Shown here: piece after piece, positions 1-52,754 of the stretch
Numbering within the stretch: the first letter of the stretch is position 1
Layout: the number at the start of each line of letters is the position of its first letter
DNA from: Thauera linaloolentis 47Lol = DSM 12138
Lineage (GTDB): Bacteria > Pseudomonadota > Gammaproteobacteria > Burkholderiales > Rhodocyclaceae
DNA: 52,754 nucleotides
NCBI RefSeq assembly: GCF_000310205.1
Contig: NZ_AMXE01000019.1
Location: 1 to 52,754, forward strand
Direction of reading: 5' to 3'
Translations under genes and position numbers: made by a program
Notes under the pieces: model-generated
What the model was told of the DNA's origin: nothing
Seen by the model: only the letters and a program-made list of their open reading frames with translations
Database searches by the model: none

Positions 1-110
1 CCCCGCGTGCGTCCTTCATCAGGGTCCGCAGCCATCAAAGTGCTGCAAGAGTGACCGTTTGTAGTCTGGCCAGTCCGCACCTTGTTGTTATTGCATTGTT
101 TGCAGCTCAT
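1..110 (-). CDS. Partial small ORF at the left edge, unknown
   Basis: An open frame starts with ATG at 110 on the minus strand and stays open to the window edge (about 36 codons). It begins MSCKQCNN, so it carries a CxxC pair that could bind metal. It lies directly downstream, in array direction, of the attC after the HEPN gene, where the next integron cassette gene would be expected. No family is recognised and the frame is short and low in GC, so it may be the start of a real cassette gene or chance. Confidence 0.3.
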   Translation of the reverse strand, partial: MSCKQCNNNKVRTGQTTNGHSCSTLMAADPDEGRTR

Positions 111-189
111 TCGGGGGAAAGTTGTTCAGCAAGGGAAACGTCGTCCACTCTGTGGGCCAGGGGAAGCTATTGCTTGACAGATGGGGAAG

Positions 190-261
190 CCCTTGCGTGA
201 CGCTTCAGCGGACGGCAAAATGCGCAGCGTTTTGACGGTCCGCTGCAAGCGCTTGTTAGGC
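190..261 (-). other. attC: attC recombination site after the HEPN cassette (degenerate 3' core)
   Basis: On the minus strand the site opens with the R'' core GCCTAAC (261-255), which overlaps the TAA stop of the HEPN gene. It then folds into an imperfect hairpin in which AGCGGAC pairs with GTCCGCT and CAAAA with TTTTG, with an unpaired base in the 5' arm as is usual for attC. The closing R' core is only GCAAGGG (196-190) instead of GTTRRRY, so the far end has decayed or been rearranged. The R'' core is complementary to the (G)YTAGGC at the start of the HEPN cassette, as expected for one cassette. Confidence 0.65.
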
Positions 262-693
262 ATTTTCGTGAAGATACTTTGATAAAAATGCGACAAATTC
301 TTTGAGCTCTTCCAGCGGGATAACTGCATAAAAACCGTTCCGGTCACGGAATGAGAAGGCAGTGACTCGCCCGGCACGATGGACAGGATCGATCTTGAAG
401 TGCGCGACTGCATTACGTAGCCTTCGAACCAGTTGCTTAAGGTTGGGTTGGTGCTCGTGACCTTGGTCGCACTTGCCAAAGCTCATTATGGACGTAGGTG
501 AAATACCCCAATCCGCTATAGATGCGAAAGCGGTGCTTGGGATTTTCTCAATGAGCAACGCCTCCTTTGGCACTACTAGGAGGCCGAGAAGGCAGTTAAT
601 CAGGAGAGTTGCGTCAAGAGGGCCCTCGTACTCGGTGGCGAGGGTGAGCGTTCGCTCCATGAAGCTGCGTGCGAAATCCGGATCGTATTCCAT
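256..693 (-). CDS. HEPN-domain protein, integron cassette gene
   Basis: This is a 145-residue, probably soluble protein. Near its C-terminus it has RNAVAH (R93 to H98), the Rx4H signature of HEPN domains, followed by a beta-rich tail. It resembles the small stand-alone HEPN proteins of the pEK499_p136 type found on plasmids and integrons. HEPN proteins are often metal-independent RNases in toxin-antitoxin or defence systems, but no nucleotidyltransferase (MNT) antitoxin partner lies next to it, so RNase activity is inference. The start is ATG at 693 with an AGGAA-type ribosome binding site upstream. The stop overlaps the R'' core of its attC, which is typical cassette packing. The IS element begins about 20 bp upstream and may separate the gene from the integron promoter. 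Confidence 0.75.
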   Translation of the reverse strand: MEYDPDFARSFMERTLTLATEYEGPLDATLLINCLLGLLVVPKEALLIEKIPSTAFASIADWGISPTSIMSFGKCDQGHEHQPNLKQLVRRLRNAVAHFKIDPVHRAGRVTAFSFRDRNGFYAVIPLEELKEFVAFLSKYLHENA

Positions 694-715
694 AGTGCGG
701 TTCCTGATTGCCTAG

Positions 716-738
716 CAGGCCGATGCAAAAATCTCAGG
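716..738 (+). repeat. Left terminal inverted repeat of the IS5-family element
   Basis: The sequence starts CAGGCCGATGCA and matches the complement of the right end, CAGGGTGATGCA, at most of the outer positions. It marks the left boundary of the insertion sequence. Confidence 0.6.
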
Positions 739-868
739 CCCCAGGTCCAGGCTGACGCTCATCATTCGGTGTCTCATGACTTCATCCCCCGAAATGGATT
801 CTCAGTTCCGTTTTGATGCCTGTCGAGCGGGCCGGGGAATAGGCTTTCACCGGATTTCAGGCTTCGCC

Positions 869-1963
869 TCATGCCGTACGCCCCGCGTCCTGCAATTTCG
901 CAATTCGCAGCAGGTTATACGCCGCTGCCGACAGGTAGGCGGCGATCTGGGTTCGGGCTTGGCCGATGAAACGAGTCTTTCTCATTCCGCCCACCGTCTT
1001 CAGCCAGCCGAAAATCTCTTCAACCCGCTTTCGTTTGCGCTGGCTGACCTTGTAGCCCTCGGTGCAGGTCGTCCGTCCATCGAGGCCCGGTGTCTTGCGT
1101 CCTTCAATGCGGGCGATATGCGGCTTGATCTTGTGCTCGCGCAAATGTTGGACGAAGTCCTTCACGTGGTAGCCCTTGTCGACCCCCAGGGTTTTGGGAT
1201 GAATCCGGCGGCGCCGGGCGCGGGTGAGCAACTGGCGGGCGGCTTTGTGTTCGGCCATCGTCGCATCGGTAATGAGCAGATCAATGCACAGGCCACTGCG
1301 ATTCTCCATCAGCGCATGGCGGCCGTAGCTGAGCTTGGCCGGCTGGCCGTTGCCTTTCCTCATGAGCTTCGCGTCGGGATCGGTTGTGCTCCGGTGAGTG
1401 GCGTTGGAACGCTTCTCGCCCTTGAAATCCACCATGCCGGTACCGTCCCCGCCGGACTTGGGCGGCTCGTCATCGTCCTTGCGCTTGAAGCTCTTGAAGG
1501 ACGCCCAGGCGTCGATCAAGGGGCCATCCACGGTGAAGTGATCGGACGAGAGCAGCTTGTCCTTGCGGGCCAGACGCACCACTTCATCAAAGAAGCGTCG
1601 GGCGATGTCGGTCTCGACCAATCGCTCGCGCAGGCGGCTGAAATTGGATTGATCCAATCCGCCCGACTCCAGGTCCAGATCGAGAAACCAGCGAAACAGC
1701 AGGTTGTAATCGAGTTGCTCGCAGAACTGCCGATCCGAGCGCACCGAATAGAAAGCGATCAGCAATTGGGCCTTGAGCAGTCGCTCCGGCGGAATCGACG
1801 GTCGGCCGCCCTTGGCGTAGAGCCCATCGAGCTCCGCCGAAATGGCCGACAGCGCCGAGTCAGCCAGTTGCTTCACCCGTCGAAAAGGATGATCGGCCGG
1901 AATCCGGGACTCGACCGAGAAAGAGTGGAACATCGAGGACGGGGGATCTACTTCGCCGCGCAT
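869..1963 (-). CDS. IS5-family transposase
   Basis: This is a full-length transposase of 364 residues, within the usual size for the family. An N-terminal DUF772-type domain (roughly residues 20-110, with the conserved RLLKAQLLIAFYSVRSDRQ region) is followed by a DDE domain. Visible catalytic-type acidic positions are in FTVDGPLIDAW, in the TLGVDKGYHV segment, and the glutamate in RVEEIFGWLK near the C-terminus, which matches the IS5 YREK-like region. There is no internal stop or frameshift, so the enzyme could be active. It is transcribed on the same strand as the surrounding cassettes. Confidence 0.88.
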   Translation of the reverse strand: MRGEVDPPSSMFHSFSVESRIPADHPFRRVKQLADSALSAISAELDGLYAKGGRPSIPPERLLKAQLLIAFYSVRSDRQFCEQLDYNLLFRWFLDLDLESGGLDQSNFSRLRERLVETDIARRFFDEVVRLARKDKLLSSDHFTVDGPLIDAWASFKSFKRKDDDEPPKSGGDGTGMVDFKGEKRSNATHRSTTDPDAKLMRKGNGQPAKLSYGRHALMENRSGLCIDLLITDATMAEHKAARQLLTRARRRRIHPKTLGVDKGYHVKDFVQHLREHKIKPHIARIEGRKTPGLDGRTTCTEGYKVSQRKRKRVEEIFGWLKTVGGMRKTRFIGQARTQIAAYLSAAAYNLLRIAKLQDAGRTA

Positions 1964-2021
1964 CGGTGCTGTGCCTGGGGTTCGGGAGATACGGATAGGA
2001 CAGATGGGTGGTCGGATCGTT

Positions 2022-2043
2022 CACTGGATTCTGCATCACCCTG
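2022..2043 (-). repeat. Right terminal inverted repeat of the IS5-family element
   Basis: Read on the minus strand it begins CAGGGTGATGCAGAATCC and mirrors the left end. The outermost G overlaps a GTTAAGC core-like heptamer in the flanking integron sequence. Confidence 0.6.
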
Positions 2044-2049
2044 TTAAGC
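2043..2049 (-). other. attC R''-like core truncated by the IS
   Basis: On the minus strand this reads GCTTAAC, which fits RYYYAAC, and it follows the stop codon of the upstream cassette gene by one base. The stem and R' half of the attC that should follow are missing, because the IS starts here. Cassette 2 opens with TTAGAC, which predicts GTCTAAC, so the core is not the expected exact partner. Confidence 0.4.
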
Positions 2050-2050
2050 C

Positions 2051-2497
2051 TCAACTCGCGGGTCTTTTCGGTTCGCTCGACTTTTCAATAGCTGGTGGCT
2101 TGTCTTGTACCAAGCTGGACAGCCAAGACGAAAGTTGGTCCTTGGCAACGGCAAAGAGAACTATCAGAAGAAGCGAATAAATGATGTTGCCGACAATTCC
2201 TGTGCCAACTGCATACCAAAAGGATTCACGCTTCATCTTGGATTGGAGCTGACTTGCCTCGCCTTCAAACTGCTTTCGCAGAATTTCTTCAGCGGACCGC
2301 GTATGCGCGATCAAGCTTCCAGGGGCGAGCAGTGTCTGCTCTGTTGCTTGCACGGCAGCAGCGTCCAAAGGAGGGGTTTTGCCAAGAGTCAGCGATTCAA
2401 ATTGTTGGCGATAGATGCTGAATGCCAGATCCCGCACGCAATCGCTTTTGTTGTTGCGAACGCAGTGGTCAGCAATGATTTCAAAGGGGGTTGCCAC
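2051..2497 (-). CDS. Single-pass membrane protein, unknown, cassette gene
   Basis: This is a 148-residue hypothetical protein. A soluble N-terminal part (about 1-90, probably helical) is followed by one hydrophobic segment at about 94-117 and a short charged, proline-containing tail. The start is GTG at 2497, because an AAGGAG ribosome binding site lies 7 bp upstream and overlaps the TAA stop of the preceding gene. The two genes are therefore translationally linked and form a two-gene cassette. No known domain is recognised. The coding sequence is much less GC-rich than the chromosomal genes from 4.1 kb onward, consistent with acquisition. A partner role with the neighbouring DUF4760-like membrane protein is inferred from linkage only. 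Confidence 0.6.
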   Translation of the reverse strand: MATPFEIIADHCVRNNKSDCVRDLAFSIYRQQFESLTLGKTPPLDAAAVQATEQTLLAPGSLIAHTRSAEEILRKQFEGEASQLQSKMKRESFWYAVGTGIVGNIIYSLLLIVLFAVAKDQLSSWLSSLVQDKPPAIEKSSEPKRPAS

Positions 2498-2508
2498 TTG
2501 CTATCTCC

Positions 2509-3000
2509 TTAGAACCGATAGCTAGAGTGGCGCTCACGCGACTGCCAAGTCCGCGCCAGCTGAGTTAGCTGTACATAGAGACTCGCCCGCGATCGACTTT
2601 GGGACTCGTATATGAAGCGTTTGGCAACCTCGTAGAAGTAAACAACTCGGTCACCAAGTCTTGAATACGCGATGTCCTCGTCGTAGACACCTGACAGAAC
2701 TCCAGTTGCCAACGTTTCAAGGAATTCGAGTGCAGCTGTGATTTCGATGGCTTCCTTGGCGTTCACTATGAGTTCATCACCATCACCCCTCGCTGCTCGA
2801 TAAAGGAGCTTGTCGATAGTTGCTGATATTTCGGCCGGTAACTGTACGGCTCGAAGAGTGCGCTCCATCTGACTAGCCTTCGCTTCCCGAAGATATGTTC
2901 TTCGAAGAATTGAAAGTTGCTGGGCCAAGTAGAGAGTCGCGAGCGCGCTGAGCGCTGAGATCATCAGGGCCATGGCAGATATGAGGAACTCTGGGTACAT
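2509..3000 (-). CDS. DUF4760-like membrane-anchored protein, cassette gene
   Basis: The protein has 163 residues when started at ATG 3000 (MYPEFLIS). An upstream in-frame start would run into the attC and is less likely. A single N-terminal membrane segment covers about residues 3-24. It is followed by a helical cytoplasmic region whose motif (LEFLETLATGVLSGVYDED, then a YEVAKRFIYESQ helix) resembles the DUF4760 family. The function of that family is not established. The gene is the first of a two-gene cassette and its stop overlaps the ribosome binding site of the next gene. It begins about 40 bp after the attC core that ends the preceding cassette. The family call is moderate. Confidence 0.6.
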   Translation of the reverse strand: MYPEFLISAMALMISALSALATLYLAQQLSILRRTYLREAKASQMERTLRAVQLPAEISATIDKLLYRAARGDGDELIVNAKEAIEITAALEFLETLATGVLSGVYDEDIAYSRLGDRVVYFYEVAKRFIYESQSRSRASLYVQLTQLARTWQSRERHSSYRF

Positions 3001-3036
3001 GATGATCCTTCGGTTGGCGATTTGGGCGGTCTTGAG

Positions 3037-3094
3037 GTCTAACACTCAAGTTAAGCGGCGGGCATAGCCCGTCCGCTTGAATGCCTTGTTAGGG
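3037..3094 (-). other. attC: attC recombination site, complete
   Basis: On the minus strand the 58-bp site begins with CCCTAAC (R'', 3094-3088) and ends with GTTAGAC (R', 3043-3037), a perfect GTTRRRY core. Between them AAGCGG pairs with CCGCTT and CGGGC with GCCCG around a TAT loop. One unpaired A in the 5' arm matches the extrahelical base that sets strand choice by integron integrases. The R'' core complements the GTTAGGG at 3369-3363 that opens the same cassette. This orients the array as minus-strand. Confidence 0.85.
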
Positions 3095-3337
3095 CTAGAT
3101 CTTTTCATAGACATCGAATCTTCCACTGTTTTCGATGCGCACCCATTTAACGCCTGCTATATGGTTGGCTGCAACAGCCGCTTTAAACGCTTTGCCAAAA
3201 TTACGAGGATCATGACGCTTAATGAGTTGCCGCCAATGGTCACCAAATATCGAAACTAGGCCGGCCTGCGCACCGACAGTCATAAGACCGATTCGCTGAT
3301 TAATTAAATCTAACTCTTGCTGGATCATGTTATGCAT
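3095..3337 (-). CDS. Small unknown protein, first cassette gene
   Basis: This 80-residue protein starts at ATG 3337 and its TAG stop abuts the attC core. It looks soluble, with an N-terminal helical part (MHNMIQQELDLINQRIG) and a C-terminal part with KWVRIENSGRFDVYEKI. I recognise no family. It occupies the first cassette position next to attI, where expression from an integron promoter would be strongest and where the most recently captured cassette normally sits. Base composition is near 45-50% GC, unlike the chromosomal genes. Confidence 0.55.
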   Translation of the reverse strand: MHNMIQQELDLINQRIGLMTVGAQAGLVSIFGDHWRQLIKRHDPRNFGKAFKAAVAANHIAGVKWVRIENSGRFDVYEKI

Positions 3338-3362
3338 TGGAAGCCGCCTCGAATTTTCGTGA

Positions 3363-3495
3363 CCCTAACAGTGTAGTAGACGGAACGGGCCGGCTAGTGA
3401 GTAGACGGAATCCACATATCGCCCCGCCCAAAATATTTTATTAGCATCAATCAAAATTGCTTCAGTACCATTGGCAACGACACTAATCCAGCCCC
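3363..3495 (-). promoter_or_regulatory. attI: attI-like recombination site and integron promoter region
   Basis: This intergenic stretch lies between the start of the intI remnant and the first cassette. It ends in the core GTTAGGG (minus strand, 3369-3363). Two direct copies of AGTAGACGGAA stand at 3375-3385 and 3400-3410, 25 bp apart, in the place where class 1 attI has its accessory integrase-binding direct repeats. An AT-rich patch (about 3431-3460) could hold the cassette and intI promoters. I found no LexA box. Confidence 0.5.
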
Positions 3496-3765
3496 ATGAC
3501 CTTGTCAAACCACACCGTCACGCTAGCCCGATTCTGGCGTAAGTGCCTGATCATCCTCGCGGAATCAGGCGTGAAGACATCGGCTGTGGCTGGTATGTGC
3601 GCCACGCCGAAGCCTATGCCGAGGCTGCTCGCGGTCGGCGGATCGCCATTCATACGGCGGCCATCGTGGAGCCTTGGAAGAGCTGGGCAGGGTAGACGGA
3701 ATAGCGGCGTGGCAATTCACGCAGGCGGTGGATGCGGTGCGCCACCTGTTGATGATGGTGGGGCG
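3496..3765 (+). pseudogene. intI: Integron integrase, N-terminal remnant (two frameshifts)
   Basis: Three overlapping frames together give the N-terminal, core-binding part of an integron-type tyrosine recombinase. Frame one (from ATG 3496) gives RFWRKCLIILAESGVK. Frame two (from about 3585) gives WYVRHAEAYAEAARGRR. Frame three (about 3680-3765) gives LGRVDGIAAWQF followed by TQAVDAVRHLL. The segments are in the right order for IntI, and the two shifts fall near 3585 and 3670-3680. Only about 90 of the usual 320-340 residues remain. The whole catalytic domain (RHRY residues and the IntI-specific insert) is absent. It is divergent from the cassettes, the classic integron layout, so this integron cannot supply its own integrase. 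Confidence 0.75.
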
Positions 3766-4100
3766 CCTGCGACTGCCGAGGCGGATTGCGACGACGAGGC
3801 GAGCCTCAAAATCGGTAATGCCGACATCGGTGAGGCGGAACTTGCCGCCATGCTTGGCGAAGCACTCGACCGGTGATCGCAGAGCCGGCCTGTTGCAGCT
3901 TGGCCGCCTGGGCCGCACACGTATACTGACGCCCGCAACATTCTGGGCCGAGGTACTGAATTCTTGAGCAAGACCGACCATCCTGCGAACATTCAGCGAA
4001 ACCGGGACATCGAAGCCGGCTTTACTGCTTGCCAATCATTTTGAAGCGGGCTTTGAATCGGCTCTGGCTCGCGGGTCGATCATCAACAGGAAACCTCCCC
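3766..4100. other. Intergenic stretch between intI remnant and selB
   Basis: No intact gene is seen in these 335 bases. The rest of intI is not recognisable in any frame, so a deletion probably removed it. On the minus strand around 3880-3795 a short protein-like run (FAKHGGKFRLTDVGITDFEA) lies inside a frame without a convincing start or family and could be a gene remnant. selA, a common neighbour of selB, is not here. Confidence 0.4.
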
Positions 4101-6059
4101 ATGCTCATCGGCACCGCCGGCCACATCGACCACGGCAAGACCACGCTCGTCCGCGCGCTGACCGGCGTGGACACCGACCGCCTGCCGGAGGAGAAGCAAC
4201 GCGGCATCACCATTGAGCTGGGCTATGCCTATGCGCCGCTGGCGGGCGATGGCGAGGGGCGGACGCTGGCCTTCATCGACGTGCCGGGGCACGAGAAGTT
4301 CGTGCCGACGATGCTGGCAGGCGCCAGCGGCATCGACTTCGCGCTGCTGGTGGTGGCGGCCGACGACGGCGTGATGCCGCAGACACGCGAGCACCTCGCC
4401 ATCGTCCATCTGCTCGGCATCGGCCGCGGGGCAGTAACGATCACCAAGTGCGACCGCGTGCCGCTGGAACGCATCGAGGCGGTGCGGGCCGAAGTGGCGG
4501 CGCTGCTGGCGCCGACCCGGCTGGCGGCGGCGCCGGTGTTCGCACTGTCGGCACAGACCGGAGAGGGCGTGGCGGCGCTGCGCGCGCATCTCGACGCGGT
4601 CGCCGCGGAGGAGGGCGCGCGCAGCGTGCAGGGCGGCCTGCGCCTGGTGGTGGACCGCCGCTTCGCCATTGCCGGCGCAGGCGCGGTGGTAACCGGCACC
4701 GTGCATGCCGGCCGGCTGCACGTGGGTGACACCGTGTTGCTGGCGCGGCCGGGCGGCGAGATCCGCGAACTGCGGGTGCGCGGGCTGCACGTCAACAACC
4801 GCAAGGCCGACGTCGGTGGCCCGGGCAGCCGCTGCGCGGTGAATCTGGCCAGCATCGAATACCGCGACATCGAGCGCGGCGACTGGCTGCTGTCGCCCGG
4901 CCCGGTGCGCGCCACCGATCGCCTCGACCTGCGCCTGCATCTGTTGCCGGACGTGCGGCGCAAGCTGGGGCAATGGACAGGCACGACGCTCCACCATGCC
5001 GGCGGCCACGCAATGGCACGGCTGGTGCTGCTCGATGGCGCGCTGGAAGCCGGCGGACTGGCGGGCGGGGACGACGGCCTGGTACAGGCCGTGCTCGACC
5101 GGCCGCTGTTCGCCTGTTGCGGCGACCGCATCGTGATCCGCGACGCGGCGGGGCGCGAGACCCTGGGCGGAGGCACGGTGCTCGACCCTTTCCCGCCCGC
5201 CCGCCACCGCCGCCGGCCGGAACGCCTGGCGTTGCTGGCGGCGCTCGAACACGAGAATGCGGACGTCCGGCTGCGCGCCCAGGTCGATACCGCGGCCCAC
5301 GGTGCGGATGCGGCTGAACTCACCACCGCCCACAACCTGCACGGCATGGATGTGCAGCACTGGCAGGCGCGCCTGCCGGGCGTGCAGGCCATCGCCACTA
5401 AAACCGGCATCCGGCTGTTTTCGCCCGCGGCCTGGGAAGCGCTGGCCGAACGCATTCTCGGCCGCCTGGCGGCGCACCACGAGGCCTTTGCCGACGAGCC
5501 GGGCGTGGAGCGCGAGCGCCTGCGCCGGATGTGCGCGCCGCAACTGCCCCCCGCCGTGTTCCTCGCCCGCCTCGAAAGCCTGCTGGCGGACGGGCGTCTG
5601 TGCCGCGCCGGCTCGGCCTGGCATCTGCCGGCGCATACCGCCGAGCTTTCACCCGCCGAGCGGCTGCGCGCCGACGGCATCCTGCAACGCCTGCGCGACG
5701 GCGCCTTCGATCCCCCCTGGGTGCGGGACATCGCCGCGAGCTGTGCGCTGGAAGAAGCCGAGGTCCGCCGCCTGCTGCGCCGCGTGGCGATGCGCGGCGA
5801 GGTGTTCCAGATCATCCGCGACCTGTTCTATGCGCGCGCGACCGTGGCGCAGATGAGCGGCATCGTCCGCGAACTGGCCGCCGGCCACGACGGCCGCATC
5901 CGCGCGGCCGACTTCCGCGACCGCATCGGCGGCGGGCGCAAGCGGGCGATCCAGATCCTGGAATTCTTCGACCGCGTCGGCTTCACCCGCCGCGTCGGCA
6001 AGGGCAGCCAGCGCGCCCACATCCTGCGCGGCGAACCGCCCGCCGCCGAGGACGCATGA
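4101..6059 (+). CDS. selB: Selenocysteine-specific elongation factor SelB
   Basis: SelB carries Sec-tRNA to the ribosome at UGA codons that are followed by a SECIS element. The protein has 652 residues from ATG 4101, chosen because [15 protein letters not shown] is the family's standard N-terminus and AGGAAA precedes it. Upstream in-frame codons are not conserved. GTPase motifs are GHIDHGKTT (7-15), DVPGH (60-64) and TKCD (115-118). Beta-barrel domains follow, and the C-terminal part contains winged-helix repeats that bind the SECIS RNA. The selC gene follows 34 bp downstream on the same strand, so the dedicated factor and its tRNA are paired. SelA, SelD and any selenoprotein gene are outside the window or not visible. 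Confidence 0.96.
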
Positions 6060-6093
6060 AGAGCCACGACGTGGTTACAATCCGGTTTCCAGC

Positions 6094-6190
6094 GGAAGAG
6101 AGGCGTTCCCCGGTGGGGCGACTGGTCTTCAAAACCAGGTGGGGCCGTCAGCCGGTCCCAGGTGGGTTCGACTCCCATTCTCTTCCGCCA
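6094..6190 (+). tRNA. selC: tRNA-Sec (anticodon UCA)
   Basis: The 97-nt sequence begins GGAAGAG and ends CTCTTCCGCCA, giving the long acceptor stem typical of tRNA-Sec with CCA encoded. The anticodon loop is CTTCAAA with TCA at 6129-6131, closed by CTGGT/ACCAG. A long variable arm follows, and the T arm has GTTCGACTC. The layout closely follows E. coli selC. It lies just after selB and 20 bp before the next gene. selC is a common integration site for genomic islands, but no integrase follows it here. Confidence 0.96.
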
Positions 6191-6209
6191 TCCTTTCCCA
6201 CGACGGATC

Positions 6210-6692
6210 ATGGCTGAACTGCGCGGCTGCCGCTTTCCGCAAGACCTCCGCTACGACCCGGCGAACCACCTGTGGTTTGCCGCCGAAGCGGATGGCGTCT
6301 GGCGCGTGGGCGTGACCCCCTTCGGCGTCGCCATCGCCGGCGAGATCCTGTTGTTCACCTCCAAGCCGGGCGGGCGCTCGCTGGCCGCCGGACGGGCCTT
6401 CGGCCTGCTCGAAGCCGGCAAGACCGTGTTCCCGGTGAAGACCCCGGTCGAGGCCGCGCTGATCGAAGGCAACGATGCCCTGTCGCGTTCCGCCGCGCTG
6501 ATGAACACCGACGCCTACGCCGCCTGGCTGGTGCGGCTGCGCATCGCGCCAGGCGATGCGGACAAGCACCTGCTGTGCTGGGACGAGGCCCGCGCCGGCA
6601 TCGCCGCGCAAATGGACCTGTGGCGCTTCGACGACCTGCGCAGCTTCCAGGCGCCCTTGCTGGGCGAAGGCGCGAAGGGCCTGCGCGGATGA
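6210..6692 (+). CDS. GcvH-like lipoyl-carrier protein
   Basis: The 160-residue protein has the H-protein fold signature: LRYDPANHLWF at the N-terminus, a GVTPFGVAIAGEI strand region, and GLLEAGKTVFPVKTPV, where K71 aligns with the lipoylated lysine of H-proteins. The start is ATG 6210, since the upstream in-frame start lies inside selC. No gcvT or gcvP is adjacent and the protein is longer than standard GcvH (about 125-130), so a role outside glycine cleavage is plausible. Lipoate-binding H-like proteins are known to act as sulfur carriers in some sulfur-oxidation systems. Its stop overlaps the start of the DsrE-like gene (ATGA), which supports a shared task. The carrier role is inference. 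Confidence 0.75.
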   Translation: MAELRGCRFPQDLRYDPANHLWFAAEADGVWRVGVTPFGVAIAGEILLFTSKPGGRSLAAGRAFGLLEAGKTVFPVKTPVEAALIEGNDALSRSAALMNTDAYAAWLVRLRIAPGDADKHLLCWDEARAGIAAQMDLWRFDDLRSFQAPLLGEGAKGLRG

Positions 6693-7066
6693 ACGAGCGC
6701 CTCGCCATCCTCGTCTGGGCCGCCGATCCGGACAGCCCGCAACTATGCGCCACGCCCTTCCACTTTGCCGCCGCCGCCGCCGCGATGGATGCCGAGGTCG
6801 AGATGTACTTCACCGCGCGCTCGGTGCAGCTGCTGCTGCCCGGCGTGGCCGAAACGCTCCATCCGGGCGGGCACGAAGCGCCGCCGCTGTCCCACTTCCT
6901 GCTCGAAGCCGTCCGCTACGGCACCCGCCTGTACGCCTGCCCGAGCGCGATGCAGGCCCATGGCGTGAAACCGGAAAACCTGCGTGCCGAAGTCTGCGGC
7001 CAGGCCGGCGCCGCCGCCTTCATCGGCCGCACGCTCGATCCGGCCTGGCGGACGCTGACGTTCTGA
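6689..7066 (+). CDS. DsrE/DsrF-like family protein
   Basis: This is a 125-residue cytoplasmic protein with the DsrE-like alpha/beta pattern: a first strand LAILVWAADPD, a helix, then VEMYFTARSVQLL. Cysteines at 20, 84 and 103 are visible. C84 lies in LYACPSAMQAHGV, the place of the persulfide-carrying cysteine in many DsrE/TusD-like proteins. It is translationally coupled to the GcvH-like gene (ATGA overlap) and lies in the selB-selC unit. DsrE-like proteins relay sulfur or act in sulfur and selenium trafficking. Which substrate applies here cannot be read from the sequence. It ends 32 bp before the convergent esterase gene. Confidence 0.72.
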   Translation: MNERLAILVWAADPDSPQLCATPFHFAAAAAAMDAEVEMYFTARSVQLLLPGVAETLHPGGHEAPPLSHFLLEAVRYGTRLYACPSAMQAHGVKPENLRAEVCGQAGAAAFIGRTLDPAWRTLTF

Positions 7067-7098
7067 AGCTTTCAAACATTTCCCTCGGCACGCGGGAC

Positions 7099-7773
7099 TC
7101 ACAACGCCGCCAGCCGCTCCCGCAGCCACGCGCCGATGTCGGCGATCTCCTGCGGGCACACCGCGTGCGGCATGGCGTAGGCGTGCCACTCGGGTTCGAG
7201 GCCGACGCTGTGCAGCAGATCGAGCGCCTGCCGGCCCAGGCCGGGGGAGACAACGTCGTCTTCCGTGCCGTGCGCGACGAACAGCGGGATGCCGCGGTTG
7301 GCGGCGGCAAGCTCGCGCGTGATGAGGTGGGCGGCCGGGATGTAGGTCGATAGTGCGATCACGCCCGCAAGTGGCTCGGGATGGGTCAGCGCGCTCAGGT
7401 AGGCGACCGCGCCGCCCTGGGAGAAACCGGCCAGGAAGATGCGCCCGCTCGGGATGCCGCGTGCCGTTTCGTTGGCGATCAATGCACGGACGATGTCACG
7501 CGAGGCGAGCAGGCCCGCTTCGTCGATCTCGCGGCTGTCCGGCGCCAGCGACACGATGTCGTACCAGGCACGCATGACGTAGCCGCCGTTGCAGGTGACC
7601 GGCTGGTGGGGCGCATGCGGGAAGATGAAGCGCACGGCGGGCGAGGGCGCCAGCGCAAGTTCGGGGACGATGGGCTCGAAGTCGTGCCCGTCGGCGCCGA
7701 GGCCGTGCATCCAGATCACGGCCACGCTGGGGTCCGGCACGGTTTCGACTTCGAGAAAGCTGATTTCGGACAT
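7099..7773 (-). CDS. Alpha/beta-hydrolase carboxylesterase (phospholipase/carboxylesterase family)
   Basis: This 224-residue cytosolic serine hydrolase resembles the EstB/acyl-protein thioesterase group. WMHGLGADGHDF near residue 21 forms the oxyanion region. GFSQGG (S118) is the nucleophile elbow, D172 or D173 in GTEDDVVSP is the acid, and H203 in AMPHAV is the base, so the triad is complete. The start is ATG 7773 (MSEISFLEVE), the conserved N-terminus. A longer frame would cross the katG terminator. It lies downstream of katG on the same strand but is separated by a strong hairpin terminator, so it is probably transcribed separately. Confidence 0.9.
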   Translation of the reverse strand: MSEISFLEVETVPDPSVAVIWMHGLGADGHDFEPIVPELALAPSPAVRFIFPHAPHQPVTCNGGYVMRAWYDIVSLAPDSREIDEAGLLASRDIVRALIANETARGIPSGRIFLAGFSQGGAVAYLSALTHPEPLAGVIALSTYIPAAHLITRELAAANRGIPLFVAHGTEDDVVSPGLGRQALDLLHSVGLEPEWHAYAMPHAVCPQEIADIGAWLRERLAAL

Positions 7774-7800
7774 ACGGCCCCCTGTGTGGCGTTCGCACGT

Positions 7801-7836
7801 AAAAAAGCCCACCCCGCACCTGCGCGCGGGGTGGGC
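7801..7836 (-). terminator. Rho-independent terminator of katG
   Basis: GCCCACCCCGC (7807-7817) pairs with GCGGGGTGGGC (7826-7836) around a short loop. On the minus strand the stem is followed by six T. It begins 15 bp after the katG stop. Confidence 0.88.
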
Positions 7837-7850
7837 AGCCAGGGCGGAGC

Positions 7851-10360
<2,510 letters not shown>

Positions 10361-11272
10361 GTGATCGTCCGCCCCCGCCCACACTGGCTCCATCTGCTGT
10401 TCGTCCGCCGCGGCTCGCTGGTGCGCCGCATTTTCGGGCAGCAGCTCTTCGTCTTCCTGCTCTCCTGTACGGTGCTGCTGGCACATGGCGAACTCTTCGA
10501 CTGGAAGGTGACGCTGACCGCCGCGCCGTTCTCGCTGATGGGGGTGGCACTGGCCATCTTCCTCGGCTTTCGCATCAATGCCAGCTACGACCGCTACTGG
10601 GAAGCGCGCAAACTATGGGGCGGGGTGCTGATCACGGCCCGCAACCTGGCCCGCCAGGCGCTGACGCTGACCGCGCACGGCGACGACGTGCGGCCCTTCG
10701 TGCTCGGGCTGATCGGCTTCGCCACGGCGATGCGCAATCAGCTGCGGGGCCAGCCCTGCGACAAGGGGCTGTCCGGCCTGCTGCCGGACACGCTCGCCGC
10801 CCGCCTCGCGGGCACGCGCTCCGCTCCAACGCTGATTCTGGTGTGGCTGGCGCAATGGCTCCGTGAGCGGCGCGACAACGGCACCCTGCAGCCGATCCTC
10901 GCCCAGCACATGGAGGCCGGGCTCGACGAACTGTCCGCCACGCTGGGCGGCTGCGAGCGCATCGCCAATACGCCCCTGCCCTTCACCTACACGGTGATCC
11001 TGCACCGCAGCGCCTACTTCTACTGCATGCTGCTGCCTTTCGGGCTGGTCGATTCGATCGGCTTGATGATGCCGCTGGTGGTGGCTTTCGTGTCCTACAC
11101 CTTCTTTGCGCTCGAAGCGCTCAGCGACGAAATCGAGGAACCCTTCGGCACCATGCCGAACGACCTGGCGCTCGATACCATCGTCGCCGGCATCGACGCC
11201 AGCCTGCGCGAGCTGCTGGGTGAAACGCCGCCGCCCGCGCCAATGCCCGACGAAAACTTCCTGCTGCGCTGA
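10361..11272 (+). CDS. Bestrophin-like (UPF0187/YneE) membrane protein
   Basis: The 303-residue protein starts at GTG 10361 and begins with MIVRPRPHWLHLLFVRRGS, a typical start for the bacterial bestrophin family. Hydrophobic segments occur near residues 30-45, 55-72, 215-235 and 235-250. The conserved segments FRINASYDRYWEARKLWGG (about 70-88) and the C-terminal DEIEEPFGTMPNDLALD region, which forms the cytoplasmic calcium-clasp area in animal bestrophins, are clear. Bacterial homologues form pentameric ion channels, some conducting sodium. It is divergent from katG. No strong ribosome binding site precedes the GTG. Confidence 0.85.
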   Translation: MIVRPRPHWLHLLFVRRGSLVRRIFGQQLFVFLLSCTVLLAHGELFDWKVTLTAAPFSLMGVALAIFLGFRINASYDRYWEARKLWGGVLITARNLARQALTLTAHGDDVRPFVLGLIGFATAMRNQLRGQPCDKGLSGLLPDTLAARLAGTRSAPTLILVWLAQWLRERRDNGTLQPILAQHMEAGLDELSATLGGCERIANTPLPFTYTVILHRSAYFYCMLLPFGLVDSIGLMMPLVVAFVSYTFFALEALSDEIEEPFGTMPNDLALDTIVAGIDASLRELLGETPPPAPMPDENFLLR

Positions 11273-11315
11273 ATCCGGCATCGGCGCGGTGCCGAAAGCA
11301 AAGCGGCGGGGGCTC

Positions 11316-11939
11316 TCAGGCCTTCTTGCCGTGCTTGCCCTTGGGCACCTTGGGCAGGGCGCCGACGACCCGCACGACCTCGCTCAGATCCCGCGCCGCC
11401 AGCAAGGCCAGGCCGGCACGCAGCACCTCGGACTTGCTCGCCACGCACCCCGTCCTGGCCAGCGCGTCGCGCAGCGCCTTGATGCGCTTGTGCTCGCCGG
11501 CGGGCATCGAGAAGGAGTCGCGCGCGACCTTCTCGGGCTTGCCCGGCTTTTCCTTGCCGGCCTTGCTCCGCTTGTCCGCATCGGCCTTCGCCACCCCCGA
11601 CGACTTGCGCTGGCCGGGCGCCACCGCCGCCGCGGCGGACTCCGCCACGGAAACGACCACCGTCCTGGCCGTGGGCTTCGGTGCGGGCTTCGGTGCGGGC
11701 TTCGGTGCGGGCTTCGGTGCGGGCTTCGGTGCGGGCTTCGGTGCGGGCTTTTGCACCGCCTTCGGCGCTGCAGCCTTGCGCGGAGCGGCGGCCGGCGCCT
11801 TGGGTGCGGCCTTCGCCGGCTGCGCCTTTACTTCGGCGGCCGCTGGCGCAGCCACGGCCGGCAGGCGTTCGGACAGCGAACTATCTTCTTGCTTCAGGGT
11901 TTCACGCAGCCTGGACTGCGTGCTTCTTGGCGTGGTCAT
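11316..11939 (-). CDS. KPAP-repeat, basic DNA-binding-like partner of ParA
   Basis: The 207-residue protein has three parts: a short N-terminus, a long low-complexity Ala/Pro/Lys region (about 38-150) holding some seven KPAP units, and a compact C-terminal segment (SMPAGEHKRIKALRDALAR, then KSEVLRAGLALLAA). The last segment resembles a ribbon-helix-helix-type DNA-binding fold. The extended region recalls the intrinsically disordered partners of orphan ParA ATPases and histone-like tails. Its ATG overlaps the TGA of the parA-like gene (ATGA), so the two are coupled. No parS site or plasmid replication gene is nearby, so positioning of a protein cargo or nucleoid contact is more likely than plasmid partition. 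That is inference. Confidence 0.65.
   Translation of the reverse strand: MTTPRSTQSRLRETLKQEDSSLSERLPAVAAPAAAEVKAQPAKAAPKAPAAAPRKAAAPKAVQKPAPKPAPKPAPKPAPKPAPKPAPKPTARTVVVSVAESAAAAVAPGQRKSSGVAKADADKRSKAGKEKPGKPEKVARDSFSMPAGEHKRIKALRDALARTGCVASKSEVLRAGLALLAARDLSEVVRVVGALPKVPKGKHGKKA
11673..11750 (-). repeat. 12-bp tandem repeat encoding KPAP
   Basis: About 6.5 near-perfect copies of GGGCTTCGGTGC (plus strand) lie inside the partner gene and encode repeated Lys-Pro-Ala-Pro. The copies are virtually identical at the nucleotide level, so the number probably varies by slippage without breaking the frame. Confidence 0.9.
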
Positions 11940-12601
11940 CGATCATCCTCGATCAGTTTGAGAACGGCCGAGACCAGTTGCTCGACCTCTTCCTGGGCCA
12001 CCGCAGCCGCACGGCCGAGCCCGAAAACGGAGGTGCCGCGCACCGCGCTGAGCGCGTAGGCGCTGCGTTGCGACAACGCGACGCCCAGTACCGGCAGTTC
12101 GAAATCCTGCAGCACGTCCAGCACGTCCCCGGCCAACGCGGTACGCATGACGCGGTTCGGCAGCAAGGCGCCGCGCAGGGCAGGGCGCTGACGCTGGCGG
12201 TCGAGGATCAGGCGCTCGATGCCGCGCGTCGCCCACAGGTCGGTGGGGCTGGGCACCACCGGCACCAGCGCGAGGTCGCACAGCTCCAGCGCGCTCATCG
12301 TATGGGGATGCTCGATCGACGGCGGGCAGTCCATCACCACCACGTCGACGCTGTTGGCGACGGGCTTCAGGGTTCGGGCCATGTCCTTCGCCTTGCCTTG
12401 CAGGCGCACCAGGCGCGCGGGGAAGGGCACATCGGGCGGTGCGGATTCGGCCCAGCGCGACGCGCTTTCCTGCGGATCGAGATCGGCCAGCGCGACGCGG
12501 TAGCCGGCCAGCGCCATGCCCGCTGCCAGCTGCATCGCCACCGTGGTCTTGCCCGAGCCGCCTTTCTGCGAAATCAGGGCAATCAACGTGGGTACGCTCA
12601 T
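11936..12601 (-). CDS. ParA/MinD-type ATPase
   Basis: The protein has 221 residues from ATG 12601 (MSVPTLIALIS). A longer start is less likely. It has the deviant Walker A motif SQKGGSGKTT (11-20) with the signature lysine K13, the A' motif ALADLDPQESA and the Walker B-like VVVMDCPPS. It is the short type without an N-terminal helix-turn-helix, as in orphan ParA/McdA-like ATPases that position cellular cargo on the nucleoid. It is coupled by ATGA overlap to the KPAP protein and divergent from the FUSC gene. The cargo is unknown, and nothing in the window (carboxysome, chemoreceptor array or pilus genes) identifies it. Confidence 0.85.
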   Translation of the reverse strand: MSVPTLIALISQKGGSGKTTVAMQLAAGMALAGYRVALADLDPQESASRWAESAPPDVPFPARLVRLQGKAKDMARTLKPVANSVDVVVMDCPPSIEHPHTMSALELCDLALVPVVPSPTDLWATRGIERLILDRQRQRPALRGALLPNRVMRTALAGDVLDVLQDFELPVLGVALSQRSAYALSAVRGTSVFGLGRAAAVAQEEVEQLVSAVLKLIEDDR

Positions 12602-12698
12602 GTGTCGTCCGGAAAAGAAAAGGTAATACTGCAAGATGCTATCGCAAGCATCGCCGCGGGTGTGTTACACATCGATCGCACATCATCGCCACAGAACC

Positions 12699-13796
12699 AT
12701 GAACCGTCCCTCCGCACTGCAGCGGCTCAAGGCCCTAATCCTCTCCGAATGGCGCCAGCTCATCGCCATCGCGCCCAGCAACCGCCGCTGGCAGATGCCT
12801 TTCGCCGCCGCGCTGGCGTCCGGCCTGCCGCTGGTGGTGGGGGCATTCTTCGGCCATCTGGAATACGGCCTGATCTCCTCGCTCGGCGGCCTGGTGTTCC
12901 TGTACCAGCCCAACACGCCGCTCTCGCACCGCATGACCTGGCTGATGGCCTGCAGCTTCGGCATGTCGGCCAGCTACACGCTGGGCGCGATCGCCCATTT
13001 CGTGCCGCTGGCGCAGGCCCTGATGCTGGGCCTCATCACCATCCTGGTGTCGATGGTGGCCCGCTTCTACCGCATCGGACCGCCCGGCAGCCTGTTCTTC
13101 GTCATGGCGGCGGCGATCGCGGCCCATACCCCGGGCACCGTCGAGGAAGTACCGCTCAAGGTCGGGCTGCTGACCATGGGCACGCTGCTCGCCAGCCTGA
13201 TCGCCTTCTTCTACAGCCTGCACATCCTGCGCCAGGAAGCCCCCGAGGCCACCGCGTCGCAGCCGGAGGCCGACTTCGACATCGTCGTGCTCGACTCGAT
13301 CGTGATCGGCGCCTTCGTCGGCCTGTCCCTCGCCATCGCCCAGGCACTGCAGCTCGACCGCCCCTACTGGGTGCCGATCAGTTGCCTGGCGGTGATCCAG
13401 GGCGTATCGATGCGCGCGGTGTGGAACCGCCAGTTGCACCGCGTGCTGGGCACCGCCGTCGGCATGCTGCTGGCGTGGGGCATCATCTCGCTGCCGCTGT
13501 CGCCGTGGAGCATCGCGCCGATCGTGATCGCGCTCACCTTCGTCATCGAAAGCACGGTGGTGCGGCACTACGGCTTCGCCGTCGTTTTCATCACCCCCCT
13601 GACCATCCTGCTGGCCGAAGCCCCCACGCTGGGGCAACTGCCTGCCGCGGCGCTGCTCGAGTCGCGCTTCTTCGACACCCTGCTCGGCTGCCTGGTCGGG
13701 CTGGCGGGCGGCATCTGCCTGCACAATGCGCGCTTTCGCCAGACGGTCGGCCGCCAGTTGCGCAGGCTGACGCCATCGCGGCTGCGGCGGCCCTGA
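12699..13796 (+). CDS. FUSC-family inner membrane protein
   Basis: The 365-residue membrane protein starts at ATG 12699 (MNRPSALQRLK). Two blocks of hydrophobic helices are visible (about 30-180 and 210-345) around a short cytoplasmic linker rich in acidic residues (EAPEATASQPEADFD). The second block contains PYWVPISCLAVIQGVSMRAVW, the sequence pattern of the fusaric-acid-resistance-like (FUSC) family. Full AaeB/YccS proteins are about twice this length, so this is a single-unit member. Substrate unknown; export of aromatic acids is a family association only. It is divergent from parA with 97 bp between. Confidence 0.8.
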   Translation: MNRPSALQRLKALILSEWRQLIAIAPSNRRWQMPFAAALASGLPLVVGAFFGHLEYGLISSLGGLVFLYQPNTPLSHRMTWLMACSFGMSASYTLGAIAHFVPLAQALMLGLITILVSMVARFYRIGPPGSLFFVMAAAIAAHTPGTVEEVPLKVGLLTMGTLLASLIAFFYSLHILRQEAPEATASQPEADFDIVVLDSIVIGAFVGLSLAIAQALQLDRPYWVPISCLAVIQGVSMRAVWNRQLHRVLGTAVGMLLAWGIISLPLSPWSIAPIVIALTFVIESTVVRHYGFAVVFITPLTILLAEAPTLGQLPAAALLESRFFDTLLGCLVGLAGGICLHNARFRQTVGRQLRRLTPSRLRRP

Positions 13797-13910
13797 GCCG
13801 CCACCATCCCCGGCGCCCTTGAACGACTCACGGCCGGTGCGGTCGGAACCGACTGCGCCGTGCCGAGCACGCGTTTTTTCCCAACCTTGTCGAGTATCGC
13901 AATCCAGCCC

Positions 13911-14372
13911 ATGTCCCGAGCGCCCCTCCCGTCCCTTGCCCTCCCGTCCCTTTTCCTGCTGCTGAGCCTCGCCGCCTGTAGCGGCCCGGTGGAAGACACC
14001 CGCCCCGGGCAGCCGGTCAAACATCGCCAGGACGCCTTCAAAGCCATGCTGCGCAGTTTCGAGCCGATGGGCACGATGCTGCGCACCGATCGCTACCAGG
14101 CCGACGAATTCGTGCGCCTCGCCAACGAGCTCGTCAGCCTGCGCGAAGCGCCATGGGCGCACTTCACGCCCGACACCCTCTATCCGCCCACCAAGGCCAG
14201 GGCCGCGGTATGGGAACGCGCGCAGGACTTCGAACACGAACGGCAGGACTTCTACGAGGCGACCGACGCACTGGCCCAGGCCGCGCAGACGCGCGACAAG
14301 GGCCGCATCCAGACGGCCTACGACAAGGTCCATGCGAGCTGCAAGTCGTGCCACAGCGACTTCAAGAAGTAG
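13911..14372 (+). CDS. Cytochrome c'-like (class II) lipoprotein
   Basis: The protein has 153 residues from ATG 13911. A hydrophobic signal ends in the lipobox LSLAAC, with C23 as the probable lipidated residue. The mature part is an all-helical domain with the heme motif CKSCH at 144-148, very near the C-terminus as in class II cytochromes c. It should be a periplasm-facing, membrane-anchored heme protein. Class II cytochromes bind NO or act in electron transfer; which applies is not visible. It stands alone between the FUSC gene and gpmI. An in-frame start 51 bp upstream would spoil the signal peptide. Confidence 0.8.
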   Translation: MSRAPLPSLALPSLFLLLSLAACSGPVEDTRPGQPVKHRQDAFKAMLRSFEPMGTMLRTDRYQADEFVRLANELVSLREAPWAHFTPDTLYPPTKARAAVWERAQDFEHERQDFYEATDALAQAAQTRDKGRIQTAYDKVHASCKSCHSDFKK

Positions 14373-14515
14373 GCCACCGGCATGGGATCGGGCCGGAATC
14401 GATTGCAACGATTGAAAACACCCATGCGACGACGGCCCCGATTTGAAGGAAAATGACGGTTTGGCCGGACGCGGCCCACAGCGCCGGCCCCGAATCTCTC
14501 CTTCAGGAAGCGACC

Positions 14516-16159
<1,644 letters not shown>

Positions 16160-16160
16160 C

Positions 16161-16547
16161 ATGACGCGCCGCCGCCTCCCCGCCTGCCTCGCCAGCTCCG
16201 CCCTGCTGCTTTCCGCCTGCGGCCTGCAGCCGCCGGTGGTCGAATCGGACAACGGCGTTTCCAGCCAGAGCGGCCAGTTTCATTTCGCCCTGCCCAGCGG
16301 CCAGTATCACTGCGACGAAGGCCTGCGCATCGGGCTGCGGCGCGAGATGCAGGGCCAGGTCAACCACCGCCTGCAACTGGACTGGAAAGGGCGCAGCTAC
16401 CAGCTCGAACGCGACTTTTCCGACTCTGGCCTGCCGCGCTTCGAGGATGCGGCCAGCGGCCTGGTCTGGATCGACCTGCCGTGGAAAGGGCTGCTGCTCG
16501 ACGGGCGCACCCACGCCCCGCTCGCCAACGACTGCCGGGCGGCCTGA
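16161..16547 (+). CDS. MliC-like lipoprotein (lysozyme-inhibitor fold)
   Basis: This 128-residue lipoprotein has a signal peptide ending LLLSAC (lipobox, Cys 20). The mature part resembles MliC/PliC lysozyme inhibitors: YHCDEGLRIGLRR, then a short beta pattern, ASGLVWIDLPWKG and a final cysteine in LANDC that could pair with the first. MliC proteins protect peptidoglycan from C-type lysozyme. The similarity is of motif pattern rather than close identity, so it could be another small outer-membrane lipoprotein. It follows gpmI with no spacer and converges on the hemerythrin gene. Confidence 0.65.
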   Translation: MTRRRLPACLASSALLLSACGLQPPVVESDNGVSSQSGQFHFALPSGQYHCDEGLRIGLRREMQGQVNHRLQLDWKGRSYQLERDFSDSGLPRFEDAASGLVWIDLPWKGLLLDGRTHAPLANDCRAA

Positions 16548-16561
16548 GCGCCGCCCGCAGC

Positions 16562-17020
16562 CTAGCGGCGGAAGAAGCGGCTGAGCCAGCCGTTATCCTT
16601 GCGCTGCCGCTTCTCGGCGATGATGCCAATCATGTTGGCCTTCACCGCCGCGACATAGTCGGCGTCGTCGCGCTTGATGTGATTGACGAGCCAGGTGGAC
16701 AGCAGCTTGTACAGCTCGCTGCCGACGTCGTCGCCCAGGCGGTGGCGCTCGACATACTCGTTGACCCGCCGCACGAACAGCTCGTGCACGCGCTTGTGCG
16801 GCTTGCAGAACGTGTAGCCGGCTTCTTCCTGCAGGCTTTCCTCGAAGGCGAAATGCGACACCGTGTAGTCGACCAGATCGTCGAGCGTGCGCCCGATTTC
16901 GTCCCGGTCCCCGGCGGCATTGGCGATCTCGAGCGCATTGATGTAATCGACGATGCGGCGATGCTGCTGGTCGATCACGTCGATGCCGGTGTCGAGATCG
17001 GGGTTCCAGATAAAGGGCAC
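16562..17020 (-). CDS. Bacteriohemerythrin
   Basis: The 152-residue single-domain hemerythrin binds O2 through a non-heme di-iron centre. All usual ligands are present: H20 (QQHRRIVDY), H56 and E60 (HFAFEE), H75 and H79 (KPHKRVHE), H114 and D119 (NHIKRDD). The start is GTG 17020, because GGAGG lies about 10 bp upstream and the family begins at this point (VPFIWNPDLDTG). The longer frame to 17083 has no support. A C-terminal tail WLSRFFRR is basic and aromatic. A perfect FNR-type box about 87 bp upstream suggests induction at low oxygen, which fits an O2 carrier or NO/O2 sensor in a denitrifying-type bacterium. Confidence 0.9.
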   Translation of the reverse strand: MPFIWNPDLDTGIDVIDQQHRRIVDYINALEIANAAGDRDEIGRTLDDLVDYTVSHFAFEESLQEEAGYTFCKPHKRVHELFVRRVNEYVERHRLGDDVGSELYKLLSTWLVNHIKRDDADYVAAVKANMIGIIAEKRQRKDNGWLSRFFRR

Positions 17021-17106
17021 GCTGCGCTTCCTCCGTGATGCCGTGGCTGTCCGCCCGGGGCATGAAAGGGCAGCAGCATACACGCAGTCATATCAGGTAC
17101 CCATTT

Positions 17107-17120
17107 TTGATCCACATCAA
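17107..17120 (-). promoter_or_regulatory. FNR/ANR-type binding site
   Basis: TTGATCCACATCAA is a perfect match to TTGAT-N4-ATCAA. Its centre is about 93 bp upstream of the hemerythrin GTG, which allows a class II promoter (centre near -41) with a start of transcription around 17072. It also lies in the terminator region of icd, so it most likely serves the hemerythrin gene. Confidence 0.7.
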
Positions 17121-17141
17121 TATTTCATCGACATGAAAATG

Positions 17142-17176
17142 AAAAATGCCGGCTCTCCTCGCGGAGAAGCCGGCAT
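17142..17176 (-). terminator. Rho-independent terminator of icd
   Basis: ATGCCGGCT pairs with AGCCGGCAT-like sequence (17146-17176) with CTCC/GGAG extending the stem. On the minus strand it is followed by a T-rich run. It lies about 50 bp after the icd stop. Confidence 0.8.
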
Positions 17177-17224
17177 GGACCCGTGCCGCGGAGGGCGCCG
17201 TCCTCCGCGTTCACGCGCTTGGCA

Positions 17225-19462
<2,238 letters not shown>

Positions 19463-19728
19463 TCTTTTCCCCTAGATTTCTAGTCTCTTGACGCCAATCC
19501 AATGGCGACTCCCGGTCGCGTTGCGCGACACGTGGACATGCTTGCGCAGCCGGCAGGAAAATACCACGCAACGCCCACCCCCGACACCCGGTAAACATCA
19601 AAACCCTCAAGGAAATCGCATGCCCCGGCAATTCCGCGGCCGCCGCCGGGCGGGCCGCGGGGCACCGAAGCCAGCGCCAGGCGCCGGTCCGACGGTCCGC
19701 CGGCCGGCCGGGGACGCGGCGACCGCGC
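19463..19728. other. Intergenic stretch upstream of icd
   Basis: These 266 bases separate the MFS stop from the icd start. They contain the icd promoter region and a GC-rich inverted repeat near 19639-19665 (CCGCGGCC/GGCCGCGG) without a T run. No gene or known regulatory site is recognised. Confidence 0.4.
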
Positions 19729-20928
19729 TCAAGCCCGCACGCAGGACGCGCGCACGGCGAGGTCCCGCCGCTCCACCGCCTTCAGCATCATCAGCAGCGC
19801 CGTGCCCAGCGCCATCATGACGGCGGCGAAGTACAGCCCGCCGGCATAGCTGCCGAACGCCTCCCCCAGCCAACCGGTCACTGCGGGGCCGATGATCTGC
19901 GCCACGCCATAGGAAATCGTCATCTTGCCCATCATCTTCGCCGGCCGTGTCGGGTAGTAGCGCCCGGCCATCGTCAGCACCAGGCTGACCATGCCGACGA
20001 AGGTCCCGCCAAACAGCAGCGCCCCGGCGGCGGCGCCGGTCACGCCCCCCACTACCACCGGCAGCAGGATACCGACGATCTGCAGCACCGCCGCCAGGAT
20101 CAGGGCATTGAGCTCGCCGCTGCGGCGAGCGATGAAATCCCACACGATGCAGGCCGGCGCGGCCGCCATGCCGATGGCGAAGAAGGTCCAGCTCCCCTTT
20201 CCTTCCAGCCCGGGCAGGCCATTGACGATGGCGACGATGAAAGTGGCGCTGACCACGTAGCCGATGCCCGCGCAGAAGTACGAGACCATGAACAGTTTCA
20301 GGAACAGGGGACTCGGCGGATCGTCGTGCATCGGCGCACCGCTCTTGGTCACCGGACTGGTGTCCGGCGCCGGCAGCCAGCCCAGCGCCGGAATCAACAA
20401 TACGCAGGCGATGGCGGTGAACACGAACCACTGCCCGCGCCAGTCCAGCATGCTGCTCATCCAGGCCACCGCCACCGAACACGCGGCGATGCCGATGCCG
20501 ACGCCGGCGAAATGGATGCCCAGTTCGCTGCGATGGCCATGGCGGATCAGCCAGTTCAGGATCAGCCCCGTCCCCAGCAGCATCGCGCCCGAGGTGGCGA
20601 GCCCGGCCAGATAGCGCGACAAGGCCCACACGGCCAGGCTGTCGGACAGCCCCATCATCGCCGTGGTCAGCACCGCCATCACCATGGCGACGCGGAACAG
20701 GCGGTCCTTGAGCACCAGATCGCTGATCGACGCCGCGACCAGCGCCCCGGTCAGATAGCCCGCGTAGTTGATCGCCGCCAGCCAGCCCCCTTCGGCCAGG
20801 CCCAGCCCGGCCTGCGCCTGCATCACCGGCAGCAGCGGGGTATAGGCGAAGCGCGCTACGCCCATCGCCAGAATCAGGCTGAAAATGCCCGCGCCCAGTA
20901 CCTTCATCCTTTGGATCTGATCGTCCAT
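19729..20928 (-). CDS. YbfB/YjiJ-family MFS transporter
   Basis: The 399-residue protein has twelve predicted membrane helices and the opening pattern of the YbfB/YjiJ branch (SLILAMGVARFAYTPLLPVM). The motif around SISDLVLKDRLFR between helices 2 and 3 corresponds to the MFS loop. The central loop carries a short polar stretch (PAPDTSPVTKSGAPMHDDPP). The substrate is unknown; this family is poorly characterised. It is divergent from a LysR gene with about 100 bp between, an arrangement that usually means the regulator controls the transporter. Confidence 0.85.
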   Translation of the reverse strand: MDDQIQRMKVLGAGIFSLILAMGVARFAYTPLLPVMQAQAGLGLAEGGWLAAINYAGYLTGALVAASISDLVLKDRLFRVAMVMAVLTTAMMGLSDSLAVWALSRYLAGLATSGAMLLGTGLILNWLIRHGHRSELGIHFAGVGIGIAACSVAVAWMSSMLDWRGQWFVFTAIACVLLIPALGWLPAPDTSPVTKSGAPMHDDPPSPLFLKLFMVSYFCAGIGYVVSATFIVAIVNGLPGLEGKGSWTFFAIGMAAAPACIVWDFIARRSGELNALILAAVLQIVGILLPVVVGGVTGAAAGALLFGGTFVGMVSLVLTMAGRYYPTRPAKMMGKMTISYGVAQIIGPAVTGWLGEAFGSYAGGLYFAAVMMALGTALLMMLKAVERRDLAVRASCVRA

Positions 20929-21030
20929 TCTTATGTCCTGTCTCCTGCTGGAGCCGAAACGATAGTCGGCGTAAGATATCCGCTCAAATGATTATTTTAG
21001 AATAGACCGTTCTGCTATAGAGATACGTTC
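20929..21030. promoter_or_regulatory. Divergent promoter region with LysR-type operator candidate
   Basis: This AT-rich 102-bp spacer separates the MFS gene from the LysR gene. It contains ATAGACCGTTCTGCTATAG (21002-21020), an interrupted dyad of the kind LysR proteins bind. The assignment is by position and symmetry only. Confidence 0.35.
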
Positions 21031-21888
21031 ATGGAACTCCTCGCCCTGCGCACCTTCGAAGCCGTCGCCGACGAGGGCGGCATCCTGGCCGCCTCGCGCA
21101 AGCTCAACACCGTGCAGTCCAACGTCACCAACCGCATCCGCCGGCTGGAAGAAGAGCTGGGCACCGAGTTGTTCTTCCGCTCCGGCCGCGGCGTCGAACT
21201 CGCGCCCGCCGGCCGCGTGCTGCTCGACTACGCCCGCCGCATGCTGAGCCTCGAACGCCAGACCGCGGCCGCCGTGCGCCAACTCGGCGAGGACGCCGGC
21301 GAACTGCGCATCGGCGCCATGGAAACCTTCACCGCGCTCCATCTGCCGTCCGCGCTGCGCGACCTGCGCCAGGCCCACCCCACGCTGGAACTGCGCATCA
21401 GGACGGACACCAGCGCCGTGCTGATCGACAAGGTGCTGGCCCACAAGCTCGACTGCGCCTTCATCGCGGGTCCGGTGGTACACCCCGCGCTGCAGTTCGA
21501 CGAACTGGTGCAGGAAGAATTGGTCCAAGTCTTCGCTGCCGGCACCGACCCCCTGCTCAGCCCGCTGATCCTGTTCCGCGAGGGCTGCGCCTACCGCGCG
21601 CGCGCCATCGCGCTGCAACGCACGCTCGGCCACACCCGCACCGACACGATGGAGTTCGGCACGCTCGAAGGCATTCTCGGCTGCGTGTCGGTCGGGCTTG
21701 GCTGGACGCTGATGCCGCGCCGCGTCGTCCGGCAATCGGTCCACGCGCCGCGGCTGGCAATACGCGAAGTGCCGGCCGACATCGGCGTGGTGCCCACCGG
21801 CATGGTGTACCGCAAGACCGAGACACCGCTGCACATACTCGAGACGCTGGCGCAGGCCGTCGTCCACGCCATGGCCGGCAATACCTGA
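21031..21888 (+). CDS. LysR-family transcriptional regulator
   Basis: The protein has 285 residues with an N-terminal winged helix-turn-helix (about 1-60: ALRTFEAVADEGGILAASRKLNTVQSN and the FFRSGRGVELAPAGR wing) and a C-terminal periplasmic-binding-protein-like effector domain. The N-terminal sequence with NTVQSNVTNRI is found in regulators next to YbfB-type transporters. It is divergent from the MFS gene and probably controls it. The effector cannot be deduced. Confidence 0.9.
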   Translation: MELLALRTFEAVADEGGILAASRKLNTVQSNVTNRIRRLEEELGTELFFRSGRGVELAPAGRVLLDYARRMLSLERQTAAAVRQLGEDAGELRIGAMETFTALHLPSALRDLRQAHPTLELRIRTDTSAVLIDKVLAHKLDCAFIAGPVVHPALQFDELVQEELVQVFAAGTDPLLSPLILFREGCAYRARAIALQRTLGHTRTDTMEFGTLEGILGCVSVGLGWTLMPRRVVRQSVHAPRLAIREVPADIGVVPTGMVYRKTETPLHILETLAQAVVHAMAGNT

Positions 21889-22018
21889 CGCAGCGCGGCA
21901 CCCGCATGCCGGCTGCCGGATCGCCCCACACATGGGTAAACTGCGGTTCGCTGGCCGCGCGGTGACGACACGACGGCCCGGCGCGCCCTCCGCCCTTTCG
22001 CCCCGGGAGCCGCTTCCG

Positions 22019-25354
<3,336 letters not shown>

Positions 25355-25376
25355 AGCAGGAACGCGGCCGCCCGGC

Positions 25377-27581
25377 CTAGCTGGGTGAAGCCGCCACCCT
25401 GGCCCGCGCCGTGTGCAGTTTCTTGAAGCTGTCGATCAGGCGCTGGTGCCTGTCGAGCCCTTCCAGCGCCATGCTCGTCGGCGTCAAGCCGAAGAAACGC
25501 ACGCTGCCGTCCACCGACCCCAGAACCGCATCCATCCGTGGATTGCCGAACATGCGGCGGAAATTGGCCTCGTAATCGTCCAGTTCGAGGCCGTCGTCCA
25601 GCAGCACCTCCAACACCACATCCAGGGCCTGGTAGAACAATCCGCGTTCGAGCGTGTTCTCGTTGTACTGCAGGAAAGCCTTCACCCATTCGTGCGCCGC
25701 GTCGAACTGCCGCAAGGCGAGATGGATCAGCAGCTTCAACTCCAGAATCGTCAACTGGCCCCAGGCCGTGTTTTCGTCGAACTCGATGCCGATCAGCGTG
25801 ATGATGTCGGTGTAATCGTCGAGCTCGCTGTCCTCCAGGCGTTCGAGCAGCACCTCCAGGCCGGCGGCGTCGAGACGGTGCAGGTTCAGGATATCGGCGC
25901 GGAACGCCAGTGCCTTGTTGGTGTTGTCCCAGATCAGGTCTTCCACCGGATAGACTTCCGAATAGCCCGGCACCAGGATGCGGCAGGCCGTTGCGCCGAG
26001 CTGGTCATACACCGCCATGTACACTTCCTTGCCCAGGCCCTCGAGAATGCCGAACAATGCGGCGGCCTCCTCGGCATTGGAGTTTTCGCCCTGACCGGAA
26101 AAATCCCACTCGACGAAATCGAAATCGGCCCTGGCACTGAAGAAACGCCACGACACCACGCCGCTGGAATCGATGAAGTGTTCGACGTAGTTGTTCGGCT
26201 CGGTCACGGCATTGCTTTCGAAGGTGGGCCGGGGCAAGTCGTTCAGGCCTTCGAAACTGCGCCCCTGCAGCAGCTCGGTCAGGCTGCGCTCCAGCGCCAC
26301 CGCCAGGCTTGGATGCGCGCCGAACGAGGCATACACGCCGCCGGTGCGCGGGTTCATCAAGGTGACGCACATCACGGGGAACGCCCCGCCCAACGACGCA
26401 TCCTTCACCAGCACGGGAAAGCCCTGCTTTTCCAGCTCGTCGATGCCGGCCAGGATGCCGGGGTATTTCGCCAGCACCTCGCGCGGCACGTCGGGCAGCG
26501 CGATCTCCCCTTCCAGGATTTCACGCTTTACCGCCCGCTCGAAGATTTCCGACAGGCATTGCACCTGCGCTTCGGCCAGCGTATTGCCGGCACTCATGCC
26601 ATTGCTGAGGAACAGGTTGTCGATCAGGTTGGAGGGGAAATACACCACCTCGCCATCCGACTGGCGCACATACGGCAGCGAACAGATGCCGCGCTGCACG
26701 TTGCCGGAGTTGGTGTCGTACAGATGCGAGCCGCGCAACTCGCCATCGGGGTCGTAAATCCGCAGGCAGTATTCATCGAGTATTTCGGGCGGCAACGCAT
26801 CTTTACGGCCAGGCCTGAACCAGCGCTCATCGGGGTAATGCACGAACGCCGCGCCGGCAATGTCCTGCCCCCAGAATTGGTCGTTGTAGAAATGATTGCA
26901 ATTCATCCGTTCGATAAATTCACCCAGGGCCGACGCCAATGCGCTTTCCTTGGTCGCGCCCTTTCCATTGGTGAAACACATCGGCGAATGCGCATCGCGG
27001 ATGTGCAGCGACCACACGTTGGGAACGAGATTGCGCCACGACGCGATTTCGATCTTGATGCCCAGGCCCGCCAGAACGCCCGACATGTTGGCGATGGTCT
27101 GCTCCAGCGGCAGGTCCTTTCCCGCGATGCAGGTGCTTGCCCCGGAATCCGGATTCAGCGTCAGCAAGGCCTGTGCATCGGCATCCAGGTTCTCCACCTC
27201 CTCGATCACGAACTCGGGCCCGGTCTGCACCACCCTTTTCACCGTGCAACGCTCGATGGAGCGCAAGATGCCCTGCCGGTCGGCGGCGGAAATATCGGCC
27301 GGCAATTCGACCTGGATCTTGAAGGTCTGCTTGTAGCGGTTTTCGGGATCGACGATGTTGTTCTGCGACAGGCGGATGTTATCGGTGGGGATGCTGCGCG
27401 TTTCACAGTACAGCTTGACGAAGTAAGCCGCGCACAACGCCGATGAAGCCAGAAAATAATCGAACGGACCGGGCGCCGAGCCATCGCCCTTGTAGCGGAT
27501 GGGCTGATCGGCCACCACCGTGAAATCATCGAACCTGGCTTCAAGGCGAAGCTTGTCGAGAAAATTGACCTTGATTTCCAT
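25377..27581 (-). CDS. ycaO: OsmC-YcaO-TPR multidomain protein
   Basis: This 734-residue fusion starts at ATG 27581 (MEIKVNFLDKL) with AGGA just upstream. Residues about 1-140 form an OsmC-like domain, with cysteine C49 in ASSALCAAYFVKLYC. Residues about 165-570 are a YcaO ATP-binding domain (GKGATKESALASALGEFIER and the SNGMSAGNTLAEAQVQCLSEIFERA segment). The C-terminus is helical and TPR-like, as in E. coli YcaO. YcaO enzymes activate backbone amides with ATP; E. coli YcaO is linked to beta-methylthiolation of ribosomal protein S12 with RimO. There is no precursor peptide or dehydrogenase nearby, so this is the housekeeping type rather than a peptide natural-product cyclase. The role of the OsmC domain is unknown. 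Confidence 0.9.
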   Translation of the reverse strand: MEIKVNFLDKLRLEARFDDFTVVADQPIRYKGDGSAPGPFDYFLASSALCAAYFVKLYCETRSIPTDNIRLSQNNIVDPENRYKQTFKIQVELPADISAADRQGILRSIERCTVKRVVQTGPEFVIEEVENLDADAQALLTLNPDSGASTCIAGKDLPLEQTIANMSGVLAGLGIKIEIASWRNLVPNVWSLHIRDAHSPMCFTNGKGATKESALASALGEFIERMNCNHFYNDQFWGQDIAGAAFVHYPDERWFRPGRKDALPPEILDEYCLRIYDPDGELRGSHLYDTNSGNVQRGICSLPYVRQSDGEVVYFPSNLIDNLFLSNGMSAGNTLAEAQVQCLSEIFERAVKREILEGEIALPDVPREVLAKYPGILAGIDELEKQGFPVLVKDASLGGAFPVMCVTLMNPRTGGVYASFGAHPSLAVALERSLTELLQGRSFEGLNDLPRPTFESNAVTEPNNYVEHFIDSSGVVSWRFFSARADFDFVEWDFSGQGENSNAEEAAALFGILEGLGKEVYMAVYDQLGATACRILVPGYSEVYPVEDLIWDNTNKALAFRADILNLHRLDAAGLEVLLERLEDSELDDYTDIITLIGIEFDENTAWGQLTILELKLLIHLALRQFDAAHEWVKAFLQYNENTLERGLFYQALDVVLEVLLDDGLELDDYEANFRRMFGNPRMDAVLGSVDGSVRFFGLTPTSMALEGLDRHQRLIDSFKKLHTARARVAASPS

Positions 27582-27810
27582 GCGGGAGTCCTGAAATGGC
27601 GCGGCAGGTTCCAGGATGACGTGCAATACCCTTATCCTGACAGGGCATATGCGTGCAAAGAACCTGCAAACAATTGAATATGGACGAGCGTATCACGATC
27701 CATCGCCAAAGCTGGCCGCCCGACAGGCGCTGCACTGTCTTGCACGCGGCACGGCCTTCCGGCCCTGATCACCGCCCGCGCAGACGGGCAATCCACAGGA
27801 GAACACGTTG
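27582..27810. promoter_or_regulatory. Divergent promoter region of ycaO and the methyltransferase gene
   Basis: A 229-bp spacer. An AT-rich patch near 27655-27690 could hold promoters. No operator or small gene is recognised. Confidence 0.35.
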
Positions 27811-28569
27811 ATGGCGGCTGACCCAAATCCGGCACGGAACTGGTTCAACCAGGGTGGCCAAACGTACGCGCGCTTCCGGCCCGAGTATCCGCCCCGGCTT
27901 GCGGCCTTCCTCGCTTCGGCGGCGCCGGGCAGGCAGTTGGCCGTCGACGTCGGGTGCGGCAACGGGCAGCTCACACGGCTTCTCGCGCCTCATTTCAACG
28001 CGGTCGTCGGCCTGGACCCCAGCGCCGACCAGATCGCAAACACCGTCTCCGACGAACGCATCACCTATCGGTGCGCCCCCGCCGAACGGCTTCCGCTCGC
28101 CGATGGCTGCGCAAGTCTCATTACGGCAGCCCAGGCTGCGCACTGGTTCGACTTGCCCGCGTTCTACCGGGAGGTTCGCCGGATCGGCGCTGCGGGCGGC
28201 ATCCTGGCACTGATCAGTTACGGTGTTCTCAGTCTCGAGCCTGCCCTCGACGAACGCTTCCAGGCGTTCTACCAGGATGAAATCGGCCCCTACTGGCCCC
28301 CGGAGCGCAAGCTGGTGGATAGCGGCTACGCGACCCTCGACTTCCCTTTCGAAGAGCTGGCCGCGCCGCCGCTGGAAATCCGGCTGGAATGGCGGCTGGC
28401 CGAGTTTCTCGGCTACCTCTCCACCTGGTCGGCGGTCCGCTGCGCCAGAGAAGCCGGGCGGGAAGATGTGCTACTGCGCTTCGCAAGCGAAATCGCGCAG
28501 GCCTGGGGCGACGAAAACACCAGGCGTTCCATTGCCTGGCCCATCAACATGCGCATTGGAAGACTGTGA
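27811..28569 (+). CDS. Class I SAM-dependent methyltransferase
   Basis: The protein has 252 residues from ATG 27811, which has AGGAG 9 bp upstream. A TTG one codon earlier is possible. The N-terminus WFNQGGQTYARFRPEYP and motif I, AVDVGCGNGQLTR (44-56), with acidic VVGLDPSADQI as motif II, define a methyltransferase-11/25-type fold seen in small-molecule methyltransferases of the Tgs1/TAM-like group. AAQAAHWFD is the conserved post-motif segment. The substrate is unknown. Its stop shares one base with the start of the thioesterase gene, so the two form an operon. Confidence 0.88.
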   Translation: MAADPNPARNWFNQGGQTYARFRPEYPPRLAAFLASAAPGRQLAVDVGCGNGQLTRLLAPHFNAVVGLDPSADQIANTVSDERITYRCAPAERLPLADGCASLITAAQAAHWFDLPAFYREVRRIGAAGGILALISYGVLSLEPALDERFQAFYQDEIGPYWPPERKLVDSGYATLDFPFEELAAPPLEIRLEWRLAEFLGYLSTWSAVRCAREAGREDVLLRFASEIAQAWGDENTRRSIAWPINMRIGRL

Positions 28570-29000
28570 TGCCCTCCCACCCTCCCATCCTCACCGCGGG
28601 CCTCCGCCACAGCGAACAATTCACGGTCGAGCCGCGCCATACCGTGCCCGAAGTCGATGTATCCTGGCCCGGCTTCCAGGACATGCCGCCGGTGCTGGCC
28701 ACCGCCATGATGGTCGCCTTCATCGAACAAACCTGCATCATGGGACTGCGGCCCTTCCTGTCGTCCGGGCAGCATACGGTCGGCATCCACGTCGACGTCG
28801 GCCATGTCGCGGCCACGCCGGTCGGCATGAAGGTCACGGCCGAGGTCGAACTCATCGAGATCGAAGGCAAGGCTTTGCTGTTCAAGGTCGCCTGCCGCGA
28901 CGAAGGCGGATTGATTGGCGAGGGAACGCACCGGCGAGCCATCATCGACGTCGCCCGGTTCATGCAGCGGCTTCGGGATAAATCGGCGAAGGCGGCATGA
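28569..29000 (+). CDS. FlK-like hotdog thioesterase
   Basis: The 143-residue hotdog-fold protein resembles fluoroacetyl-CoA thioesterase FlK. The catalytic-type Glu lies in MVAFIEQTCI and the His in VDVGHVAATPVGM, and the spacing fits FlK. The family includes general acyl-CoA or acyl-protein thioesterases of unknown substrate, so a role in fluoroacetate resistance should not be assumed. The start ATG 28569 overlaps the methyltransferase stop (TGATG), which implies coupled translation. Confidence 0.8.
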   Translation: MPSHPPILTAGLRHSEQFTVEPRHTVPEVDVSWPGFQDMPPVLATAMMVAFIEQTCIMGLRPFLSSGQHTVGIHVDVGHVAATPVGMKVTAEVELIEIEGKALLFKVACRDEGGLIGEGTHRRAIIDVARFMQRLRDKSAKAA

Positions 29001-29054
29001 CCGGGCGGATTTTGCCTTTCATCGCAGGGCGGGGCCGGTGAATGTGCCGAACGC

Positions 29055-29083
29055 GCGGGCCGGCCATGTCGCGGCCGGCCCGC
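29055..29083. terminator. Strong GC stem-loop after the thioesterase and the receptor remnant
   Basis: GCGGGCCGGCC (29055-29065) pairs perfectly with GGCCGGCCCGC (29073-29083). There is no T run on either strand. It lies between the ends of two convergent genes, the thioesterase and the receptor stub, so it may act as a shared termination or mRNA-end structure. Confidence 0.45.
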
Positions 29084-29099
29084 ACCGTGGCCGTGCTGA

Positions 29100-29165
29100 T
29101 CAGAACTGGTACTTCAGGTTCAACTGCGCATTGCGCGGTGTACCGTAGTAGCCGGTGTAGAACAA
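29100..29165 (-). pseudogene. C-terminal stub of a TonB-dependent receptor
   Basis: The minus strand reads FYTGYYGTPRNAQLNLKYQF and then a TGA stop. This is the classic last strand of a TonB-dependent siderophore receptor, ending in an aromatic residue for outer-membrane insertion. Upstream of about 29166 the reading becomes unrelated sequence. The complete receptor next door ends at 29333 with its own different C-terminus (RYEY). The stub is therefore what remains of an older receptor whose body was replaced or deleted. Confidence 0.75.
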
Positions 29166-29332
29166 TGAAGTACGAAACTTTGAATTGAAAACAGGGCAAT
29201 CGCGAGCGTCTGGCTTCGCTTCGCTCTACGCCAACCTAAGAAGCCCCGGCTAAGTGCTGAATTTCCAGAGCGTGAATGCATAGCTCCGCAGGATGAGTCA
29301 AGCAAAAAACCCATCCTGGAAGGTGGGTGCAA
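29166..29332. other. Lower-GC spacer with receptor terminator
   Basis: The sequence between the receptor stub and the intact receptor is much less GC-rich than its surroundings. It encodes nothing recognisable, and its junction with the stub near 29166 marks one edge of the exchanged segment. Confidence 0.5.
29304..29328 (-). terminator. Terminator of the siderophore receptor gene
   Basis: ACCCATCC pairs imperfectly with GGTGGGT (29309-29328). On the minus strand it is followed by six T. It lies directly after the receptor stop. Confidence 0.6.
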
Positions 29333-31804
29333 TCAATATTCGTAGCGCAAAGTCACTGCAAAGCTGCGCGGTGTGCCTGTGAAGGCATAACCAAAGTTGT
29401 TATCGCTTGGTACGTTCACATAGTAGTGTTTGTCCAGCGCGTTGTGCACGTTCAATTGCACGCTCAGACTCCGGTTGTGCTGGTAGTTGGCATGCAGGTT
29501 CAGCAGCGCGTAGCCGCCCTGGGAGATGTGGTAGTTGCTGCCAATCTTATAGGCGCCGCTGCGGGCCTGAATGTCGCCGCCAACACGCCACTGGTCACCG
29601 GGCAGCCGATAATCCGTGGCTACCTTGAACAAGCGGCGTGGCACGATGGTGTTGTAATCTTGGCCTCTGTTGCTGCCTTCGATGTACTCGGGGTCGCTGT
29701 AGGTGAAGCTAGTGCTGAGGTTCCAGCCCGGCAGGGGCGAGCCAGATGCCTCAATCTCGATGCCCCGGTTGCGCACCTTGCCGCCCTCGATATAGCAAGT
29801 GCTGGTTCCAGCGACGCCGCAGACACGGCCGATGTCCAAGCGTTCCGGCAAATTGACTTGATCGGTCTGGAAGATGGCCAGCGCGGTACTCAGGCGCCCA
29901 TCAAAAATGTCACTTTTGAGGCCAGCTTCGTAGTTCTTGCCTTGAACGGGATCGAGCAGCCCGCCAGGGCCATAGTAGCCCTGAATCCTGTAGATGTCCG
30001 TATAGCTGGCGTAGAGCGTGTGCTGACTGCTCAAATCGTAAACCAGACCTGCGTATGGAATGATCTGGCTCCCCGGCTTGTAGTGACCGTTGGACCAGGG
30101 GCCAATGTCCGTGTATTCTGATCGGCTCAGGCGCGTGCCCAGAATCACACTGAGTGCGTCGGTTGCACGCAGGCGTGTGGCGAAAGATAGGCCGGTCTCC
30201 TTGCGTTCATGATGGTAGTTGCTGGGCGCAGCGTAGTTGAAGGTAGGCTCCGGGATAGCGTAATAGTCGAAATTGGTGATGTCGACCGTGGGACTGCTGG
30301 TCGCGGAATAGACCGGGTAGCGGAAGTCATCGCGCCGGTGGCTGGCCCCCAGCATCAGTTCATGCTCCCGCCCGAACAGTGTGAACGGGCCGCTGGCCTT
30401 CAGATCGACGGCCCACTGCTTGTCCTTGTAGTCCGCATCCACCGCCACCAGGTTGTATAGATCGCCCGAGACGCGCGAGGGGTACGAAGCCACGTAATCC
30501 GCCTTGGCCCGCACGGCATTCGCCGCAGCAGTGATCTTCCAGCCATTGTCGAAATGGTGTGCCAAGTCGCCAAACACCGTGGTGTTGTGGCGGTTGAGGT
30601 GCGCCCATGGCCCGGCCAGCGAGGTGGAGCGCGGCAGGTCGTAGAACGAGCCATCTTCCCGCGTGACCAGACCTCCCCATTCATAGCCCTTGTGGTCGTC
30701 CTTCTGAGCTATCGCGCCCAGCGTCAGCGTGGTCGCGGGCGCCAAGTCGGCCTCGATGATTCCGTAGAGCAACCTGTTGTCCTTACCGGAGCCCGTCTTG
30801 TAGCTGTTAGCGTTGTTCGCAAAAGCAACTGCACGGCCTCGCAGCGTGCCAGCCGCGTTGAGCGGGCCGGATACGTCGATCTGTGCGCGATAGTCCGCCC
30901 AGGAGCCTGCACCCAGTTCGCCCTTGAGCTGGAATTCCCGCGTGGGGCGTTTGCGCAGCAAATTGAAGGAACCCGATGGGTTGCCGGTACCCTGCATAAG
31001 GCCGTTGGAACCGCGCAAAATCTCCACGCGATCGTAGATCGCGAGGTTGTTGAGGGACAGCACATCCAGCGAGAAATTTTCCGCGACGCTGACCGCCATG
31101 CCATCCAGTTGCATGTCGGTGACTGCAAAGCCGCGTGCTTGGTAGTTGGAACGTTCGGTGCCAACCTTTTCAAAAGTGATGCCAGCGGCAGTGAGGGCAA
31201 CATCGTCCAGCGACTGCATGTTCTGGTCCAGCATCTGCTGCTGCGTGACGACGCTGACGGACTGCGGCGTCTCGCGCACGGACAGCCCCAGCCCGGTGGC
31301 GATGGTGCTGGGGCCGGTCTGGGTGTAGCTGCCGGTGCCTTCTGTGGCGGTGGTGCGCTCGGCTGCAGCAGTCACCATCACCGCTGCAAGCCGCGCCTCG
31401 CCCCAGCTTGCCGCCGGCAGCCGGCGCAGCCGGTAGCCGCCATTCTCACCGTGCACCGCTTCCAGCCCGCTGCCGGCGAGCAGCCTGTTCAGGCCGGTTT
31501 CCGGGCTGTAGCTGCCGTCGAGGCCGCTGGATCGCAGGCCGTCGGTAAGCGCGGCGTCGAAGGTCAGCGTGATGCCGGCCTGCGCGGCGAAGTCGTACAG
31601 CGTCCGGTTCAGCGGGCCGGCAGGCAGAGTGTAGCGTTGCGCGCCGCTGGCCGCTGCGGCCGGCTCGGCGGCATCGGCCGGAACAACCGGCAGGAGGGCG
31701 GCGCAGGCGAGGCCCAGCAGGGCAGTGCACAGGTGGGCGGCAAGCGGGCGCAGGCGAAGGGCCTGGCTGGAAAGCGGATGGGGGAAACGCGGCGGGGTGT
31801 GCAC
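29333..31804 (-). CDS. FpvA/FecA-type TonB-dependent siderophore receptor with signalling domain
   Basis: The 823-residue outer membrane transporter has a signal peptide (cleaved near PADAAEP, about residue 46), an STN signalling domain (about 57-108: RYTLPAGPLNRTLYDFAAQAG), a TonB-box region near AAVMVTAAAERT, a plug (about 165-280, with RGFAVTDMQLDG and RVEILRGSNGLMQG) and a 22-strand barrel ending RYEY. The STN domain should pass ligand status to the adjacent FecR, which controls the ECF sigma factor. Base use changes within the gene. The part before about 31370 (N-terminus) is as GC-rich as fecR, while the barrel is much lower. This suggests an acquired body joined to a native N-terminus. 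The ligand is probably a ferric hydroxamate- or pyoverdine-like siderophore, by family only. Confidence 0.92.
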   Translation of the reverse strand: MHTPPRFPHPLSSQALRLRPLAAHLCTALLGLACAALLPVVPADAAEPAAAASGAQRYTLPAGPLNRTLYDFAAQAGITLTFDAALTDGLRSSGLDGSYSPETGLNRLLAGSGLEAVHGENGGYRLRRLPAASWGEARLAAVMVTAAAERTTATEGTGSYTQTGPSTIATGLGLSVRETPQSVSVVTQQQMLDQNMQSLDDVALTAAGITFEKVGTERSNYQARGFAVTDMQLDGMAVSVAENFSLDVLSLNNLAIYDRVEILRGSNGLMQGTGNPSGSFNLLRKRPTREFQLKGELGAGSWADYRAQIDVSGPLNAAGTLRGRAVAFANNANSYKTGSGKDNRLLYGIIEADLAPATTLTLGAIAQKDDHKGYEWGGLVTREDGSFYDLPRSTSLAGPWAHLNRHNTTVFGDLAHHFDNGWKITAAANAVRAKADYVASYPSRVSGDLYNLVAVDADYKDKQWAVDLKASGPFTLFGREHELMLGASHRRDDFRYPVYSATSSPTVDITNFDYYAIPEPTFNYAAPSNYHHERKETGLSFATRLRATDALSVILGTRLSRSEYTDIGPWSNGHYKPGSQIIPYAGLVYDLSSQHTLYASYTDIYRIQGYYGPGGLLDPVQGKNYEAGLKSDIFDGRLSTALAIFQTDQVNLPERLDIGRVCGVAGTSTCYIEGGKVRNRGIEIEASGSPLPGWNLSTSFTYSDPEYIEGSNRGQDYNTIVPRRLFKVATDYRLPGDQWRVGGDIQARSGAYKIGSNYHISQGGYALLNLHANYQHNRSLSVQLNVHNALDKHYYVNVPSDNNFGYAFTGTPRSFAVTLRYEY

Positions 31805-31880
31805 GGGGACTCCTTTCGAAAGTCAGTTCATGGAGGTGTTTCCCTGACTTGTCGAACGAAGCGGAAAAAGGGGCCATTTT

Positions 31881-31957
31881 TCTTGTCGCCGGACCGCCCG
31901 AAGGCAAGAAGCACCCCTTTGGGGGGCAGCGAGTCCGCGCAGCGGATGAGCGTGGGA
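31881..31957 (+). repeat. Intergenic repeat, copy 1
   Basis: The order of blocks is a short T-rich lead, a CGCC-rich part, GAAGGCAAGAAGCACCCC, a run GGGGGGCAGCGA, then GCAGCGGATGAGCGTGGG. The CCCC and GGGG tracts form a hairpin. Copies 2 and 3 lie at 41.9 and 49.1 kb in the same orientation. This copy lies between fecR and the receptor gene. Confidence 0.75.
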
Positions 31958-31997
31958 GTTTTGGACGGCCCGTTCAGTCGGGCCGCGAAAAGAGGTT

Positions 31998-32978
31998 TCA
32001 GCCGGCTTCCCTGGGGTGCACATTCACCCAGTAGCGCGTGCGCCGGCGCACGCTGATGGGCAGGTCTTCCTGCAGGATGGCGAGGATGCGGTCGGTGTCG
32101 TCGAGCTGGAAGACCCCGGAGATGCGCAGGTCGGCCACTTCGGGCGCGCAGCGCAGGATGCCGGGGCGGTGGCGGGAGAGTTCGGCGAGGAAGTCTTCCA
32201 GGCGCTGCTTGTCGGCGATCAGGTTGCCCTGGCGCCAGGCATCGCCGCCGGCCGGAGCGGGCTGGATGGGGCCCACGGCATGGGCGGAGAAGCGCACGCT
32301 CTGGCCGGCATCCAGCCGCCGCGCGGCGTTGCCCAGGGCGGGGCGGATTTCCACGGCGTGTTCGAGCACGCTGACCCGCGTCTGCCGGCCGCTTTCGCGC
32401 TGGACGATGAAGCGGGTGCCCAGCGCGCGTATGGTGCCGTGCTCGGTCTGGACCACGAACGGGCGGGGCGGCCGGATGCTGTCCGGGGCGGTGTGGATGA
32501 GGATTTCGCCGGCTTGCAGCACGATGCGGCGCTGGGCGGCGTCGAAGCGCACGTCGGCGGCGCTGGCGGTGTTGAGGTGGAGCAGGCTGCCGTCGGCAAG
32601 CTGGATTTCGCTGCGCTGGCCGGTGGCGGTGCGGTGGTCGGCGACGAGTTCGGCGGCGAACTCCGCGCCCCACTGGCGCCAGCCCAGCCAGCCGGCGGCG
32701 GGCGCGGCGAGCAGCAGCGCGATGGTTTTGGCGGCACGGCGGCGCTGGGCCTGGCGGCTACGCCGCAAGGCCTGGGTGCCGATGCCGGCGGGGATGGCGC
32801 CCAGGGTGCCGGCCAAGGTTTCGGCGGCCTGCCAGGCGCGTTCGTGATCGGGATGCTGGGCGCGCCAGGCGGCCAGCGCCTGGCGGCCGGCGTCGTCCAG
32901 TTCGCCGGCGTGCAGGCGCACCAGCCAGCCGGCGGCCTGGTCCGCCACGTCGTTGGCGGGAAGCATGTCCGCGTTCAC
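31998..32978 (-). CDS. fecR: FecR-type anti-sigma/transmembrane sensor
   Basis: The protein has 326 residues from GTG 32978, preceded by GGAGGG at 8 bp. The longer frame to 33017 is not needed. It has an N-terminal cytoplasmic DUF4880-like anti-sigma domain (about 5-65: AAGWLVRLHAGELDD and FRQALAAWRAQHPDHERAW-like pattern), one membrane helix (about 85-100), and the periplasmic FecR domain (LADGSLLHLNTASAADVRF, RPFVVQTEHGTIRALGTRF). The C-terminal part resembles the secretin/TonB short domain that contacts the receptor. It should relay the signal from the adjacent receptor to the ECF sigma factor encoded upstream. The order sigma-fecR-receptor is standard. Confidence 0.93.
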   Translation of the reverse strand: MNADMLPANDVADQAAGWLVRLHAGELDDAGRQALAAWRAQHPDHERAWQAAETLAGTLGAIPAGIGTQALRRSRQAQRRRAAKTIALLLAAPAAGWLGWRQWGAEFAAELVADHRTATGQRSEIQLADGSLLHLNTASAADVRFDAAQRRIVLQAGEILIHTAPDSIRPPRPFVVQTEHGTIRALGTRFIVQRESGRQTRVSVLEHAVEIRPALGNAARRLDAGQSVRFSAHAVGPIQPAPAGGDAWRQGNLIADKQRLEDFLAELSRHRPGILRCAPEVADLRISGVFQLDDTDRILAILQEDLPISVRRRTRYWVNVHPREAG

Positions 32979-33068
32979 TGGACGACCCTCCGGTCGCTGA
33001 TGCGACCACCTCCCCATGGGAGGAGAGCGCCGCCTTCGGGCGGCCGGGCGACGGCGCTCATGGCCGGT

Positions 33069-33569
33069 TTACATCAGCGCCCGCAGGCATTGGGCGAAGG
33101 CGGTGTGCATGTGGCGCTTGACGGTGCGCAGGGAGAGGCCCAGGCGCTCGCCGATGTCCGCATAGGCGAGGCCGTCGATCTGCGAGAGCAGGAACACGCT
33201 GCGGGTCTTGTCGGGCAGGGCGGCGAGCAGGCTGTCGATGCGCAGCAGCGCTTCGATGACGAGCAGGCGCTCTTCGGGCGAGGGGGCCAGGGGCTCGGGT
33301 TGCAGGGCCAGGGCTTCGAGATAGGCTTGCTCCAGCGCGCGGCGGCGGATCTGGTCGACCATCAGGCCGTGGGCGACGGTGCGCAGATAGGCGCGCGGCA
33401 CGCGGAAGGCTTCCTGCTCGCGCGTGCTCAGCAGGCGCAGGAAGGTGTCCTGGGCGAGATCGGCGGCCTGCTGCGAGCAGCCGGTCTTGCGCCGCAGCCA
33501 GGCGAACAGCCAGCCGTGGTGGTTCTGGTAGAGCGTGGAAATCGATTCGGGTGTCGCTGCGCTGCGCAC
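33069..33569 (-). CDS. fecI: ECF sigma factor, FecI type
   Basis: The protein has 166 residues and starts at GTG 33569 with GGAGA 6 bp upstream. Region 2 lies at about 12-75 (LYQNHHGWLFAWLRRKTG, DLAQDTFLRLL) and region 4 at about 108-160 (LPDKTRSVFLLSQIDGLAYADIGERLGLSLRTVKRHM), with no extra domains, as in iron-starvation sigma factors. It directs transcription of the receptor gene when released by FecR. A Fur-box-like site lies about 60-78 bp upstream, so transcription should rise when iron is scarce. Confidence 0.93.
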   Translation of the reverse strand: MRSAATPESISTLYQNHHGWLFAWLRRKTGCSQQAADLAQDTFLRLLSTREQEAFRVPRAYLRTVAHGLMVDQIRRRALEQAYLEALALQPEPLAPSPEERLLVIEALLRIDSLLAALPDKTRSVFLLSQIDGLAYADIGERLGLSLRTVKRHMHTAFAQCLRALM

Positions 33570-33628
33570 GCAAGTCTCCGGGGGAAAGCGCCGCCGGCCG
33601 GTACGGAAATGGGCGGCCCGCGCTGCTT

Positions 33629-33647
33629 ATTGCGAATCGTTCCCATT
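33629..33647 (-). promoter_or_regulatory. Fur-box-like operator upstream of the ECF sigma gene
   Basis: On the minus strand AATGGGAACGATTCGCAAT matches the classical FecI-type box AATGAGAATGATTCTCATT at 15 of 19 positions. It lies 60-78 bp upstream of the sigma-factor start, in a promoter position. Iron repression through Fur is the expected role. Confidence 0.65.
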
Positions 33648-33700
33648 TTTGTGGATTTGCCGCGTTGCGTCAAATCGGCACGCGGCAGGTGCCGCCGCCG

Positions 33701-33740
33701 AAAAGACGCCGCCCCGCGGCCCGGTACGGGCGGCGGGGCG
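33701..33740 (-). terminator. Possible terminator of htpX
   Basis: A GC-rich imperfect stem (CCGCCGCCC on one side and GGGGCGGCG on the other) is followed on the minus strand by TCTTTT. It lies about 45 bp after the htpX stop. Confidence 0.5.
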
Positions 33741-33782
33741 GGGCGGGGCGGCTGGCGGAAGCGCTGCCGGGATGCCGGTGGC

Positions 33783-34628
33783 TCAGCGCTGGATCATCTC
33801 GCGCAGGCGGGCGATGCGTTCCTGGGTCGAGGGGTGGGTCGAGAACAGGCCGCGCAGGCCGCCGCCGGAGAGCGGATTCATGATCATCATCTGTGCCGTT
33901 TCGGGGTGCTGCTCGGCGGTGTGCATCGGGATGCCGCGGGCGTAGGCGTCGATCTTGCCCAGCGCGCTGGCAAGCGCCTCGGGGTCGCCGGAGATCTCGG
34001 CGCCGCCACGGTCGGCGCCGAATTCGCGCGTGCGGCTGATCGCCATCTGGATGACCATGCCGGCCAGCGGCGCAAGGATCATCATGGCGATCGACACGAT
34101 CGGGTTGGGGCGGTTCTCGCCGTCGCGTCCGCTGAAGAACATGCCGAAGTTGGCCAGCATCGAGATCGCACCGGCCACGGTCGCCGAAATCGTCGAGATC
34201 AGGATGTCGCGGTTCTTGACGTGGGCCAGTTCGTGCGCCATGACGCCGCGCAGCTCGCGCTCGGACAGCATGCGCATGATGCCGCTGGTTGCCGCCACGG
34301 CGGCGTTTTCCGGGTTGCGGCCGGTGGCGAAGGCGTTGGGCTGGTCTTCATCGATGATGTAGACCTTGGGCATCGGCAGTTCGGCGCGCTGCGCCAGATC
34401 GCGCACCATGTTGTACAGGTAGGGCGAGGTGCTGGCATCGACCTGGCGCGCGTTGTACATCTTGAGCACAGCCTTGTCGGAGAACCAGTAGGCCCAGAAA
34501 TTCATCGCGCCGCCGACGACGAGCGCGATCAGCATGCCCTGCTGGCCGCCGATGGCTGCACCCATCGCGCCGAACAGCGCGACGATGCCGGCCATCAGGA
34601 TGGAGGTCTTGATCCAGTTTCCGAACAT
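33783..34628 (-). CDS. htpX: HtpX membrane zinc metalloprotease
   Basis: The 281-residue inner-membrane protease degrades misfolded membrane proteins together with FtsH. Two N-terminal membrane segments (about 8-28 and 30-50) precede the zinc motif HELAH (H132, E133, H136). The third ligand glutamate lies in the [15 protein letters not shown] segment. Two further hydrophobic stretches (about 145-165 and 180-200) complete the usual topology. The length is typical (about 280-290). It is transcribed in the direction of def-fmt, with 59 bp between it and fmt, so it may join that operon. Confidence 0.95.
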
Positions 34629-34687
34629 TGCGGTTCCTTCCTAAAGAATCTGTTTGATGCGGCAGATGGGGGCGGACGCGCCCGACA

Positions 34688-35641
34688 TCAAGCCGGACCG
34701 GCTTCGCCGGACGCGAAGCATTCGCCGACAGAGACCGCGAAGCCACGCAGGAATTCCCCCGCGGGTAGGCGCCGGCTGCCCGGGCGCTGTAACACCGTGC
34801 AACGCAGCGCGCCCCGGCCGCAGGCGACGACGATGCCGGTGCCGTCCGCAGCGAGCACGCTGCCGGGCTCGCCTTCGGCATCGACGGCTTCCGCCGACCA
34901 GAACTTGACCACCGTGCCGCGCAGCGAGGACGCCAGGCCGGGGAAGGGGTCGAAGGCGCGCATCGCGCGTTCGAGTTCGGCCGCCGGGCGGTTCCAGTCG
35001 GCGGCGGCTTCGGCGCGGCCGATCTTGGCTGCGTAGCTGGCGCCTTCGGCAGGTTGCGGTACGGGGACGAGATCGTCCGGCGCGGCCAGCGCGGCGGCGA
35101 TGCATTCGCCGCCCAGCACGGCCAGGCGATCGTGCAGGGTGGCAGTGGTGTCGCGGGGCAGGATCGGCAGGCTGCGCTTGAGCAGCATCGCGCCGGTGTC
35201 GAGCCCTTCGTCCATCTGCATGATGGTGATGCCGGTTTCGGCGTCACCGGCTTCGATGGCGCGGTGGATCGGCGCCGCGCCGCGCCAGCGCGGCAACAGC
35301 GAGGCGTGGATGTTGATACAGCCCAGCCGCGGCAGGTCGAGCACCGCGCGGGGCAGGATCAGCCCGTAGGCGGCCACCACCAGCACGTCGGGCGCACAGG
35401 CCACGAGGCGCGCGCGCTGCGCGTCGGTACGCAGCTTTTCGGGCTGGTCGACCTCGATGCCGCGCCCCAGCGCAAGCTGCTTGACGGGGCTGGGGGTGAG
35501 TTTCATGCCGCGGCCGGCGGGCCGGTCGGGCTGGGTCAGCACCAGCGGCACCTGATGGCCGGCGGCCAGGATGGCATCGAGCGCACAGGCGGCGAATTCG
35601 GGCGTTCCGGCGAACGCCACGCGGAGCGGGGCGGCCGTCAT
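34688..35641 (-). CDS. fmt: Methionyl-tRNA formyltransferase
   Basis: The 317-residue enzyme formylates Met-tRNAi with 10-formyl-THF. The N-terminal Rossmann-like catalytic domain carries [10 protein letters not shown], the catalytic N110 and H112 in [17 protein letters not shown], and the aspartate in [15 protein letters not shown]. The [10 protein letters not shown]-like [10 protein letters not shown] loop follows PDRPAGR. The C-terminal OB domain binds the tRNA acceptor. Its ATG overlaps the def stop (ATGA), the conserved def-fmt coupling by which formylation and deformylation are matched. Confidence 0.96.
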
Positions 35642-36141
35642 GCGGTGATGCGGGCCTTCTTGGCCAGCTTGCTCTTGATGCGGCTGAGCTTGAGCGAAGA
35701 CAGGTATTCGACGAACACCTTGCCGTCCAGGTGATCGATCTCATGCTGGATGCAGACCGCGAGCAACCCTTCGGCCTCGATCTCGCGCGATTCGCCTTTT
35801 TCGTTCAGGGCGCGAACCTTCACACGCTCGGCACGCGTCACCTTCTCGTAGATTCCAGGTACCGACAGGCAGCCTTCCTCGCACTCCTGCTCGCCGGAGC
35901 GTTCGAGGATCTCGGGGTTGATGAGCGCCATCAGCCCGGTCTTGTCCTCGGACACGTCGATGACGACGACGCGCTTGTGGACATTGACCTGGGTGGCAGC
36001 AAGGCCGACGCCGGGCGCCTCGTACATGGTTTCGGCCATGTCGGCGACCAGTTGGCGGATTTCGTCATCGACCGATCCCACCGGCTGGGCGATGGTGTGG
36101 AGTCGGGGATCGGGGTAGCGGAGAATGGGTAGTAGAGCCAT
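35638..36141 (-). CDS. def: Peptide deformylase
   Basis: The 167-residue metalloenzyme removes the formyl group from nascent chains. The three motifs are intact: GVGLAATQ (44-51), EGCLS with metal ligand C91, and HEIDH (H133 and H137 ligands, E134 catalytic). The start is ATG 36141 ([14 protein letters not shown]), the usual N-terminus; five codons further upstream is another ATG. It leads the def-fmt operon and is divergent from the LysM gene. Confidence 0.96.
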
Positions 36142-36336
36142 GAATGCTTGCCGCAATAAACCTTTAAGTGCAGAATTTCAAGCGATTTCACACATATGCG
36201 TGTGTAATGCGCCAGGATCCGGGGGCAGTCGCGCGGGCGTTTCCGCACGACACTCACCCGTCGCGGATTCGACCCTGCCTGGCCGAGGGCGTTCCGGAAT
36301 TCGATCGGCGCGTCCCACCACAACCGGAAGCGATCA

Positions 36337-37365
36337 ATGATCCGAATTATATTCCCTCTCCTCGTCGGCATCGCGGCCCTGTTCAGCGGCGCCTCGATCG
36401 CCCAGTCCGGCATCCGGCTCGCCGACGACGCGCCCGATACCTATACCGTGGTCAAGGGCGACACGCTGTGGGACATCTCGGGCCGCTTCCTGCGCGAACC
36501 CTGGCGCTGGCCCGAAGTCTGGCGCCTGAACCGCGACCAGATCCGCAACCCGCACCTGATCTACCCCGGCCAGGTCGTGATGCTCGACCGCAGCGGGCCG
36601 TGGCTCACCATCGGCCGCCGCATCGGCGGCAGCGACAAGCTGCAGCCGCAGGTCCATACCGAGGCCCTCGAAAGCGCGGTGCCCAGCATTCCGGTGCACA
36701 TCATCGAGCCTTTCCTGAACAAGCCGCTGGTCGTCGACCAGGCCAATCTGGAAGGTGCGGCGACCATCGTCGCCACCGAGACCAGCCGCGTGATGACCGG
36801 CGCCGGCGACACCGTGTTCGCCAAGAACGTCGATGCCGGCACCGAAGTCTGGCAGATCATGCGCCCGGCGCGCCCGCTGAAGGACCCGCTGAAGGGCGAA
36901 ATCATCGGCTACGAGGCCGACTACCTGGGCACCGCCCGCGTCATCGAGCGCGGCGAGCTGGCGACCCTCGAGATCCTGTCGGCGGTCGAGGAAATCGGCA
37001 CGGGCGACCTGATGCTGCCGAGCGAGCCGCCGAGCGTGTTCGCATACGTGCCGCACGCGCCCGAACACGAAGTCGAGGGCCGCGTCGTGTCGATCTACCG
37101 CGGTGTCAGCGAAACCGGCCGCCTGCACGTCGTCGCCCTCAACGCGGGCGGGCGCGAAGGTCTGGAGGCAGGCCACGTGCTGAGCCTGTTCCGCAACCGC
37201 GGCACCGCCGTCTATCGCGGCAGCGAGGGCAAGGAAACCTTCAACCTGCCGGAGAAACGCTACGGCCTGGTGTTCGTGTTCCGCGTCTTCGAGCGCGTGT
37301 CCTACGCCCTGGTGATGGAAACCGACGGGCCGGTGACGGTCGGCGACGCCGTCCGCAAGCCCTGA
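36337..37365 (+). CDS. LysM-domain secreted/periplasmic protein
   Basis: The 342-residue protein has a signal peptide (MIRIIFPLLVGIAALFSGASIAQ-type, cleaved near residue 24) and a LysM domain (about 35-85: YTVVKGDTLWDISGRFL and NPHLIYPGQVVML) that binds peptidoglycan. The remaining C-terminal region is shared by homologues that lie between def-fmt and dprA in many Betaproteobacteria. Its function is unknown, with an expected role at the cell wall. It is divergent from def and followed after 16 bp by dprA, so it probably leads that operon. Confidence 0.9.
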   Translation: MIRIIFPLLVGIAALFSGASIAQSGIRLADDAPDTYTVVKGDTLWDISGRFLREPWRWPEVWRLNRDQIRNPHLIYPGQVVMLDRSGPWLTIGRRIGGSDKLQPQVHTEALESAVPSIPVHIIEPFLNKPLVVDQANLEGAATIVATETSRVMTGAGDTVFAKNVDAGTEVWQIMRPARPLKDPLKGEIIGYEADYLGTARVIERGELATLEILSAVEEIGTGDLMLPSEPPSVFAYVPHAPEHEVEGRVVSIYRGVSETGRLHVVALNAGGREGLEAGHVLSLFRNRGTAVYRGSEGKETFNLPEKRYGLVFVFRVFERVSYALVMETDGPVTVGDAVRKP

Positions 37366-37381
37366 TCCACGGCCCGCGCAG

Positions 37382-38542
37382 TTGACCGACGGCAACGAGC
37401 TCATCGACTGGCTGCGGCTGGCCGCCACGCCCGGGCTGGGCGCCGACCGGCAGCGCAGCCTGCTCGCCGCCTTCGGCCTGCCGCGGCACATCTTTGCCGC
37501 GGGCCGCAACGCCATCGCGGGCGTGGTCGGCGGCGCAGCGGCCGACGCCTTGCTGGCCGCCCCCCGGCAGGACTGGATCGAACGCGCGCTGGCGTGGGCG
37601 GACGAGGCAGGCAGCCACATCCTGACCCTGGCCGACGAGGCCTATCCGCGCCCCCTGCTCGACATCGCCGACCCGCCCGTCGTGCTCTACGTCAAGGGCG
37701 ATCCGGCCTTGCTCCAGCGCCCCGCGCTCGCCATCGTCGGCGCCCGCAGCGCCACGCCTCAGGGCGAATCCAACGCCGAAGCCTTCGCCCGCCATCTGGC
37801 CGCGCAGGGCTTCGCCATCGTCAGCGGCCTGGCTTCGGGCATCGACGCCGCCGCCCACGCCGGCGCGCTGGCGGCGGGCCGGCAAGCCGCCGGCACGGTG
37901 GCGGTCGTGGGTACCGGCATCGACCGCATCTACCCCGCCCGCAATGCGGCACTGGCGCGGGAGATTGCCGCACGCGGCGCCATCGTCAGCGAGTTTCCGC
38001 TCGGCACGCCCCCGCTGCAGCACAACTTCCCGCGCCGCAACCGCATCATCGCCGGCCTGGCGCAGGGCGTGCTGGTGGTCGAGGCGGCGCTCAACAGCGG
38101 CTCGCTGATCACCGCGCGGCTCGCGGCCGAAACCGGGCGCGAGGTGTTCGCGATCCCGGGCTCGATCCACTCGCCGCTTTCGCGCGGCTGCCACCGCCTG
38201 ATCCGCGACGGCGCCAAGCTGGTGGAAACCGCCGAGGACGTGGTCGAAGAGCTGAGAGGACGGCTCGGCATGCAACTGCCCGCCGCCGCCAGGCCGGCCG
38301 GCTCGACGCGGCGCCCCCGGGCGGACAGTCCGCCCCCGGCGGCGCAGGCCCACCTGGCGCTGGATACGCTAGATGACGATGCCGCCCGGGTGCTGCGGGC
38401 GATCGGCCACGACCCCGTCGACCTCGACACGCTCGCCCCGCGCTGCGGCTTGACGGTGGACGCCCTGTACGCCATCCTGCTGCCGTTGGAACTGGACGGG
38501 CATGTCGCCCGCCTGCCCGGCGGCCGCATCCAGCGGACCTGA
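37382..38542 (+). CDS. dprA: DNA-processing protein DprA
   Basis: The 386-residue protein loads RecA on incoming single-stranded DNA during natural transformation. The start is TTG 37382; no better start is close by. An N-terminal SAM-like helical region (about 8-70) precedes the Rossmann fold (LAIVGARSATPQGESNAEAF at about 115 and IVSGLASGIDAAAHAGAL), including FPRRNRIIAGL, and a C-terminal winged-helix domain (about 325-385) after a Pro/Arg-rich linker. All parts of a full-length DprA are present. The usual downstream neighbour smg follows. Confidence 0.95.
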   Translation: MTDGNELIDWLRLAATPGLGADRQRSLLAAFGLPRHIFAAGRNAIAGVVGGAAADALLAAPRQDWIERALAWADEAGSHILTLADEAYPRPLLDIADPPVVLYVKGDPALLQRPALAIVGARSATPQGESNAEAFARHLAAQGFAIVSGLASGIDAAAHAGALAAGRQAAGTVAVVGTGIDRIYPARNAALAREIAARGAIVSEFPLGTPPLQHNFPRRNRIIAGLAQGVLVVEAALNSGSLITARLAAETGREVFAIPGSIHSPLSRGCHRLIRDGAKLVETAEDVVEELRGRLGMQLPAAARPAGSTRRPRADSPPPAAQAHLALDTLDDDAARVLRAIGHDPVDLDTLAPRCGLTVDALYAILLPLELDGHVARLPGGRIQRT

Positions 38543-38645
38543 ATCCGAATTGCCCCGCCTTTCCTCATCCACGATCGCCGCTGTCGGCAGCGTCTGGTCG
38601 GGCGCATTTACACCGTTCCCGTCGCTGTTCCCCTGAGAGGCCGTT

Positions 38646-39116
38646 TTGTTCGACATCCTCGTTTATCTCTACGAAAGCTACATCCACGCCGACGCCTGTC
38701 CGGAGTCCGACCTGCTCGCGCGCAAGCTGTCCGCCGCCGGCTTCGAGCAAGAGGAAATCTCCGAAGCGCTGGAGTGGCTGGCCGGGCTGCATCGTGTGGC
38801 GCGCGAGATCCATCCGGGCGGAGCGCCCGATGCCCGCTCGACCCGCATCTACACCGAAGACGAGCAGATCCACCTGAATGCCGAGTGCCGCGGCTTTCTG
38901 GCCTTGATGGAAAGCGCCGGCGTGCTCGAAGGCGTGCATCGCGAACTGATCATCGAACGCGCGATGGCGCTGGAGAACTTCAACATCACGCTCAACCGCC
39001 TGAAAGTCATCGTACTGATGGTGCTGTGGCAGCAGGAGCAGCCCATCGACACACTGATGGTCGACGAGCTGCTGAGCGAGGACGAAGACTGGGACTACAC
39101 CCCCACGGTGCACTAG
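38646..39116 (+). CDS. smg: Smg-family protein (DUF494)
   Basis: The 156-residue protein begins MFDILVYLYESYIHAD, the typical opening of Smg. The start codon is TTG 38646, after a purine-rich GAGAGG. It is acidic and helical, with no membrane segment. Its function is unknown, but the dprA-smg-topoisomerase order is conserved in Proteobacteria. The C-terminus ends DELLSEDEDWDYTPTVH. Confidence 0.93.
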   Translation: MFDILVYLYESYIHADACPESDLLARKLSAAGFEQEEISEALEWLAGLHRVAREIHPGGAPDARSTRIYTEDEQIHLNAECRGFLALMESAGVLEGVHRELIIERAMALENFNITLNRLKVIVLMVLWQQEQPIDTLMVDELLSEDEDWDYTPTVH

Positions 39117-39231
39117 ACCAATCGGCACGACTGCTTGCAAGGCGCGGCGCGGGCTCTTTATCATCCGCGGCTTCAGCCTCCCGACCCCCCAAGAGGCCGG
39201 CACACGCCGACCCGCCCGATAGCCAGAGAGC

Positions 39232-41808
39232 ATGAGCAAGCAACTGATCATCGCGGAAAAGCCTTCCGTCGCGCAGGACATCGCCCGTGCGCTGGGCGGC
39301 TTCACCAAAGAGAAGGACTACTACGAGTCCGACGACTACGTGCTGTCGTCGGCCGTCGGCCATCTTCTCGAGCTTGCCGTGCCCGAGGAATTCGAGGTCA
39401 AGCGCGGCAAATGGACTTTTGCCCACCTGCCGGTGATCCCGCCGCACTTCGCGGTCAAGCCGATCGAGAAGACCGAGGATCGCCTCAAGCTGCTGACCCG
39501 GCTGATCAAGCGCAAGGACGTCACCGGCCTGATCAACGCCTGCGACGCGGGCCGCGAGGGCGAGCTGATCTTCAACTTCATCGCCCAGCACGCGGGCACG
39601 AAGAAGCCGATGCAGCGCCTGTGGCTGCAGTCGATGACCTCGCAGGCGATCCGCGACGGCTTCGCCCACCTGCGCGCCGCGCAGGACGTCGAAGGCCTGC
39701 GCAACGCCGCCATCTGCCGCGCCGAATCCGATTGGCTGATCGGCATCAACGGCACGCGGGCGATGACGGCGTTCAACTCCAAGACGGGCGGCTTCCATCT
39801 GACCACGGTCGGCCGCGTGCAGACACCGACGCTGGCATTGGTGGTGGAGCGCGAGGAGAAGATCCGCAAGTTCAAGCCGCGCGACTACTGGGAGCTCGAA
39901 GCCGACTTCGCCGCCGCCGCCGGGCACTACGCCGGACGCTGGTTCGACGAGAAGTTCAAGAAACCGGAAGGTGACGAGCACTCCACCGCCTACCGCCTGT
40001 GGGACAAGGCCCGGGCCGAGGCCATCCGCGCCAAGTGTGACGGCAGGCCCGGCGTGGTCACCGAGGAAGCCAAGCCTTCCACGCAACTGTCGCCGCTGCT
40101 GTTCGACCTCACCAGCCTGCAGCGCGAAGCCAACGGCCGCTTCGGCTTCTCCGCCCGCGTCACGCTGCAACTGGCGCAGGCGCTGTACGAAAAGCACAAG
40201 GTGCTGACCTACCCGCGGACCGACGCGCGCGCGCTGCCCGAGGACTACCTCGGCACGGTCGGCGAAGTGATGCGCAACCTGCCCGAGCAGTACGCCCCCT
40301 TCGCCGGCGAGATCGTCAGACAGGGCTGGGTGAAGCCGAACAAACGCATCTTCAACAACGCCAAGATCTCGGACCACTTCGCCATCATCCCGACCGGCAC
40401 GCTGCCGAAGAGCCTGTCCGAAGCCGAGCACAAGATCTACGACCTGGTCACCAAGCGCTTCCTCGCGGTGTTCTACCCCGCCGCCGAATACCAGATCACC
40501 ACCCGCATCACCCGCGTCGAAGGCGAAGCCTTCAAGACCGAGGGCAAGGTGCTGGTCAATCCGGGCTGGCTGGCGGTATACGGCAAGGAAGCCGCCAACG
40601 ACGACAAGGACAGCAAGGACGGCAAGGACAGCGGCCCGCAACTGGTGCCGGTGAAGCAGGGCGAGACGGTGGCGACCGAAGCCATCCTGCTGAAGGCGCT
40701 GCAGACCAAGCCGCCGGCGCGCTTCAACGAAGCCACGCTGCTGTCGGCGATGGAAGGCGCGGGCAAGATGGTGGACGACGAGGAACTGCGCGCGGCGATG
40801 GCCGAACGCGGACTCGGCACGCCGGCCACGCGCGCGCAGATCATCGAAGGCCTGATCACCGAGCAGTACATCCACCGTGAAGGCCGCGAGCTGATCCCCA
40901 GCGCCAAGGCCTTCTCGCTGATCACGCTGCTGAAGGGCCTGGGCGTGACCGCGCTGACCTCGCCGGAGCTGACCGGCGGCTGGGAATACAAGCTGTCGCG
41001 CATGGAGCGCGGCGAACTGAGCCGCGAAGCCTTCATGCAGGAAATCGCCGGCATGGCGCGCGAAGTGGTCGAGCGCGCCAAGCGCTATGAATCGGACACC
41101 GTGCCGGGCGACTTCGCCACGCTGAAGACGCGGTGCCCGAAGTGCGGCGGCGTGGTGAAGGAAAACTACAAGAAGTTCGCCTGCCAGAGCTGTGACTGGA
41201 GCACCTGGAAGATCGTCGCCGGCCGCCAGTTCGAGTACGACGAGATCGAAGCCCTGCTGCGCGACGGCAAGGTCGGCCCGCTGCTGGGTTTCCGCAACAA
41301 GATGGGGCGCCTGTTCAACGCCGACATCGTGCTCAACGAAGACAAGCAGCCCGCCTTCGACTTCGGCCAGCCCAAGGAAGGCGAGGAAGCCGAGGCGGTC
41401 GATTTCTCCGCCCAGGAGAGCGTCGGCGCCTGCCCGAAGTGCGCCAGCCGGGTGTTCGAGCACGGCATGGCCTACGTCTGCGAGAAGTCGGTGGGCCCGG
41501 GCAAGAGCTGCGATTTCCGCTCCGGCAAGATCATCCTGCAGCAGCCGATCGAACGCGGGCAGATGGCCAGGCTGCTGGCCGAAGGCCGGACGGAGCTGCT
41601 GAAGGGCTTCGTGTCGGCCCGCACGCGGCGCAAGTTCTCGGCCTTCCTCGTGCGCGGCAAGGACGGCAAGGTCGGCTTCGAATTCGAGGCCAAGACGCCG
41701 AAGGCCGGCGCCAAGACGGCAGCCGGCAAGGACAAGGCCGGCGACGAGGCTCCGCCCGCAAAGGCCGAGGCCCCCGCAAAGAAGCGCGCACCGCGCAAGG
41801 CCGGCTAA
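39232..41808 (+). CDS. topB: DNA topoisomerase III
   Basis: The 858-residue type IA topoisomerase relaxes and decatenates DNA through a 5'-phosphotyrosine. The TOPRIM domain opens with LIIAEKPSVAQDIARALGG and holds NACDAGREGELIF. The active-site tyrosine is Y327 in VLTYPRTDARALPEDY. The C-terminus has two zinc-ribbon-like repeats (CPKCGG...CQSCDW and CPKCAS...) and a Lys/Ala/Pro-rich basic tail (about 820-858) like that of bacterial histone H1-type extensions. It belongs to the dprA-smg group by position, with 115 bp upstream. A hairpin and an intergenic repeat follow. Confidence 0.94.
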   Translation: MSKQLIIAEKPSVAQDIARALGGFTKEKDYYESDDYVLSSAVGHLLELAVPEEFEVKRGKWTFAHLPVIPPHFAVKPIEKTEDRLKLLTRLIKRKDVTGLINACDAGREGELIFNFIAQHAGTKKPMQRLWLQSMTSQAIRDGFAHLRAAQDVEGLRNAAICRAESDWLIGINGTRAMTAFNSKTGGFHLTTVGRVQTPTLALVVEREEKIRKFKPRDYWELEADFAAAAGHYAGRWFDEKFKKPEGDEHSTAYRLWDKARAEAIRAKCDGRPGVVTEEAKPSTQLSPLLFDLTSLQREANGRFGFSARVTLQLAQALYEKHKVLTYPRTDARALPEDYLGTVGEVMRNLPEQYAPFAGEIVRQGWVKPNKRIFNNAKISDHFAIIPTGTLPKSLSEAEHKIYDLVTKRFLAVFYPAAEYQITTRITRVEGEAFKTEGKVLVNPGWLAVYGKEAANDDKDSKDGKDSGPQLVPVKQGETVATEAILLKALQTKPPARFNEATLLSAMEGAGKMVDDEELRAAMAERGLGTPATRAQIIEGLITEQYIHREGRELIPSAKAFSLITLLKGLGVTALTSPELTGGWEYKLSRMERGELSREAFMQEIAGMAREVVERAKRYESDTVPGDFATLKTRCPKCGGVVKENYKKFACQSCDWSTWKIVAGRQFEYDEIEALLRDGKVGPLLGFRNKMGRLFNADIVLNEDKQPAFDFGQPKEGEEAEAVDFSAQESVGACPKCASRVFEHGMAYVCEKSVGPGKSCDFRSGKIILQQPIERGQMARLLAEGRTELLKGFVSARTRRKFSAFLVRGKDGKVGFEFEAKTPKAGAKTAAGKDKAGDEAPPAKAEAPAKKRAPRKAG

Positions 41809-41821
41809 ACACCCGCGGCAC

Positions 41822-41845
41822 GTGCCGGCCATCCAAAGCCGGCAC
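41822..41845 (+). terminator. Hairpin after topB
   Basis: GTGCCGGC (41822-41829) pairs with GCCGGCAC (41838-41845) around an 8-nt loop. No T run follows, but it begins 14 bp after the topB stop. Confidence 0.5.
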
Positions 41846-41863
41846 TCCCGACAAGCGCAAGGA

Positions 41864-41942
41864 CTCTTTGCCGCCGGGCCGCCCCAAGGCAAAAAACGCC
41901 CCCTCGGGGGACAGCGCCGCTGCAACGCAGCAAGCGTGGGGG
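41864..41942 (+). repeat. Intergenic repeat, copy 2
   Basis: This copy carries CTCTTTGCCGCCGGGCC, GCCCCAAGGCAAAAAACG, CCCCCTCGGGGG and GCAGCAAGCGTGGG. It lies exactly between the convergent topB and oxyR genes, where a two-way terminator would be useful. Confidence 0.78.
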
Positions 41943-41947
41943 CCTCC

Positions 41948-42868
41948 TTACACCCGACCGACCGGCGTGACCCCGGGCAATTCGCTGTCGAGGATGGCCC
42001 GGCGCAGCACGTCGATCGCACCGCTGCGCGGATAGGTCACCCGCCACGCCAGCGCGACGCGGCGCGACGGCTGGGGCTCGGCGAAAGGCCGTACCGCGAC
42101 GAGCGGATTCAGGCCCGACCACTCGTCCGCGGCGGAACTCGGCAACACGGTCACGCCCAGGCCGGTGGCGACCATGTGGCGGATGGTCTCCAGCGAGCTG
42201 CCTTCTAGCGTGCGCTGCAGGCCGCCGACGTTGCGGCAGCTCGGGCAGACTTCCAGGACCTGGTCGCGGAAGCAGTTGCCGGCGCCGAGCAGCAACAACT
42301 GGTCTTCGGCCAGGTGGCGGGCGTCGATCGCCGCCTCCCCCGTCCATGCGTGGTCGGCCGGCATCAGGATGCGGAAAGGCTCGTCATAGACGGGCTGGGC
42401 GACGACACCGGCCTCCTCGAACGGCAGGCTGATGATGATGACGTCGAGTTCCCCGCGCTTCAGTGCCTCGGCGAGCCGGGCGGTGTAGTTCTCCTGGATG
42501 ATCAGCGGCATGCGCGGCGCCAGCCGATGCACGCGCGGTATCAGCCGCGGCAGCAGATAGGGGCCGATCGTGTAGATCACGCCGACGCGCAGAGGGCCGG
42601 CGAGCGGGTCCTTGCCGGCGGCGGCGATCTCCTGGATCTGGCTGGCCTCCATCAATACCTTTTCCGCCTGGGTGACGATGCGGCGGCCGGTTTCGGTGAT
42701 CTTGACCTCGGTCGCACTACGCTCGAAGAGCTGGATGCCGAGCTCTTCCTCGACCTTCTTCACCGCTACCGACAAGGTCGGCTGGGAAACATGGCATTTT
42801 TCCGCGGCACGGCCAAAATGGCGCTCATGGGCGAGCGCGACGAGATAACGCAGATCGGTCAACGTCAT
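41948..42868 (-). CDS. oxyR: Hydrogen peroxide-sensing regulator OxyR
   Basis: The 306-residue LysR-type regulator has the redox cysteines at C199 and C208 in GAGNCFRDQVLEVC, the same numbers as in E. coli OxyR. A third cysteine, C211, lies just after. The N-terminal helix-turn-helix is YLVALAHERHFGRAAEKCHVSQPTL. It activates peroxide defence genes, and katG in this window is a natural target. It ends close to the repeat shared with topB and is divergent from the second TonB receptor gene. Confidence 0.95.
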   Translation of the reverse strand: MTLTDLRYLVALAHERHFGRAAEKCHVSQPTLSVAVKKVEEELGIQLFERSATEVKITETGRRIVTQAEKVLMEASQIQEIAAAGKDPLAGPLRVGVIYTIGPYLLPRLIPRVHRLAPRMPLIIQENYTARLAEALKRGELDVIIISLPFEEAGVVAQPVYDEPFRILMPADHAWTGEAAIDARHLAEDQLLLLGAGNCFRDQVLEVCPSCRNVGGLQRTLEGSSLETIRHMVATGLGVTVLPSSAADEWSGLNPLVAVRPFAEPQPSRRVALAWRVTYPRSGAIDVLRRAILDSELPGVTPVGRV

Positions 42869-43008
42869 GGTCTGCTCCCGCTTGAGATAGGTTTCACCCC
42901 GGAATGGGCTGTAAACGATGTTACCTCGCCCATCAGCCCCCTGCTCGGCCCGGCGGCCTCCCGCTTATACTCATGGGCCCTGGACATACACATACTCGAC
43001 GGACACGA
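42869..43008. promoter_or_regulatory. Divergent promoter region of oxyR and the TonB receptor gene
   Basis: A 140-bp spacer. On the plus strand GATAGGTTTCACCCC lies near oxyR and could be part of an autoregulatory OxyR site, but the match is a single ATAG. No Fur box or cobalamin riboswitch was recognised upstream of the receptor. Confidence 0.3.
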
Positions 43009-45114
43009 ATGCCGATCCGCCAGCGCCACGCCACTGCGATGCTGTTGCCTCTGATCGCCTGCATCATGCCGGGCTGGGCAAGTGCCGAGGATACCTTCTT
43101 CCAACCGCTGCCAGTGGTGTTGAGCGCATCCCGGCTGCCGCAGTCCTTGCAGGATACACCCGGCGCGGTCACGGTCATCGACGCCGATCTGATCGGGGCC
43201 ACGGGCTACCGCGAGCTCCCGAGGCTTTTCCGCCTCGTGCCCGGCATGCAGGTCGCCCAGGAGCGCGGCAACCAGCAGCGGGTGACCTATCACGGCCTCG
43301 GCTCGGACCACCCGAACCAGATGCAGGTGCTGATCGACGGCCGCTCCGTCTATTCGCCGCATTATTCCGGCGGCGCGAACTGGCGCGCTCTGCCGGTGGC
43401 GCTCGAGGACATCGAACGCATCGAGATCGTCCGCGGCTCGAATTCCGCAACCTATGGCTCGAACGCCTTTCTCGGCGTGGTCAATCTCATCACCCGCCAT
43501 ACTGGCGCCGAAACCGGCAGCTCGGTCAGCGCGCGTATCGGCAACCATGGCATCGCCGACGTGAGCGGGCGGGCAGTACTGCGCACCGGTGCGCTCGGGC
43601 TGCGCCTGAGCGTGCAGGAACAGCGCGACGACGGCTGGTCCGGACTGCGCGACGACCAGCACCTTCGCGCCGTCAATCTGCGCGGCGACCTGGATCTGGG
43701 TGCGACCGATGCGCTGGAATTCTCCGCCAGCTACAGCACGGCCAGGCTGGGCGAAGGCTATCCGGACACCCTGTTCGACGGCAGCGGCCTCCGCGACCTG
43801 AAGCAACGGGACTACACGGTGCATGCAACCTGGCGGCACATACCCTCGTTCGACGAGGAATGGTCCCTGTCGTGGTACCGCAACCGCGAGCACACCGAAG
43901 ATGCCTGGCATGTCGATTCCTGGGCCAACTGCCCGACCGCGGAACCTACCGTGGGCGCGCTCTGCGCCAAGCTGCTGGATGCGCCGCGGCGCGTCGGCAG
44001 GGTCGACAACAACCGCAATACCCTGCGCGACAACATCGCGCTCCAGCACCGCTTCTCGGCCACCGGCGATCTGCGCATGCTGTGGGGTACCGAGTGGCGC
44101 TACGACCGCATCGAGTCGGATTTCCTGTACGAAAGCGGCCACCGCCCCTCGCAGCAGGAATGGCGCCTGTTCGGCAATGCCGAATGGCGGGCCGCGCCCG
44201 AATGGCTATGGAACTTCGGCGCCATGGCCGAACACATCGAAGGCGACCGCGTGCGCTTCGCGCCGCGCATCTTCCTGAACTGGCAGCCGCAGGACAACAT
44301 GACCTGGCGCATGGGGTTTTCGCGCGCCTGGCGCCAGCCCACGCTGCACGAACGCTGGACGGACGTGCTGGTGTCCGTCGACGGACTCGGCCCGGTGAAC
44401 CAGCGCTACACCTCGAACCCCCGCCTCCGTCCCCAGCAGATCGACGCCTGGGAGATCGGCTACCTGGGCAGTACGCCCTGGGGAGGGCTGCTCGACGTGC
44501 GCGTATTCGACGAGCGCATCGACGACTACATCCGGCGCGCGCCGATTGCGATCCCCGCGCCTTTCGTGCCGAGCGACGCGCTCCATGACGCGACCGGCGG
44601 CGACCCCTTCCTGATCCATCACGTCATGGGCTCCACGCAGTGGACCAACATGCCCGGCAGGATCCATCTCCTCGGCCTGGAATACCGCCTCTCGCTCAAG
44701 CCCCGCGCGAGCACGACGCTGCTGTTCACCCACACCCTCATCCAGCGCAGCGCCAGCAACCCCGCGGTGCGGCGCAGCGTCGCCCCCTACACGGCAACGC
44801 TGACCTGGATGGAAGAAACCGGCCCCTGGCGGTCGACGATGAGCCTGTTGCGCATGGGGCCGCTGGAGGCCGCCTCCGGCGACGTGCCCGGCCTGCGCTA
44901 CACCATGCCGGCCTATACCAGCCTGGACTGGAGCATCGCCCGCAGCCTGCGTGCCGGCAGCCGGCCCGTGGAGGTGCGCCTGACGGCGACGAACCTGCTC
45001 GGCAACCACCAGGAACAGGCGCACAAGCCGCTGCAGTGGATGCCGCACCAGCGCAACCGCGCGCCGAACAAGACCGACCGCCAGGTGTTCCTGGCGGTGC
45101 ACATGGCGTTCTGA
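43009..45114 (+). CDS. TonB-dependent outer membrane receptor
   Basis: The protein has 701 residues from ATG 43009, chosen because it opens a signal peptide (cleaved near GWASAED). The longer frame does not. The TonB-box-like LPVVLSASRLPQ is followed by a plug (about 45-150: DTPGAVTVIDADLI, QVLIDGRSVYSP, IERIEIVRGSNSATYGSNAF) and a barrel ending in VHMAF. There is no STN domain, so it does not signal by itself. The plug sequence is of the BtuB/FhuE-like group with R-G-S-N-S-A, and the substrate is not evident. It is divergent from oxyR and lies 130 bp before the protease gene. Confidence 0.9.
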   Translation: MPIRQRHATAMLLPLIACIMPGWASAEDTFFQPLPVVLSASRLPQSLQDTPGAVTVIDADLIGATGYRELPRLFRLVPGMQVAQERGNQQRVTYHGLGSDHPNQMQVLIDGRSVYSPHYSGGANWRALPVALEDIERIEIVRGSNSATYGSNAFLGVVNLITRHTGAETGSSVSARIGNHGIADVSGRAVLRTGALGLRLSVQEQRDDGWSGLRDDQHLRAVNLRGDLDLGATDALEFSASYSTARLGEGYPDTLFDGSGLRDLKQRDYTVHATWRHIPSFDEEWSLSWYRNREHTEDAWHVDSWANCPTAEPTVGALCAKLLDAPRRVGRVDNNRNTLRDNIALQHRFSATGDLRMLWGTEWRYDRIESDFLYESGHRPSQQEWRLFGNAEWRAAPEWLWNFGAMAEHIEGDRVRFAPRIFLNWQPQDNMTWRMGFSRAWRQPTLHERWTDVLVSVDGLGPVNQRYTSNPRLRPQQIDAWEIGYLGSTPWGGLLDVRVFDERIDDYIRRAPIAIPAPFVPSDALHDATGGDPFLIHHVMGSTQWTNMPGRIHLLGLEYRLSLKPRASTTLLFTHTLIQRSASNPAVRRSVAPYTATLTWMEETGPWRSTMSLLRMGPLEAASGDVPGLRYTMPAYTSLDWSIARSLRAGSRPVEVRLTATNLLGNHQEQAHKPLQWMPHQRNRAPNKTDRQVFLAVHMAF

Positions 45115-45245
45115 AAAGCCCGTTCATGGCACTTGATCGCGGGGGCCGCCATCCCAATTTTGCAATCAGATGTGAGCTGTGGAACAGACGAAACGAATCG
45201 GCGTCCACAGCCTGTCGTCGGCACTGACAAATCACGGAATCGAAC

Positions 45246-46715
45246 ATGCGCAAACACTTTCTCAGCACCACCCTCGCCCTTGCCATCGCTGCCGCGCTGC
45301 CCGGCCTGGCCTCGATCCCTTCCGCCCACGCCCAGGCCGCGCCCGCGGCCTCGATGGTGTCGCCGAACCGCTACGGCCTGCCCGACTTCGGCGATCTCGT
45401 CGAGCAGGTCGGCCCGGCGGTGGTGAACATCAGCGTCGTGCAACAGCAGCAACAGGCGGCGACTGACCAGAATCCGTTCGCCAACGACCCGTTCTACGAC
45501 TTCCTGCGCCGCTTCGGCGTGCCGATGCCGGGCTTCCCCGGCCAGCCCGGGATGGGGCCGCGCGCGCGGCAGGGCATCGGCTCGGGCTTCATCGTCAGCC
45601 AGGACGGCTATGTGCTGACCAACGCCCACGTCGTCGCCGGCGAGGATGGCGACGCAGCGCTGTCCGAGGTCACCGTGACCCTGATCGACAAGCGCGAATT
45701 CAAGGCCAAGGTCGTCGGCATCGACCGCCGCACCGACGTCGCATTGCTCAAGATCGACGCCAAGGGCCTGCCGGCGGTCAAGATCGGCAAGGCCGACGAG
45801 GCTCGCGTCGGTGAATGGGTGGTGGCGATGGGCTCGCCCTTCGGCTTCGACAACACCGTCACCGCCGGCATCATCTCGGCCAAGGCCCGGCGCCTGCCGG
45901 ACGAGACCTACGTTCCCTTCATCCAGACCGACGTCGCGATCAACCCCGGCAACTCGGGCGGCCCGCTGTTCAACCTCGCGGGCGAGGTGATCGGCATCAA
46001 CTCGCAGATCTACTCGCGCTCGGGCGGCTTCATGGGGATCTCGTTCGCGATCCCGATCGACGTCGCCATGAACGTCAAGGACCAGCTCGCCACCCACGGC
46101 CGCGTGCAGCGCGGCCGCCTGGGCATCGCGATCCAGGGCGTCGACAAGGATCTCGCCCAGTCCTTCGGCCTGTCCGATGCGCGCGGCGCGCTGGTGGCGA
46201 GCGTGGAGCCGGGCAGCGCCGCCGAAAAGGCCGGCGTGCAGGTCGGCGACGTGGTGCTGAGCGTGGACGGCAAGCGCATCGGCGAAATGTCCGACCTGCC
46301 GCGCGAGGTGGGGGAAAAGCGCCCGGGCACGCGCATGCGCCTGGAAGTCTGGCGCGACGGCCGCAGCCGCGACGTGGTGGCGACCCTGGATGAACTGACT
46401 GCCGACAACGCCGCCGGTACCACGGCGCCGAGCCAGGTCGAAAGCGTGAACGCCGGCCTCGGCCTCACAGCGCGCGTCCTGAGCCCGCAGGAAGCGGCCC
46501 AGCTGCGGCTGCGTGGCGGACTGGTGGTGGAAGGCGTGGATGGCCCGGCCGCACGCGCCGGCCTGCAGCGCGGCGACATCATCCTCGCGCTCAACAACCA
46601 TGCCGTCGGCAGTGTTGCCGAGTTCCGCAACCTGGTCCAGGCGGCCGGCAAGCGCTTCGCGCTGCTGATCCAGCGCGGTGAATCGCGCATCTACGTGCCG
46701 CTGCGGCTGGAGTGA
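45246..46715 (+). CDS. Periplasmic Do-family serine protease (DegP/DegQ/MucD type)
   Basis: The 489-residue periplasmic protease has a signal peptide ending SAHAQ (about 30), a trypsin-like domain with triad H128 (TNAHVV), D164 (RTDVALLKI) and S237 (NPGNSGGP), and two PDZ domains (about 285-370 and 400-489). The Q-rich VVQQQQQAATDQ loop resembles the LA loop of DegP. It degrades or refolds misfolded envelope proteins. The second PDZ ends at the extreme C-terminus (IYVPLRLE). It converges with the chemoreceptor gene through a shared hairpin. Confidence 0.94.
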   Translation: MRKHFLSTTLALAIAAALPGLASIPSAHAQAAPAASMVSPNRYGLPDFGDLVEQVGPAVVNISVVQQQQQAATDQNPFANDPFYDFLRRFGVPMPGFPGQPGMGPRARQGIGSGFIVSQDGYVLTNAHVVAGEDGDAALSEVTVTLIDKREFKAKVVGIDRRTDVALLKIDAKGLPAVKIGKADEARVGEWVVAMGSPFGFDNTVTAGIISAKARRLPDETYVPFIQTDVAINPGNSGGPLFNLAGEVIGINSQIYSRSGGFMGISFAIPIDVAMNVKDQLATHGRVQRGRLGIAIQGVDKDLAQSFGLSDARGALVASVEPGSAAEKAGVQVGDVVLSVDGKRIGEMSDLPREVGEKRPGTRMRLEVWRDGRSRDVVATLDELTADNAAGTTAPSQVESVNAGLGLTARVLSPQEAAQLRLRGGLVVEGVDGPAARAGLQRGDIILALNNHAVGSVAEFRNLVQAAGKRFALLIQRGESRIYVPLRLE

Positions 46716-46720
46716 GAGAA

Positions 46721-46746
46721 CGGGGCCGGAAAGGAACCCGGCCCCG
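46721..46746. terminator. Shared hairpin between convergent protease and chemoreceptor genes
   Basis: CGGGGCCGG pairs with CCGGCCCCG around AAAGGAAC. No long T run is present on either strand, but the position between two converging stops supports a bidirectional role. Confidence 0.55.
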
Positions 46747-46752
46747 CCCTTG

Positions 46753-48378
46753 TCAGACCCGGAAGCGACCGATCGATTCCTGCATCCGCGCCGCGAGCTG
46801 TTCCAGTTCGCGCGCGGCCTGCACCGTCTGCCCGATGGCGAGATCGTTCTCGCTCGCCATGCCGGCAATGTCGTCGATGCTGGACGTCACCGATGTGCTG
46901 GAGCGGCGCTGTTCGGCGGTTGCCGAGGCGATGCGGTCCAGGCCTTCGCCCACCTCGGCCACCAGGACATTCGCCGCCCCCAGCACGCGCGAGACGTCAT
47001 CCGCCACCTTGCGGCTCGATTCGAGGTGTTCCAGCCCGCCCTCGATCGCCCCCTGCACCGAATCCGAGCGCTGCTCGATTTCGCGCGTGATGCCGTCGAT
47101 CTCGCCTGCCGACCGCGCCGATTTCTCGGCCAGCTTGCGCACCTCGTCCGCAACCACGGCGAAGCCGCGCCCCTGTTCCCCCGCGCGCGCCGCTTCGATC
47201 GCCGCATTGAGGGCCAGCAGATTGGTCTGCTCGGCGATTTCGCGCACTTCGCGCGTCATGCGCGAGATCGCCTGGGTGGACTCGACGAAATCGCCGACCG
47301 TCGCCGCCATCTGGCGCACCGCGGACTCGATCTGGCCCATCTCGCCGATCAGTTGGCGCAGGCTCTGCTCGCCTTCCCGGGAGCGCGTCAGGCTGGCATG
47401 CGAACGCTCGCGCACCTCGGCGGCACTGTCGGCGATGTGGGTGATGCTGTCGCTCATCGCATCGACCGCGGTGCTGGCCATCGCCGAACGCTCGTTCTGC
47501 CGGTGCGAGCGCTGAGCGAGGTCGGACGCGCCGCCCGCCAGGCGCCGGGCCGCCGCCGTCACCTCGCCGGCAGCCATGCCAACCTGGCGCACCAGCGCGG
47601 CGATGGTCCCCATCATGTTGTTGAACGATGCCGCGGTGCGGCCGATCTCGTCCTCACGACCGCCGTCGAGGCGGCGCGTCAGATCACCGCCGCCCTGCGC
47701 AATCTCGGCAAGGCTGCCGGCCAGGCGCGACAGCGGGCTGGCCACGAAGCGGCGGATGAAGAAGAACACGAAACCCAGCAGCGGCAGCGACACCAGCAGG
47801 GCAAAGACGATGCTCTTGTTGCGGAATTCGGTGACGGCTGCCTCGGCCCTGTCGAGCGAGACACGCATGCTCACCACGCCCAGCGGCACGCCCTCGGCGA
47901 CCTGGTGGCAGGCGATGCAATCCTTGCCCAGCCAGTTGGCCGATGCCAGCGTCGGTATCACCACCCGCAGGTGCTCGCCATGCTCCGCGCTGTGCTCCAG
48001 CGCCATCAGGGATTTGCCGTCGGCCAGCGCCTGGCGTTCGGCGGCATCGGCGGCAAGCTCGCCGGCGTGGCCCGGGCCGAAGATCTTGCTGGTCTCCTCG
48101 CCGCGGATCACCTTCAGGTCGCGCACCACCGACAGTTCCTTGATCTGGTCGAGGAACACGTCGCGCTGGGCGACGGTGCCGGTGATCATCATGCCGGTGA
48201 GCCCGGCCATGGTCATTTCATTGACCGTGCCGGCGAAATCCTTCGCCTGCTCGATCGCCATGTCGCGGGTCACGCGCGTTTCCCAGGCGATCATGCTGCC
48301 CCAGGCGATCACCAGCATCAGCCAGATGACGGCGGTAAGCCTGAACCAGATCGGGGTATCCGCAAAGCGGCGCATCAT
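46753..48378 (-). CDS. Methyl-accepting chemotaxis protein with periplasmic heme-c motif
   Basis: The chemoreceptor has 541 residues from ATG 48378 (GGAG lies 5 bp upstream; ATG 48375 is an alternative). The first membrane helix is at about 12-33. A periplasmic sensor domain (about 34-190) contains CIACH at 154-158, a c-type heme attachment motif, then a second helix (about 193-212), a HAMP domain and the cytoplasmic signalling region with the hairpin-tip pattern [18 protein letters not shown]. CheW/CheA pathways should read its output. Heme-c receptors of this kind sense redox state or gases such as O2 or NO, by analogy with DcrA-type proteins. It is divergent from a cytochrome c' gene. Confidence 0.92.
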
Positions 48379-48630
48379 TCCTTCTCCACATCCGCGACGG
48401 CGGATCAAAACGGCCCCTCCGCGGGCCCGCATCCCATCAACGGCCGCCGGGCCGTAATTCTTGAGCCGGCATCAGGGATTTGATCGAAACCGTGCAAACC
48501 GAATATCATCCAACGCTGATAAAAGATGCATTGAACCAAAAACGAAGCCGTGCTGTCGCAGTGCGGTCTGGTTCGCGGCAGAACCCGTCACATCCTTTCC
48601 AACCGCTTCCAACCAAGCAACGAGGTAACA
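48379..48630. promoter_or_regulatory. Divergent region between the heme-c chemoreceptor and cytochrome c' genes
   Basis: This 252-bp spacer is AT-richer near 48480-48545, where promoters are likely. A half-site TTGATCGAAAC at 48479 resembles one arm of an FNR box but lacks the second arm. Nothing else is recognised. Confidence 0.35.
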
Positions 48631-49083
48631 ATGAAGAAGATCATCGCGCTCGGCATCCTCGCCCTTTCCATCGCCGGCACCGCGTCCGCCCAGGTCAAGC
48701 CGGAAGACCAGATCAAGTACCGCCAGGCCGGCTACAGCTTCATGGCCTGGAACATGGGCAAGATCAAGGCCAACCTCGACGGCGAATACAATGCGCAGCA
48801 GGTCCAGGCCGCCGCCAACGCCATCGCCGCCATCGCCGGATCGGGCATGGGCGCGCTGTACGGTCCGGGCACCGACAAGGACATCGGCAACCGCAAGACC
48901 CGCGTCAAGCCCGAGTTCTTCCAGAACATGGAAGACGTCGGCAAGATCGCCACCAACTTCAACGCCGCTGCAGCCAGCCTGGCCAAGGCCGCGGCTGAAG
49001 GCGACAAGGCCGCGGTGCAGAAGGCCTTCGGCGAAACCGGCGGTTCCTGTAAGGCCTGCCACGACAAGTATCGCGCGGACTGA
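48631..49083 (+). CDS. Cytochrome c' (class II)
   Basis: The 150-residue protein has a signal peptide (MKKIIALGILALSIAGTASAQ) and a four-helix bundle ending in the heme motif CKACH (C140, C143, H144), seven residues from the C-terminus as in cytochrome c'. It should be a soluble periplasmic heme protein that binds NO or CO. The start ATG 48631 follows GAGG. A strong terminator and an intergenic repeat follow it, then the convergent cytochrome b561 gene. A pairing of cytochrome c' with a b-type cytochrome is common in Proteobacteria. Confidence 0.93.
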   Translation: MKKIIALGILALSIAGTASAQVKPEDQIKYRQAGYSFMAWNMGKIKANLDGEYNAQQVQAAANAIAAIAGSGMGALYGPGTDKDIGNRKTRVKPEFFQNMEDVGKIATNFNAAAASLAKAAAEGDKAAVQKAFGETGGSCKACHDKYRAD

Positions 49084-49100
49084 ATCGCACGATCTACGGG

Positions 49101-49126
49101 AAAAAAGCCGCACTTGCGGCTTTTTT
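49101..49126. terminator. Bidirectional rho-independent terminator
   Basis: GCCGCACTTGCGGC forms a short perfect stem flanked by AAAAAA on one side and TTTTTT on the other. It serves cytochrome c' on the plus strand and could also stop the converging cytochrome b561 transcript. Confidence 0.9.
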
Positions 49127-49201
49127 CATCGCTGGGCCGCCCCAAGATGAAAAGCACCCCCCTGGGGGGCAGCGACCTCACGCAGTGGGGGAGCGTGGGG
49201 C
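49121..49201 (+). repeat. Intergenic repeat, copy 3
   Basis: This copy carries GCTGGGCCGCCCCAAGATG, AAAAGCACCCCCCTGGGGGG, CAGCGACC and CAGTGGGGGAGCGTGGGG. It follows the cytochrome c' terminator and lies between convergent genes, like copy 2. Confidence 0.78.
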
Positions 49202-49225
49202 CATTTTCATGATTGCCGCCACACT

Positions 49226-49930
49226 CTACCAGGCGGGCACGGCCTGAGGCGGGGGTGGCGGAGGCGGCGGCGGCGGCGGCAGCATGCCCCCCATGGCCGC
49301 CCACACCGCAAACCCCGCCACCGCCGCCGCGAGGACGAAAGCGGCCGCGCCGCCGCCCTGCGCCGGCTTCAGGGCTGGATCGGACACTTCCTTGACGCCG
49401 GTGATCATCGGCTTCACCAGGTTGTCCTTCTTCACATGCGCATAGAACAGGATCGCCAGCACATGCAGCGATACCAGCGCGATGATCACCCAGAAATTCT
49501 GCCGGTGCAGGCTGCTGAGCCAGTCGCTCGTGTCCTTGCTCACCAGGGTATACAGCGGCCCCTCGAACGCGATGTCGTCGTTCGACACCAGCCCGCTGCC
49601 CGCCTGGAAGACCAGGATGCCCAGCAAGCCCAGCACCGACAGCGCCCCGATCGGGTTGTGCCCCACGCCGCGCCACTGCCCGCGCAGATAGGCGGCGATG
49701 CGGCCCGGCCCCGGCACGAAAGTGGCAAAGCGCGCATAGGTCGAGCCGACCACGCCCCACACCAGGCGGAACGCCAGCAGGCCGGCGATGGCGATGCCGA
49801 GCCAGCCGTGCCATACGATCAGACTGCCGCCGGCCATGCCCGTACAGAAGGCCGCGACGACCAGCAGCAGCAGTGTCCAGTGAAAAATGCGTACGGGCAG
49901 ATCCCATACGGCGATGACCACGTTCTTCAT
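49226..49930 (-). CDS. Cytochrome b561-family di-heme membrane protein
   Basis: The protein has 234 residues from ATG 49930, preceded by AGGAAG at 7 bp. Four main membrane helices are visible (about 13-33, 38-60, 98-115, 145-170) with heme-ligand histidines in IFHWTLL, LIVWHGWLG and LVSLHVLAILFYAHVKK. A fifth hydrophobic segment (about 200-220) is followed by an unusual tail of eleven consecutive prolines and QAVPAW. The fold matches the Ni,Fe-hydrogenase/b561-type cytochrome b that passes electrons between quinol and periplasmic cytochromes. Cytochrome c' next to it is a candidate partner. The polyproline run would stall ribosomes without EF-P. Confidence 0.88.
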   Translation of the reverse strand: MKNVVIAVWDLPVRIFHWTLLLLVVAAFCTGMAGGSLIVWHGWLGIAIAGLLAFRLVWGVVGSTYARFATFVPGPGRIAAYLRGQWRGVGHNPIGALSVLGLLGILVFQAGSGLVSNDDIAFEGPLYTLVSKDTSDWLSSLHRQNFWVIIALVSLHVLAILFYAHVKKDNLVKPMITGVKEVSDPALKPAQGGGAAAFVLAAAVAGFAVWAAMGGMLPPPPPPPPPPPQAVPAW

Positions 49931-49996
49931 CCGATCGCTTCCTGTTGGCTGAAAATCAGTCATGAAAGATTCCTCGTCATGTGAATTGGTTCCGCC

Positions 49997-52754
49997 TTAC
50001 GCCGTCCGTGCCGCCAGGAATTCCCTCAGATGCCGTCCGGTGTGCGAAGCCGCGATCGCCATCGCGGTCTCCGGCGGACCTTCGGCCACCACTGTTCCAC
50101 CGCCGTCGCCACCTTCCGGGCCGAGGTCGATCAGCCAGTCGGCCTCGGCCATCACGTCGAGGTCGTGCTCGATCACCAGCACCGTGTGGCCGGCATCGGT
50201 CAGGCGGTGCAGCACGCGGATCAGCTTGTCCACGTCGGCCATGTGCAACCCCACGGTCGGTTCGTCCAGCACGTACAGGCTGTGCTTGTCGGCCGCCAGC
50301 GGCACGCCGCCGGTATCCTCGGCGTCGCCCGGGCGACGGCGCACCTTGGCCAGTTCGGTGACCAGCTTGATACGCTGTGCCTCGCCGCCAGACAGCGTCG
50401 GGCTGGGCTGGCCCAGGGTCAGGTAGCCCAGGCCGACGTCCTGCAGCAGTTGCAATGGATGGGCGATGGCCGGGTGAGCGGCGAAGAAATCGACCGCTTC
50501 GTCCACCGCCATCGCCAGTACCTCGGCGACGGTCCTGTGCTTCCACCGCACCGACAGGGTCTCGGGGTTGAAGCGCGCGCCGCCGCAGGCTTCGCACGGC
50601 GTCTTGACGTCGGGCAGGAAGCTCATCTCGACCGTGGTCTGGCCCGCGCCGTCGCACACCGGGCAGCGGCCGGCACCGGTATTGAAGGAGAAGCGCGATG
50701 CGCTCCAGCCGCGCGTGCGCGCTTCGAAGGTGTCGGCGAACAGCCTGCGGATCGCATCCCAGAAGCCGACGTAGGTGGCCGGGCAGGAGCGCGGCGTCTT
50801 GCCGATCGGGGTCTGGTCCACTTCCAGCACGCGGCCGACCTGCTGCCAGCCGTGCAGGGCCTTGCAGCCGATCAGGGGCTGGTCGACCTGCTCCGGCTGC
50901 GCCTGGCCGCGGCGGCGGGCGCGGGTGGCTTCGGGGTCGCCGAGGCGGGCGCGCAGGTTGGCGTGGATGACGTCGCGCGCGAGGCTGGACTTGCCGGAGC
51001 CGGACACGCCGGTGACGACCGTCAGGCGCGCGAGCGGGATTCGCACGGAAATGTCGCGCAGGTTGTGCAGCTTCGCACCATCGATACGGATCGCCGGATG
51101 ATCGGCCGCTACCTGCCGGCGCGGCCGCAGCGGGTGCTGCAGCGGATGGCGGAAGCATTCGCCGGTCGCCGATTCGGGCGCGGCCAGCAGGGCGGCGATG
51201 CCGCCCTCGGCCACCACCCGGCCGCCGCGCACGCCGGCGCCGGGGCCGAGGTCGATGACGTGGTCGGCGCGGCGGATGGTGTCCTCGTCGTGCTCGACCA
51301 CCAGCAGCGTGTTGCCGCGGTCGCGCAGGGCCTCCAAGGTGTCGAGCAGCAGGCGGTTGTCGCGCGGATGCAGGCCGATGGTCGGCTCGTCGAGGATGTA
51401 GCACACGCCGCGCAGGTTGGAGCCGAGCTGCGCGGCCAGCCGGATGCGCTGCGCCTCGCCGCCCGACAGCGTGGGCGCGGCGCGGTCGAGTGCCAGATAG
51501 CTCAGGCCGACGTGCTGCAGGAAGGCGAGCCGGCCGCGGATCTCGGCGACGAGGTCGCGGGCGATGTCGTTCTCCCGTTCGCCGAGCGCCAATCCGGCGA
51601 AAAAGGCGGCCGCCTTGTCCACCGGCCACGCGGCGAGCTGGTGCAGGCCGAGTTCACGGAAGCGCACCGCGCGCGCCACCGGATTCAGGCGCGCGCCGTG
51701 GCAGGCAGGGCAGGGCTCGTCGCTGACGACGGCGCCTTCGGCGTCGCCGAGGTCGAGCGCATCCGGATCCTCGATGCGCGGCACCGTTTTCAGCCCGGTG
51801 CCATAGCACTTCGGGCACCAGCCGTGCTTGGCGTTGTACGAGAACAGGCGCGGATCGGGTTCGGGGAAGCCGGTGCCGCAGCTCGGGCAGGCGCGCAGCG
51901 TTGAGAAGGTGACCGGCGCGGCGCCGAGCTTGCCGATCTCCAGCACCTTGATCACGCCCTTGCCGATGTCCAGCGCCTGGCGCACGAATTCGCGCAGCGT
52001 GGGCTCGTGCTCCGGCGCCACCACCACCATGCCGGTGGGCAGTTCGATGTTGTGTTCCTTGTAGCGGTCGAGCCGCGGCCATTTTGCCGTGGGCAGGTAT
52101 TCGCCATCGACGCGCAACTGGGCATGGCCCTTGCCGCGCGCCCATTTGGCGAGATCGGTGTACAAGCCCTTGCGGTTGACCACCAGCGGCGCCAGCACCT
52201 CGACCGAGGCGCCGTGCAGTTCGCGCTGGATCTGCGCGACGATGGCCTCGAAGCTCTGCGGCGTCACCGGCACATTGCAGTCCGGACAGAACTGGGTGCC
52301 CAGTTTCACGTACATCAGGCGCAGGAAAGGGTGGATTTCGGTCAGCGTCGCCACCGTGCTCTTGCGCCCGCCACGACTGGTGCGCTGCTCGATCGCCACC
52401 GTTGGCGGAATGCCGAACAGGCCGTCCACGTCCGGCCGGCTCGCCGGCTGCACGAACTGGCGCGCATAGGCATTGAGCGATTCCAGATAGCGGCGCTGGC
52501 CCTCGCCGAACACGATGTCGAACGCCAGTGTGGACTTGCCCGAACCCGACAGCCCGGTGATGACGGTGAAACGGTCGCGCGGAATGCTCAGGCTGACGTT
52601 CTTCAGGTTGTGTTCGCGCGCGTGGCGGATCTCGATCGCCGGCGCCGCGACCGCGCAGTAGCGCACGGCGGGTTCGGCGGCCAGCAGCGCGGCGGCACCG
52701 GCGTGCCCGGTGGCCGCCTCGGTACGCGTGCGCGCCAGCGCCGCCGCGTATTCG
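49997..52754 (-). CDS. uvrA: UvrA-type excinuclease ATPase, C-terminal part; frame open at the right edge
   Basis: Nucleotide-excision-repair ATPase with two ABC modules visible: Walker [10 protein letters not shown] (about 52545 region) and GVSGSGKSS, signature LSGGEAQRI twice, and [12 protein letters not shown] / [12 protein letters not shown]. Cysteine pairs in CPDC, CPSC...CPKC and CEAC are the zinc sites. The frame stays open past the GTG at 52666 to the window edge, and the residues before it ([19 protein letters not shown]) are linker-like. The protein is therefore either the C-terminal half of the double-length, tandem UvrA found in many Proteobacteria (about 1,850-1,950 residues) or a UvrA with an extra N-terminal extension. 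Only the C-terminal 918 codons are visible. Confidence 0.88.

Follow-up and report, generated by a model that had tools for sequence, protein, structure and literature searches.

Evidence for a decayed chromosomal integron beside selB in Thauera linaloolentis that retains attI and part of its cassette array

The window analyzed here (52,754 nt) is the whole of contig NZ_AMXE01000019.1 (C19) from base 1, one of the 220 contigs in the genome assembly of Thauera linaloolentis 47Lol = DSM 12138; Thauera sp. Sel9 and T. butanivorans NBRC 103042 were compared as relatives from the host genus. Ahead of selB the window holds, from left to right, the right end of an IS1111-type insertion sequence, a cut attC with its cassette ORF, an IS5-type element, further cassette ORFs with a complete attC, an attI, and the broken 5' end of an integron integrase gene (intI). 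The flanking chromosome carries selB (4101..6059, plus strand; relatives in 15 of 29 genus genomes) and, behind it, tRNA-Sec (6094-6186). The names of the chromosomal genes (selA, selB, recG, ubiC, etc.) were read from translations, and tRNA-Sec alone was assigned by Rfam.

The intI remnant occupies 3496..3788 on the plus strand. As the query for tblastn we used the intact IntI (454 aa) that is encoded on contig C114 of the same genome, in an integron between ubiC and recG (genes read from translations). Residues 1-31 mapped to 3496-3588, residues 33-61 to 3591-3677 (E 1.3e-7), and residues 53-91 to 3647-3763, all on the plus strand, with an E value of 5.8e-18 for the pieces with residues 1-31 and 53-91. 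This confirmed the initial annotation, which had read an integrase remnant in three frames. At the DNA level, attI and the remnant together (3366-3788) were 77% identical to C114:3394-3824. A search with the integron integrase profile TIGR02249 gave no match on C19, and Pfam detected nothing in the three plus-strand ORFs of 3496-3967. The Pfam result is blank because the remnant consists only of the N-terminal extension of long IntI proteins, which has no Pfam match above the cut-off. An intact intI, as found in a complete integron, is absent from C19: the remnant lies in three frames, and the recombinase part is missing.

Homology to IntI ends at 3788, and homology to T. butanivorans starts at 3817, where comparison with that genome revealed the C-terminal tail of a ribbon-helix-helix gene (3817..3876, plus strand). 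The T. butanivorans ORF matching the tail is an RHH_6 protein (E 5.6e-22), and that copy of the gene is itself frameshifted. Since the front of the ribbon-helix-helix gene is missing as well as the recombinase part of intI, the stretch between them (3789..3816) is a deletion junction, at which intI is joined to the tail of the ribbon-helix-helix gene. As assembled, the sequence supports inactivation of the integrase through small indels and a deletion, in line with the frameshifts and deletion that had been proposed for it.

The remnant corresponds to residues 1-91 of the C114 protein and belongs to the N-terminal extension of the long, fusion-type integrases. The extension was matched in 36 of the 80 loci that were kept from 521 relatives. 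In all 36 the match started by query residue 26, and the alignment of long IntI proteins was made from 33 of them plus L007; L046 and L063, where the stretch is not in one frame, and L062 were left out. Records of the extension (residues 1 to ~140; L038-L084) come from Thauera, sulfate reducers, SAR324, Lentisphaerales, and Kiritimatiellae. Neither of two long IntI proteins that were scanned had a Pfam domain above the cut-off in the extension, and in the Sel9 homologue Phage_int_SAM_4 begins only at residue 143. Passages of Nemergut et al. 2008 (PMC2426708) describe a fusion group of IntI (clade 15) that is ~120 residues longer, and we infer that the long Thauera IntI is the fusion group described there.

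As in a complete integron, an attI adjoins the intI remnant. Together with the junction core of the first cassette (GTTAGGG, 3363-3369), it spans 3363..3424 on the minus strand. The attI region proper (3366-3424), suspected in the initial annotation, aligned with six other integron platforms and was identical to the C114 attI at 51 of 59 positions (86%). Between C19 and C114, the leader was 55% and the intI codons were 81% identical. The idea that attI is more conserved because it is still used was rejected, since the excess was not significant for C19 and C114 (51/59 versus 257/341; Fisher p 0.066) or for two other pairs (p 0.14 and 0.40). The window has three copies of the 10-mer GTAGACGGAA, at 3376 and 3401 (both in attI) and at 3692, a count reached in 0 of 100 shuffles. 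Its third copy (3692-3701) is located inside intI codons, and GTAGACGGAAT stands at the corresponding place of intI in L007, L039, L040, and L161; this copy is perhaps a further protein-binding repeat, or perhaps only a conserved coding stretch. A consensus scan of 3300-3850 for a Pc promoter detected no sigma-70-like site.

To find attC sites, we used a covariance model of 28 sites (24 hand-picked from 51 scan candidates and 4 from other contigs of the host), which was built without any window site and, with only 11 base pairs, is mostly sequence driven. Its first-ranked match in the window was the complete attC of the first cassette (3037..3094, minus strand; 48.0 bits, E 1.8e-9), also the sole window site in a core-plus-stem scan. 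Ranked second was a minus-strand match at 190-261 (33.9 bits, E 3.9e-6), the attC of the HEPN cassette. Both sites had been predicted, but the latter differs from its description: it is cut at 195 by the end of the IS1111-type element, so that 196..261 comprises the R'' core and both inner arms and no R' core. The paired cores that had been reported (TTAGGG with CCCTAAC and CTAGGC with GCCTAAC) are present in the sequence. A third match, at 44227-44284 (21.3 bits, E 0.0035), is probably due to chance.

In five shuffles of bases 1-4100 the core-plus-stem scan gave 0 matches each, and in five shuffles of the rest of the window it gave 0, 0, 0, 0, and 4; the scan is insensitive, as it overlooked C54 sites that the covariance model detected. 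Genome-wide, the model gave at least 13 matches with E of ≤1 among 150 scored candidates of 8061, distributed over C44 (5), C114 (4), C54 (2), and C19 (2). Direct searches with the model revealed three attC on C54 and none on C130. The window thus harbors two attC without a working integrase, one complete and one cut, in line with the at least two of CALIN or pseudo-integrons. They form a minus-strand array that diverges from the plus-strand intI remnant, which supports the divergent layout proposed in the initial annotation. Neither outcome that would have spoken against it, a lack of integrase similarity in the frames or attC scores at the level of shuffled sequence, was observed.

All cassette ORFs lie on the minus strand. 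The first (3095..3337, 80 aa) resembles DUF1413 weakly (PF07205, 19.3 bits versus a cut-off of 25). Beyond the complete attC follows a DUF4760 ORF (2509..3000; PF15956, E 3.7e-16 for 2509-3045), the start of which we set at the ATG at 3000, while the listed ORF starts at 3045. The adjacent ORF (2051..2497, 148 aa), to which Pfam assigned no family, is probably the second gene of the DUF4760 cassette; between it and the IS5-type element no attC was seen with the covariance model. On the far side of that element, an ORF of 145 aa (256..693) belongs to the HEPN pEK499_p136 family (PF18736, E 3.4e-28). The 5' core of this cassette (710..715, minus strand) reads CTAGGC for TTAGGC and pairs with the R'' core at 255-261. 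No PADLOC model matched any of the four window cassette proteins, and among 10 cassette proteins the one match was a C54 protein (PDC-S07). For two of the proteins encoded by the window cassettes, no relative on plasmids was found at E 1e-5.

The array is split at the junction before the HEPN cassette by a minus-strand element at ~716..2043, which we take to be IS5-type and the ends of which were set by comparison with three genus copies. Its transposase gene (869-1963; PF05598 and PF01609) had been overlooked in the initial annotation, which had otherwise correctly placed attC and cassettes on the strand opposite to intI. In the three genus copies, the 4-base flanks are equal in two (L014, CTAA; L015, TTAG) and unequal in L016 (CTAA, TTAG). 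The window copy is flanked by TTAA and CTAG, without a clean target duplication, and because these flanks are unequal they point to rearrangement or decay after insertion. Insertion of the element inside an attC hairpin was ruled out, since the three genus copies show that what looked like hairpin arms belongs to the ends of the element itself.

Bases 1..195 (plus strand) are the noncoding right end of the IS1111-type insertion sequence, with the transposase side beyond the contig start. They were identical to C114:1-195 at 190 of 195 positions (97%), and because this match stops at 195, the attC at 190-261 has no R' core of its own. On both contigs, the DNA flanking the shared stretch consists of attC arms that lack an R' core. 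The left end of this element was found on C130 and C54 (97% over 290 bases), both directly behind an R'-type core; the core on C130 is a 7-base reading only, with no model attC there. Two right ends at attC arms and two left ends at R'-type cores thus place the insertions at one attC end. Candidate subterminal inverted repeats, GGGACTTCCCC at the left and GGGGAAGCCC at the right, matched by eye with a one-base gap.

Bases 1-85 gave an 82% match to a stretch of a Polaromonas plasmid (L023) that follows the gene of an IS110-family transposase at a distance of ~165 bp, and the last 15 bases of the element are identical in a Pseudomonas plasmid. A total of 51 plasmid records carried related DNA, 48 from Pseudomonas, 2 from Polaromonas, and 1 from Priestia. 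In 25 other genomes, a search with the left end yielded nothing beyond short weak matches. As judged from L023, the element has a longer noncoding region downstream of the transposase, which is present nowhere in one piece in the host genome. With the Polaromonas protein as the query, transposase pieces were detected on C44, C156, C130, and C54, all of them incomplete; the C44 fragment matched PF02371 (Transposase_20; E 7e-28), and the assembly lacks a complete transposase for any of these copies. The DEDD_Tnp_IS110 profile alone did not pick up the pieces of the IS1111-type element, retrieving instead different IS110 elements on C156 and C13.

Elements of the IS1111 type that target attC were reportedly described by Tetu and Holmes in 2008 and by Post and Hall in 2009. 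The window element resembles the IS1111-attC group, as presented in passages of PMC11187229, in its IS110/IS1111 type, the noncoding region downstream of the transposase, and insertion at an attC end, but the window contains the right end only, and the transposase pieces on other contigs are incomplete. For the group, the same source gives subterminal inverted repeats of 11-13 bp with extensions that measure 7 bp on the left and 3 bp on the right, and in its passages on ISKpn4 and ISPst6 the elements target one attC end. The position of our element agrees with these published elements. Both IS5 and IS110 (IS1111 group) transposases are reported in cassette arrays in a passage of PMC11089894.

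The chromosomal setting was compared in 16 selB loci from the 15 genus genomes. SelA was located ≤80 bp upstream of SelB in seven of them. The remaining nine comprised the host genome, T. butanivorans, and Sel9, four partial genes, and two loci without SelA inside the 1,500 bp examined. In the host, selA lies on C54 together with an attC array ending at the left end of the IS1111-type element, and C19 runs from the right end of such an element through the array to selB. The array probably continues through the IS1111-type copy onto C54; no contig spans the element, and this link rests on gene order. If it is right, the three C54 attC also belong to the array. C130 (ubiC), which has a left end of the element, and C114 (recG), which has a right end, probably form a second contig pair. 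In 21 of 25 ubiC loci recG adjoins ubiC, and the exceptions are the host genome, Sel9 (contig starting 1,144 bp upstream), T. butanivorans, and a locus truncated by the end of its contig. In T. butanivorans and Sel9, the DNA examined between selA and selB contained neither a match to the C19 platform (E 1e-6) nor an attC detectable with the covariance model (E 5).

TIGR02249 gave six matches in the host genome, two of them above the cut-off (C114 and C44; 462 bits each, no stops). The C44 locus (L008, 10518-16441) is a third integron. Its IntI is open but short (344 aa), four or more of its attC are strong, and its last cassette closes with the R'' core of an attC, after which a truncated IS110-type transposase follows. 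In Sel9, C45:337-717 (L157) comprises an attI and intI codons 1-84 with one stop, beside genes that lie near the C44 integron in the host genome. No model attC was present in the 9 kb taken around it, and it adjoins a contig-start ORF that by reading resembles a tyrosine recombinase. This second fragment indicates that intI was lost with attI kept at two loci. Separately, a ~54-bp repeat ending in TTGTTAGsC flanks a YefM/YoeB-like gene pair (by reading) on C130 (L035; 4610-4663 and 5317-5371). The same repeat, ~95% identical, was found in T. butanivorans (L159, 10003-10058), where the selB 5' end has a duplicate that is broken into two fragments, one on each side of the repeat.

The features at selB have the same order and orientation as those on C114, which supports their identity as an integron. 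Weak matches such as the 21.3-bit one at 44227-44284 (E 0.0035) do occur in the window, but with frames at E 5.8e-18, sites of 48.0 and 33.9 bits, and the C114-like arrangement, it is scarcely credible that the stretches resembling an integrase and attC arose by chance or represent repeats of another kind and that there is no integron. Another explanation starts from the related intact gene in the host genome: attI and the intI 5' end could be a partial copy of the recG-side integron, brought by recombination to a place where a full integrase never stood. The Sel9 C45 fragment, without a model attC beside it, would be a second case of this kind. However, the remnant was 76.5 to 76.9% identical to the intI genes of C114, Sel9, and T. 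butanivorans alike, while the C114 gene was ~89% identical to the other two over the codons matching the remnant. These values mean that it is not a recent copy of C114. Moreover, the remnant heads its own array in the normal orientation, and we regard such a transfer as very unlikely.

We conclude that the locus is, with high probability, a decayed chromosomal integron platform between selA and selB, which lost its long-type integrase, kept attI and the array, and received insertion sequences. According to this model, the platform end of a chromosomal integron lies between the selA and selB genes of a Thauera species. Its fusion-type integrase was inactivated by small indels and by deletion of the whole recombinase part, and attI and the divergent array were retained. 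In the attC of the HEPN cassette, the IS1111-type element sits immediately before the R' core, and the IS5-type element sits at the junction before this cassette. The order of the decay events is our reconstruction.

The cassettes had been described as frozen. This part of the initial annotation is not upheld as stated, since the two open full-length IntI genes elsewhere in the genome could act in trans, and the remaining complete attC may still recombine in this way. Trans action by an integrase is stated for integrase-less arrays in general in a passage of PMC12444791. Insertion sequences at cassette ends, absent from the initial annotation, immobilize part of the array at least as much as the loss of the integrase does. 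A further-reaching scenario, which we think unlikely, is that the selB-side attI has been retained, along with the intI 5' end, because the intact long IntI at recG uses it in trans as a second landing site, so that one integrase would serve two chromosomal arrays, while an RNA-guided IS1111-type element would cap cassettes in both and decide which of them move.

Passages of Nemergut et al. 2008 (PMC2426708) class almost a third of intI genes as pseudogenes and report more than one intI in over one fifth of lineages; the main text names neither Thauera nor Azoarcus. The case described here resembles the pseudogenes in those passages in death by frameshift and deletion, in the presence of more than one intI per genome, and in the long fusion-type IntI. 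It differs from them in that the whole recombinase part is deleted and a fused N-terminal piece is left with attI. Similarly, it is like the CALIN described in passages of PMC12444791 in having an attC array without an adjoining working integrase, at a different place in the genome from an intact intI. Unlike these, the C19 array keeps a recognizable attI and intI 5' end, so that its origin as a full integron is visible.

In summary, this is a real decayed chromosomal integron, ordinary in kind and a well-preserved example of a known decay; pseudogenes of IntI, IntI of the long fusion type, genomes with several intI, and IS1111 elements that target attC have all been published. It gives a clear picture of the decay of a chromosomal integron, with the integrase lost from the chromosomal side, attI surviving, and the cassettes capped by insertion sequences. 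Because a related intact integron is present between ubiC and recG in the same genome, trans activity on the dead platform is directly testable.
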